In this document: positions 1 to 40,105 of the stretch, piece by piece
Position numbering within the stretch: the stretch's first letter is position 1
Layout of the letters: each line of letters opens with the position of its first letter
Source: a virus
Direction: 5' to 3' (one strand)
Virus record (IMG/VR): IMGVR_UViG_3300032308_001496
Coordinates: 1 to 40,105 of that record
DNA: 40,105 bases
The notes under the pieces: model-generated
Seen by the model: only the letters and a program-made list of their open reading frames with translations
Database searches by the model: none
What the model was told of the DNA's origin: nothing
Translations under genes and position numbers: made by a program

Positions 1-114
1 TGACAGTCGAAGTCTCCCACGTCGGGCGGAACCCCTGCGCCTCGCTCGTCAGGTCCACATAGGGCGCCAGATGAGATATGTTGTTCGTCTCGCATGAGTT
101 CTTGGGGCACCACA
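1..114. repeat. Terminal overlap, left copy (circular closure)
   Basis: Bases 1-114 are identical to 39992-40105. The copy lies inside a reading frame that continues seamlessly across the join, so the repeat most likely marks a circular or circularly permuted genome whose assembly was not trimmed. A real short direct terminal repeat is possible but would sit inside a gene, which is unusual. Confidence 0.95.
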
Positions 115-847
115 CCGTGTCGCCGAGGTGGCGGTTCACGCAGTTCCAGCATACGGGGTAGTAGTCCGAGTTGTTCGCCTTGTCCGCCTTGTGCATCCAC
201 ACGCCGTTGCTGTCCTTGGTGTAGCGGGTGTCGTCGTTGGGAACGCCGGCCGCCTCCAGGTAAGCCCACACGTCGGCATCGCTCCAGTGGCGCATGGGAT
301 AGTATTGTGTTGGCACGCCGGCCTGCACCAAGGCGTCTTGGGCGAGCGGCACTTGGCCTTTGATCAAGTCCACATCGCCCGACTTTTGGCCGTGGAAGGC
401 ACTGTCCCAAGGGAACTCAAACGTCCCGGTCGGCCGGCGCAGAGCGTCCAAGCCGCAGAGGTAGCGACCGCTTGCCAATTCCTCCGGCTGCGGCTCCTCA
501 GTGCCGAGGCAGAGGGCCAGGGCTTTCTGTCCAAACTGGTAGAGCTTCACAAAGTCAAAGCGCGGGGCGCCGGTCTCGATGTCAAAGCCGTCCGTCAGCA
601 TGTAGTCCAGCGGAGCGTAGTCATACATCTCCAAGTCCCACGCATTGGCCAGCCGGTCGCTGAAGGCGTAGCGGCTGCGGAACCGGGGCTCGCGCCACTG
701 GATCACCGGCAGCTTGGCTCCGACCTCGTAGCGGATAAGGTGCAGCATCGCCGTGCTGTCCTTGCCGCCAGACCAGAGGACAACGGGGTTGGCGCTGGCA
801 TCCAGCCAACGCTCCACCTGCCGACAAGTCTTTTTGATTAGCTCCAT
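1..847 (-). CDS. PAPS reductase / sulfotransferase-like protein (main part; continues at 39991-39882)
   Basis: The gene starts with ATG at 847, sharing a base with the stop of the upstream virion gene (TAATG), and runs off base 1 to continue at 39991 and stop at 39882, giving 318 residues. The N-terminal SGGKDS (residues 26-31) is the PP-loop pyrophosphatase motif of the PAPS reductase/ATP sulfurylase-type family, which adenylates or reduces sulfur compounds. A cysteine cluster with CWNC and further cysteines lies in the C-terminal half (CWNC near 160 in the plus-strand coordinates) and could bind metal or an Fe-S cluster. Phages often carry such genes; roles suggested in the family include sulfur metabolism and DndC-like DNA modification, but neither can be assigned here. 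It sits oddly inside the late virion operon. Confidence 0.88.
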   Translation of the reverse strand, partial: MELIKKTCRQVERWLDASANPVVLWSGGKDSTAMLHLIRYEVGAKLPVIQWREPRFRSRYAFSDRLANAWDLEMYDYAPLDYMLTDGFDIETGAPRFDFVKLYQFGQKALALCLGTEEPQPEELASGRYLCGLDALRRPTGTFEFPWDSAFHGQKSGDVDLIKGQVPLAQDALVQAGVPTQYYPMRHWSDADVWAYLEAAGVPNDDTRYTKDSNGVWMHKADKANNSDYYPVCWNCVNRHLGDTVWCPKNSCETNNISHLAPYVDLTSEAQGFRPTWETSTV

Positions 848-1683
848 TAGATTGCGATAGCGCCGATGCCGACCGCCATGCCCACGCCGCTGCCAATCAT
901 GCCCATGGTGCCGGCTTGGCTTGCGGCCCCAGCCTGCATGCCCGCACCTTGCAGCGCGGCGTTGTTGTTGAGCACCGAGTTGTAGCGGTTTTGGGCCATA
1001 TTCGTGTTGAAGGATTCCACGTTGCCCGCCTGTTGCAATGACCCGCCAAAAATATTCCCCACCTGTCCGGTCGTGGTCGAAAGCGTCTGCGCCCCAAGCC
1101 CAAACGCCGGCCCAATCGCCTGCCGAAACGGATCAAGGTCGCCATAAGCCCCAGCCAATCCAACCCGCCGCTGCCTGCGCGCAAGGTCCATCTGATTGAC
1201 GCCCGCCGCAAAGCCACGCCGCTGGTCCTGCCGCGCGGTGCCGTAGGCATCCCGGTTGAGAATCTCAGCCGCGCTGCTGCCCATCGAGGTGCCAAGCCCA
1301 CGCGCCGCAAAGGCCGCCCGCGCCGACTGGGTGGCGTCCCGCTGCTGCTCCGGGGTCAGCGAGCGGCCGAGGGCCAGCTCCGACTCCGCATCCTGCTGGA
1401 GCCGCGCCTCAATGGCATTCGGCGTGCTCGCCGCCGTCAGCTCTTCGCCGACGACCCCACGCGTGCGGGCGAGGTATTCGTTGTCGAGCTTACCGGCAAG
1501 CTGGTCGGCGGTGCCGAACTGCATCTTGATGTATTCGGGATACAGTCTTTTGATCGCCGCTTCTTCGGCGGCAGACTGCGCCTGAGCCACGCGAATGCTC
1601 GCATTGGCCATCTTGTCGTAATCGATTGGCGCCGGTGCGGCTGGCACTGGCTGCATCGCTGGTGATGATGATTTTCCTCCCAT
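847..1683 (-). CDS. Internal virion protein (278 aa)
   Basis: The N-terminus is disordered and Pro-rich; the middle is helical (SIRVAQAQSAAEEAAIKRL, then RDATQSARAAFAARGLG) and the C-terminus is a Gly/Ala/Met-rich hydrophobic segment (GMIGSGVGMAVGIGAIAI) that could enter a membrane. This matches the first ejection proteins of podoviruses. It is separated from the other ejection genes by the reductase and cysteine-cluster genes. Ribosome site AGGAGG. Confidence 0.75.
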   Translation of the reverse strand: MGGKSSSPAMQPVPAAPAPIDYDKMANASIRVAQAQSAAEEAAIKRLYPEYIKMQFGTADQLAGKLDNEYLARTRGVVGEELTAASTPNAIEARLQQDAESELALGRSLTPEQQRDATQSARAAFAARGLGTSMGSSAAEILNRDAYGTARQDQRRGFAAGVNQMDLARRQRRVGLAGAYGDLDPFRQAIGPAFGLGAQTLSTTTGQVGNIFGGSLQQAGNVESFNTNMAQNRYNSVLNNNAALQGAGMQAGAASQAGTMGMIGSGVGMAVGIGAIAI

Positions 1684-1687
1684 AGTA

Positions 1688-2032
1688 TTATCCTCCTGTT
1701 TTCTTAATTAGTGTTTCCCACAAGTATACTCGCGGCTCAAAGCTCCCACGTCGGCACCATGCCGCATATTGCTGCGGATGCGGCGCCACGCGCAGACACT
1801 CCCGCACAGGGTTTGTGCCAGCAGCGCCAGCAGCCAGAGTGACGAACCAGCAGTTAGCTTCCCCGAGTTCAAAGTTTTGCTCCTCCGCGTTCCACCGGCA
1901 GGCTTTGGCCAGCATGAAGCAGCTTGGGCTGTTCCACACATAGCCGCTGCTCAGATGCTCGCCGACTGCTTCCCAGAAGTCTTGCGTGCTGTGGTTGTCC
2001 CACCATGTTTTTGCTTTTTGCCATGGGGTCAT
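1688..2032 (-). CDS. Unknown protein, Trp/Cys-rich (114 aa)
   Basis: Many Trp and Cys residues (KTWWDNHSTQDFWEAV, CFMLAKACRW, CWFVTLAAGAAG). It overlaps the previous fibre gene by 4 nt and precedes the ejection protein by 4 nt. No family is recognised; a small virion or host-attack protein is possible. Confidence 0.6.
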   Translation of the reverse strand: MTPWQKAKTWWDNHSTQDFWEAVGEHLSSGYVWNSPSCFMLAKACRWNAEEQNFELGEANCWFVTLAAGAAGTNPVRECLRVAPHPQQYAAWCRRGSFEPRVYLWETLIKKTGG

Positions 2033-2682
2033 CGGAAGATGGCGACACTGTTAGAAGCTCGGTCAGCAGGTGTCCCTGCCTTATTGACAACTTGAATAAT
2101 TATTGACGATGTTCCGGCTGTATTGCGGCTAACCGCGCTGTTCGCCTCATATACAAAAGACGCATCCACACCGTCTCCAGATGTCGTTGTTTGCAGGCAA
2201 TAGTTGGCGTCTGGCATTGCGGTCGTAAAAGTCAAAGTGTAGTTGCCAGCAGCGTTGCGGAGAACACTGGTCACGTTGCCCGAAGCACGAATAAGTCGGT
2301 TTGTATTTGCGGTAGACGTAGTGCCGGTTGTGTCTTTTGTTCCATCAAAATTCGCCCAAGCACGGCACGCAAAGATCGGCGGCGAGTTGTCGGCGTTAAG
2401 CGCCTTTTTGATTTCACCGGCATTAGCGGCGAGGGATAGCTTGGCGTCGGTCACGGCATCGTCGGCGATCTTGGCCGTCTCAACTGCGTTGCTGGCCAGC
2501 TTCGCGGCCGTCACGTTTGCGTCCAAAATCTTCGCGGTCGTCACGTTTGCGTCCAAAATCTTCGCGGTCGTGACTTCGTCATTGCTCAACGTGATCGTTG
2601 CACTATTGACCATCTGGTTGAGCAAGCCCGGTAAGACCGTGTTGCCAGAGACCCATGTATATCCTGTAGTTGCTGTTGCCAT
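2029..2682 (-). CDS. Tail fibre protein with repeats (217 aa)
   Basis: ATG with an AAGGAG site. Residues 35-85 hold a chain of short repeats, V-T-x-A-K-I/L in ten-residue steps (TTAKILDANV twice, then TAAKLASNAV and so on), which form a triple-helical fibre shaft. The C-terminal domain is a beta tip (ANYCLQTTTSGDGVD, IIIQVVNKAG). It recognises a receptor. Confidence 0.76.
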   Translation of the reverse strand: MATATTGYTWVSGNTVLPGLLNQMVNSATITLSNDEVTTAKILDANVTTAKILDANVTAAKLASNAVETAKIADDAVTDAKLSLAANAGEIKKALNADNSPPIFACRAWANFDGTKDTTGTTSTANTNRLIRASGNVTSVLRNAAGNYTLTFTTAMPDANYCLQTTTSGDGVDASFVYEANSAVSRNTAGTSSIIIQVVNKAGTPADRASNSVAIFR

Positions 2683-2699
2683 ATTGTTCTCCTTAGTTG

Positions 2700-4721
2700 T
2701 TAAGCTGCGTTGCGTGTCTCGGTCGGCGGGTTGGACGGGCCAGCGGCCTCGATTGAGACGTTGCGGATTTCTGGCCGGTGAGCCGTGGTTTGAAATTCAA
2801 GCTCGGCGTAGTGCGCTTTTTGGCGGATCGGCTGCTTAAGTGAGTAATCTTCGCCGACTCCTGAGTCGTTGGACTGGCCGGGCAGCAGAGTGATCGTGCG
2901 GTCGGGGTTCACCAGGATGGCGCGCACCGTAATGCTGCCGGTGTCGGGGAGGACAACATCGGACAGGGCGCGGGTGAAGCGCTTGCTCGTCATCGTGCCC
3001 ATACTGTAGCGACGGGTGATGATGCGACCGGGGACCGGCGTGACGACATCGGCCTCTTGGTCGGGCGACTGGTCGCCTTCTTCAACTTCATCGAGGAGCA
3101 TGAGGCGGCCAGCCTTGTTGCTGACAAAGAGGCGGCGCTCGTTGGCTCGGGTAGCCACCACAAAGTCATCCACGCCGAAGCCGTAGATGTCGCGGGTTTC
3201 CCACTGGTCGTTCAAGGCATTGTATAAAAACACGCCGTTGTTGCTGTCGGCACCGGCCAGCGGGACGGCGAGGTAATAGCGGTTGCTATACCAGAGGCCG
3301 ACCGAGTTCTTGAGCAGGGTGGCGTTGAGGTCGTCGAGCTGGTTGGCGATGGGGTCGCTGAGAGGCTTGGTGTCGCCGCGTAGCTTTAAGTCAAGGCGGC
3401 TGTCGAGGCGGTAGACGCCGGCGTCACTCAGGAAGTAGACGTATTGCCCCGCCGTAGCGATGGACCGGCGGGCCGCGCAGCCGACCTCATCGGTGAGGAG
3501 CGTGAGGCGGGAGAGTGCGGTGTCGATGGCCGTGCCGGTGCCGTCTGTGCTGGAAATCTGGTTCACTTCGGCCAGCCAGATGCTCTTGCGGCAGAAGACG
3601 AGGAAGGTGTTTTCCACCCAGGCATGCACGGCGACGACGAAGTCATTGCTGCCCGCACCGGCGCGGAAGCTGGCCCAAAACGGATCGTAGGTATTGGCGT
3701 CGAGAATATCGCTGATGAGGACGTTGTTCTTGCCGTCTGGAAGGATGAGGCGGTTGTTGATGTAGGTGCCCCACGCCGTTGACCGCATGGTCTTGTAGGT
3801 GGCCGGGAGTCCGGCGGGCACGCCAGCGGGGCTGCGAACGAAGGCGGTTGCAACGCCGTCCCAGTAGAGAGGCGCCTTGACGCGGCGGATGGTGCGGCCG
3901 CTCGTTGTGGCGTCAGTCGCGGTGCCGCTGGGCACCGTGATCGTGAAGCTGTTGCCGTTTGCAGCCACCGTCTGAATGTCGTATTCCACGCCGTCAAAGG
4001 CAGCGACATTGCTCCCCTCGATGCGCACGCGGGCGCCGGCGGGGAAGCCGTGGCCGGTCAGGTTGACGGTCGCCGTGGTCGTGCTGACCTGTATTCCGTT
4101 GGTGGTCACGTTCTTGATGACCCAGCCCGGACGCGAGGCGTCGGCTTCGCGGAAGAGGTAGAGGCGGTCGTTGGCCTGCGTCATGGAAACCGTGTCGGTT
4201 GGCTCAATGATCTCGTCCGGTGATGTCGGGTAGGCCAGCTCCTGCGGGAGCACGCTGATGACGATGTAGTCGCCGTTCTCGTCTACGATCTCCTCGCTGC
4301 CCTGCGAGACGGCAGTAACCAGGAAGCCGCCCGACCAGACACCGGCGAAGGATTGGTTGTCGTCCAAGAGAATCGTGTAAGCACGGTCGCCGCCCGCGAG
4401 CACGACGATCTCGGCGCTTTGCACCTGATCCGGCGAGCGGTAGACGCTGGCCGCAAAGATGCCGCCACTGTAGACGCTCTGCACCACCGGCGCGTTGGGC
4501 GCAGGGTTCAGCACAAAGGGAACTGTGAGCGGCGAGCTGGCCACGCTGATGGCATCCGCCATGCGCTTGGCGCCCTTGCGTGTCACCGCCACGCCACGGT
4601 CGAGCCGCATGTTCTCCGAGAGCTGGAGCATGCCAGCAGGCAGCGCAACCGGATTGATGCGCGAGGCATAGCCTGCGAATCCGGCGTCACCGTCGCGGAG
4701 GATGGGGCTTTCTAAAGGCAT
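2700..4721 (-). CDS. Probable tail nozzle protein with E1-FCCH-like domain (673 aa)
   Basis: Starts MPLESPILRDGDAGFAGYASRINP, as in short-tailed phage tail proteins. Residues about 210-275 hold the ubiquitin-E1-FCCH-like beta domain: TVNLTGHGFPAG, then FDGVEYDIQ, then ANGNSFTI. The rest is beta-propeller-like (AVPLAGADSNNGVFLYN). It likely forms the tail tube tip through which DNA leaves. Late place in the operon fits. Confidence 0.78.
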   Translation of the reverse strand: MPLESPILRDGDAGFAGYASRINPVALPAGMLQLSENMRLDRGVAVTRKGAKRMADAISVASSPLTVPFVLNPAPNAPVVQSVYSGGIFAASVYRSPDQVQSAEIVVLAGGDRAYTILLDDNQSFAGVWSGGFLVTAVSQGSEEIVDENGDYIVISVLPQELAYPTSPDEIIEPTDTVSMTQANDRLYLFREADASRPGWVIKNVTTNGIQVSTTTATVNLTGHGFPAGARVRIEGSNVAAFDGVEYDIQTVAANGNSFTITVPSGTATDATTSGRTIRRVKAPLYWDGVATAFVRSPAGVPAGLPATYKTMRSTAWGTYINNRLILPDGKNNVLISDILDANTYDPFWASFRAGAGSNDFVVAVHAWVENTFLVFCRKSIWLAEVNQISSTDGTGTAIDTALSRLTLLTDEVGCAARRSIATAGQYVYFLSDAGVYRLDSRLDLKLRGDTKPLSDPIANQLDDLNATLLKNSVGLWYSNRYYLAVPLAGADSNNGVFLYNALNDQWETRDIYGFGVDDFVVATRANERRLFVSNKAGRLMLLDEVEEGDQSPDQEADVVTPVPGRIITRRYSMGTMTSKRFTRALSDVVLPDTGSITVRAILVNPDRTITLLPGQSNDSGVGEDYSLKQPIRQKAHYAELEFQTTAHRPEIRNVSIEAAGPSNPPTETRNAA

Positions 4722-5516
4722 TTAGAATTTGATGCAGTAAAGCAGCGCGATGTTCGCGGGACGGGTTTCGGTGGCCGTGCGCGGGGTGCCGCTGGTGCCG
4801 TCTGTCGTGGGGGCGTCAACCGTTATCGAAGCACTTGCAGAAGAGACCCCAGCTCCAGCAAGCGCGCCACCGCCCGTGTTTCTCCAAATGGAGCTTCCAT
4901 TTGTGAGGGTATGATAGTGACCTTGAAATGCGTCGCCTTCTTTGGCGGCGAAGGTCTTGTTGTAGGCGATCCCGCCAATTGTCTGCGATCCGCTGCCGCG
5001 CACAAAGATGCCGCGCAGGTCGGGCAGCGGCAGGCGTTTATTAGCAGCAAAGTCAGTGGCCGCATCAGCTCCTCGCGTTGAGGCCGATCCGCCGCTGGTG
5101 AGGATTGGCAGGTCGGTATTGGTCCAGTTGTCCCAGAGGACGGTAAACAGCGCCGAGTAGTCAGCCGAGGCGTTGGTTGCATTGCTCGCCGCGCTGCCGA
5201 TGGTGTCGCCGTTGGCCGCCAACCATCCGGTTGGAGCTGTGGATCGGGCAAATGACTGCACCGTGCTAACAGGCACTAATGCGTTGGCTACGGCCGCGAC
5301 AAGGTTGGCAGTGGACACGGTGATTGCTGTTGGCAGTGCTCCGGTCGCCAGCTTGGAAAGCGCAATCGCCGCCGCCGCATCAATGTCCGCATTGACCAGT
5401 CCGCCGCGCACCACAGATGCAGCCACACGCTTGGTCAGTCCGCTCTGCTCGATGATAAACTCGTCGCCGCCCGCGAGGGTTGTGGCTTGGGTTAGTTGTC
5501 CGATTGTTTTGGCCAT
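4722..5516 (-). CDS. Tail fibre / collar protein (264 aa)
   Basis: Starts MAKTIGQLTQATTLAGGDEFIIEQSG, a typical fibre N-terminus. The C-terminal half is the tail-collar pattern: LPLPDLRGIFVRG, then FQGHYHTL, then ETRPANIALLYCIKF at the very end. Such domains trimerise and form receptor fibres. It overlaps nothing and is followed by the nozzle-like gene one base away. Confidence 0.85.
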   Translation of the reverse strand: MAKTIGQLTQATTLAGGDEFIIEQSGLTKRVAASVVRGGLVNADIDAAAAIALSKLATGALPTAITVSTANLVAAVANALVPVSTVQSFARSTAPTGWLAANGDTIGSAASNATNASADYSALFTVLWDNWTNTDLPILTSGGSASTRGADAATDFAANKRLPLPDLRGIFVRGSGSQTIGGIAYNKTFAAKEGDAFQGHYHTLTNGSSIWRNTGGGALAGAGVSSASASITVDAPTTDGTSGTPRTATETRPANIALLYCIKF

Positions 5517-5520
5517 ATAA

Positions 5521-6108
5521 TTAGTTCAGTGCTGCTTTTAGTTTGCTGCGAAATCGTGCCGCGTCGCCGGGGGAAATGTCGGTCTTGCGGCTGGGGGAAA
5601 CTTGCTGGTGGGTGACGACCATGCTCATGGGGATGCCCCACTTGCGCAGGCGCGGGGCCAAGTATTCGATGGCCGAGGCCATGGCGTCGTCGCCCAAGGG
5701 GTAGTCGTAGGTGTTGCCCTCCCAGGCGAGCCCGAGGCTCCATGAGTTGAGGTCAGGGCGGCCCATCCAGTTGCTGCGGCCGGCGTGCCAGGCCCGCTCG
5801 CTGTCGTTGCAAAACACGGTGCGGCGGCCGTCGCGGGCGATAAGGACGTGGTAGGACACTTTAGATGCGGGGTTGCTGATCCAGGCGACACCACCACGAT
5901 AACTTCCGTCGCTGTGATGGAGCACTACCGCTTCCGGCTTGATCAAGTGGCTGCCCTTGTTCGGCGTGCTGACCCTGCGCTCGTCGTAGCTGGTCTTGGG
6001 CGGCTCGACGGTGAAGCTCGGACTGGATGCGGAGACAGAGTTCGGCGAGGCCGGCGCTGGGGTAGCGTCGGACGGCTTGCCAAATAGTCTCCTGATCCAG
6101 TTCCACAT
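5521..6108 (-). CDS. Endolysin, N-acetylmuramoyl-L-alanine amidase (195 aa)
   Basis: An amidase_2 fold with zinc ligands H64 (HH at 64-65), H167 (VVTHQQV) and D177 (KTDISPG), and H108 in ERAWHAG as the catalytic-site partner. An N-terminal part of about 50 residues is basic then Pro/Ser-rich, with an aromatic first ten residues that could anchor it. It cuts the amide bond of peptidoglycan. It starts 6 nt after the lipoprotein stop. Confidence 0.9.
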   Translation of the reverse strand: MWNWIRRLFGKPSDATPAPASPNSVSASSPSFTVEPPKTSYDERRVSTPNKGSHLIKPEAVVLHHSDGSYRGGVAWISNPASKVSYHVLIARDGRRTVFCNDSERAWHAGRSNWMGRPDLNSWSLGLAWEGNTYDYPLGDDAMASAIEYLAPRLRKWGIPMSMVVTHQQVSPSRKTDISPGDAARFRSKLKAALN

Positions 6109-6114
6109 TGATGC

Positions 6115-6261
6115 TTACTTTTTGTATCCGTCCGTTTTGGGCTGGTAGGTGAGCGTGGCTTGTTGCTTGAGGAAGTCGTAGCCGACCGTCACGCAGCCGG
6201 TGCCCAAGAGGGCGAAGGCGGCGAGCAGGATGCCGGCGGCGATAATCTTAGAGCCGCGCAT
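6115..6261 (-). CDS. Small lipoprotein, Rz1-like spanin candidate (48 aa)
   Basis: A signal peptide (IIAAGILLAAFALLGTGC) ends in a cysteine after GTG, close to a lipobox; the mature part is about 26 residues. ATG at 6261 overlaps the end of the holin-like gene by 14 nt. Small lipoproteins beside the endolysin are usually outer-membrane spanins (Rz1), which join the membranes in Gram-negative lysis. No Rz partner is visible. Confidence 0.6.
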   Translation of the reverse strand: MRGSKIIAAGILLAAFALLGTGCVTVGYDFLKQQATLTYQPKTDGYKK

Positions 6262-6421
6262 TGTTGTCCTTGGCCATGACGAGCCCCCAGGCTGCCATGA
6301 GACTTGCGGCGATGAGGCCGATGTCCGGAATGCTGCCGGTGGACAAGAATTCTTTGGCGCCAGTCGCGACAGCGATGATGGCGGTCAATGCGCCGAGCGT
6401 AGTTGTTTTCCAGTTTCTCAT
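6248..6421 (-). CDS. Second holin-like membrane protein (57 aa)
   Basis: Two membrane segments: LGALTAIIAVATGA (about 9-22) and IGLIAASLMAAWGLVMA (about 34-50), with a short basic tail. ATG at 6421 overlaps the preceding stop. The two-span layout next to the amidase fits a holin better than the gene before it. Confidence 0.66.
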   Translation of the reverse strand: MRNWKTTTLGALTAIIAVATGAKEFLSTGSIPDIGLIAASLMAAWGLVMAKDNNARL

Positions 6422-6642
6422 AGTTTCTCCTTCGTTATCTTCGTTATCTTTTGTTTAGTTCTGAGATCGTGCAGAACCGAAATTAGGGTGATCACGCCGA
6501 CCGCAAGACCTACGCAAAGGCCGGCGACTCGGAGGTAAAGCTCCAGATGGCTCACCATGCTGACGGCCGCGCTGCCGAGGCTGGCAAACGTCCCCAAGGC
6601 TCCGCGCTCGACCGTTGAAAAGTGCTGCTGCATGTAGCTCAT
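6418..6642 (-). CDS. Membrane protein, holin-like candidate (74 aa)
   Basis: One strong membrane segment (LRVAGLCVGLAVGVITLISVL, residues about 37-57) and a basic Lys-rich C-terminal tail. The preceding helix is amphipathic. It starts the lysis cluster with another membrane gene, a small lipoprotein and the amidase. A pinholin or holin role is plausible. Its tail is coded by the 28-bp repeat. Confidence 0.62.
   Translation of the reverse strand: MSYMQQHFSTVERGALGTFASLGSAAVSMVSHLELYLRVAGLCVGLAVGVITLISVLHDLRTKQKITKITKEKL
6428..6455. repeat. 28-bp direct repeat, copy B
   Basis: Exact second copy of the sequence at 7299-7326. Here it codes the C-terminal basic tail of the 74-aa membrane protein, which suggests that the tail arose from a copied segment. 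Confidence 0.85.
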
Positions 6643-6648
6643 AAGGTA

Positions 6649-6987
6649 TTATACGGTTGCTGGAGTTAGCGTTGGCATTGGCGGGCCGCCGTCTTCGCCA
6701 AACCAAGTCGTTACTTGCCAAGGGAACGCCACATCGTCTGTGGAGGCATATTGAGCCTCATTCTGTGACCCCCAAATAGTCCAGTAACCATTATCCCAAG
6801 AAATCGCGCTTAGGTCTGCGTCTGTAGATCCGGCAAGGTTATAGTATGGCTTACCGACCGACTCTCCTGTGACAGTGTAAATGCCATTGACGGCCGCCGT
6901 TCCCGCGCCTGACACCACAACGGCGTTATACTCTACGGTCGCAAGACCATAGCTGCCGTTTACTGACAATGTCGGGGCGAGGACCAT
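6649..6987 (-). CDS. Small structural protein, carbohydrate-contact-like (112 aa)
   Basis: Aromatic-rich beta protein: YGLATVEYNAVVVSG, then NGIYTVTGESVG, then WDNGYWTIWG. The pattern resembles short repeats of tail-spike or chaperone-like receptors. It sits before the holin-type genes. Function unknown. Confidence 0.58.
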   Translation of the reverse strand: MVLAPTLSVNGSYGLATVEYNAVVVSGAGTAAVNGIYTVTGESVGKPYYNLAGSTDADLSAISWDNGYWTIWGSQNEAQYASTDDVAFPWQVTTWFGEDGGPPMPTLTPATV

Positions 6988-7247
6988 TAGGCGGTGTAGG
7001 CAATGATGCGGCCGCTGTGCAGCGTGATGGCGGTGAACTTGCCGAATAGCGTGGTTCCGGCAGGGATTGTCGGGGCGCTGCCGCTGGTGGCGTTGGCGAT
7101 GCCGTTGGTGATATTGCCGGTTAGAGCGCTGAACTTGGCGTCGGCGAGGACTTGGATTGCGAGCCAGTCGCCGGTGCGGGCCGTGGTGTCGGCGATGTAG
7201 ATGCCGCCGCTCAGGCCATTGGTGATTTTGTTGTTAGGGAAGCCCAT
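6987..7247 (-). CDS. Small Gly/Thr-rich structural protein (86 aa)
   Basis: Beta-rich (FGKFTAITLHSGRIIAYTA) with Asn-Gly loops, in the tail block. Its stop overlaps the start of the next gene (TAATG). A small virion or capsid-decoration protein is likely. No family recognised. Confidence 0.6.
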   Translation of the reverse strand: MGFPNNKITNGLSGGIYIADTTARTGDWLAIQVLADAKFSALTGNITNGIANATSGSAPTIPAGTTLFGKFTAITLHSGRIIAYTA

Positions 7248-7259
7248 GATATTAGTTGA

Positions 7260-7287
7260 GAGTTGAGGGTTTAGAGTTGAGGGTTTG
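7260..7287. repeat. Tandem 14-bp repeat before the 7247 gene
   Basis: Two copies of GAGTTGAGGGTTT plus one base lie head to tail (7260-7273 and 7274-7287) in the gap before the gene that starts at 7247. With the 28-bp repeat beside it, this is the only simple-repeat gap in the tail block. Confidence 0.75.
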
Positions 7288-7298
7288 GGTTTGGTAAA

Positions 7299-7326
7299 TC
7301 CTTCGTTATCTTCGTTATCTTTTGTT
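7299..7326. repeat. 28-bp direct repeat, copy A
   Basis: A 28-base pyrimidine-rich sequence holding TTCGTTATC twice is identical to 6428-6455. In copy A it follows the stop of the connector gene. Confidence 0.85.
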
Positions 7327-7946
7327 CAATAAGGTCCAACATTGGCGGTCCATCGCCGGACCTGCTTTTGCTGGAAGGTGAATTTCTCGGTCTCCTTGAC
7401 GAGACTCAGCTCGGCGCGGGCATACATGACCTGCGCCTTGTCAAGCTGTCCGTCTTCGGTCAAGAGGTCGCCGGTCAGGCTAAACTTGCAGTAGTCGGCG
7501 AGTATTTGAGGGACAGTCTGGGCAAGGGCCGTGGCGAGGACGGTGCTGATGTCCGGGCTGGGCAGGCGGAATTTGACGTAGACCGTGCTCGGGCAGTCGG
7601 ACGGCAGGCGGATTTTGTCGAGGTCGAGGCTGAAGTGAATCTCGCGGGGAGCTGCGTGCGTGCGGGTATCGTCTTGGTAGACCGCAAACACGTCCCCGAT
7701 CTCGGTCTGGCCAGCCTGCGCCAGATCAAGATAGATGTCCTCGGCCGCGCCGGTCTGAACCGTGCGCTGTTCAGTGCGCGTCAGGTCGGGCCAATCGTAA
7801 AACTCCCAGGCATCGCGGAGGTGCATGCCGAGGTTGTCCACCATGATCGTCTTGGTGGTCGTCGGCAGATTGTCGATGGACGAACCATCCAACCCGGCGC
7901 GAGAGGCGGCGTTGGTCACGATGGACTGGACGGTTACGGTCTTCAT
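7326..7946 (-). CDS. Head-tail connector-like protein (206 aa)
   Basis: ATG at 7946 is chosen within the TGATG overlap. The protein begins VTVQSIVTNAASRAGLDG, then helices with MHLRDAWEFYDWPDL, as in podovirus adaptor/connector proteins. Residues 100-160 are beta with RLPSPDIST. It may join portal and tail. The family is a guess from pattern and position. Confidence 0.62.
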   Translation of the reverse strand: MKTVTVQSIVTNAASRAGLDGSSIDNLPTTTKTIMVDNLGMHLRDAWEFYDWPDLTRTEQRTVQTGAAEDIYLDLAQAGQTEIGDVFAVYQDDTRTHAAPREIHFSLDLDKIRLPSDCPSTVYVKFRLPSPDISTVLATALAQTVPQILADYCKFSLTGDLLTEDGQLDKAQVMYARAELSLVKETEKFTFQQKQVRRWTANVGPY

Positions 7947-8392
7947 CACGCAAAGTTCGCGGAGGGCGCGGAGGGTTCGGAGGGTTGGGAAAGGGATTGC
8001 ACGGCTTGGGTGACGGTTTCCTCAAAGGTGTAGGCGGGTGCCGGCCAGTCGGATCTCGGCGCCGGATCGGCGGCGAACATGGCGAGGATGGTGTTGAGGT
8101 ATTGCTCGGTCGCGTCGAGCTTCGCGCTCACCGCTCCGGCTTGGCGAAGATAGAGCAGGGTAGGCTGGCGGTTGCCGCCGAGGCCGACAGACTCAAGGTG
8201 TTCTTCAGCGGTCAAAGTCGGCGCAGGCAGCACACTCCAATACCCAGCCGTCCACACCGCATCAGCAGACGGCGCGGCAGGCTGCACGGCCCAATCATTC
8301 CGCTTTGGGTTGTCTGCAAGTTCCCAAGCGGCCATCTGCTCGCCAAGGTCGCGGACATCGGAGGGATTGGTGATGCGGTAGTAGTTGCTCAT
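7946..8392 (-). CDS. Tail-fibre-region protein, unknown (148 aa)
   Basis: The middle has an acidic and aromatic part (DAVWTAGYWSVLP), and a helical ATEQYLNTILAMF stretch; the end is Ser/Pro-rich. It could be a fibre chaperone or tail assembly protein, from its place after two fibre genes. Its 3' end contains CTCCG-type repeats. It overlaps the next gene (TGATG). Confidence 0.58.
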   Translation of the reverse strand: MSNYYRITNPSDVRDLGEQMAAWELADNPKRNDWAVQPAAPSADAVWTAGYWSVLPAPTLTAEEHLESVGLGGNRQPTLLYLRQAGAVSAKLDATEQYLNTILAMFAADPAPRSDWPAPAYTFEETVTQAVQSLSQPSEPSAPSANFA

Positions 8393-9066
8393 GAGTAAAT
8401 CCTTGGATGGTCAACAACGGTGGTGTTGTTGTTGGTCAATGTGTTGCCCTTGAGGTCAATTAAATCGCGCACCAACGGCGCATATAAAACAAGTCCCTGC
8501 GGTGATACTCGGTCGGGCGTCATCCCATCAGCCAAAGAGCCCACTTCGGCAGCGGTCAAAGTGGTGTTGTAAATAGCAACTTCAGCCATACGGGCGTTCG
8601 CGGGGTAATTTTCATTTGTAAGATTTCGTCGGCCAATCTCCACGGGAACCGTTGCTTGGTTAATGGGTCCAACCGCGCTGGTTGAGGATGCTTCTTGCGC
8701 CCCGTTCACAAACAGCCGCAATTCGGAAGTGCCGTCCGTGACAAACTTGTATGTCATGGCCAAGTGATACCATGTGTTAATTGCCAGCACTGTTGTCGAT
8801 TGAATTCCTGTTGCGGTGGTGTTGTTCTTATAAACGGCAGTCTCCACAGTGTTATTGACCGACTGGAACGCTTGCCGCAAAAGGCTCCAGCATCGTGAAG
8901 ATCCGTCCCTGCTGACGTAAAAATGTGCAACTTGCCCAACGGCGGACGACGTAGGATAAACCCAGCAACATACACTCATGTTATTTTGCGGGTTGAGAGC
9001 TGCCGCGCTGGTGCAAGCTATGTATTGCCCAACGGACTGGCTGGTTCTAGCAAATGCTCTTGCCAT
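8389..9066 (-). CDS. LamG/concanavalin-like lectin protein (225 aa)
   Basis: ATG at 9066 follows the previous stop by 1 nt. The order MSVCCWVYPTS, then INTWYHLAMTYKF, then SELRLFVNGAQEASS and the late IYNTTLTAAEV is the LamG lectin pattern, which binds sugars. It likely is a tail-associated adhesin that recognises surface glycans. Confidence 0.78.
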   Translation of the reverse strand: MARAFARTSQSVGQYIACTSAAALNPQNNMSVCCWVYPTSSAVGQVAHFYVSRDGSSRCWSLLRQAFQSVNNTVETAVYKNNTTATGIQSTTVLAINTWYHLAMTYKFVTDGTSELRLFVNGAQEASSTSAVGPINQATVPVEIGRRNLTNENYPANARMAEVAIYNTTLTAAEVGSLADGMTPDRVSPQGLVLYAPLVRDLIDLKGNTLTNNNTTVVDHPRIYS

Positions 9067-9067
9067 A

Positions 9068-10378
9068 TTACGCCGCGCTCCTAATTTCGACAGCGACCAA
9101 CTCCGCATCGCCTGTCATGGTGTCTGCACCATCGCCGCCGATTCGCTGGACGCGCAAGCGGAACAAGTCGCCAGCCGCCAGAGAGTCGATGGTGGTGCAA
9201 GTGATGTTGGTCACGGTCACGATCCCGCTTGTGCCGTTTGTGGTCGCAGTCGCTGCGGTGGCCGTGTCGAAAGAGTCGCTGTCGAGGTCGGTGTTGGAGT
9301 CCTCCCATGCGACAGACCAGCGCACATCGCCGCTGGTTGCCGTGGTTGCCATCCAGCGCAGCGAGACGATGAGGCCGCTGCCGAGGGATGCGGCTTCGGG
9401 CATAATGCCTACGAAGACGGCGGATTCGGTAGCGGCATCATCGAAGTCCAAGACAGCGATGCTGTTGCGGGTGTCGATGGTGGCGAAGTTGCTGGCCGTG
9501 GGTTGGTTGTCGGTTGCGGTGAAGACGGCGTAGGGTATGCGGCTGGTCAACGCGAGAGTTCCGGAGGCGTTGGGCAGATCATACGTCCGATTCGCCGTCA
9601 GCTTCCCCTGCGCGTCGAAGGTTGCGGTTTCACCGCCGGTGTTGTCTTTGAGCGTGAAAGTCGTGAAGTTGCCTGCGGCTGGCGTGGATGAACCAATAGC
9701 GCATGAGTTCAGTCCTGTTGACGTAAAAGCGGCGACTTGAGTGAGGATGCCCGCTGAATTGTTAGCAATGCCAATGCCAAGCGTCGATGTTCCCGTGTGG
9801 CTTCCGTAAAGGCCCGCTGTGCTGCCAAAGGTTCCGCCCAACGAACTAAACTGCAAACCTTTCGCTTGATCAATGGTTGTCGGCGGGCTTGTCGTTGCGT
9901 TTGAACCAGTGACAATTCCTGTGGCGCTCAATGTCGTGAACGAACCGGCGGCTGCGGTGACGTTGCCGATGGCTTGCCCTTCGACTTGGATGCGGCCGGA
10001 GGCGTTAGGGACGGTCAGCGTGCGAGTTTGGCCGGTGGATATGCTGCCGAGGTCGAAGGCGAGGTTCTTGGTGCTGTCAGCGTTGTCGTAGATGAGGAAC
10101 TGCGAGTCGCTAAAGACATCCGGCAGCGTGCCAGCGTAGGTGTAGTCAGAATCGCGGTTGCTGCCGCCGGTCGCCGTTCTGATGTAGATGCCTGCCTGCT
10201 TGCGAGTGACCGGCCAGACGCCGCTGGCCGTGCGGACGAGCCAGGCGGAGTTGATCGCGGCGGCGCCGTCGAGGGGAAGGTCCGCGTAGGTTGCGACCTC
10301 GCCGTCGATATAGCTCGCACCGCCTCCAGAACCCTTGAGGTCGAAGTTGCCGGTGAAAGGATTGAAGGCGAAGCCCAT
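9068..10378 (-). CDS. Tail fibre / tail structural protein (436 aa)
   Basis: Starts MGFAFNPFTGNFDLK, a phrase found at the start of phage tail and neck fibres. Residues about 25-130 resemble a receptor-fibre N-terminal module; a Ser/Thr/Gly-rich middle repeats NVTAAAGSFTTL and similar; the C-terminal domain (DTRNSIAVLDFDD, then IGGDGADTMTGDAEL) looks like a beta sandwich head. It may contact the cell surface. The fold is inferred. Confidence 0.72.
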   Translation of the reverse strand: MGFAFNPFTGNFDLKGSGGGASYIDGEVATYADLPLDGAAAINSAWLVRTASGVWPVTRKQAGIYIRTATGGSNRDSDYTYAGTLPDVFSDSQFLIYDNADSTKNLAFDLGSISTGQTRTLTVPNASGRIQVEGQAIGNVTAAAGSFTTLSATGIVTGSNATTSPPTTIDQAKGLQFSSLGGTFGSTAGLYGSHTGTSTLGIGIANNSAGILTQVAAFTSTGLNSCAIGSSTPAAGNFTTFTLKDNTGGETATFDAQGKLTANRTYDLPNASGTLALTSRIPYAVFTATDNQPTASNFATIDTRNSIAVLDFDDAATESAVFVGIMPEAASLGSGLIVSLRWMATTATSGDVRWSVAWEDSNTDLDSDSFDTATAATATTNGTSGIVTVTNITCTTIDSLAAGDLFRLRVQRIGGDGADTMTGDAELVAVEIRSAA

Positions 10379-10596
10379 TAACTGCGGGTCACGGTGGCGA
10401 GGTTGGCGTCGTCGGTGGTTGGGGTGCCGCCGATGTAGGTGAAGGTCAATGTGGCAACCGTCTGCCCGCCGCTGCCGCCTTCCTTGTAGGTCACAGTGGC
10501 GAGGTTGTTAGTGGTGCTGACGTAGGCGAGGGCAACGTGGTCGTGTTGCGGTATGTTGAGGCCGGCGATGTTGCGGACGGAGATGTTTGGGTGCAT
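10378..10596 (-). CDS. Small beta structural protein (72 aa)
   Basis: A beta-rich, Thr/Gly protein (TNNLATVTY, GGQTVATLTFTYIGG). It stands between the portal and the fibre-like 436-aa gene and overlaps the latter by one base. A small virion part is likely; no family recognised. Confidence 0.6.
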   Translation of the reverse strand: MHPNISVRNIAGLNIPQHDHVALAYVSTTNNLATVTYKEGGSGGQTVATLTFTYIGGTPTTDDANLATVTRS

Positions 10597-10600
10597 GGCG

Positions 10601-12730
10601 TTAGGCGGCGGGTTGTTGCGGGGTGGCCATTCCCATCTGGGCGTCCTGGTTCATCTTCTGCAGCGCGGGCTGGGAGCCGATGCGGCCGATCTGGGCGTTT
10701 TGCTGCTGCTGGAGTTGGAAGCTGAAGGCTTGCGCCCTTGCATCGATCATCTTTCTGAAGATCTCGTCCTGTTGGTAGCGCTGCTGCACGGCGGGGTTGG
10801 CTTGCACGATCTGCTGCAGGGTCTGCAGTCGGATCTGCGCGTTCTGTCCGCCTTCCTTGAGCTGCGGCTCGGTGCCGGCGCTGATCTTGGCAAACTGGAC
10901 TTGCTCGTCCTCAATCTCGCTTTGGGTCGCGGCGCCGATGTCTTGGACCAAGAGGTCGGCGAGGTTTTGATCGACGCTGCCGAGCATGAACTTGATCAAA
11001 TTCGCCCGGTCGATGACGCCGAAGGAATCCAGCGGGATGAGGGTCTGGGCGATGAACTGCATCTTGGCCTCGGTCTGGTCGGCGTCCATGAGACGACTGT
11101 CGAAGCTGGCAGAAATGTCAAAGCGGCCGCGGATGTCGGCCGGTGAGTCGGTGATCTGGATGCCGTTGCCGGTGACGCGGGCCAGCTCTTCGGGCGTCAT
11201 ATACTGCTGGATAAGCGCAAGGGTCTGGGCGAGGCAGAGCTTCATGTCCAAGAGCCAGCCGTCGATCATCTCCTGCGTGTGCAGCATGTAGCGCTGCGGC
11301 GGGACGGATTGGCTGATGCGGCCGAAGTAGTTGTCGATGTCGTTGCGGATGCTGACCTCGGTTTCGATGCTGCCGTTGTCGGGGCGCGGCGGCTCCATCC
11401 ATGAGATCTCGCCGGCGCGGCGCTCAGGGATCTGCACGCCGGGGCCGAGGATGAGTTCCATTTTGCCGCGGTTGGCGGGCACGCGAAGGGGAGGCAACGT
11501 GGTGAGACTTGCGCGATCTCCGCGCATGTCGCGCTGGATCTTGATTTCGTCCTGGGCGGACTGGCAAATTTCCGGCACGCCGCGGGACTCAAGGAGCGGG
11601 CGGGTGCTGCGCTCGCGGGGCAACTCAATGAACGGATATAAGCCGTGCTCGTAGGGCAGGATGTCGTGGATGGCAACGTTGTCGGGGACGTGGTAGGAGA
11701 GGACGGTGCGGGTGACGCGGGTGGCCTTGGCTTTCTTGTCGTGCTCTTTTCTAAAGACGTGCCAGATCTCAATCATGTCGCGGCTCTGCTCGTAGAGGAA
11801 CTGGTCGCTGCGGTGGAGGTTGAGGCTGATGCGCTTCACGTCGCCCTTTTTGGTGGCAACCTCATCGACCCAGTCCTCGTCCCAGCCCTCGACAACGGCC
11901 CGCTCGCGCAACTCCGTTTCAGTGATTAATTCACGCCGGGCAACGAACGCGGCACGTTGCAGAGAGTAAGACTGCGCGGGGAAGATGATGTCTTCCCACG
12001 GCTCCAGGGCGGTCCACTGCGGACGGCTCTCAAAAATGTAGGGCTGCTCCCATTCGACCACGCCCTTTTCGCGCAGCTCGCGGACCTTGGCGGCCTTGCC
12101 CAACTCGGGAACAATCTCGCCAAGGAGTTGGGTGGCCAATTCTTCCTGCTCCGGGTCAAGGACGACCTCGATGAGCGCTTGCAGGTTGGCGGCTTGCTCG
12201 GGGTCTTGCTGGGCGGCGGACTCCAGCATCATCATGGCGTCTTGCAAGCTGAAAGTCTTGATCTCGGTGCGTGTGGTCTGCACCCAATCGACTTGCATGA
12301 CGGCGAGGCCGTAGGTCTCGCGGTAGTTGGCGGCGAGCTGGACCTCGCGCCGGAGGTCGTCCAAGCAGTGCTGGAAGAGGAGCCACTTGAGCACGGTCTC
12401 GGCGGCTTGGCGCTTGACGAGGTCCATGCTTTCGGTCGGCTGCACCTGGACTCTGGCTTTGAAAAAAGCCGAGGTGAGCATGGCGATATGATCGCGCACG
12501 ATGGTGTCACTGAGCCTAACGCGGCTATCTAGTGAACCCTCAAAAGGAAAGGGGCGTTGGCCCAGTGCGGCCTGGTGCTTGCGGCCGTCGTCGCTCATGC
12601 CCGGCCAGATGCAGAAGCGGGTGTTCCAATTGCGCAACTTCCGCGAGATGTAGGTGCTGCCGTCGCTGTCAGCCTGGTCGATGTCGCTGATGATTTCAGC
12701 GATCTTTTCGCGGTCGGGTGCTTTGATCAT
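10601..12730 (-). CDS. Portal protein, P22/SU10-like (709 aa)
   Basis: Long portal of the podovirus type. Residues 20-95 include SRKLRNWNTRFCIWPGMSDDGRKHQAALG, then FPFEGSLDSRVRLSDTIV. The middle has the tail-side helical region, and the end (about 640-709) is Gln-rich with QQQNAQIG, like the C-terminal barrel of P22-like portals. It forms the dodecameric ring through which terL pumps DNA. Start ATG follows the previous stop at once. Confidence 0.9.
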   Translation of the reverse strand: MIKAPDREKIAEIISDIDQADSDGSTYISRKLRNWNTRFCIWPGMSDDGRKHQAALGQRPFPFEGSLDSRVRLSDTIVRDHIAMLTSAFFKARVQVQPTESMDLVKRQAAETVLKWLLFQHCLDDLRREVQLAANYRETYGLAVMQVDWVQTTRTEIKTFSLQDAMMMLESAAQQDPEQAANLQALIEVVLDPEQEELATQLLGEIVPELGKAAKVRELREKGVVEWEQPYIFESRPQWTALEPWEDIIFPAQSYSLQRAAFVARRELITETELRERAVVEGWDEDWVDEVATKKGDVKRISLNLHRSDQFLYEQSRDMIEIWHVFRKEHDKKAKATRVTRTVLSYHVPDNVAIHDILPYEHGLYPFIELPRERSTRPLLESRGVPEICQSAQDEIKIQRDMRGDRASLTTLPPLRVPANRGKMELILGPGVQIPERRAGEISWMEPPRPDNGSIETEVSIRNDIDNYFGRISQSVPPQRYMLHTQEMIDGWLLDMKLCLAQTLALIQQYMTPEELARVTGNGIQITDSPADIRGRFDISASFDSRLMDADQTEAKMQFIAQTLIPLDSFGVIDRANLIKFMLGSVDQNLADLLVQDIGAATQSEIEDEQVQFAKISAGTEPQLKEGGQNAQIRLQTLQQIVQANPAVQQRYQQDEIFRKMIDARAQAFSFQLQQQQNAQIGRIGSQPALQKMNQDAQMGMATPQQPAA

Positions 12731-13066
12731 TTAAGGGACAAGCACCGTTGTGCGGCGCGGGGTATAGTGGACGGCGGTCTCGGGGTGACGCTTTTTAAAG
12801 TCATCACGCCACTGCTTGTCGGCCCAGCAGCCGGGCTCAATGGATTCCCATGCCCAGTAGACATCGGGATCGACCGACATGGTGTGCTGGCCAACGCCTT
12901 CGACGGCGCAGTGCTCAAGCATGTCGGTCGCCTCTTTGATGCGACGCTGCTCAAGGCCGGCCATGACGGACTTGGCGTTCCAGCCGGTCGTGAGTTCCTC
13001 TTTGACCAGGTGGGCTAGTTCGTCATCCAGATCGGCGACGATGTGTTTCCAAAATTCGTCAGCCAT
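12731..13066 (-). CDS. Unknown protein between capsid and portal genes (111 aa)
   Basis: A mostly helical, acidic protein (VADLDDELAHLVKEEL, then QRRIKEATDML) ending in RRTTVLVP. It lies directly before the portal gene, its stop next to the portal start. Its place suggests a head-assembly or connector accessory role; no family is recognised. Confidence 0.62.
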   Translation of the reverse strand: MADEFWKHIVADLDDELAHLVKEELTTGWNAKSVMAGLEQRRIKEATDMLEHCAVEGVGQHTMSVDPDVYWAWESIEPGCWADKQWRDDFKKRHPETAVHYTPRRTTVLVP

Positions 13067-13079
13067 CCTGAAAGCTGCA

Positions 13080-13095
13080 GCCCGCCGGAGCGGGC
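13080..13095 (-). terminator. GC hairpin after the decoration gene
   Basis: GCCCGC/GCGGGC with a 4-nt loop lies in the 56-bp gap before the next gene. There is no T run, so it is likely an mRNA-stabilising or attenuating stem that would leave more capsid than portal message. Confidence 0.45.
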
Positions 13096-13122
13096 CGCAG
13101 GTGGTTCAAGACTTGGTCTAAC

Positions 13123-13587
13123 TTAGATCGCGGTCAGGTCAGTCAGACTGACGTAGACCTCAACCTTACCGGCGTCCAAGTCGCTGAGGGACTTGCCCGT
13201 TGCGCCGGCGAAGGTCGCGGTCAGCTTGCTGGCCGTGGTGTAAACGCGCGGCAGCGTGCAGGAGGCGTCAGTGAAGGTGAAGCCGGCCGAGTAAGAAATC
13301 TCGGTGCCGTTCTTGTTCACTTCGGTCTCGTCGATGAACTCATCAACGTCGCCGGTTTCGCCCACCGAGAAGTCGGTGTCGTTGTAGGCGGCGTCGCTGG
13401 CGTCTTCAAACGCCGTGACCAACTTGTAGGCGACCTTGTTGACCACCGTGCCGACCGGGAGGTCAAGCAGGTCGATAGTCTGGGCGGTCGCTGCAGTCGT
13501 TGTGGTGAGATCAACGTGATCGACCGTGATGAGGTGCGTGAAGCCGGTAGCGGCTTTGGTGTTTGCGGGCAGTTCGTATGCAGTCAT
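13123..13587 (-). CDS. Putative head decoration / capsid-associated protein (154 aa)
   Basis: A Thr-rich beta protein (repeated T-T-T-A-A-T, VGTVVNKVAYKL, FTDASCTLP) without helices. It starts with an AAGGAGA ribosome site 24 nt after the capsid gene. The position and beta composition fit a head-stabilising or decoration protein. No family recognised. Confidence 0.66.
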   Translation of the reverse strand: MTAYELPANTKAATGFTHLITVDHVDLTTTTAATAQTIDLLDLPVGTVVNKVAYKLVTAFEDASDAAYNDTDFSVGETGDVDEFIDETEVNKNGTEISYSAGFTFTDASCTLPRVYTTASKLTATFAGATGKSLSDLDAGKVEVYVSLTDLTAI

Positions 13588-13611
13588 GTTATTTTCTCCT
13601 TATTGGTTGAA

Positions 13612-14619
13612 TTAGACGCCGGCAGTGAACTTGCCCATGCCCTGAGGCGACAAGCAGGTGACCGAAGCGATTGCATCAATGAGCGCCCTGGGGCCGCCGC
13701 CTTGATCTTCAAGCTCAACCATCCGCGGACGGCGGGCGAAGCGGACTTCGCACTTGTCCATGTCCAAGACAAGGCCGGAGCCTTCTTGGGCAGTGGTGGT
13801 GCTGTCCTTGCGCAGGAACAAGCTATTGACGAGGCGCAGCGATCCGAAATCTCCCTCGAAGAAATTAATCGCCGAGATGATACGCTTGCTGTCAGCAGAC
13901 TGGTTGAACGTGCGGATGCTGAGGGCATTCGACGTGGCGCCTGTGCTGAAACGGGTGAAGGAGGTGAACTGGCGCTTGAGCGAAGGTCCGCAAAGCAAGA
14001 CCATTTCATCGACCTGACCGGACTGCGAGTAGATGCTCTGGAGGAGCGTCTGCACTTCAGCTTCGGTGACTGAGCCAACCGCCGAGGTGTTGATGCTGGC
14101 GGACGGTGTGCGGTAATCCGTAGGCACCGGCAAATCACTTTGCGCGGCGTTGGCGACCCAGGAAAACAATCCACGGGTACGATACGGGCTGACGCCGGCC
14201 TGAGTCTGAGACTCGCGGGCGGAACAGAAGCTTGACTCCATGTCGCGCTTGATTTCGACCATCGCCTTGGCGATGCCGTCGGCAAGCAGTTTCTTGCGGC
14301 CGATACCGGCAACGTCGCTGGCGTGCTGACTCATGTCATCCACGAGAACGGTGCGGCGGTACTTTTGCGCACGGGCGCTCAAGAGGGCGCGGTTTTTGCT
14401 GGGGTCGTCGAACGTGGAAACGTCTGCGTTGCTCAACACGCCGTCGAAGGACGGGTCGTTGTATTTGTCAGCTTGAAAGCTGTAGACGTTAGCGTTGGTG
14501 ATGTCGCTGCCTTTGCGGGCAGTCGAGATGAACGGCGTGTTTTTCGCATCGACGACCGAAATGACATCGGACAGATCTTCGCGAAGACCGCTGAAATTAG
14601 GGAAAATTGTTCCCGCCAT
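13612..14619 (-). CDS. Major capsid protein, SU10-type (335 aa)
   Basis: The N-terminus follows the SU10-like capsid pattern: FSGLREDLSDVISVVDAKNTPF, then GSDITNANVYSFQADKYNDPS, then KYRRTVLVDD. This is the HK97-fold family of many podo- and myoviruses. Later parts include LLCGPSLKRQF and the end GMGKFTAGV. It forms the shell. A clear AGGAGA site precedes the ATG, and the protein is followed by a decoration-like gene. Confidence 0.9.
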   Translation of the reverse strand: MAGTIFPNFSGLREDLSDVISVVDAKNTPFISTARKGSDITNANVYSFQADKYNDPSFDGVLSNADVSTFDDPSKNRALLSARAQKYRRTVLVDDMSQHASDVAGIGRKKLLADGIAKAMVEIKRDMESSFCSARESQTQAGVSPYRTRGLFSWVANAAQSDLPVPTDYRTPSASINTSAVGSVTEAEVQTLLQSIYSQSGQVDEMVLLCGPSLKRQFTSFTRFSTGATSNALSIRTFNQSADSKRIISAINFFEGDFGSLRLVNSLFLRKDSTTTAQEGSGLVLDMDKCEVRFARRPRMVELEDQGGGPRALIDAIASVTCLSPQGMGKFTAGV

Positions 14620-14648
14620 AATAGTATCTCCTTAGGTTAGGTTGGTTG

Positions 14649-15674
14649 TTAACTGATCAGGCTCATGGCGAAGTTCTCGAGAGCATCTCGATCACCGCGC
14701 TCAAAGAGCCGGGCGGCGGCTTGTTTGCCGCCTTTGTCTTTGGTGGCAGATTTCTGCGAACTAACCGGACCTGCGGGAGTTGGGACGGATTTGGCTTCTG
14801 ACTTTTTCGACGAGATTTTGTCAGCGGCTTTGGCCTTGGCGGCGTCAGCTTGCTGACGGGACATGAGCTGCTGTTCGCCGTAGAGGGCGAGGCCGACCCA
14901 GTATTCAGCTTGGGGCAGCTTCAGTAACTCGGGCGCCTGCTTGACCGTGGCCTGGAAGGCTTGGTTCATGGGCGATCCCTTTTTGAAGATGTCGGGGAAG
15001 ACGTTTTTGGCGGCTTCAACCGCCGGGGCGCGCTGGGCGAGCCATTGCTTGCGGGCGGGAGCGTGGACGGTGAGAACGTCGTCAGCTTTGATGAGGTAGT
15101 TTTTTACTTCATCGCTGTCCACGTAGACCTCGGTGCCGTCCGGTCGTTTGACCGTGGCGCCGTCCGTATTGCGAAGAGCCCATCGGCGCACTTCCTGCGC
15201 GGATTTGATCTTGGCGTCCAAGGCGTCGTCGGTGTCCACATCGGCCAGCGGGTTGTCCGCGGTTGGTTGCAGGACGGGGCGCGCGGACTCGTTGACTTGG
15301 GCTTCCAGCTCGGCGAGCCGGGCTTTGGCCTGCTCGTAGTCGGTGGAAAGCGCGGCGGCCTTTTCTTCGGCCTCCTTGCGCTTGGCGGTCAGCTTATCGA
15401 TCCGTTTCTGGACCTTTTCCTGACCGGGCGTCTCGTCTTCGTCCTCGGACTCTTCGTCGTCTTCCTTTTCCTCGGAGTCGGGGTCAGATTTCTCCTCGTC
15501 CCTCTCCTCGGCGTCATCTTCGTTCGGATCTTCACTTTCGGAAGATTCCGTCTCGTCGTTGTCAATGAGCTTGTCGTTGGGCTCGGTCTTGACGGGCTCT
15601 AAGCCGGCCAAAGCCTCACTGATGCCAACGATATCGTCTATTTCCGCAGCGGAAGCTGCATTTTCTGTCGCCAT
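14649..15674 (-). CDS. Capsid scaffolding-like protein (341 aa)
   Basis: ATG at 15674 has GGGAGGT about 9 nt upstream and is chosen over an upstream frame. Residues about 30-80 are extremely acidic (many DE/ED pairs). A coiled coil follows (about 80-125), then a mixed domain and a basic, Ser/Ala-rich end. The acidic then coiled-coil layout and its place between terminase and major capsid protein fit a scaffold. No protease is evident nearby. Confidence 0.76.
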   Translation of the reverse strand: MATENAASAAEIDDIVGISEALAGLEPVKTEPNDKLIDNDETESSESEDPNEDDAEERDEEKSDPDSEEKEDDEESEDEDETPGQEKVQKRIDKLTAKRKEAEEKAAALSTDYEQAKARLAELEAQVNESARPVLQPTADNPLADVDTDDALDAKIKSAQEVRRWALRNTDGATVKRPDGTEVYVDSDEVKNYLIKADDVLTVHAPARKQWLAQRAPAVEAAKNVFPDIFKKGSPMNQAFQATVKQAPELLKLPQAEYWVGLALYGEQQLMSRQQADAAKAKAADKISSKKSEAKSVPTPAGPVSSQKSATKDKGGKQAAARLFERGDRDALENFAMSLIS

Positions 15675-15738
15675 GGGGTAACCTCCCAAGAAGTAACCAG
15701 GCAGTGCGTCTGCCAGACCGACCGAATAACAAACCACA

Positions 15739-15756
15739 GCCCCGGTTAAGCGGGGC
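15739..15756 (-). terminator. Leader hairpin in the head operon
   Basis: GCCCCG and CGGGGC form a perfect 6-bp stem around a 6-nt loop, followed in the RNA by a U/G-rich stretch without a clean U run. It lies about 15 nt after the predicted start of the head transcript and could be an attenuator, a terminator for read-through from terL, or an RNA-stabilising stem. Confidence 0.4.
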
Positions 15757-15776
15757 ACTCCTCATTCGATAACCTG

Positions 15777-15805
15777 ATTATGAGGCATAGCTGGACATTT
15801 GTCCA
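15777..15805 (-). promoter_or_regulatory. Promoter of the head operon with palindromic operator
   Basis: On the minus strand TGGACA (15805-15800) and CATAAT (15782-15777) are separated by exactly 17 bp; both are 5/6 matches to the sigma70 boxes. The 18-bp palindrome GCTGGACATTTGTCCAGC (15790-15807) covers the -35, so binding there would block polymerase. Start near 15770, about 95 nt before the scaffold gene. Confidence 0.75.
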
Positions 15806-15919
15806 GCATTTATTTTTCTACAGAGGCAGGTTTGCCCGGATGACGCCGAGGGCCGATGTCCTAACGATAGTATCGTTTTGTGGTACCAACTGTCAGAAAG
15901 CGACAGGTGGCTGCACGCC

Positions 15920-16216
15920 TTAGGACAGCCTGCTTGCCTCGGCGCGCTTGGTCTCGAGGTCGTCCCACAGCTCTTGCAGGGCGTTGAGTTGGCCGGCGGC
16001 GTGGGCGAGGAAACCGGGGTCTTTCGCAGTGGCCATATTGCTGACAAGCAGGACGGCGTCGGCAATGCGGTCTTGCAGGGTGAGCATGACGGCAAGGACG
16101 CCGGCGGGGGCTTGGTCGCGGCTGAAGGCTAGGGCGCCGGACATGTCGAAATCTTCGGGTTTTGTATACATGTCAATGACGACATGTTTAGGGCGTGTGC
16201 TAATTGTTAGGTGCAT
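15920..16216 (-). CDS. Unknown protein (98 aa)
   Basis: A helical, acidic protein ending in ALQELWDDLETKRAEASRLS. ATG at 16216 is the first start; a second ATG (MYTKPEDF) lies 15 codons in. Neither has a strong ribosome site. It closes the packaging block before the 245-bp regulatory gap. No family recognised. Confidence 0.6.
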   Translation of the reverse strand: MHLTISTRPKHVVIDMYTKPEDFDMSGALAFSRDQAPAGVLAVMLTLQDRIADAVLLVSNMATAKDPGFLAHAAGQLNALQELWDDLETKRAEASRLS

Positions 16217-16249
16217 AGTTTTTGGTTAGTAGTTAAAGTGTGGCTTGAA

Positions 16250-16453
16250 CTATCGTGCGATTCGTATGCTGTGGAGCAGCTTGTCGGCGTTGATGACGTG
16301 CGGGGCGCACTCAAGGCAGCACGGCCCAAGTTGCGGGTCGCGGAGCCAGTTGACGGTGAGGGGCTGCTCGCAGACTTGGCACAAGGGATGGCCGCCGGGG
16401 GCAACCTTCCAATTGTCCGGTGGCGGGGCTTGGCCGCGGAAGAGCGTGGTCAT
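16250..16453 (-). CDS. Small zinc-finger-like protein (67 aa)
   Basis: Two cysteine pairs, CQVC and CCLEC, are spaced 18-19 residues apart and are likely to bind zinc. The rest is polar, with an aromatic NWLRDPQLG loop. It is the second small gene between terL and the scaffold. Function unknown. Confidence 0.66.
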   Translation of the reverse strand: MTTLFRGQAPPPDNWKVAPGGHPLCQVCEQPLTVNWLRDPQLGPCCLECAPHVINADKLLHSIRIAR

Positions 16454-16475
16454 GGCTTGCTATGATCTTTGTCGC

Positions 16476-16730
16476 TCACCATTTGGACTTGTCGGCCCAG
16501 TACGCAGCGCTGCCCCTGCCCTTGGCGATGTTTTTAGCATGTCTCGCCTTGAATGCCTTGTTGCGCGCGCTGCCGTCAGGTGATCCCCTGACGCCTTGCT
16601 GGCCGAAGCGGATCAGCTTGCCGCCGACCGGCAGGGCATCGCCGCAGGCTTTCACGACGTGGGACTTCGTTGGGTGACTTGGCGTGCGCTTGGGTTTATT
16701 GCACGCCATCTTGGCTTTGTCGGTTTTCAT
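16476..16730 (-). CDS. Small basic phage protein (84 aa)
   Basis: The pattern P-S-H-P-T-K-S-H, then GKLIRFGQQGVRGSP, then RNKAFKARHAKNIAKGRGSAAYWADKSKW recurs in small tailed-phage proteins near the terminase. Its Arg/Lys and aromatic content suggests nucleic-acid binding, but the role is unknown. It starts 3 nt after terL. Confidence 0.75.
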   Translation of the reverse strand: MKTDKAKMACNKPKRTPSHPTKSHVVKACGDALPVGGKLIRFGQQGVRGSPDGSARNKAFKARHAKNIAKGRGSAAYWADKSKW

Positions 16731-16733
16731 AGT

Positions 16734-18362
16734 TTAGTAGCTGCCGCCTCCGCGGGACTTCATAGAGTCGCCGTCGATGAACATGGCGTCGGAGAGGCAG
16801 ATATAACGGCAAAGATCTACCCAGTCTTTAACGGCCCCGCGCTTTCCGTCAGCAGCGGTGTAGGTCTGCAGCGCATAGATCGTGTTCTTGCAGTTCTCTG
16901 AAATGTACAGCCGCGGTTGGTTGCGGGCGTCTACCGGGAGTTCGGGATTGTATGACAGGGCGTCATTGATCATGCCAACGCCCTCGTCAATGGAGTCGCC
17001 CGGGGTGGCCGTGAAGAACATGTCAAGGCTTGCCATCTCATCGATGAGGGTCGTTGGCGCTTCCTTGCCAAGGGTCTTGGAGTGCCCATACCGGCTGTCC
17101 ATCCACCTTTCAAAGATGGGCTCGCCGGCCTCAACGCGCAGGATCTCGTCCTTGTACCGCTCGAGGCCAAAGCCGAAGTCCTGCATGGCGGGACCAGGGC
17201 GGCCGTCCATTTTCTTGCCATCGGGCAGCGCCCACTCGCCCGCGTAGCCAACGCCCTCAACATAATCAATCTGGTTAGGCCATTCCCGGTAAATGATAGT
17301 GCGTCCCGCGGCGTCGAAAACCGTCCACAGCATGGCCCAGTTCTTCCCGCTCGCCGGATCGACCCAATGGTAGCGGGTGCCGGCTGGGACATCGGCGTGC
17401 CGTATAACGTGGACCTTGGGATTGAAGAGCGGGAAGCGGCCAGCGATGGCTTTGGTCGGGACGCCGTAAGCGCGCGTGAGGATTTTCTCGCGGGTCTCGC
17501 TCTGCAGCTCGCGCTTCATGCGGGACCAGCCGGCCCAAGGGTTGCTCTGCGTGTGGAAGTAGAGAACTGGGCGGCCCTTGGGGTTGATTTGCTCAACCGG
17601 CACCTGCTCGTAGCCGACAACCTTGCCGTCAACGTCTTTGCGCGGTAGCAGCTCGGCGTCCACCTCGTGGAGGTTCTTCGCGCCGTTGAGGTAGTCGGCG
17701 ACCGTGGGCGACCAGCCTTGCACCGGCGTGAATGTCACGGCGAGCTTGCCGTTGCGGTCAACGAGGCGGAACCGGAGGGTTTCTAGGACATCGAGCGGGA
17801 CCAATTCGTCACACCAACAGGCATCGATCTCGCCGCCTTCAATTGTGGACGGATCTTGGGCGTAATTGCGGAATATGCAGACCGCTTGGTTGGGGGCAAC
17901 GAATTTTGCCTCGGTAAAACCGCCCTTGACGCTGTAGGTGATGTTCGTGACCTGGCCCTTGCGCGCGTTCCTCCACTCGGGAGGCATATATTTCCAGATG
18001 CGGGGCTGCTGCAGCTCAATGGAGTTCGGCGCGGTGGTCTGAAAGCACCAGACAACTGCTCCGGGCTTGCTGTACATCGTCTTGATGACCTCCTTGGCCG
18101 CCCACTCGGTTTTTCCTGAGCGGTTTCCGCCCATGACAAGCAACTCGCGGTGTTTTTCGAGGAGTTCGGACGCGCGGCGCCACACCGGAGGAATGTATCC
18201 GTTGCGAAATGGGTCGGATGCCTCGCGCGCGATGAGTTCTTCGCGCTTTTTTAGATAGTTCCAGCCGGTTTCAGCATCGACGGATGCCAAGTAGTCGTGG
18301 TCGAGGACCATGACTGGATGGTCGGACGGCGTGAAGCGGCGCTGGTGTTCGTTAAGTTGCAC
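16734..18362 (-). CDS. terL: Terminase large subunit (542 aa)
   Basis: The ATPase domain has Walker A GGNRSGKTE (residues 78-86) and Walker B CWCDE (182-186). The C-terminal part has a nuclease-type domain; PASGKNWAMLWTVFD (residues about 318-332) fits the start of the nuclease. The enzyme cuts concatemers and pumps DNA into the procapsid through the portal. GTG at 18362 is the first possible start; an ATG for MVLDHDY lies 18 codons in. No clear ribosome site. Confidence 0.93.
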   Translation of the reverse strand: MQLNEHQRRFTPSDHPVMVLDHDYLASVDAETGWNYLKKREELIAREASDPFRNGYIPPVWRRASELLEKHRELLVMGGNRSGKTEWAAKEVIKTMYSKPGAVVWCFQTTAPNSIELQQPRIWKYMPPEWRNARKGQVTNITYSVKGGFTEAKFVAPNQAVCIFRNYAQDPSTIEGGEIDACWCDELVPLDVLETLRFRLVDRNGKLAVTFTPVQGWSPTVADYLNGAKNLHEVDAELLPRKDVDGKVVGYEQVPVEQINPKGRPVLYFHTQSNPWAGWSRMKRELQSETREKILTRAYGVPTKAIAGRFPLFNPKVHVIRHADVPAGTRYHWVDPASGKNWAMLWTVFDAAGRTIIYREWPNQIDYVEGVGYAGEWALPDGKKMDGRPGPAMQDFGFGLERYKDEILRVEAGEPIFERWMDSRYGHSKTLGKEAPTTLIDEMASLDMFFTATPGDSIDEGVGMINDALSYNPELPVDARNQPRLYISENCKNTIYALQTYTAADGKRGAVKDWVDLCRYICLSDAMFIDGDSMKSRGGGSY

Positions 18363-18374
18363 TGCAGGAGGATC

Positions 18375-18447
18375 TAAAGCGCCGGCGGGTTAGCGCACAG
18401 GAACCCTCCCAGACACCTGTTTTGTTGAGTGCCTCGCCGGCGCTTTA
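18375..18447. repeat. 13-bp inverted repeat before terL
   Basis: TAAAGCGCCGGCG (18375-18387) and CGCCGGCGCTTTA (18435-18447) are perfect complements around a 47-nt loop, which contains an inner ACAGG/CCTGT pair. The structure covers the end of the 85-aa gene and stands 12 nt before the GTG of terL. It could be an RNA element controlling terL or a packaging (pac/cos-like) site. Confidence 0.7.
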
Positions 18448-18647
18448 AAATTCGTTCCCACGATGTCCATCGTTGGGTTTTCCAAGACAGTCACTTGATC
18501 CGAGCGGAAGTGCCGGATGCGCCCGCCGTCCTCGAGGACAATGGCGAAGATGTCGTTCGACAGCGGCCCGCCGGACTCAACGTAGAGCAGGCTGCCGTAG
18601 CCGACCGGGGTCTCAACCGGGACGATGCGCTGGAATTCGTGGATCAT
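18390..18647 (-). CDS. Unknown phage protein, conserved beta type (85 aa)
   Basis: The pattern VETPVGYGSLLYV-ES-G then NDIFAIVLEDGGRIRHFRSDQV matches small phage proteins of unknown function, probably an SH3-like barrel. The start lies just after the T6 run, and the 3' end is inside the large inverted repeat at 18375-18447. Position before terL leaves room for a packaging role, but the sequence is unlike a small terminase. Confidence 0.62.
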   Translation of the reverse strand: MIHEFQRIVPVETPVGYGSLLYVESGGPLSNDIFAIVLEDGGRIRHFRSDQVTVLENPTMDIVGTNFKAPARHSTKQVSGRVPVR

Positions 18648-18650
18648 CGC

Positions 18651-18692
18651 AAAAAATGAGACGGCGCGGGAGTTGGCTGCAAGCCCTCCCGC
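18651..18692 (-). terminator. Hairpin plus T6 at the early/late boundary
   Basis: On the minus strand GCGGGAG pairs with CTCCCGC (7 bp) and GGCT with AGCC inside it (loop TGC), followed 9 nt later by TTTTTT just before the next start. The gap between stem and T run is longer than usual, so this may be an attenuator or partial terminator rather than a full stop. It separates replication from packaging genes in a gap (18648-18780) that otherwise shows nothing. Confidence 0.5.
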
Positions 18693-18780
18693 TGGTACAC
18701 ACCACGTTTTCTCGGTCGGCGTAGGCTACACCACATAGCCGCCGTAACCGTTGCAGAACCTTTGATGCCGTCAGTTAAAT

Positions 18781-18954
18781 TCATCGGCGTGCTTTTCGTT
18801 CGGAAAACGCCTTGGCGAGCCTTGAGACCTTGCAGGTGCTGCGTAGCTTACAAGCCTCCTGCACCGCGGCTCGGGCCTGCTTGAGCAGAGCCTTGACCTC
18901 TGGCGAGTCAGTTGGCTCAATGCTCAGGTCGTACATATCTCTGGGTTTAGTCAT
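18781..18954 (-). CDS. Small basic protein, unknown (57 aa)
   Basis: ATG at 18954 leads an acidic start and a helical basic body with two cysteines (EACKL, STCKV) and a C-terminal SERKARR. No family is recognised. It is the last gene before the 133-bp gap and terminator-like hairpin upstream of the packaging genes. Confidence 0.58.
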   Translation of the reverse strand: MTKPRDMYDLSIEPTDSPEVKALLKQARAAVQEACKLRSTCKVSRLAKAFSERKARR

Positions 18955-18959
18955 AAAAG

Positions 18960-19115
18960 TCAGGGTTGGCCGGCAACGCAGATGTAGAGGAAGCCAAAAT
19001 TGGCAAAACTGTAGCCAAGGAATGCGATTGATAATCCCAAGTTCCCTTCGCGGTAGAAGCCGGCGGCGGTCACCAGATAGCAGACGGTAGTGATTAGCAG
19101 GGGTGTGAACGTCAT
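18960..19115 (-). CDS. Small two-span membrane protein (51 aa)
   Basis: Two hydrophobic segments (LLITTVCYLVTAAGF and IAFLGYSFANFGFLYICVA) are joined by a charged turn (YREGN). The start overlaps the previous stop and the stop lies 5 nt before the next start. Role unknown; a minor holin or host-membrane protein is possible. Confidence 0.6.
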   Translation of the reverse strand: MTFTPLLITTVCYLVTAAGFYREGNLGLSIAFLGYSFANFGFLYICVAGQP

Positions 19116-19378
19116 TCGTCCCACCCTTCCCGCAGATGGCCGAAGTCGCGCGGTTCAGTAACCTCGACGCCGCCGGTGCCGCAGACACCGCAGGTGTCGA
19201 TGTGCCAAGTGGCGCCGTAGGGGTTGCCTTCGGGGCGCTTGCCGTGCTTCCGGCCGCACTCGGCGCATATCCAACTTGGATATGGGCGTTTGGTTTTGTT
19301 GGGGAATATCATTTCAAAGTTGCGGCGATAGGCGTTGCCATTCACCGCACGCGGGGTGTCCCCTTTGCCTGCGCTCAT
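19112..19378 (-). CDS. Zinc-ribbon-like phage protein (88 aa)
   Basis: ATG at 19378 gives MSAGKGDTPR, a start seen in small phage proteins. Two CxxC knuckles (CAECG near residue 38 and CGVCG near 63) could bind one zinc. The end is acidic (REGWDE). It overlaps neighbours by 4 nt. Function unknown; protein or nucleic-acid binding is likely. Confidence 0.66.
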   Translation of the reverse strand: MSAGKGDTPRAVNGNAYRRNFEMIFPNKTKRPYPSWICAECGRKHGKRPEGNPYGATWHIDTCGVCGTGGVEVTEPRDFGHLREGWDE

Positions 19379-19620
19379 CGCTTTATGTCCTCCCAAAACA
19401 CTTGCCGGTAGTGCTCTTCGATTTTCTCCATGTTTTCTATGGCGCCGGGTTCGGCGACGATGCGCTCCAGATCCCAAGACATCGGCATGTGCTTGAGGCG
19501 GTTGCGTGCTTCGCGGCGGACCTCCGAGGGCACCCGCTTGATCTTGCCTGGCACGCACAGCTCCGACAGGAAATGTCGGGCCATGGCGATTGCGCGGGCT
19601 TGTTCAAGCGGGGTGCTCAT
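19375..19620 (-). CDS. Unknown phage protein, BPSL0761-like (81 aa)
   Basis: The order STPLEQARAIAMARHFLSEL, then a Pro-containing turn, then VPSEVRREARNRLKHMP matches small phage proteins that I recognise as BPSL0761-like, of unknown function. Its stop overlaps the next start. The protein is helical and acidic at the end. Confidence 0.65.
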   Translation of the reverse strand: MSTPLEQARAIAMARHFLSELCVPGKIKRVPSEVRREARNRLKHMPMSWDLERIVAEPGAIENMEKIEEHYRQVFWEDIKR

Positions 19621-19622
19621 GT

Positions 19623-19772
19623 TTATCGGCGGGTCTTGGCGGTCTTCGCGCTTTGCTTGAATGCCTTAGCGGTGGGCGCGCCGGCAGATCCGGGTTTGCG
19701 CATGCGCTCACCGCTTCCGGCGGCGATGCGGGCCTGTTTGGCATTGATATTGGCGTATAGTCCTTTTTTCAT
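19623..19772 (-). CDS. Small basic phage protein (49 aa)
   Basis: The sequence opens MKKGLYANINAK and continues with RIAAGSGERMRKPGSAGAPTAK, a pattern that recurs in small basic phage proteins of unknown role. The start overlaps the previous stop by 4 nt. It is disordered and Lys/Arg-rich, so DNA or capsid contact is conceivable. It stands with other very small genes just before the packaging block. Confidence 0.7.
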   Translation of the reverse strand: MKKGLYANINAKQARIAAGSGERMRKPGSAGAPTAKAFKQSAKTAKTRR

Positions 19773-20140
19773 GGTTGGGTTTTTGGTTTTTTTTGGAGGC
19801 GAAGGAGGGCTTCGCGGAAGAGGTAAGATTGGATGTAGGCGCCGGTCTCCTCGTCGTTGCTGACGATGTGGCGCAGGACGTGGGCCGTGACGTGATACAG
19901 CTCGTGGACGAGCGAGCCGATGTCGTCTGCGTCCTCAATCCAGATGACGGCATGGCTGTTGAAGCACATCGCCCAAGCGGCATCGCCCTCGTCTGGGGCG
20001 TTGTCAGGATCGTTGGGATCAAGCTGCAAGATCGCCACGCACCGCCGCAGCGCCGTGCTCTGAGGGGTGCCGGCGAAGAACTCAACGGCAAGGCCGAAAG
20101 TTCCCTCGCGCACAACGAAGCGGCGGGCGGGGCGTTTCAT
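19769..20140 (-). CDS. HExxH zincin-like phage protein (123 aa)
   Basis: ATG at 20140 opens a basic segment (RPARRFVVREG). The middle is beta-rich; residues 79-83 read HELYH, an HExxH metallopeptidase motif, followed by VTAHVLRHI. It may cut a host or phage protein or be a catalytic remnant. A longer frame reaches back into the exonuclease. No ImmA-type partner (repressor) lies beside it. Confidence 0.68.
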   Translation of the reverse strand: MKRPARRFVVREGTFGLAVEFFAGTPQSTALRRCVAILQLDPNDPDNAPDEGDAAWAMCFNSHAVIWIEDADDIGSLVHELYHVTAHVLRHIVSNDEETGAYIQSYLFREALLRLQKKPKTQP

Positions 20141-20141
20141 G

Positions 20142-20900
20142 TTAGGCTGCTTTTTTGTACTCCAGCTGGGTGTAGTAAAGTTCCAGACGTTTCTGGAAAA
20201 CCTTCCATGCGGGCTCTGCGCTAAACATCCAGGCGATCTCAAAGTCGTCTGGTGACTCCTTGCCGATGCGGACGATGCCGCGGCGTTGGATCTTCATGTC
20301 GGGCCGGTTCTCGTTCCAGAGCTGCTCGTAGGCGGCCAGCTGGAAGCGGTGCGCGGGCCAGATGCCCTTCGATGTCTTCCAGTCGAGGAGGACGATCTTT
20401 CCGTCCTTGTCCCGGCTGGGCGCATCGATGGTGCCGCCAAACATGTGCTGCTCGCTGACCAGTTGCACCTCAGGTTCAAGGATGGTGAAGCCTTCGTTGT
20501 CCCACCAGCGGCGGAAGTTGCCGAAGGCGATGGTGGCCTTTTCGATGTCGGCCGCGGAGAACTCGCTCAAGTCGGCTTCGTGGCCGTGGAGAAAGCACTC
20601 AATCATAAAGTGGCAAACCGTGCCGATGTCGGCGGCTTGGTCGCGCACTTTCCGGTAGTCAAGGCCGCGGCTGCCCAAGTCCCACGCCCAATGAATGAGC
20701 GAGGAGCCGTCATCGCCGATCTTGGCGATGGTGCTGGCGCCGGGGACTTGCGTGCCGTCCTTGAGCAGGTATTTCTGGTGGCTGCGGGTCTTCTGCAGCT
20801 TAACGATTTTTTGGCCCGCCGCGTTGAAGCGGTCGGGCTCAATGGTGGCGACTACCTTGCGCTTGCGCGCGGCTGCCGTGCGTGGTGTTTTGGCAGGCAT
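20142..20900 (-). CDS. PD-(D/E)XK exonuclease, RecB/Cas4-like (252 aa)
   Basis: The catalytic order is H97 in GTVCHFMIE, D159 in GTIDAP, and D173-W-K175 in LLDWKTS, then a Q-x-x-A-Y helix (FQLAAY) typical of RecB-type nucleases. The N-terminus is basic. It probably trims DNA ends for recombination with the SSB encoded 5 nt upstream. Confidence 0.82.
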   Translation of the reverse strand: MPAKTPRTAAARKRKVVATIEPDRFNAAGQKIVKLQKTRSHQKYLLKDGTQVPGASTIAKIGDDGSSLIHWAWDLGSRGLDYRKVRDQAADIGTVCHFMIECFLHGHEADLSEFSAADIEKATIAFGNFRRWWDNEGFTILEPEVQLVSEQHMFGGTIDAPSRDKDGKIVLLDWKTSKGIWPAHRFQLAAYEQLWNENRPDMKIQRRGIVRIGKESPDDFEIAWMFSAEPAWKVFQKRLELYYTQLEYKKAA

Positions 20901-20905
20901 GGGGA

Positions 20906-21481
20906 TTACCAGCTGATCTCTTGGTCGTCGGTGCCGGTCTTGGCTGCGGGGGCTTTGGCCTCGCTCACGTCGAAGCCGTAAGCCTCAGCGGTGCCGCCGT
21001 TGCCCCAGGTGACGAGGTCAAGGACTTGGACCGCCTTCGGTTGCAGCGTGATGCCGGCACCGAGGCTGGCCGTGTACCAGCAGTAGGGGACAACGGCGAT
21101 CTTGAGCCTGCTGCCGCCGCCGATGTTCACGTCTTCTTCCTTGCCGGTCGCGTCAAACAAGGTCGGCTTGCGCGAGTACTCTTCGCCGGTTTCTTTGTTT
21201 TTGCCCATGGCGGGAACTTTCAGCTTGAGCTGGACGAGGCCGTCGTTGTCTTCCCACGGTGCGGGGTGCAGTTTGAGTTTGTCCTTCTTCAGCTCGCGCT
21301 TCTTGTCGGCCAAGAACTCAGCGAAGAGGGCTTCGATTTGTTTGATGAACGGCTCGGCGTCCGCAGAGGACATCTCGAGGTTGACTTTGTAGACGCCGAC
21401 CTCGGAGAACTTGGTGTCCGGGCGGTTGAGGCTGGGGAAGCGAGCGATGCCCGCAGGTGTGGTTAGGGTTTTTGTTGCCAT
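20906..21481 (-). CDS. ssb: Single-stranded DNA-binding protein, T7 gp2.5-like (191 aa)
   Basis: The order N-terminal beta region (TTPAGIARFPSL), helical insert with KKRELKKDKLKL, then a beta barrel ending in VLDLVTWGNGGTAEAYGFDV matches T7 gp2.5-type proteins. The C-terminus is acidic and ends in an aromatic (DDQEISW), the tail through which gp2.5-type proteins contact partners. It coats single strands in replication and recombination beside the nearby nucleases. Confidence 0.82.
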   Translation of the reverse strand: MATKTLTTPAGIARFPSLNRPDTKFSEVGVYKVNLEMSSADAEPFIKQIEALFAEFLADKKRELKKDKLKLHPAPWEDNDGLVQLKLKVPAMGKNKETGEEYSRKPTLFDATGKEEDVNIGGGSRLKIAVVPYCWYTASLGAGITLQPKAVQVLDLVTWGNGGTAEAYGFDVSEAKAPAAKTGTDDQEISW

Positions 21482-21485
21482 GATG

Positions 21486-21845
21486 TTATTTGGTTTGTGG
21501 TTGTGTTTGTGTTGGTACTAAGAAATCGGAGCGGCGCAGGATGGTGAGGAAATCGTCTGCGCGCAGGGTGACGAGCCAGTCCTCGCCAGTGCGCTTATGG
21601 GCAACGACCGGGAAGAGCTTGTCCTTGGCGTCGCGGATAGCCTGGGCGAGCCAGTCTTTGATCTTGGTCACTTGGCAAAATTTGACTTCCCAGTGGATGT
21701 CGGGAAGACACGGGCAGACGACATCGGGCGAGTCGCCGAGGCCGGAGAACTGCTGGCCGCGGCGGATACCGGAGTCGCCAAAGGCTTCGCGCAGCTCGTC
21801 GCGCCACATGCGTTCGCCGCGGGCGCCTTTGGCTCGGGAGTTCAT
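21486..21845 (-). CDS. PD-(D/E)XK nuclease, Holliday-junction resolvase-like (119 aa)
   Basis: GARGERMWRDEL (about residues 7-18), DSPDVV with D41, and HWEVKF with E53 and K55 give the order E-D-E-x-K of small Hjc/resolvase-like nucleases. It likely resolves branched DNA before packaging. It starts 4 nt inside the end of dnaB and precedes the SSB gene. Confidence 0.68.
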   Translation of the reverse strand: MNSRAKGARGERMWRDELREAFGDSGIRRGQQFSGLGDSPDVVCPCLPDIHWEVKFCQVTKIKDWLAQAIRDAKDKLFPVVAHKRTGEDWLVTLRADDFLTILRRSDFLVPTQTQPQTK

Positions 21846-23230
21846 TTGTAGAAGACCTCCTGCACTTGCCGGGAGGGCGCGTATACCGAGTCGTCGCTGT
21901 CTGTAGTGCGGCTGCCGAGGGCGGCGTTTTCAAAGCGGGTCAGGCGCGGACGCCACACCAAGCTGACCTTCCCGGTGGCGCCGGCGCGGTGCTTGGCGAT
22001 GATCAGCTCAGCGTCTTGCGGGTCGGGCTCAGTCTCTTGGTCGGCGGCGTAGTAGCAGGGGCGGTGCAGCAGGCACACCAAGTCGGCGTCTTGCTCGATG
22101 CTGCCGGATTCGCGGAGGTCGCTCATCTTCGGCCGGTTGTCAACGGCTCGCTCGGCGTTGCGGTTCACCTGGGCGGCCGCGATGACCGGGACGCCCAATT
22201 CCATGGCCATCGCCTTTAAGCCTCTTGAGACGAAGCCGACTTCGTTTTCGCGGGATTGGGCGCCGACGTGGCTGACCAGCTGCAGGTAGTCCACAAAGAT
22301 CGCTTTGACGCCCCACCGGCGGACGGCCAAGCGGGCGCGGCCGCGGATGTCCAACATGGTGAGACCGCCGCGGTCGTCTACATAGAGCGGCTCGCTGGCG
22401 AACTGGTCGGCGGCTTGCGTGATGCGCAGCTTCGATGCGTGGTCGAGGAAGCCGTTGCGGATGACTTCGATGTTGGTCTCAGCGCGGCCGAGGACAACGC
22501 GGCAGCCCAGCTCGTTGGCGGGCATTTCGAGGGAGAAATAAAGCGCGGGCACGCCGCGGCGGATCATGTTTTCGCACATGTTCAGCATGAGCGCGGACTT
22601 ACCCATAGCGGGACGGCCGGCAACGATGGTGAGCTGACCTGGGCGCAGGCCGCCGGTCATGTAATCGAATGCCTTGAAGCCGGTCTCAACGCCCAACTTT
22701 TGGCCGGGGATCATCAGCTTCTCCAATTCTTCAAGCAGGCCGGGCACGATGGCAGACGCGGGACGCATGCTGTCGGTGGACTGGCCGAGGGAGAGCGACA
22801 AGACGGACTCTCCGGCGTCCTGCAGGACATCGTCGGCGGGTTGGCTCATGTCGGAGGCGGCGGATTGCAGGCGGCTGGCGGCATGAAGAATGGCGCGGCG
22901 GGCGTGGAGGTCACGCAGGGTCTGGACGTGGTACTCGACCGCCGCGGGTCCACCGGCGGTGTGGCTAACCATGTCGGTCACGGCACCAGCGCCGCCAACG
23001 AACTCAAGGCGGTCGTGGCTGGCGAGGACTTGTGTCACTGCGATGATGTTCGGCACGCCGCCGGCCGCGCGAATGTCGCGGATGACGCCAAAAACTTGGG
23101 CGTGGGCTGGGGTAAAAAAGAGGTCGGCGTTAAGGCCGGCGATCTCGTCGATCATCCCAGGCTCAGACATAAGGGCGCCGAGAACGGCGGCTTCGACCTC
23201 GGGGGCGTTAGGCGTGACTTGTTTTTTCAT
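21842..23230 (-). CDS. dnaB: Replicative DNA helicase, DnaB type (462 aa)
   Basis: The N-terminal domain opens with PNAPEVEAAVLGAL, typical of DnaB. The RecA-like motor has Walker A GRPAMGKSA (residues 205-213), a Walker B region (IFVDYLQLV) and the DnaB signature motifs LKAMAMELGVPVIAAAQVNR and SDLRESGSIEQDADLV. It unwinds DNA at the fork with ATP. The phage has no polymerase, so it would use the host replisome loaded through the initiator at 25548. The start is coupled to the 31-aa membrane gene. Confidence 0.95.
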   Translation of the reverse strand: MKKQVTPNAPEVEAAVLGALMSEPGMIDEIAGLNADLFFTPAHAQVFGVIRDIRAAGGVPNIIAVTQVLASHDRLEFVGGAGAVTDMVSHTAGGPAAVEYHVQTLRDLHARRAILHAASRLQSAASDMSQPADDVLQDAGESVLSLSLGQSTDSMRPASAIVPGLLEELEKLMIPGQKLGVETGFKAFDYMTGGLRPGQLTIVAGRPAMGKSALMLNMCENMIRRGVPALYFSLEMPANELGCRVVLGRAETNIEVIRNGFLDHASKLRITQAADQFASEPLYVDDRGGLTMLDIRGRARLAVRRWGVKAIFVDYLQLVSHVGAQSRENEVGFVSRGLKAMAMELGVPVIAAAQVNRNAERAVDNRPKMSDLRESGSIEQDADLVCLLHRPCYYAADQETEPDPQDAELIIAKHRAGATGKVSLVWRPRLTRFENAALGSRTTDSDDSVYAPSRQVQEVFYK

Positions 23231-23322
23231 GCGTAGGGGTCGTTGTCGTTAGCTTCGAGGATTGCTATGACAATCATCACCAAGAGCAGGAACAGCAGAT
23301 AGCTGAGCAGCAAGGCGTTCAT
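23227..23322 (-). CDS. 31-aa single-span membrane protein
   Basis: A strong GGAGGAAG ribosome site precedes ATG at 23322, and the stop TGA overlaps the DnaB start (ATGA). Almost all of residues 3-22 are hydrophobic (LLLSYLLFLLLVMIVIAIL), followed by a short acidic tail. The ribosome site and coupling are the evidence that this tiny gene is real despite lying inside the end of the 71-aa gene. Function unknown. Confidence 0.62.
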   Translation of the reverse strand: MNALLLSYLLFLLLVMIVIAILEANDNDPYA

Positions 23323-23464
23323 CGCGCTTCCTCCGTAGGTCGGCGCGCCGCTTCAGCCAGCGGTCGCACGCGGCGTCCACCATGGGGATGCTTTCTTCGG
23401 TAAATGGGTCGAGCCATATGTGTGGTGCGGTTTCGGGTTGGGGTAAGTCGGCGAAATTTTCCAT
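23249..23464 (-). CDS. Unknown protein (71 aa)
   Basis: ATG at 23464 is chosen because the longer frame would begin inside the triple TGTCCA array. The protein has an acidic N-terminus and a basic helix (RWLKRRADLRRKRDERL, residues about 35-51) that could bind nucleic acid. Its 3' end overlaps the small membrane gene at 23227-23322 by 74 nt in another frame. No family recognised. Confidence 0.5.
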   Translation of the reverse strand: MENFADLPQPETAPHIWLDPFTEESIPMVDAACDRWLKRRADLRRKRDERLAAQLSAVPALGDDCHSNPRS

Positions 23465-23497
23465 GGCACTTAAGACTGCGTGTGGTGTGCCGCGGTG

Positions 23498-23523
23498 TGT
23501 CCATGAGTGTCCAACAATGTCCA
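23498..23523. promoter_or_regulatory. Triple phased operator TGTCCA
   Basis: TGTCCA occurs at 23498-23503, 23508-23513 and 23518-23523, exactly 10 bp apart, in the gap between two minus-strand genes. The first ten bases, TGTCCATGAG, also occur at 31934 in the integrase start. With three perfect copies in phase this is the clearest operator-like array of the genome. No -10/-35 was recognised nearby. Confidence 0.62.
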
Positions 23524-23525
23524 CA

Positions 23526-23780
23526 TCATGGCAAGGGTTTTTCTTGGGGTGGGTAAAGATTTCTTGGGTCAGTGGCGAGAAGGGCTTCGTGCTTGGCGTC
23601 GGACGCCTTGGGGGTCAGCGCGGCGCAGCCTTGGAGGGCGGCCCTGAGCTGATTGCGCTGGGCGATTAGCTCGGCCACTTCAGCCTCGAGGTCGCGGATG
23701 TCAGCGGCCTGAGCGGCGACCTGACTGCGGAGAAACGAGGTCTCCGCAGTGGGGCCGAAGTTGATTTGTCCGAGGGTCAC
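23526..23780 (-). CDS. Coiled-coil protein, unknown (84 aa)
   Basis: Residues about 15-55 form a strong predicted coiled coil (QVAAQAADIRDLEAEV, then ELIAQRNQLRAALQ). The C-terminus is Pro-rich. It overlaps the previous gene by 4 nt and ends 3 bases before the triple TGTCCA site. No family recognised. Confidence 0.6.
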   Translation of the reverse strand: MTLGQINFGPTAETSFLRSQVAAQAADIRDLEAEVAELIAQRNQLRAALQGCAALTPKASDAKHEALLATDPRNLYPPQEKPLP

Positions 23781-23965
23781 GCCGCCCGCCTTTCCGGTGT
23801 GACGGCGCCGTAAAGCCAGGCAGACTTGCGGAAGTTGGGATCGGTGATGATGCCGCGAGACACCAAGAAGCGGTCGCAGGCTGCGTGGATTTCAAGGTGG
23901 CGAATGTAAGGGCAGCCGGGGACGCCGCCCTCGATCTTCTGCGTCTTGCCGTTTTTGGTCATCAT
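23777..23965 (-). CDS. Small protein, unknown (62 aa)
   Basis: A polar protein with two cysteines (GCPYI, AACDRF) and a basic C-terminus. It overlaps both neighbours by 4 nt, as expected for coupled early genes. No family is recognised. Confidence 0.58.
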   Translation of the reverse strand: MMTKNGKTQKIEGGVPGCPYIRHLEIHAACDRFLVSRGIITDPNFRKSAWLYGAVTPERRAA

Positions 23966-24132
23966 TTAAGTTCCTCCTTGAGGCTGATCTTTTCCCAGAC
24001 GACCTGGAGGGCCATGAGGTTCGCGATGGTTTGCTCGAAGAGGTCGTCGATGACCTCGGCGTTGATGGTTGGGCGGCCGTTGTCGCAAGTGACTGCGGGT
24101 GGTTTTTTCTTGGTGGGTGTTTTGGTTTTCAT
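23962..24132 (-). CDS. Small basic protein, unknown (56 aa)
   Basis: ATG at 24132 starts a Lys/Thr/Pro-rich tail (TKTPTKKKPP) followed by a helical, acidic C-terminal part. The 3' end overlaps the next start. The palindromic operator and the G run lie in its leader, so its expression may be regulated. A longer frame runs back into the nuclease gene and lacks a plausible start. Confidence 0.58.
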   Translation of the reverse strand: MKTKTPTKKKPPAVTCDNGRPTINAEVIDDLFEQTIANLMALQVVWEKISLKEELK

Positions 24133-24157
24133 ATGTATACAAAAGTACAGTAGGGGG

Positions 24158-24176
24158 TAGGACATGCGCTGTCCTA
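24158..24176. promoter_or_regulatory. 19-bp palindrome with GGACA/TGTCC arms
   Basis: TAGGACATGCGCTGTCCTA is two perfect 7-bp arms around a 5-nt centre, 26 nt before the next start. The arms are the operator motif of the switch region in inverted orientation. A TATACA-like element lies between it and the gene (about 24136-24141) but no matching -35 was found. Confidence 0.55.
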
Positions 24177-24203
24177 GGGGGTTATTAACAAATTCATAAG
24201 CTA

Positions 24204-24216
24204 GGGGGGGGGGGGG
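24204..24216. repeat. Homopolymer run of 13 G
   Basis: Thirteen G on the plus strand lie 7 nt beyond the stop of the nuclease gene, in a 91-bp gap. Runs of this length change by slippage in replication and are also error-prone in sequencing, so the exact number is uncertain. Confidence 0.85.
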
Positions 24217-24223
24217 CAACCAA

Positions 24224-24697
24224 TTATTGAGTTGAGGTAAGCGATTCTGCGACTTCGTCGAGGAGGCTCCAGTTACCCGGCTGGCGGTGGCGGTCGGGGT
24301 GATAGCGGACCTTCTGGCGGCCGAGGATGTCGTCGAAGGACCAAAAGACGAATTGGTTCCGGTCGGGGAGATAGGCGGCGAGGATGTCGAAGTCTCCGGC
24401 GGCGTAGGGTCGGTTGGTTGCTCCGCTGCCACGCTTGACGGAGATGGAGTAGTCGCCGCGCTCTAAGGTGGCGGTCTTGACTTGGACCGTGAGGCGCAGG
24501 TTGCCGCGGACCAGCACCCAGTCGGCGGTGTGGTCGTGGCCGAAGGCTTTGAAGGTTTCCCAGTCGTAGACGATGCAGCCGGCAATGAAGAGAGCTTCGG
24601 TTAGGTCGCCGCGGCGGCAGCTGGACATCTTGCGGGCGGCATCCTCTGGAACGGGGGCGTTGAGACCTTCGCAGATCGTGAAGAGCGCCTGCGTCAT
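24224..24697 (-). CDS. PD-(D/E)XK endonuclease (157 aa)
   Basis: The order is E34 in a CRRGDLTEALFIAG helix, D59 in HTADWVLV, and Q72-V-K74 in VQVKTA: the catalytic pattern of a PD-(D/E)XK nuclease like the group I intron-type enzymes (the PDDEXK_5 family). The remainder is beta-rich with VFWSFDD. It probably cuts DNA in replication or recombination. It follows the initiator with a 4-nt overlap. A run of 13 G lies just after its stop. Confidence 0.8.
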   Translation of the reverse strand: MTQALFTICEGLNAPVPEDAARKMSSCRRGDLTEALFIAGCIVYDWETFKAFGHDHTADWVLVRGNLRLTVQVKTATLERGDYSISVKRGSGATNRPYAAGDFDILAAYLPDRNQFVFWSFDDILGRQKVRYHPDRHRQPGNWSLLDEVAESLTSTQ

Positions 24698-25548
24698 GCG
24701 GCTCCTCTCATGCGCTCTTCCTGCAGGGCTTCAAGGGCCAGCATGCGCTTCTCTACGTCAGACGGCTGAACTGGGCCTTGGCGGACTACTTGGGGGGCGA
24801 CCTTAATATTGTCGGCTGGCTTTGGCGGGTAGGGCTTGACCCAGCCGCTGGCAATACAGTCCTTGATCGCCTCAACGGCCTGCTGCTCGTTGACGGCGGC
24901 AAGCTGCCCAAGAATAATCTCCGCGGCGCGCACCGTCAGCGGGTTCATGCGGCCCTTGATCGGGGCGGCGCGGTGCTCGACGAAGTGGCACCACCACTTG
25001 TGAAAGCCGGCAGCGTGGGGGAGTGATAGCGAGGACAGATCCTCTTTAATGGCTTTGGTTTTTTGGGGGCGGGGTTTCTGGGCCGGCTTTTCTACTGCCA
25101 AAGACAGAGGAAGCGAAGGCGGCGTAGTCGCCGCAGCGGCTTCGTTCTGATTGTTCTGATTATTCTCTTTATTCTGGGGCGACAAATTGCCGCCCATCTC
25201 GGACAAATTGTCGCCTAACTTGGACAAATTGCCGCCCATCTCGGACAAATTGTCGCCTAACTTGCTGGACGAATTGTCGCCCAACTTAATGCGGAAGTCC
25301 CTGGCCAGCTTGCTGCCCCTTTCCCAACGAGCCTCCTGCTCAATCTCAAGCCATCCGGCCTCAACGCAACGCTCAACGGCTCGGCCAACATTGCGCTTGC
25401 ACATGCGCGTCTTGGCCATGAGCACCTCGGCGGGGCAAAAGCAGCGACCGTTAACGTCAGCGAATACGGCAAGGGCCAGCAAGACGAGCCGGTCTCCGTT
25501 CTTGGCCGGGCATTCATCCCAGACCCATTGGCAGGCAGCGAGGCTCAC
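24694..25548 (-). CDS. Replication initiator, lambda O/DnaD-like (284 aa)
   Basis: The N-terminal 90 residues form a winged HTH (LVLLALAVFADVNGRCF, CPAEVLMAKT, then NVGRAVERCVEAGWL), the usual start of phage replication initiators. A central low-complexity part (residues about 92-125) repeats SEMGGNLSKLGDNL. The C-terminal domain has a helical DnaD-like run (AGFHKWWCHFVEHR, then GWVKPYPPKP). It stands upstream of DnaB, which fits an origin-binding and helicase-loading role. The repeat in the protein comes from DNA iterons, suggesting that the origin lies inside the gene. Start ATG overlaps the previous gene. Confidence 0.82.
   Translation of the reverse strand: MSLAACQWVWDECPAKNGDRLVLLALAVFADVNGRCFCPAEVLMAKTRMCKRNVGRAVERCVEAGWLEIEQEARWERGSKLARDFRIKLGDNSSSKLGDNLSEMGGNLSKLGDNLSEMGGNLSPQNKENNQNNQNEAAAATTPPSLPLSLAVEKPAQKPRPQKTKAIKEDLSSLSLPHAAGFHKWWCHFVEHRAAPIKGRMNPLTVRAAEIILGQLAAVNEQQAVEAIKDCIASGWVKPYPPKPADNIKVAPQVVRQGPVQPSDVEKRMLALEALQEERMRGAA
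25144..25289. other. ori: Putative origin: 21-bp iterons beside a T-rich stretch
   Basis: Five copies of a 21-bp element begin at 25181, 25202, 25223, 25244 and 25268 (GACAAATTG in four, GACGAATTG in the last, which is shifted by 3 bp). Two 42-bp units (25181-25222 and 25223-25264) are identical. Each copy contains GACAAATTGTC or GACAAATTGCC, a near-palindrome. Next to it, 25144-25177 is T/A-rich with TTCTGATT repeats, a possible unwinding element. The layout mirrors the lambda origin inside gene O. Confidence 0.72.
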
Positions 25549-25958
25549 GGCTGCACCTCTTGATAGGCTCGGCGCTGCTCTTCACAGCACTTGTCTGCCC
25601 AGTCGATAGCTGGCTGCTCGCAGAACGCCTGTAGCGACAGCAAGATTTCGCGATTAGCTTCGGCGCGAAATTCTTGAACAATACGCCTGATGTCGTGCAG
25701 CGCACGGTAGCATTGATTCGCAAGATCAGCCTTAGTCAGATCGGGAATAACTTGTCCTCGCTTGCCAATATTGCAGTCAGCGCACGCCGTCACTAGGTTG
25801 CTCTCGCTGTCGTCGCCGCCCTCACAGACGGGAAATAGGTGGTCAATGTGAAGCTCGGCTTCGCTTGGCGTTGCCCCGCAATACACGCACCGAAATTTGT
25901 CGCGGGCCAATACACGAAACCTTTTGGCCCGGCCGATCGGTTGGCGGTGAGCGGACAT
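25545..25958 (-). CDS. HNH endonuclease (137 aa)
   Basis: Classic McrA/5-methylcytosine-type HNH layout: FRVLARDKFRCVYCG (residues about 13-27, zinc CxxC), then LHIDHLFPV with the catalytic DH, GGDDSESN, and ACADCNIGK with the second CxxC. The C-terminal half is helical. The stop overlaps the start of the replication initiator, so it belongs to the replication group; phages use HNH nucleases for packaging, recombination or as selfish elements. Confidence 0.85.
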   Translation of the reverse strand: MSAHRQPIGRAKRFRVLARDKFRCVYCGATPSEAELHIDHLFPVCEGGDDSESNLVTACADCNIGKRGQVIPDLTKADLANQCYRALHDIRRIVQEFRAEANREILLSLQAFCEQPAIDWADKCCEEQRRAYQEVQP

Positions 25959-26329
25959 CAGCTACGCCTCCCGAATTTGTTCCGGTGGGCTCCCTTGGGG
26001 CCGTCAAACTCGAGCGTGTAGTCTGGGCGCATCCGGGCGAACCGGACCTTCATGCGGTCGTTGGTTCGCCAGTCCTTCTTGTCTTGGACGTAGGTGATCG
26101 CCAAGCCGTCCCAATCGGGGACCGAGATGAAGAGCATCTTGGGGTGAGGGCAGGCTTTTGAGGAGACGACCGCGGTGACCTCGTCGCCTTGGGTGTAGCC
26201 GGCAACGGTGGTTGGCCTAGGGCCGTCATTGGGGAGCGGCGGCTTGGGGGCAGGCTTAGGTGTGGGCGCTGGGGTGGGCTTGGGGGCGGCTTCGGGTTTC
26301 TTGAACTGGGCGATGAGGTTGTTTAGCAT
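25958..26329 (-). CDS. Unknown protein with Pro/Lys/Ala-rich linker (123 aa)
   Basis: ATG at 26329 is chosen because the longer frame starts in the C run upstream. After an N-terminal helix, residues about 12-35 form a tandem PKP/APTPKP linker. The C-terminal part is beta-rich (VTAVVSS, KMLFISVPDWDGLAITYV) and ends basic. Its stop overlaps the start of the HNH gene (TGATG). No family recognised; a linked DNA- or protein-binding domain is likely. Confidence 0.62.
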   Translation of the reverse strand: MLNNLIAQFKKPEAAPKPTPAPTPKPAPKPPLPNDGPRPTTVAGYTQGDEVTAVVSSKACPHPKMLFISVPDWDGLAITYVQDKKDWRTNDRMKVRFARMRPDYTLEFDGPKGAHRNKFGRRS

Positions 26330-26481
26330 GGTTGTTTTTATGAAAAATTTCGGGAGGCTGAATCGGTGGGGGGTGTTGCAGAAATTAAGAACGGCCGATC
26401 CCCGCCCCCCCCATCCGACAGAGGAACATGAGATTTGCTGCACTGTTCTGAGTCATTGTACATGCTGTATATTGTATTGAG
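26330..26481 (-). other. Intergenic region before the 26329 gene
   Basis: This 152-bp gap is the longest non-coding stretch in the early operon. It is A/T-rich near 26440-26480 (TGTATATTGTATTG) and has a run of eight C at about 26403-26410. No ribosome site is clear for the gene that follows, and no convincing -35/-10 pair was found. A promoter may be hidden in the A/T-rich part. Confidence 0.35.
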
Positions 26482-27099
26482 TTATAGTGTAAGTGGTTCA
26501 TCCTCAAGGGTCCAATGTGCGGAGTCATCCGGCTTGGGGCTAGGTGCGGGCAATTCGGCAGCCTTTTGAGCGCCGGCCTCGGGACCGCTGACCGGTTCAA
26601 ACGCAACGTCAGTCGAATCCTCACGCCTCTTAAGCCCGGCCACGAACGTCAGCCACTCGTCAGCCGCCGGTGCCATCACATGTTCAACCCGCTGCGTTGC
26701 TCCGCCGCTCAACAGCTCAGCCTTCTCAGAGGCCACAGCCGACATGATAACCAGCCCGTGGTCCTTCATATCCGGTACGCGGTCAAGGAGTTCAGCCGTG
26801 CCGACCGCTGCTAAAGTCTTCCAATTGTTCGCAGCCGTGACGCGCGCCTTGTCCAGCATCTCGGGCCGGTTGCGGATCAGCGCGATAACCGTGTGGTAGC
26901 TTGTGTTATAGGCTCGAGCAATGCGTGTGGCAGGCATGCCAGCGACATGCGCCTCCATGATGGCCAATGCCTTGCCCGGGGGCACATCTTCGCCGGTATG
27001 GCCCTGGACGCTGACCAGTTCCTTGCCTGCATCATCCTTGATGATCTTGACTCGGTGTCCGCCGGCCTTTGGTTTGCTGCGCGTTTTAGGTCTTGCCAT
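26482..27099 (-). CDS. HTH DNA-binding protein, possibly terminase small subunit-like (205 aa)
   Basis: A basic N-terminal arm (residues 1-20) is followed by a resolvase-type helix-turn-helix at about 48-80 (AGMPATRIARAYNTS, then TVIALIRNRP). The middle helix run contains GLVIMSAVASEKAELLSGGATQR, in which the DK/EK-x-x-LLSG-x-x-T-x-R pattern is shared with several phage HTH proteins. The C-terminus is Pro/Glu-rich and acidic. It could be a small terminase or a transcription factor; no other terS is evident near terL, but the distance (8 kb) argues for caution. Confidence 0.65.
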   Translation of the reverse strand: MARPKTRSKPKAGGHRVKIIKDDAGKELVSVQGHTGEDVPPGKALAIMEAHVAGMPATRIARAYNTSYHTVIALIRNRPEMLDKARVTAANNWKTLAAVGTAELLDRVPDMKDHGLVIMSAVASEKAELLSGGATQRVEHVMAPAADEWLTFVAGLKRREDSTDVAFEPVSGPEAGAQKAAELPAPSPKPDDSAHWTLEDEPLTL

Positions 27100-27100
27100 A

Positions 27101-27646
27101 TTATTTGTGCCTAACGAACTCGCCGTGGAGTTGCTCGCGGAGCTGCTTGACGTAAGTGGCGGCGTCTTCGAAGCGGCGGAAAGACTTGCGATGGGTCATG
27201 CCATTTAGCGCCACACGCACGCGCCATCCGCTGCCGTCTTTGCACACGCCCTTAATCCCGCTTCTATTATTGCGCCCAATGCGCCTGTTATGTTGATTCT
27301 CAGCGAGCGAGCATTCCCGCAAATTGTCAGCCCGGTTGTTTAGCTTGTTGCCATCAATGTGGTCGCAACAGCGATGTGGCCATCGACCATGGCGCAATGC
27401 AAATGCGGCTCGGTGGGCCGTCACTCTTGCTCCCTTAAGCCGAATGTACAAATAACCATGAGAATAAACGCTGCCAGCAACGGCGCCGGCCAACACGCGA
27501 GCGCCGGGCCTCTTCTTCCACCGTAAAACCCCAGTCTCCGGGTCGTAATCCAAATACTCCCGCAGCTCATCGATGGTCGGCAGCGCCTTGGCCGCTACAG
27601 GCAGCTGCTGGCCGCCAAGCTCTGGAACGTGCGCGCAGTCCTTCAT
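27101..27646 (-). CDS. HNH endonuclease with AP2-like DNA-binding domain (181 aa)
   Basis: An N-terminal region (residues about 20-70) with YDPETGVLRWKK leads to the HNH core: AHRAAFALRHG, then CDHIDGNKLNNRADNLRECS, where the H and two N residues are the expected active-site positions. NNRSGIKGV followed by GWRVRVALNG and a helix with FEDAATYV is the AP2-type DNA-binding module of homing endonucleases. Such genes are often selfish inserts. It is coupled to the previous gene and lies just before the HTH gene at 27099, whose start is at its stop. Confidence 0.88.
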   Translation of the reverse strand: MKDCAHVPELGGQQLPVAAKALPTIDELREYLDYDPETGVLRWKKRPGARVLAGAVAGSVYSHGYLYIRLKGARVTAHRAAFALRHGRWPHRCCDHIDGNKLNNRADNLRECSLAENQHNRRIGRNNRSGIKGVCKDGSGWRVRVALNGMTHRKSFRRFEDAATYVKQLREQLHGEFVRHK

Positions 27647-27909
27647 CGTAAAATCCTCCCCTTGTGCCGCCGCAACAACGGCCTCACCGCTTCAATCCCC
27701 TGGTCCGTCTCAAAGATATTCAAGTGCGGCCCCTTGATCGCCCGGGCGATCTTCGTCATGCCCATGTCCAGCAGCACGCCAGACAGCCAAGGATCACGGC
27801 TCTGCACATGCCAGTAGTCGCCTACTTGCCACGCGCAGAGGGTAGTGGACGTGCCGGGGATGGAACCCGGAGCGGGCTTACGAGGTTTGCGCTGCTGCAT
27901 GGTGGCCAC
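27643..27909 (-). CDS. Unknown protein (88 aa)
   Basis: Basic at both ends with an aromatic middle (WQVGDYWHV, DPWLSG). The stop overlaps the start of the HNH gene (ATGA). The protein has no membrane segment or cysteine pair. No family recognised; the basic ends are compatible with nucleic-acid binding. Confidence 0.6.
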   Translation of the reverse strand: MATMQQRKPRKPAPGSIPGTSTTLCAWQVGDYWHVQSRDPWLSGVLLDMGMTKIARAIKGPHLNIFETDQGIEAVRPLLRRHKGRILR

Positions 27910-27920
27910 GTCCGAATGAG

Positions 27921-28124
27921 TCAGAGCGAGTAGCAGGCGAAGCGCTTGCCGTTGCGGTTCATCATCCGGCTACGCACGCGGATGCCGGCGTCACGCATCT
28001 CCTCGATGCGCGCAGCGAGGCGCATGCACTTGAAGCGGGTGAAGGCGGACAGCGGGGTGATGCCGCGGCCGGTGCGCAGGTAGCGCAGGATGCGGTTGGT
28101 CTGGTTCTTGGTATTTGTGCTCAT
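27921..28124 (-). CDS. Small winged helix-turn-helix protein (67 aa)
   Basis: The pattern N-x-I-L-R-Y-L-R-T-G-R-G-I-T-P then F-x-x-M-R-L-A-A-R-I-x-E-M-R-D-A-G-I is that of a small phage winged-helix family (helix-turn-helix type 39), with the strand RVRSRM and NGKRFACY as the wing. It probably binds DNA and may regulate early genes or act in replication. It overlaps the previous gene by 4 nt. Confidence 0.75.
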   Translation of the reverse strand: MSTNTKNQTNRILRYLRTGRGITPLSAFTRFKCMRLAARIEEMRDAGIRVRSRMMNRNGKRFACYSL

Positions 28125-28285
28125 GGTTTGGTCTTAGTGGGTTGGTTGAAGATGCGCTGGCAGATGGCCAGCATCGCCTCGGATGGCACCAGCGGGTTGG
28201 CGCCGTTGTTGTCCTTAGTGCCAGCGCGCAGGTATTGCTGCACCAGGCGCCAGAAGGATGTGTTGTCGGTGGTGCGTGCGGTCAT
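28121..28285 (-). CDS. Unknown small protein (54 aa)
   Basis: ATG at 28285 overlaps the previous stop and TGA at 28121-28123 overlaps the next start (ATGA), so it completes an unbroken coupled chain. The protein is polar, with one helix (SFWRLVQQYLR, residues about 10-20) and a second near the C-terminus (SEAMLAICQRIF). Function unknown. Confidence 0.58.
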   Translation of the reverse strand: MTARTTDNTSFWRLVQQYLRAGTKDNNGANPLVPSEAMLAICQRIFNQPTKTKP

Positions 28286-28572
28286 GGTTGCGCGACCTCC
28301 ATCTTCTGCGTCTCAAGCATCCGCTTGTGCGCTGAGCCGAGCATCATCCGGAGGTCCATGTTGGAGTCGCTCAAGTCGGCGAGCATGGTGTTGGCCTCAT
28401 CGAACTGCTCCTTAAGTTCGCGCGCCTGGGCCTTGTAAAACTCAACCTGCCAGCGAAGGCAGCGAAGCAGCTCGATGCTGTCAGTGATCTCTTCGCCGTA
28501 GATCTCGGCGAGGTGGTCGAGGCCGTCATGCAGATTGCCGACAGCTTGGTTGGCCAGGCCGGTGATGGTCAT
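28282..28572 (-). CDS. Coiled-coil early protein, unknown (96 aa)
   Basis: Nearly the whole protein is predicted helix, with heptad-like Leu/Met spacing from about residue 30 to 90 (a long stretch around RELKEQFDEANTMLADL). It has no cysteine pair or membrane segment beyond one Cys. It overlaps neighbours by 4 nt on both sides. No family recognised. Confidence 0.62.
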   Translation of the reverse strand: MTITGLANQAVGNLHDGLDHLAEIYGEEITDSIELLRCLRWQVEFYKAQARELKEQFDEANTMLADLSDSNMDLRMMLGSAHKRMLETQKMEVAQP

Positions 28573-28709
28573 CGCCCAGCCTCCTCAATCTCGGTCAGGA
28601 GCTCGCCGCAATGATCGATGAGGTCATCGGACAGCTCGCGCAGCAGGTCGCGCTGCCGGTAGACGTTGTTGCCGAAAGAAGGCTCCCATGCGCTGGGGTA
28701 ATGCTTCAC
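28569..28709 (-). CDS. Unknown small protein, GTG start (46 aa)
   Basis: GTG at 28709 overlaps the previous stop (GTGA) and has GGAAGGG 9-14 nt upstream inside the previous gene; no ATG fits. The protein is acidic and helical with a C-terminal LLTEIEEAGR. It fills the gap between two overlapping genes exactly, which is the main evidence that it is real. Function unknown. Confidence 0.55.
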   Translation of the reverse strand: MKHYPSAWEPSFGNNVYRQRDLLRELSDDLIDHCGELLTEIEEAGR

Positions 28710-29011
28710 TTGGCACCACCCTTCCAGCTAAAGATCGCCTTGTGTGCTTCTGCCAGCGCATCGAATTTGTCCTGCGAGTCGTCGCCGAGGTGCGACGTGT
28801 AGAGCAGCTTCTTGACCAGCTCGCGTGCTGCATTTCGCTCCTTAGCCAACCGCAGCAGCGGCGAGTCAAGGCCCGGCGCCTGCTCTGCCAGCTGCATGGC
28901 TATGTCCGCAGTCGCCGCAGCGAACCACTTGGCATCGCCCAGGCATTCGGTGTCGCCGCACTCGCAGAGGGCTTCGGGCGCGTACGGCTCGTCAACGCGA
29001 AGGTCGATCAT
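28706..29011 (-). CDS. Unknown early protein (101 aa)
   Basis: An acidic N-terminus with a cysteine group (CECGDTEC, residues about 16-23) is followed by a mostly helical body, including the EQAPGLDSPLLRLAKERNAAREL segment in which a Leu/Ala-rich helix stands out. The cysteines could bind zinc. It overlaps both neighbours by 4 nt. No family recognised. Confidence 0.65.
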   Translation of the reverse strand: MIDLRVDEPYAPEALCECGDTECLGDAKWFAAATADIAMQLAEQAPGLDSPLLRLAKERNAARELVKKLLYTSHLGDDSQDKFDALAEAHKAIFSWKGGAK

Positions 29012-29136
29012 GGCAACCTCCCAATGCGGTTGATCATTTCAAAGACGATGAATCCTCCAAGGAGGACAACAATGACCGACGCGAAAACCGGGTCGGTGAG
29101 GTAGCTTAGAACTTCCAGTGGTGTTGGATGTTTCAT
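29008..29136 (-). CDS. Small single-span membrane protein (42 aa)
   Basis: One strongly hydrophobic segment (VFASVIVVLLGGFIVF) spans residues about 17-32, with a short charged tail ending in RIGRLP. The ATG overlaps the stop of the HTH gene (ATGA) and the stop overlaps the next start, so it is translated as part of the chain. It would sit in the inner membrane. No family is recognised; such small early membrane proteins often act on host functions, but nothing here shows it. Confidence 0.65.
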   Translation of the reverse strand: MKHPTPLEVLSYLTDPVFASVIVVLLGGFIVFEMINRIGRLP

Positions 29137-29372
29137 AGTTGTGGTGTGTTTGTTTGTTTTTCAGTCTGTCCACATGTGTCCACATGCGAGACATTGAAAG
29201 TGCGTTCGGCAATGAATGCGTCGAGTGCCCGGATGCTGACCCGTGTGCCGCGCTGCGGGCCGACCTTGAACGCCGGCAACTCGCCGCTGGCGATGAAGCC
29301 GCGGAGCGTGGCGTTGCGAACGCGCAGGGCTTGCGCGGCCTCGCTGACAGTCAGGGCAAGGTGGGCGTGCAT
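29133..29372 (-). CDS. Excisionase/MerR-type helix-turn-helix protein (79 aa)
   Basis: Residues 7-55 match the small excisionase-family HTH: LTVSEAAQAL first helix, a recognition helix near ATLRGFI, then GELPAFKVG and a strand-like R-x-S-I followed by LDAFIAER. Proteins of this family act as recombination directionality factors or Cro-like regulators. ATG at 29372 is the start that gives a normal domain; a longer frame runs back into the switch region. It is the first gene of the long minus-strand operon, and its stop overlaps the next start (ATGA). Two TGTCCACATG copies lie inside its 3' end. Confidence 0.78.
   Translation of the reverse strand: MHAHLALTVSEAAQALRVRNATLRGFIASGELPAFKVGPQRGTRVSIRALDAFIAERTFNVSHVDTCGQTEKQTNTPQL
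29167..29186. promoter_or_regulatory. Tandem operator-like pair TGTCCACATG
   Basis: Two perfect 10-bp copies of TGTCCACATG stand head to tail in the 3' end of the HTH gene, about 31 nt upstream of the next start. They share TGTCC and the 10-bp step with the switch region. No -35/-10 is evident, so a stoperator-type roadblock is more likely than a promoter operator. Confidence 0.5.
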
Positions 29373-29480
29373 TGCGTGGAGATTCGCAGACAGTCGTGGA
29401 CACTGCAAGACATTTTTTCGCGAGCCGTGGGGCCAAGACCCTATTTGACAAATGTCCCGAAGTGTCCCTAAGTGAATCCT
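29373..29480. promoter_or_regulatory. Divergent lysogeny switch region
   Basis: This 108-bp gap separates the plus-strand RHH-like gene from the minus-strand HTH gene. Rightward: TTGACA at 29445-29450 with operator copies TGTCCC at 29453 and 29463 inside the spacer and only a poor -10 near 29468-29474. Leftward: a weak TTGCAG (29403-29408) and GAATCT (29380-29385) pair with 17-bp spacing. In that spacer GGACA-like sites lie at 29378 (GGAGA), 29388 (AGACA), 29398 (GGACA) and 29408 (AGACA), exactly 10 bp apart. Both genes lack a Shine-Dalgarno sequence and could be leaderless. Confidence 0.6.
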
Positions 29481-29732
29481 ATGAAAACCAACAAACGACT
29501 GGTCGGCGCCCGGAGATCGGTGCACGCCAACCTAAGTAGCGGCAACCATGCGCGGCTCCTACGCCACGCCGAGGCCGCTAATCTCAGCGCATCCAAGTAC
29601 GCCGGCGTTGCCGTCGACTTCCTGCTTGACCTCGAGGAAGCATTCGGCGGCCCGCTGACGGAGCAGTTCCGGCGCATGCTGGTCGGCTCGGCAAACAAAG
29701 CCCAGGTCGCCCTCAAAAAACTGCTGGCGTAA
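29481..29732 (+). CDS. Ribbon-helix-helix-like protein, candidate lysogeny repressor (83 aa)
   Basis: Residues about 11-55 follow the ribbon-helix-helix pattern: a basic strand (RRSVHANLS), a first helix ending in AEAANLS, then a second helix starting SKYAGVAVDFLL. Such proteins bind DNA as dimers and often recognise tandem short sites. The gene diverges from the excisionase-type gene, and its own promoter spacer holds two TGTCCC copies 10 bp apart. ATG at 29481 is preferred over 29472 because the expected transcription start falls just before it; there is no Shine-Dalgarno sequence, so the mRNA may be leaderless. The repressor role is inferred from position, size and sites; no CI-like protein exists elsewhere in the genome. 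Confidence 0.65.
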   Translation: MKTNKRLVGARRSVHANLSSGNHARLLRHAEAANLSASKYAGVAVDFLLDLEEAFGGPLTEQFRRMLVGSANKAQVALKKLLA

Positions 29733-29782
29733 GTCGCTGGGGATTAGCCCTTAGAAACTATCTTCACTTTGGCTGAAAATAG

Positions 29783-29821
29783 TTGTGGACAGATTGGGAC
29801 GGACTGCATAACTTGGGGACA
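29783..29821 (+). promoter_or_regulatory. Candidate promoter with phased GGACA operators
   Basis: TTGTGG at 29783-29788 and GCATAA at 29806-29811 form a weak -35/-10 pair with a 17-bp spacer, pointing to the 29852 gene. GGACA at 29787, GGACG at 29797 and GGACA at 29817 lie on one 10-bp register (the 29807 position is empty). The three sites cover the -35, the spacer and the expected start of transcription. Confidence 0.5.
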
Positions 29822-29851
29822 GATCCGCAAGGGTCCGCAAGAACACACCAC

Positions 29852-30040
29852 ATGAAAAACACCACACATCGCAACAAAGTCCGCAGCAGCATCGCGGTCT
29901 TCCACTACACCGGAGATGACTACGTCATTGTCCGCGGCATCGGCGGCACCGAGATCCTCGGTCGCCACAAAACACTGCGCGAGGCGTCCGAGGCGTGCAG
30001 CAAATACAACCAACAACTGGCCAAGGAACTAGGAGCTTAA
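29852..30040 (+). CDS. Small protein, unknown (62 aa)
   Basis: The ATG at 29852 lies in the A/C-rich leader ACACACCACATGAAA and lacks a Shine-Dalgarno sequence. The protein has a beta-rich N-terminal half (IAVFHY, YVIVRG) and a C-terminal helix, a layout like small domains that repeat sequence such as LETLREA in other phage proteins. A candidate promoter with three phased GGACA-type sites lies just upstream (29783-29821), so this gene may be under repressor control. An in-frame upstream start at 29783 would run through those sites and is less likely. Confidence 0.6.
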   Translation: MKNTTHRNKVRSSIAVFHYTGDDYVIVRGIGGTEILGRHKTLREASEACSKYNQQLAKELGA

Positions 30041-30041
30041 C

Positions 30042-30221
30042 ATGAACACAGGAATCAACCGAGACGGCACTTTTCAGCCGCAGATCACCATCACGCGCTA
30101 CAACGGCACGCTTGAGGACCGCTACCGGTGTTACCGCCAAGATGCAAACGACGGCAACGGAGGAGACATCACCCGCGGCGGCGCGCCACTCAAAACTTTT
30201 GAGGAGTGGCTTGATAGCTAA
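30042..30221 (+). CDS. Small acidic protein, unknown (59 aa)
   Basis: ATG at 30042 has an AGGAG ribosome site 7 nt upstream, and it follows the previous stop by 1 nt. The protein is rich in Asn, Asp and Gly, has no membrane segment and ends in an FEEWL helix. No family is recognised. It belongs to the plus-strand, probably lysogen-expressed, group. Confidence 0.6.
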   Translation: MNTGINRDGTFQPQITITRYNGTLEDRYRCYRQDANDGNGGDITRGGAPLKTFEEWLDS

Positions 30222-30231
30222 CCAAAACAAC

Positions 30232-30252
30232 GCCCGGGTCCAATCCCCGGGC
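30232..30252 (+). promoter_or_regulatory. GC hairpin in the leader of the 30266 gene
   Basis: A perfect 7-bp stem GCCCGGG / CCCGGGC closes a 7-nt loop, 11 nt after the stop of one gene and 13 nt before the ATG of the next. There is no T tract, so it is not a standard terminator; it might stabilise the upstream mRNA or act as a partial attenuator. Confidence 0.4.
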
Positions 30253-30265
30253 ATCCACACACCAC

Positions 30266-30454
30266 ATGAAACACCTGACCTTTAAGCTACCCAGAACCGG
30301 CATGGAAGTCCTTGCCGCGCGCCACGACTGGCCTTTGACTTACGCCAACCGGACCCAGGCCGAGCGCAAGGCGAAGTCGGTCGGCGGCGCCGTGTATCAA
30401 TCGTACCTGTCACAGCGCAATTTTTATGTTCTGCCACCCGAGGCCGCGTCCTAA
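30266..30454 (+). CDS. Small basic protein, unknown (62 aa)
   Basis: A short basic protein with a central K/R-rich helix (about residues 30-40) and an aromatic C-terminal part. It starts at ATG in the leader ACACACCACATGAAA, the same leader as the gene at 29852, with no Shine-Dalgarno sequence. A GC hairpin lies just upstream (30232-30252). It is followed within 2 nt by the lipoprotein gene, so they probably share an mRNA. No family recognised. Confidence 0.6.
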   Translation: MKHLTFKLPRTGMEVLAARHDWPLTYANRTQAERKAKSVGGAVYQSYLSQRNFYVLPPEAAS

Positions 30455-30455
30455 T

Positions 30456-30848
30456 ATGCGCTCCATCGCCACCATCGTCAGATACGCCGCTCCTCTGGCG
30501 GTGGTGGTGCTGGCCGGCTGTGCAACAACGCCGGAGCCCAAGCCCTTTGTGCCCACCGCACCAAAAGCTCGAGTTATGGCCGTCCATAGCATTCCCACCG
30601 GCATGATGGTCATGGTGAACGAAGAATGGGCCGGCATCACGCCATGCGTTATCATGCTGCCTGCGGACAGCGACGGCGGGTTCAAGGGGCCGCTGCTCAC
30701 GATGATCGACGCCGTGCCGGTCACCGGCGGGCTGAAGTCCACAAAGATCTGGTGGCCCGGTCAGCGGATACCCTCGAGGGTTGTCTTCACGCTGCCTTGG
30801 GCGCCGCCTCAGCCGGCGAAGAGGGCGGACTTGGTTGTGGCGCCTTAA
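30456..30848 (+). CDS. PEGA-like lipoprotein, candidate lysogenic-conversion gene (130 aa)
   Basis: A lipoprotein signal peptide (about 23 residues) ends in the lipobox LAGC, so the mature protein should be anchored in a membrane by a lipidated cysteine. After a Pro-rich linker, residues about 45-70 follow the PEGA pattern: S-x-P-T-G, then V-M-V-N, then G-I-T-P. PEGA domains are surface or periplasmic beta modules. It lies with the plus-strand genes beside the integrase, the place where prophages keep genes expressed in the lysogen, so superinfection exclusion or host-surface change are reasonable guesses. ATG follows the previous stop by one base. Confidence 0.75.
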   Translation: MRSIATIVRYAAPLAVVVLAGCATTPEPKPFVPTAPKARVMAVHSIPTGMMVMVNEEWAGITPCVIMLPADSDGGFKGPLLTMIDAVPVTGGLKSTKIWWPGQRIPSRVVFTLPWAPPQPAKRADLVVAP

Positions 30849-31939
30849 TCCGGCAGCTCAACCCGCTGATCCATGGTCGCGTAGTGCCGCTCGGTCGTGC
30901 TGCTCGTTGTGTGCCCAAGGAACCGCGACACGGTCGAGATCCGGCCGGTGGCGTTGAGCAGGTCGCTGCCCGCCTGCTTGCGCAGACAGTAGAGTAAGTC
31001 CTTGCGCCCAGGCAGGAACTCCCGCAGCCAGTTGTTCATGATGCGCATGCACCAGTTGTGGCGTGTGTACGCCGTCCCTCCGGGCACCATGTAGTCGTCC
31101 GCTTCCAGCAGCTCTGCGGCGACCGCATCGGGGAGCACGATCTGCCGCTGCCGCCGCGATCCGGTTTTAAGCGTAAAACTCTCCTCCGGCCGCTGCACGA
31201 TGAGCAGCTCATGCTTGTTGCCCCGCTTCTCAATCCAGCTCTTGCGGCACGCCGCAATCTCGGTCGGCGTCATCCCGCAGCGTCGGGCCAGCAGGAACGC
31301 CCGACGAATCCCGCCGCCGGCCATCTTGCTCTTGTCCTCCAGCAGCTGCAGCACATCTGCGGTGAGGGGAACGAAGGCATCAAGGTTCGCGCGGATGCCG
31401 GTCTTGACGGTCGCATCGCGGAACTCGGCGAGGTCCGGCAAGTCAAAGCCCTCCCAGTCATTCGCCCGGCAGAAGACTGCGCGGCCCATGGCAAGGTTGG
31501 TCTTCTGCGAGGCCGGCGCCAGCTTGGTCTTGCGCAGGAAGTCGGAGACCAGCTTGCGGTTAAGGCGGGTGAGGGGAAGCGCGCGGAGTTTCTCCCGGTC
31601 GGTGACGCCCAAGCCGTCCCGCAGGACAACCAGCAGTGCGTTGACGTTGTCCTTCCGCGAACATACCTTACTTGCCGCCTCATAATGATCGCACGCCGCT
31701 CCAATCGATTCGCAGGAAGTCTTCCGGGCAAACTGCTTCAGCGCGGCCAGCCCATCCGCGGCCGTCTGATCCAGAATGACCTTGGCCTTGGCCTTGGCGG
31801 TCGGGAGGTCGGAGGTGCCCAGGCTGATGCGTTGCCGCTTGCGGGAGGACGGGTGACGAAAGTGCATCCGGTAAAACGGCGATGCGCCGATCTTGTGAAG
31901 TGTTCCAGTAAGCCCGCGGTGCGTGATGGTGGTGTCCAT
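30845..31939 (-). CDS. int: Tyrosine-type site-specific integrase (364 aa)
   Basis: The gene lies about 160 bp from attP, the usual arrangement. ATG at 31939 is preferred to an upstream TTG at 31948. The N-terminal part has an arm/SAM-like core-binding domain; the catalytic half has a beta-strand lysine (K258), LRKQAGS with R320, the LGH histidine (H343) and the RHYA tyrosine nucleophile (Y353). Two usual residues differ: the GLR-type arginine position reads GMT (residues 222-224) and the box II H-x-L-R reads Y-C-L-R (317-320 region). A neighbouring arginine pair (R219, R220) might compensate. It should recombine attP with a host tRNA-Thr gene. It converges with the lipoprotein gene, overlapping it by 4 nt. 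Confidence 0.88.
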   Translation of the reverse strand: MDTTITHRGLTGTLHKIGASPFYRMHFRHPSSRKRQRISLGTSDLPTAKAKAKVILDQTAADGLAALKQFARKTSCESIGAACDHYEAASKVCSRKDNVNALLVVLRDGLGVTDREKLRALPLTRLNRKLVSDFLRKTKLAPASQKTNLAMGRAVFCRANDWEGFDLPDLAEFRDATVKTGIRANLDAFVPLTADVLQLLEDKSKMAGGGIRRAFLLARRCGMTPTEIAACRKSWIEKRGNKHELLIVQRPEESFTLKTGSRRQRQIVLPDAVAAELLEADDYMVPGGTAYTRHNWCMRIMNNWLREFLPGRKDLLYCLRKQAGSDLLNATGRISTVSRFLGHTTSSTTERHYATMDQRVELPD

Positions 31940-31984
31940 GAGTGGCAATATGGAGCCGCCTTCGGACGCTTGTCAAACCATGTG

Positions 31985-32197
31985 TGCCACAATGTGCCAA
32001 AGTATGACCGCACTATGTCAGCCGGTGTGGCAGAAACAATCGATCTTACGGACCTTCTCGGACGCTTGCGGAACAGTGTCTACAGTAGAATTTGGGAGTC
32101 GCCGGTATAGCTCAGCTGGTAGAGCACCTGATTTGTAATAAGCTGCTGTGCCCAGCATCCATGCGGGTCTTTGGGGAGTGTGGCTGGCGGTGTGGCA
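31985..32197. promoter_or_regulatory. attP arm region with TGTGGCA-type repeats
   Basis: Copies of TGTGGCA or its complement flank the core on both sides: TGCCACA at 31985-31991, TGCCAAA at 31995-32001, TGTGGCA at 32026-32032, then TGTGGCT at 32179-32185 and TGTGGCA at 32191-32197. Left and right pairs at 10-12 bp spacing are what arm-type integrase or directionality-factor sites look like. This 320-bp stretch (31940-32260) otherwise holds only the attP core and the terminator. Confidence 0.6.
32101..32139 (+). other. attP: attP core: 5' half of a tRNA-Thr(TGT) gene
   Basis: These 39 bases match the start of a tRNA gene: acceptor strand GCCGGTA, a D stem GCTC/GAGC with an AGCTGGTA loop, the anticodon 5' stem CCTGA and the loop TTTGTAA, with anticodon TGT (Thr). 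The similarity stops right after the anticodon loop; no 3' stem, T arm or acceptor 3' strand follows. A half tRNA next to an integrase gene is the signature of a phage attachment site. Integration here would replace the 5' half of the host gene, so the sequence upstream of 32101 would have to drive the rebuilt tRNA. Confidence 0.88.
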
Positions 32198-32203
32198 AAA
32201 AGA

Positions 32204-32227
32204 AAGGGCCAGCCGTAGCTGACCCTT
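32204..32227 (-). terminator. Rho-independent terminator of the late operon
   Basis: On the minus strand a 10-bp stem (AAGGGTCAGC / GCTGGCCCTT, one G-T wobble) with a 4-nt TACG loop is followed at once by TCTTTTTG. It stands 33 nt after the stop of the last late gene and directly before the attP region, so it insulates the attachment site and integrase from virion transcription. Confidence 0.82.
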
Positions 32228-32260
32228 AGTCTCTTTCCGGGCGTGCCGGATGAGCTGAAA

Positions 32261-32485
32261 CTATGAGCGGAACAAATCCGCTAAACGCGCGAAATCGTCC
32301 GCGGTCGGCTCCCAATTTTCATCGGCAGCCTTGCCACCCGCGGTAACGAAGTAGCGGTCCTTACCGGGTTCCGGCCGCAAGGATTGCTCGCCGGCGCCCC
32401 AATTGATCTTGCGCATTGCTTCTGCGAAGGTCGGCTGGGGTTGCTGTTGTGTATTCTTCAATTCCGTAGACTGCTGTTGAGACAT
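32261..32485 (-). CDS. Small unknown protein, last gene of the late operon (74 aa)
   Basis: ATG at 32485 has a strong GGAAGGA ribosome site 6-7 nt upstream. The protein is Gln-rich at its N-terminus and acidic at its C-terminus, with no cysteine and no membrane segment. Its first 125 nt overlap the 3' end of the giant virion gene in another frame. It is followed by the terminator at 32204-32227, so it closes the long minus-strand transcript. Function unknown. Confidence 0.65.
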   Translation of the reverse strand: MSQQQSTELKNTQQQPQPTFAEAMRKINWGAGEQSLRPEPGKDRYFVTAGGKAADENWEPTADDFARLADLFRS

Positions 32486-35400
32486 ATCCTTCCTTTCTAT
32501 AGCTAACATTATCTTCTTTCTCGAGGTTGGCAATGGCCTTTCTGGCTTTTTGCGCCCAATCAGTGGCATTTATCGCAAACTGATCCGGGTTCAAATGATC
32601 CAATGTGTCATACCTGGCCGAGATCTCTGGAACATATTGCGAGCGAACGCCTAGCGCATCGCCGCGCTCGTTCCTGGCGATGGTGAATCCGTCGATACCA
32701 TTGGCCTGGAAGGCCGCTGTGACCGCATCCACCTGCGCCTTCGTGGCCGCGCTCTTAAATCCAACCTCTACCATGGGCCGTGCATTCGGGTGCAACTGAT
32801 CGACCACTAGGCTGATGATCACATCCTTCTGGTTGTTCCGCCGTGCTGTCTCGATAGCGCTTCGCATCACCGGTTCAATGCTGGGCGAAACGTCGCCGCG
32901 GCGGTTGACACTGAACTCCACATCGAAGCTCGGCTCCACGACATCGCCGTAAAGTCCCTCCGATTCCGTTATGCGCGCCGCTTCAAGTCCATCGAGTCCG
33001 CGCACGCTCTCTCGGAATGTAGCCATCTCCGACCGCTGCACCGCAGGATCAAACTGTTCCGGTGTCGTGAACGTCGTCAGCCCGACCTGGTAACGATCCA
33101 CGTTGAGCTTGCCGGCCTCCTTGTCGAACGAGCTTTTCTCCGCGCCCGTCTTGTCGGTCCAATCGTTGGCCTCCCAGATATCCTTTTCGTTAAACCACTG
33201 CAGTGCTTGGAGGTCGTCCGTTGCAATGCCCATTCTCTTGCCCACCTCGTCGTAGACTTTTTGGCCAAAGAAAAAGTCAGCGTCGGCAACGCCCTGTTCC
33301 TGCTCTGGCAAGATGCGCCAGCGCTTCGACTTGCCTTGATATAGCAGGCGTCTCAGGTTGCGCGCAGCCCACACGTCAATGGTCGCCTTGAACGTGCGCC
33401 CAGTAAGGTTGCCGGCAAAGTTTGGAGTCTTCGGCCCCTTGGTCTGCGCGATCCAATTGCCATACAGCGCATGCAGAACCTTGGTGCTGTTAGCGTTGTA
33501 TTTCTTACCGTTGTTGCGCAGCGGGACTTCGTCAAATTTGTTGACCTGCTTGCGGTATTCGTCTTGCAGCTTGAAGGTTCCCTTGCCGCCCTTTTTGCGC
33601 CAGTCAGCCTCCATCTTGCCGCTGTCAGCGTCTGCCTTCTTCTGCATGACAAACGCATCGAAGCGACCCAGCAGTTCATCATACCCGCCGCGTCCAAAGA
33701 TCTGCAGAGCCTCGCGCGCCTGAACAAAGTTTGTGTCTACCGGCGTCCTCGCCGATGTGGCGCCGAGGAGCTGGCCAAACAGCTCGATGGTTGATCCATA
33801 AGCCTGCTGCAGCCAGCCGCGCATCCGGCCATACCAACCGATGCCCTTAGCGATGGCGGGATTGGCCTGCCCGCGGCGCGCGTCCGCCTCCATCAAATCC
33901 GCGGCTTGCTGCACCGCTCGGGCCTCGTCCTTGGACAGCCCCGGGGCTTTGCGCAGGTCGTATTGCGCCTTACGATAAATGGCGCCAAATTTCTGATTGC
34001 CGCGCGCATCAAGCACCGGGTTACCGTCCGCGTCTTCGATTAGCCCAACCTTTGGCAGCCCACGGTCGTCGCGCGTCACCTCTAAGCGCGCCGCCTCGGG
34101 ATTGTTCTTGGCCACCTCGGCAATGCGTTGTTGCGCCTCGGTGATTGCTTGGCGTTCGCGGGCGCCGAGATACTGCTTGGCGTCTTGCAGCGGCAAGCCG
34201 GTGAAAAATTCCTTCTCAGCGCGCGCCCTGGCCTTTGCCTCGGTCGGATACTCAGCCAGCTTGCTCGGCGGCAGCATCGTTTGTGTGCCGTCCTTGTTTG
34301 CTGCCATCATAGGCGCCGTGTACACCGCCCAGTTGCCGTTCTTTTGCTGCCTAAGCATGCCCAGCGGCTCGTAGTCGCCAGCCGGGTTGCGCTGGACCAT
34401 GGTTTGCTGGCCGGCAGCATCCGGCATCGCCTGCCCACGCTGCGCCCCGCCACGCTCAAGCCCCGGGGGATCTTCCAACAGCTTAGACGGCCGGCGCCCG
34501 CTATCGTACACCTCGCGGTTATGTCGCGCCGCCGCGGCCCGCGATTCACTCGGCGTCTCGCCCATTGGATTGTCCATGGTGTCTGAGCCAAAGCGGAAGA
34601 AGCCGTCCTCGCTAATGCTGCCGGCGCCGATGGCCAAGAAGTCCGGCCCGAGATCCTCGTTGGTCTCAAGGTGCGTACGCTTGTTGGTGCTGACCACACG
34701 GCCGCCTGAGCCGACGAACGCGGCACGCCTGGCTCGCTCGTTAAGCGGGATGTCTGCTCGCTCACTGTAGCCCACATCCGGCATCCCCTGAGCCTCCCGC
34801 GGGATCTGCTGGGGCATGCGGTTGTTGTTCTCCTTGTCGTAATCGAAGAAATAGCCGGTGCGTCCAGTAGACTTAGCATCGTTGAGCCGGTCCACGCGCC
34901 AAGTGCGCAGGCTGCCCTTGGGGTTCAGCTCTGCGTAAAGGGGATTGGCCGCGCGCTGCACAGCCGTGCCGGTACCAATAAGTCCGTTGAGGATGTCTCG
35001 TTTGGCTTGACCAATGGTCGCCTCGCCAGGACGGCCTTCGCGGTGATTGGCCAGCCGAATTTTTAGGTCGGCCTCAACCTGCTTCATGTCGTTGTTGAAA
35101 ATGCCGAGTTCGCCCCTGTTGATTGCCTTCATGGTCGCCGCGCGGAAGGCGTTGAGGTCAATAGCCACGGCCAGCAAATGGTTGGCCTTAGATACCTGCC
35201 AGCCGATCGGCACGGTCTCGCGCTGGATAGCGCGCACGTTGCCCATGTTGGTGATGCGGTAGCGTCCACTTGATCCGGTGCCAATGGCGTTGTAGTCAAT
35301 GTCCCAGCTGCCGCCCTCGGCGCGGCTGGCTTCCATGCCGCGGGCAAACTCGCGGACGTGCTGCGGGAATTGCGTGAAGAGGTCAAACTGCGGCGGCAGC

Positions 35401-38315
35401 ACCGGCCCGCCGATGACCTCGCGTCCGTTGACCTTGCGCTTGCCAAACTCGGTTGAGTTGACCGGCACAAACTTCTTCGCATCGTACAGCGTCTTGATCT
35501 GCGCTGCGCGGTTGGCCTCGGCGGCATTGATGATCGGCTGCGGCTTGTAGGCGTAGGTGCCGTCCGGCTTTTGGAACAGGAAGTCATTCTCCAGCACGCC
35601 GCGGCCCTCGTCCCGCAGCTTGACGTGCGTGCTGCGCGCCATGTCCTGTGGGCGGCTGCTACGCGCCAACTCCACGCCGCGGGGCGTTGCGCTGCCAGCC
35701 TCCTCGAGGCCGACCAGGTACTGATCGTAGGCGCGCACATATTCCTTCACCCGCTTCTGCATGATGCGGTCTTGGAAGAGCGGATTGTCGCGGAAGAGGA
35801 CGGACGGATTGTCCAGCATCTTGCCGGTGCCGCCGTCCAAGCGCACACCCATCACCTCCAGTACGCGCCCGCCGGCGGCCAGCATTGACTCGGCCAAGCG
35901 TGGAAACGCCCCGTCACGGCGGATGCCGCGGAAGTCAATGGCCGGAGCCTCCGAGGCAAACGTCTCAGCGATCACCTCGTCGCGCGCCCAGTCCAAGGCG
36001 TCCTCGCCGCGCTCAATGCTCCGCTGTGACAGTTCTTCGTAGCGCTCGTTGATCAGCCTCTCCCGCTCGCTCGGCTCCAGCTTGCGGCCCTTGGCAATGT
36101 CTGACGGCGACTTGTTGCCACTCTCAAGGTCGCGGAACTCCTGCTCAGTGAGCACTTGGGGCAGCTCCCCGGTTGTTCCGTTTTGAATGTCTCCATCGAC
36201 CAAGCGGCCGACATACTCGCGGCCGCGGGCCTGCACGCCGTCTGCCCCATACTGCTGGTTGACCAAGTTGCGCAGGTCATTGCGTGGCTGCCCATCAAGG
36301 ACGTTGCTCGTCAGGATGGCGTGCCCAATCTCATGCGGCACGATGGCCCCGACACCGCCGGCTGACTTGCGGGCGTCGAGATTGATGAAGACCCGGGCGC
36401 GTCCGTTAGCGTCCTTCTCGAGGAACAGTCCCGCGGCCAATTCACCGCCGGTCGCCGAGACATCCTTGTTCATCCGATATTCGTCCGCCTTGAGAGGAAC
36501 AAAATCCACCTTGCCTGACAGCACGCCCTGCATTGCCGCCATGCGGTCCAGCGTGGCGTGCGGCAGTGCCGAAAGGGCATCCACATTGCCGCCCACGGCA
36601 TAGACATCAGCCATCATCCGAGCCACATCTGCGTCTGGCGCCGTGCTCCGGCGACCGATGGCACCGCCGACCAGTCCTCCAGCACCGCCGAGGGCCATGA
36701 TGCCGCCGAAGACCTCACCGGCGCGCTCGGCATCCGGCTGCAGGGCCGCAAAGGGCGCTCCGGTGATCCCGGCCGCCACCGCTCCGCTGGTCGCATCGTC
36801 AGCCAAACGTGCCGCTGTGGTCACGCCAGCGCGGTCGGCAAAGCGAGCCACACGGCGCAGTGCCTCTGGGTTGCCAGCGTCCTGCGACACCCGCTTGAGT
36901 GTGCTATCGGTGCCGTCAACGTAGCCTGTAAAGTATTTCCGATAGCGCTCAGGGATTGCCGTCATGCGCGCCAAGTCGGCCGCCGCCTCCGCCCGCGCCG
37001 TGCCGATGCCGCCTACGCCCGCCTCGCGGATGATGGTCGCCGCACCGCCGGCCGCCGCTCCGGTCTTGCGGATGATCGCACCGCCGTAGCGCAGCCCTGG
37101 CAGCACACTGCCGATGGCCGTGACCGCCGCGGTGATGTTGCCGCCGCCGCCCGCTGCGTCCGCATAGACCGCCGCGCCCGCCGCACCGGCGCCCAGTGCC
37201 GCCTGCTGCTTGGCCGTTAGGCCAGTGATGTCCTGCACGCGGCTGCTGATGCCAAACTCCATCCGCTCAGCAAGGTCTGCCGTGGCATCCGCCGCACGCT
37301 GCACGCCCCGGAGCGGAGCGCCGGCTAGGGTTGCCGTCCTACGCAGCACACGCAGCTTGCTCAGCGCGCCCGCACCCAGAGGCACCAAGTTGACCGGGTC
37401 GAGGGCCATTGAGCCAATCATCGACAGCGTCTCCGCGGGCTGCTCGTCGGTGATCTGGTAAGCCTCTCTGCTTGTCGCTGGCGCCGTCATCTTGCTGGCG
37501 CCCACTTGAAAATCTGTCACTCCCGCGAACTCCTGCTCCAGCGACTTCTCCCGCTGGTAGCGATCATAAGCCTTGTCGAAGTCCTCTTCCTCCTCCACTG
37601 GCGTTGGCTCCATGGCGTCTGCCTCGCTGGCCGCCGCGGCAATGATGTTGGCGTCCTGCAGCTCATCGCCGGTCAGCTTGCCCTCCTGCTCAAGGCGCTT
37701 GGCCAATGCCTGGTGCTTCAGCCCGCGCCGCTTCGCCCAGGTCGTGGCGTCATCGACCTTGTTGCCGACCCAGTCAAAGAGCTGCACCATGTTGATGCCG
37801 GCCTTGCGGATGGTTTCTGCGCCAGTCTGCACGTTGCGCTGCACTTGGTTGACCGGATCGGTGACCATGCCGACCATGCCATCGCGGATCTCTTGGCCCG
37901 CCTCGGGGATCATGGCGAGCATGCCCGCTGCGCCTTGGCCAACGCCCTTAATGAAGCGTCCGACCTCGTTGTTCTCTTCCTTGCGTCGCGTCCAATACTG
38001 CCGGAACTCCTCCTGCGGCATGATGTAGTCCGCGCGACGGTAGTTCTCCTCCTCGAGCTGGTTCAGCTCGTAGTCCGTCATCGGCTCCGGCTCTGCGGGA
38101 GCCTCGGGCGGCAGGGCAATGCCGCGCTCGCGGGCAAACGGCGTGGAGGCCAGCGTTGGCAGCGCATCAAGCTGCTGGTCGGTGAAGCCCTGAGCCGGAG
38201 CAGGGGATGCGGCAAGGCGATCCACCAGCCCGGTGGTGATCTCCGGCTGTCCCTGCTGAGCTTCAAGCTCGGCGAGTTGCTCGTCGGTGAGTCCGTCTAG
38301 CGTACCTGGTACCAT
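32361..38315 (-). CDS. Giant internal virion protein with zinc-metallopeptidase motif (1984 aa)
   Basis: This is by far the largest gene, 15% of the genome. The N-terminal 400 residues alternate charged coiled-coil-like stretches with Ala/Gly-rich segments that could cross membranes. A HEIGH zincin motif lies at residues 661-665, with a downstream E-containing helix (VIAETFA) that could supply the third zinc ligand. Residues about 1600-1750 (with the NLTGR, TIDVWAARN and later QALQWF motifs) resemble domains of large polyvalent phage proteins. Such giants are packed in the capsid and ejected with DNA in short-tailed phages; a protease could act on host targets or help cross the envelope. Its 3' end overlaps the next gene by 125 nt in another frame. 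Confidence 0.82.
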   Translation of the reverse strand: MVPGTLDGLTDEQLAELEAQQGQPEITTGLVDRLAASPAPAQGFTDQQLDALPTLASTPFARERGIALPPEAPAEPEPMTDYELNQLEEENYRRADYIMPQEEFRQYWTRRKEENNEVGRFIKGVGQGAAGMLAMIPEAGQEIRDGMVGMVTDPVNQVQRNVQTGAETIRKAGINMVQLFDWVGNKVDDATTWAKRRGLKHQALAKRLEQEGKLTGDELQDANIIAAAASEADAMEPTPVEEEEDFDKAYDRYQREKSLEQEFAGVTDFQVGASKMTAPATSREAYQITDEQPAETLSMIGSMALDPVNLVPLGAGALSKLRVLRRTATLAGAPLRGVQRAADATADLAERMEFGISSRVQDITGLTAKQQAALGAGAAGAAVYADAAGGGGNITAAVTAIGSVLPGLRYGGAIIRKTGAAAGGAATIIREAGVGGIGTARAEAAADLARMTAIPERYRKYFTGYVDGTDSTLKRVSQDAGNPEALRRVARFADRAGVTTAARLADDATSGAVAAGITGAPFAALQPDAERAGEVFGGIMALGGAGGLVGGAIGRRSTAPDADVARMMADVYAVGGNVDALSALPHATLDRMAAMQGVLSGKVDFVPLKADEYRMNKDVSATGGELAAGLFLEKDANGRARVFINLDARKSAGGVGAIVPHEIGHAILTSNVLDGQPRNDLRNLVNQQYGADGVQARGREYVGRLVDGDIQNGTTGELPQVLTEQEFRDLESGNKSPSDIAKGRKLEPSERERLINERYEELSQRSIERGEDALDWARDEVIAETFASEAPAIDFRGIRRDGAFPRLAESMLAAGGRVLEVMGVRLDGGTGKMLDNPSVLFRDNPLFQDRIMQKRVKEYVRAYDQYLVGLEEAGSATPRGVELARSSRPQDMARSTHVKLRDEGRGVLENDFLFQKPDGTYAYKPQPIINAAEANRAAQIKTLYDAKKFVPVNSTEFGKRKVNGREVIGGPVLPPQFDLFTQFPQHVREFARGMEASRAEGGSWDIDYNAIGTGSSGRYRITNMGNVRAIQRETVPIGWQVSKANHLLAVAIDLNAFRAATMKAINRGELGIFNNDMKQVEADLKIRLANHREGRPGEATIGQAKRDILNGLIGTGTAVQRAANPLYAELNPKGSLRTWRVDRLNDAKSTGRTGYFFDYDKENNNRMPQQIPREAQGMPDVGYSERADIPLNERARRAAFVGSGGRVVSTNKRTHLETNEDLGPDFLAIGAGSISEDGFFRFGSDTMDNPMGETPSESRAAAARHNREVYDSGRRPSKLLEDPPGLERGGAQRGQAMPDAAGQQTMVQRNPAGDYEPLGMLRQQKNGNWAVYTAPMMAANKDGTQTMLPPSKLAEYPTEAKARARAEKEFFTGLPLQDAKQYLGARERQAITEAQQRIAEVAKNNPEAARLEVTRDDRGLPKVGLIEDADGNPVLDARGNQKFGAIYRKAQYDLRKAPGLSKDEARAVQQAADLMEADARRGQANPAIAKGIGWYGRMRGWLQQAYGSTIELFGQLLGATSARTPVDTNFVQAREALQIFGRGGYDELLGRFDAFVMQKKADADSGKMEADWRKKGGKGTFKLQDEYRKQVNKFDEVPLRNNGKKYNANSTKVLHALYGNWIAQTKGPKTPNFAGNLTGRTFKATIDVWAARNLRRLLYQGKSKRWRILPEQEQGVADADFFFGQKVYDEVGKRMGIATDDLQALQWFNEKDIWEANDWTDKTGAEKSSFDKEAGKLNVDRYQVGLTTFTTPEQFDPAVQRSEMATFRESVRGLDGLEAARITESEGLYGDVVEPSFDVEFSVNRRGDVSPSIEPVMRSAIETARRNNQKDVIISLVVDQLHPNARPMVEVGFKSAATKAQVDAVTAAFQANGIDGFTIARNERGDALGVRSQYVPEISARYDTLDHLNPDQFAINATDWAQKARKAIANLEKEDNVSYRKEGYVSTAVYGIEEYTTATPADLRRSNAQDQLGRRRAILAAGTR

Positions 38316-39214
38316 CTTCCGTCAGCTCCTTTTTCGTAGGTTGTTCCTGCTACTGTTTTACGCTGACGCGGGGCCGCGCTTTGGGCGGCCGGCGTTGATG
38401 GGGAATCTTGGGGTTTGATCTTGGCGCCCGCGCGCTCCTTGGCGGAACGCACGATGGACTGAAACTCGTTAACGCCCTGCAAAAACGACTCCTCGCTCTG
38501 CCGCGGGTTCATCCTGGCCATGGCGTCGGTTGCCTTGCGGCCCTCCACCTCGGTGATCTGGCCGCCGCCCTTGAGCGTTTCAAACGCCTGCAAGAATTGC
38601 TGCCCGCCGATTTGGTCAAGCAGCACCTGGAAGTCCGCCGGCGACGTGCCGGGAACCTTTGGCAGGATGCTGCTCTTGCCCGTGGCGTATTGCCGCCCGG
38701 GGTGTGTTTTGGTCTTTTCCAGCAAGTCGTCCATGTAGGACGCCGTATCGAGGGTCTTCTGCATTGAGCGCGCTTGGTTTTCCTCAATGATGTCTGCTTC
38801 AGTCTTCAGCTTGCGCGTCTGCTCTTTGCGCACTGGGTCAGCCTGCATCATGGCCATCTTCTGCTGTTGCTGCATACGCGCCTCCTGCTGCTTGAGCACA
38901 AACTGCGCCGCACCCTCTTGGGTAAACTGCACGCCACGCTTCATCGCCTTGAGCAGCTCCTGCGTTTCCAATGGCAACGCATCGAAGTCCTCGCGGGTCT
39001 GCACGTTAATCGCATTGATGTCAAAGGCCATGCCGGTCTGCGGCAATGGCTCGGCAGCGACATCGTTGTAGACATCGTCCGGCGTTCCGTAATCCATTCC
39101 GTTTACGCCATTCATGTCGTCTATGGCGTCCAGAGGCACGGCCTCCTCGCCGGGTTCTAAGGCTGGAAGGTCCGGCTCGACCGGCGGGGGCAGTTGGTTG
39201 TTGCGTGGGGGCAT
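38297..39214 (-). CDS. Putative internal virion / ejection protein (305 aa)
   Basis: The N-terminal third is acidic and proline-rich. The middle (about residues 95-170) is a Gln, Met, Lys and Glu-rich predicted coiled coil. The C-terminus is basic and ends in a short aromatic motif. It lies 5 nt after the previous gene and its end overlaps the start of the giant gene by 19 nt, so the three are likely translated together. By position it resembles the middle member of the gp14-gp15-gp16 type ejection set of podoviruses, but no sequence family is recognised. Confidence 0.7.
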   Translation of the reverse strand: MPPRNNQLPPPVEPDLPALEPGEEAVPLDAIDDMNGVNGMDYGTPDDVYNDVAAEPLPQTGMAFDINAINVQTREDFDALPLETQELLKAMKRGVQFTQEGAAQFVLKQQEARMQQQQKMAMMQADPVRKEQTRKLKTEADIIEENQARSMQKTLDTASYMDDLLEKTKTHPGRQYATGKSSILPKVPGTSPADFQVLLDQIGGQQFLQAFETLKGGGQITEVEGRKATDAMARMNPRQSEESFLQGVNEFQSIVRSAKERAGAKIKPQDSPSTPAAQSAAPRQRKTVAGTTYEKGADGRWYQVR

Positions 39215-39219
39215 GTTGA

Positions 39220-39711
39220 TTAGTTGGTTGGAATTACGTCCATATTGACTTTTGGGGGGTACGCCATAATGCGGCCTTGGCCGGATGCCACCTGTGCTTG
39301 CGCGTCCGCTTGCTTCCGCAGATCAGGCATCCGGGCCGCCAAACCCTGCTGCGCCGTCCGCGTCTGGTTATTCAGCCCCGCAATCCCGAGCTGCGAGACA
39401 GCCCCAAGGTTATCAAGGATGCTCATGGACGCCATCCGGCGCGTCCGCGGGTCCATCTTGCCGAGGGCGCCGTAGGTGCTCTTCATGCCGGGATACATCT
39501 CGCCGATAGCGCCTAGGGCTTCGTAAGCTGAATCACCTTGAGATGCCATCTCGCCGGCGTCGCCAAAGGCTCCGGCCAAACTCACCAGCGACGACCCAAT
39601 GTCATCCGCCAACTTCATCTGCGCGTTGGCTCTAGTGTTGGCCGCGCCCACCACGGCGCCGCTTAAAATTCTCCCACTCTCATCTTCATTACCTGGGTTA
39701 AATGCAAACAT
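39220..39711 (-). CDS. Putative internal virion protein, small (163 aa)
   Basis: The start ATG follows a clear AAGGAG ribosome site and the gene is followed closely by the next two virion genes. The protein is rich in Ala, Gly, Met and Gln, lacks cysteine and has short helical stretches, the composition often seen in small inner-capsid or ejection proteins of short-tailed phages. No conserved domain is recognisable. Its role is inferred from its place directly before a 305-residue coiled-coil protein and a giant ejection protein in one operon. Confidence 0.7.
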   Translation of the reverse strand: MFAFNPGNEDESGRILSGAVVGAANTRANAQMKLADDIGSSLVSLAGAFGDAGEMASQGDSAYEALGAIGEMYPGMKSTYGALGKMDPRTRRMASMSILDNLGAVSQLGIAGLNNQTRTAQQGLAARMPDLRKQADAQAQVASGQGRIMAYPPKVNMDVIPTN

Positions 39712-39726
39712 AGTTTTGTTCTCCTT

Positions 39727-40011
39727 TTATTTAATTCCTGCCGCCGCTCTTGCTTCAAGGCACAGCGTTGATCCCGGCACAAACGCGCGGCAGGCATTCG
39801 GTCGGTTGTTGTAAATTGAGCAGCCAACATCGCAGCCGACCTTGCCGGTCAGCGCCACGCATCGGCTGTTGGTTGTCTTCATTAGTGGCAGGTCATCTCT
39901 AAGCATCCATTGCGGGATGCCGACAGCATCGCTTCGGTCTCGTCGTAGGACTGGCCAGCTCCACTTGTGAGCGCAGCATGCGCCACACCGTTGACAGTCG
40001 AAGTCTCCCAC
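39727..40011 (-). CDS. YkgJ-type cysteine cluster protein (putative zinc/iron chelating)
   Basis: The protein opens with the cluster CQRCGACC within its first twelve residues if a GTG at 40011 is used, and has later cysteines in CVAL, CDVGC and CRAF contexts. This is the pattern of the YkgJ/CxxCxxCC family, thought to bind zinc or iron. The GTG has a possible AGGGG ribosome site about 12 nt upstream and gives 94 residues, with the cluster at the usual N-terminal place. An in-frame ATG at 40086 would add 25 residues without a ribosome site. It overlaps the 3' end of the PAPS-reductase-like gene by about 130 nt in another frame, suggesting translational coupling and possibly a joint redox role. 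Confidence 0.72.
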   Translation of the reverse strand: MGDFDCQRCGACCAHKWSWPVLRRDRSDAVGIPQWMLRDDLPLMKTTNSRCVALTGKVGCDVGCSIYNNRPNACRAFVPGSTLCLEARAAAGIK

Positions 40012-40105
40012 GTCGGGCGGAACCCCTGCGCCTCGCTCGTCAGGTCCACATAGGGCGCCAGATGAGATATGTTGTTCGTCTCGCATGAGTTCTTGGGGCA
40101 CCACA
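39882..40105 (-). CDS. PAPS reductase-like protein, C-terminal end across the circle junction
   Basis: This is the 3' end of the gene that starts at 847. Bases 40105-39992 duplicate 114-1; the unique part is 39991-39882, ending in TAA. The last roughly 40 residues (rich in A, S and T) show no recognisable motif. The segment overlaps the start of the cysteine-cluster gene in another frame, so either the reductase truly ends here or its conserved core ends earlier and the tail is tolerated overlap. Confidence 0.75.
   Translation of the reverse strand, partial: WCPKNSCETNNISHLAPYVDLTSEAQGFRPTWETSTVNGVAHAALTSGAGQSYDETEAMLSASRNGCLEMTCH
39992..40105. repeat. Terminal overlap, right copy (circular closure)
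   Basis: Exact second copy of bases 1-114. Joining base 39991 to base 1 keeps the PAPS-reductase-like frame open on the minus strand, which supports circular closure. Unique genome length is therefore 39,991 bp. Confidence 0.95.

Follow-up and report, generated by a model that had tools for sequence, protein, structure and literature searches.

A candidate autoregulated immunity repressor and its helically phased operators in a group of uncultivated temperate phages

Gene organization and phased repeats of the switch region

The stretch of DNA analysed here, hereafter the window, is a virus record of 40,105 bp. Divergent transcription is apparent around an intergenic region at 29373-29480: leftward from 29372 lie a gene of the HTH_17 family, small genes, nucleases and the replication operon, and rightward from 29481 lie a gene for a protein of 83 amino acids and then further small genes, with the integrase gene facing them. 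The genes concerned are as follows.

29481-29732, plus strand: 83-aa protein, the proposed immunity repressor, ribbon-helix-helix (RHH)-like (RRSVHANLSSGNHARLLRHAEAANLSASKYAGVAV); an open reading frame with relatives, tracked by operator type
29133-29372, minus strand: HTH_17 protein of excisionase type, first gene of the leftward operon (Pfam HTH_17, E 2.5e-10)
23249-23464, minus strand: 71-aa gene, first of the operon behind the triple operator
21842-23230, minus strand: DnaB-type replicative helicase of the replication operon, an open reading frame named from its sequence
29852-30040, plus strand: cargo gene of 62 aa in a variable slot behind an operator-promoter, occupied by other small open reading frames in relatives
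30845-31948, minus strand: tyrosine integrase (Phage_integrase, E 6.9e-5, slightly short of the Pfam cut-off), conserved in relatives

The helicase is 48-95% identical in 17 of 18 relatives. The HTH_17 protein is probably a recombination directionality factor (RDF), or excisionase. No CI-like repressor was recognised among ten window proteins scanned with Pfam.

Words of the type TGTCC/GGACA recur at a pitch of 10 bp in five control regions, listed below. The preliminary description had reported two of these arrays, with TGTCCC at 29453 and 29463 and GGACA-like words at 29378, 29388, 29398 and 29408, and every one of these sites lies where it was placed. Three arrays of the same kind had been missed: 29167/29177, 29787/29797/29817 (in which the second copy has one mismatch) and 23498/23508/23518.

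29445-29472, plus strand: two phased operators, TGTCCCGAAG TGTCCCTAAG (29453-29472), after TTGACA in the proposed promoter of the repressor gene; from the sequence
29378-29412, minus strand: a run of four phased operators, weaker than the others, ahead of the leftward HTH gene; from the sequence, kept in near relatives L030-L033
29167-29186, plus strand: operator pair TGTCCACATG TGTCCACATG upstream of a leftward operon of small genes starting at 29136; in the same place in all clade-1 relatives
29782-29821, minus strand: operators preceding the rightward cargo gene (GGACA at 29787, GGACG at 29797, GGACA at 29817); from the sequence and a weight-matrix array, kept in relatives
23498-23527, plus strand: triple operator, TGTCCATGAG TGTCCAACAA TGTCCACATC, that precedes the leftward replication operon and lies 6 kb from the 83-aa gene; a conserved triple in relatives

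Of the five regions, 29378-29412 has the weakest words: its four copies read GGAGA, AGACA, GGACA and AGACA on the plus strand. Only one of these matches GGACA exactly, yet near relatives L030-L033 keep the run. The window contains five same-strand TGTCC or GGACA pairs at a spacing of 10, as against about 0.14 expected, so the earlier estimate of about 0.1 was about right. In 500 dinucleotide shuffles, 459 had no such pair and none had more than two, and TGTCC/GGACA at spacing 10 ranks first in enrichment among all 5-mers at spacings of 6-40 in the window. The pair at 2951/2961, inside an open reading frame at 2700-4721, is probably due to chance.

The TGTCCC pair had also been placed between TTGACA and an expected -10 element. 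It does start 2 bp past TTGACA (29445-29450), and the register of TTGACA, two nucleotides and operator is kept in both clades, but no strong -10 follows; a scan with the sigma-70 consensus found no promoter and only a weak -10 after TTGACA. A candidate leftward promoter for the HTH gene may be formed by TTGCAG (29408-29403) and GAATCT (29385-29380) with a spacing of 17. The start codon of the repressor gene falls close to the expected transcription start, so the message may be leaderless.

The sequence CACACCAC recurs at 23488, 29148, 29844 and 30258, just upstream of several start codons near operators, and is possibly a leader or ribosome-binding element that replaces the Shine-Dalgarno sequence. 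The slot at 29852-30040, directly behind the repressor gene and the conserved operator-promoter, holds differing small open reading frames in the window and in L030-L068 (well over ten unrelated sequences by eye), which often begin just past CACACCACA; genes that interact with the host or counter its defences may be the cargo here.

Beyond the integrase gene, at 32100-32140, lies a fragment with similarity to the 5' portion of a tRNA (GCCGGTATAGCTCAGCTGGTAGAGCACCTGATTTGTAAT), in which ARAGORN found no complete tRNA; its position suggests a candidate attP, and other integrase types carry other tRNA-like fragments. Between the integrase gene and this fragment (31986-32033) is a second set of repeats with a pitch of 10-11 bp, reading TGTGCCA in the window. 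Repeats of 10-11 bp pitch upstream of the integrase gene are also present in G001-G004, G008, G010-G013 and G015, those of G001 and G003 being of AGTCTG type. They are likely to be integrase arm or excisionase sites, and their word differs from that of the repressor operators. An open reading frame of 1984 aa (32361-38315, minus strand) possibly encodes a large polyvalent or injected virion protein.

Two operator types in related phages

The preliminary description had proposed that the motif and its spacing be sought in related phages, and had regarded retention of the gene with loss of the phased sites as evidence against its reading. Arrays with the same 10-bp pitch are present at homologous places, and the relatives keep the phase, only the letters having changed in one clade. 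The near relatives of the window have arrays identical in type, including those at 29782-29821, and in 14 further full records the same places hold 10-bp arrays spelled TGTTGGCA. These clade-2 arrays, of GGCA type, occupy the places of 29378-29412, of 29167 and of the replication operator. At the replication operator, TGT is invariant at all three units in four aligned records from both clades.

Operator sequence co-varies with the 83-aa protein across the related phages. Pairs of TGTCC at spacing 10 occur in all four records whose 83-aa protein has His at position 15 (clade 1, G001-G004) and in none of the 14 records with Phe or Tyr there (clade 2); TGTCC is found only with His15, and TTGGCA only with Phe15 or Tyr15. 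In cross-scans, the clade-1 operator matrix found no array in clade 2 and the clade-2 matrix found one in clade 1; the cognate matrices found 21 and 67 arrays, but since the matrices were trained on these same regions, it is the cross-scans and not the cognate counts that carry weight. The switch of repressor and operator between clades amounts to essentially one deep event and one chimera, so that few independent changes underlie the correlation.

The protein that tracks operator type

A comparison of 18 window proteins over 18 records showed a division matching operator type in only three: the 83-aa protein, the HTH protein and the integrase. The HTH_17 protein (29133-29372) might bind the arrays as a head-to-tail filament and regulate the divergent promoters in the manner of phage 186 Apl. 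Direct repeats with a pitch of one helix turn are bound by RDFs, among them Apl at sites between early promoters (PMC7498355), and the MerR-like protein BldC binds direct repeats cooperatively (PMC5859096); the HTH gene adjoins the arrays, and the two clades have different recognition-helix regions in its product. A test for two-fold symmetry in the operator units gave no significant result (P 0.27 and 0.12), so that a head-to-tail HTH protein would fit them too.

This explanation is nevertheless unlikely. The repressors of L058-L062 and L063-L068 are nearly identical and their operators agree, whereas in L063-L068 only the first codons of the HTH gene remain and an HTH_17 gene unrelated to it lies further left. 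L034 and L036 differ in their HTH proteins in like manner. The HTH protein was rejected as the specificity determinant because the operators are unchanged where its gene has been deleted or replaced. The replication operon, 6 kb away, is preceded by an array as well, and the repeats of 10-11 bp in the attP region are built on a different word. The integrase was likewise rejected as specificity factor: the 83-aa proteins of G005 and G006 are one residue apart and their operators are shared, yet their integrases are only 44% identical.

Some other phage or host protein could bind the arrays, with the 83-aa gene as a hitch-hiker; the comparison covered 18 window proteins. Within those 18, however, the only candidates besides the 83-aa protein are the two excluded by the swaps above, and a shift of word between phages with a common backbone, such as the window and the chimera described below, would hardly be expected of a host factor; hitch-hiking is accordingly rated very improbable. 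The comparisons give good support to the view that the 83-aa protein, and not its excisionase-type neighbour, would set the sequence of the phased sites.

A chimeric genome and two relatives without the repressor

G013 is 86-99% identical to the window over many early genes and 91-94% identical in TerL, DnaB and a lipoprotein gene. Its repressor and integrase are only 52% and 46% identical to those of the window, and its HTH protein is foreign. The replication operator of G013, 6 kb away, has three units of the foreign (GGCA) type in the same register. Its gene-side flank is of window type, whereas its promoter-distal flank resembles clade 2, so that the operator may stem from recombination and not from mutation in place; by either route it matches the new repressor in type.

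Two separate records, G019 and G020 (L113 and L114), have TerL proteins 91% identical to that of the window and have lost the module. The match to the repressor reading frame ends after MKTNKR, the HTH gene is missing, and the integrase lacks residues 163-333. No recognisable array is present in the promoter-like sequence TTGCAT-16-TATAGT ahead of their cargo gene. The genes lost are those that a move to obligately lytic life would remove, and G019 and G020 are probably natural lytic derivatives.

Relatives and predicted fold of the 83-aa protein

Relatives of the 83-aa protein were found in 39 viral contigs; four are near (93-96% identical) and the remainder are 49-64% identical. Two scans of genome contigs found none, and neither a DNA search of annotated phage records nor one with a clade-2 83-aa protein as query found any. 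A plasmid search gave three weak matches (E 0.7-2). The nearest annotated TerL, that of Phage C75C1, is 32% identical.

RHH transcription factors are dimers of strand-helix-helix subunits that place a two-stranded sheet in the major groove of DNA, and their specificity is determined by alternate residues of the N-terminal strand. The best RHH profile match of the 83-aa family is FitA-like_RHH (E 0.06, below the cut-off, in two of 12 members), and there are no other RHH-type matches in NCBIfam, PHROGs or PDB. AlphaFold2 models from two alignments have pLDDT of 60-63, with helices at about 20-32 and 35-55 and no strand, and a Foldseek search of PDB with the first model found no match; a profile comparison against a single RHH protein, RelB, had no power. 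A weak NCBIfam match to CopC, a periplasmic copper protein (E 0.0015 at best, six members), was judged to be chance. Position 15 (His versus Phe/Tyr) is the one residue of the putative strand RRSVHANL that consistently follows operator type, while many positions elsewhere in the protein also differ between clades. An RHH fold is plausible from the sequence pattern and the FitA-like_RHH match, and the proposal that the 83-aa protein sets operator specificity is independent of it.

Proposed role in lysogeny and immunity

These observations are quite probably explained by the 83-aa protein being an autoregulated lysogeny or immunity repressor of a temperate phage, with operators that co-evolve with it. 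It would bind arrays made up of two to four 10-bp units arranged head to tail, the unit being TGTCC[AC]NNNN in the window clade and TGTTGGCATC in the other, and the 10-bp pitch would place neighbouring, presumably dimeric, protein units on one helix face, where they could cooperate. The arrays lie in or beside the putative promoters of the HTH operon, the repressor gene itself, the second leftward operon of small genes, the replication operon and the rightward cargo gene. Bound repressor would cover the spacer between -35 and -10 and block RNA polymerase at lytic promoters, and the operator pair in the spacer after TTGACA suggests that it would also damp its own promoter. The HTH_17 protein would more likely serve as excisionase.

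The locus had been read as the lysogeny switch in the preliminary description, and that reading is strengthened by the position of the module, which adjoins the integrase gene and diverges from a long leftward operon, by its loss together with the integrase gene in two near relatives, and by its exchange along with matching operators in G013. Alternatively, the 83-aa protein may bind the arrays as an early-gene or Cro/Arc-like regulator while another factor holds the prophage. Operators at its own promoter fit Cro-like feedback too, and Arc and Mnt of P22 are RHH regulators although the prophage repressor of that phage is C2. Divergence from the leftward operon, proximity to the integrase gene, joint loss with it and the Pfam scan of ten window proteins in which no CI-like repressor was recognised all weigh against this alternative, which is given little probability.

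Beyond the repressor assignment, it is conceivable, though on balance doubtful, that the 83-aa proteins form an RHH-like repressor family not described before, in which heteroimmunity arises by re-spelling five phased arrays with phase and register kept, specificity is determined mainly by His15 versus Phe/Tyr15, and the cargo slot is under the same control.

The two operator types, the chimera and the repressor-less relatives form a compact natural series in which co-evolution of repressor and operator can be read directly. The series would predict which of these uncultivated phages are immune to which others, and the hypothesis of one-residue specificity at position 15 becomes testable in vitro without a host. 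Phased direct repeats that adjoin an excisionase gene are not necessarily excisionase sites.

Comparison with known systems

Arc and Mnt of P22 and MetJ are RHH regulators that act on short, cooperatively bound sites; Arc and Mnt are not the main prophage repressor, which is C2. None has a sequence match to the 83-aa protein, and the length and pitch of their sites differ. In phage 186, Apl is the product of an HTH gene that is first in the lytic operon, and its binding sites between early promoters are direct repeats spaced by one helix turn (PMC7498355). Helically phased repeats at the switch and an HTH gene at the head of the lytic operon are common to both systems. Apl differs in that the HTH protein itself binds both the arrays and the att site through one word, whereas here the array sequence follows another gene; the dependence of array sequence on the HTH protein that is characteristic of Apl and RDFs was not found, the operators being unchanged without the HTH gene.

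Cluster A mycobacteriophages (L5, Bxb1 and D29) have many sites throughout the genome, with a consensus that differs between heteroimmune relatives along with the repressor, and D29 is obligately lytic after a deletion at the 5' end of its repressor gene (PMC6550527). The co-variation of repressor and operator is shared with the present group, and D29 parallels the gene loss in G019 and G020. The Cluster A repressor, monomeric with two domains and an asymmetric site (PMC9283540), is unrelated to the 83-aa protein, and the Cluster A stoperators mostly stop elongation instead of forming 10-bp promoter arrays.

F55 of the archaeal virus SSV1 is a small RHH protein, called reminiscent of CI, that keeps lysogeny and binds tandem repeats (consensus ATAGATAGAGT) within or beside early promoters and at its own promoter (PMC5569661). 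The 83-aa protein would resemble it as a small lysogeny regulator that acts on tandem repeats, but the virus and promoters of F55 are archaeal and its repeat sequence is unrelated; it has an RHH fold, whereas that of the 83-aa protein is putative. For F55, the passages drawn on here describe no parallel shift of repressor and operator type (PMC5569661). The present system combines features of SSV1 F55 and of the Cluster A phages in a group of uncultivated bacteriophages, for which a bacterial host is assumed.
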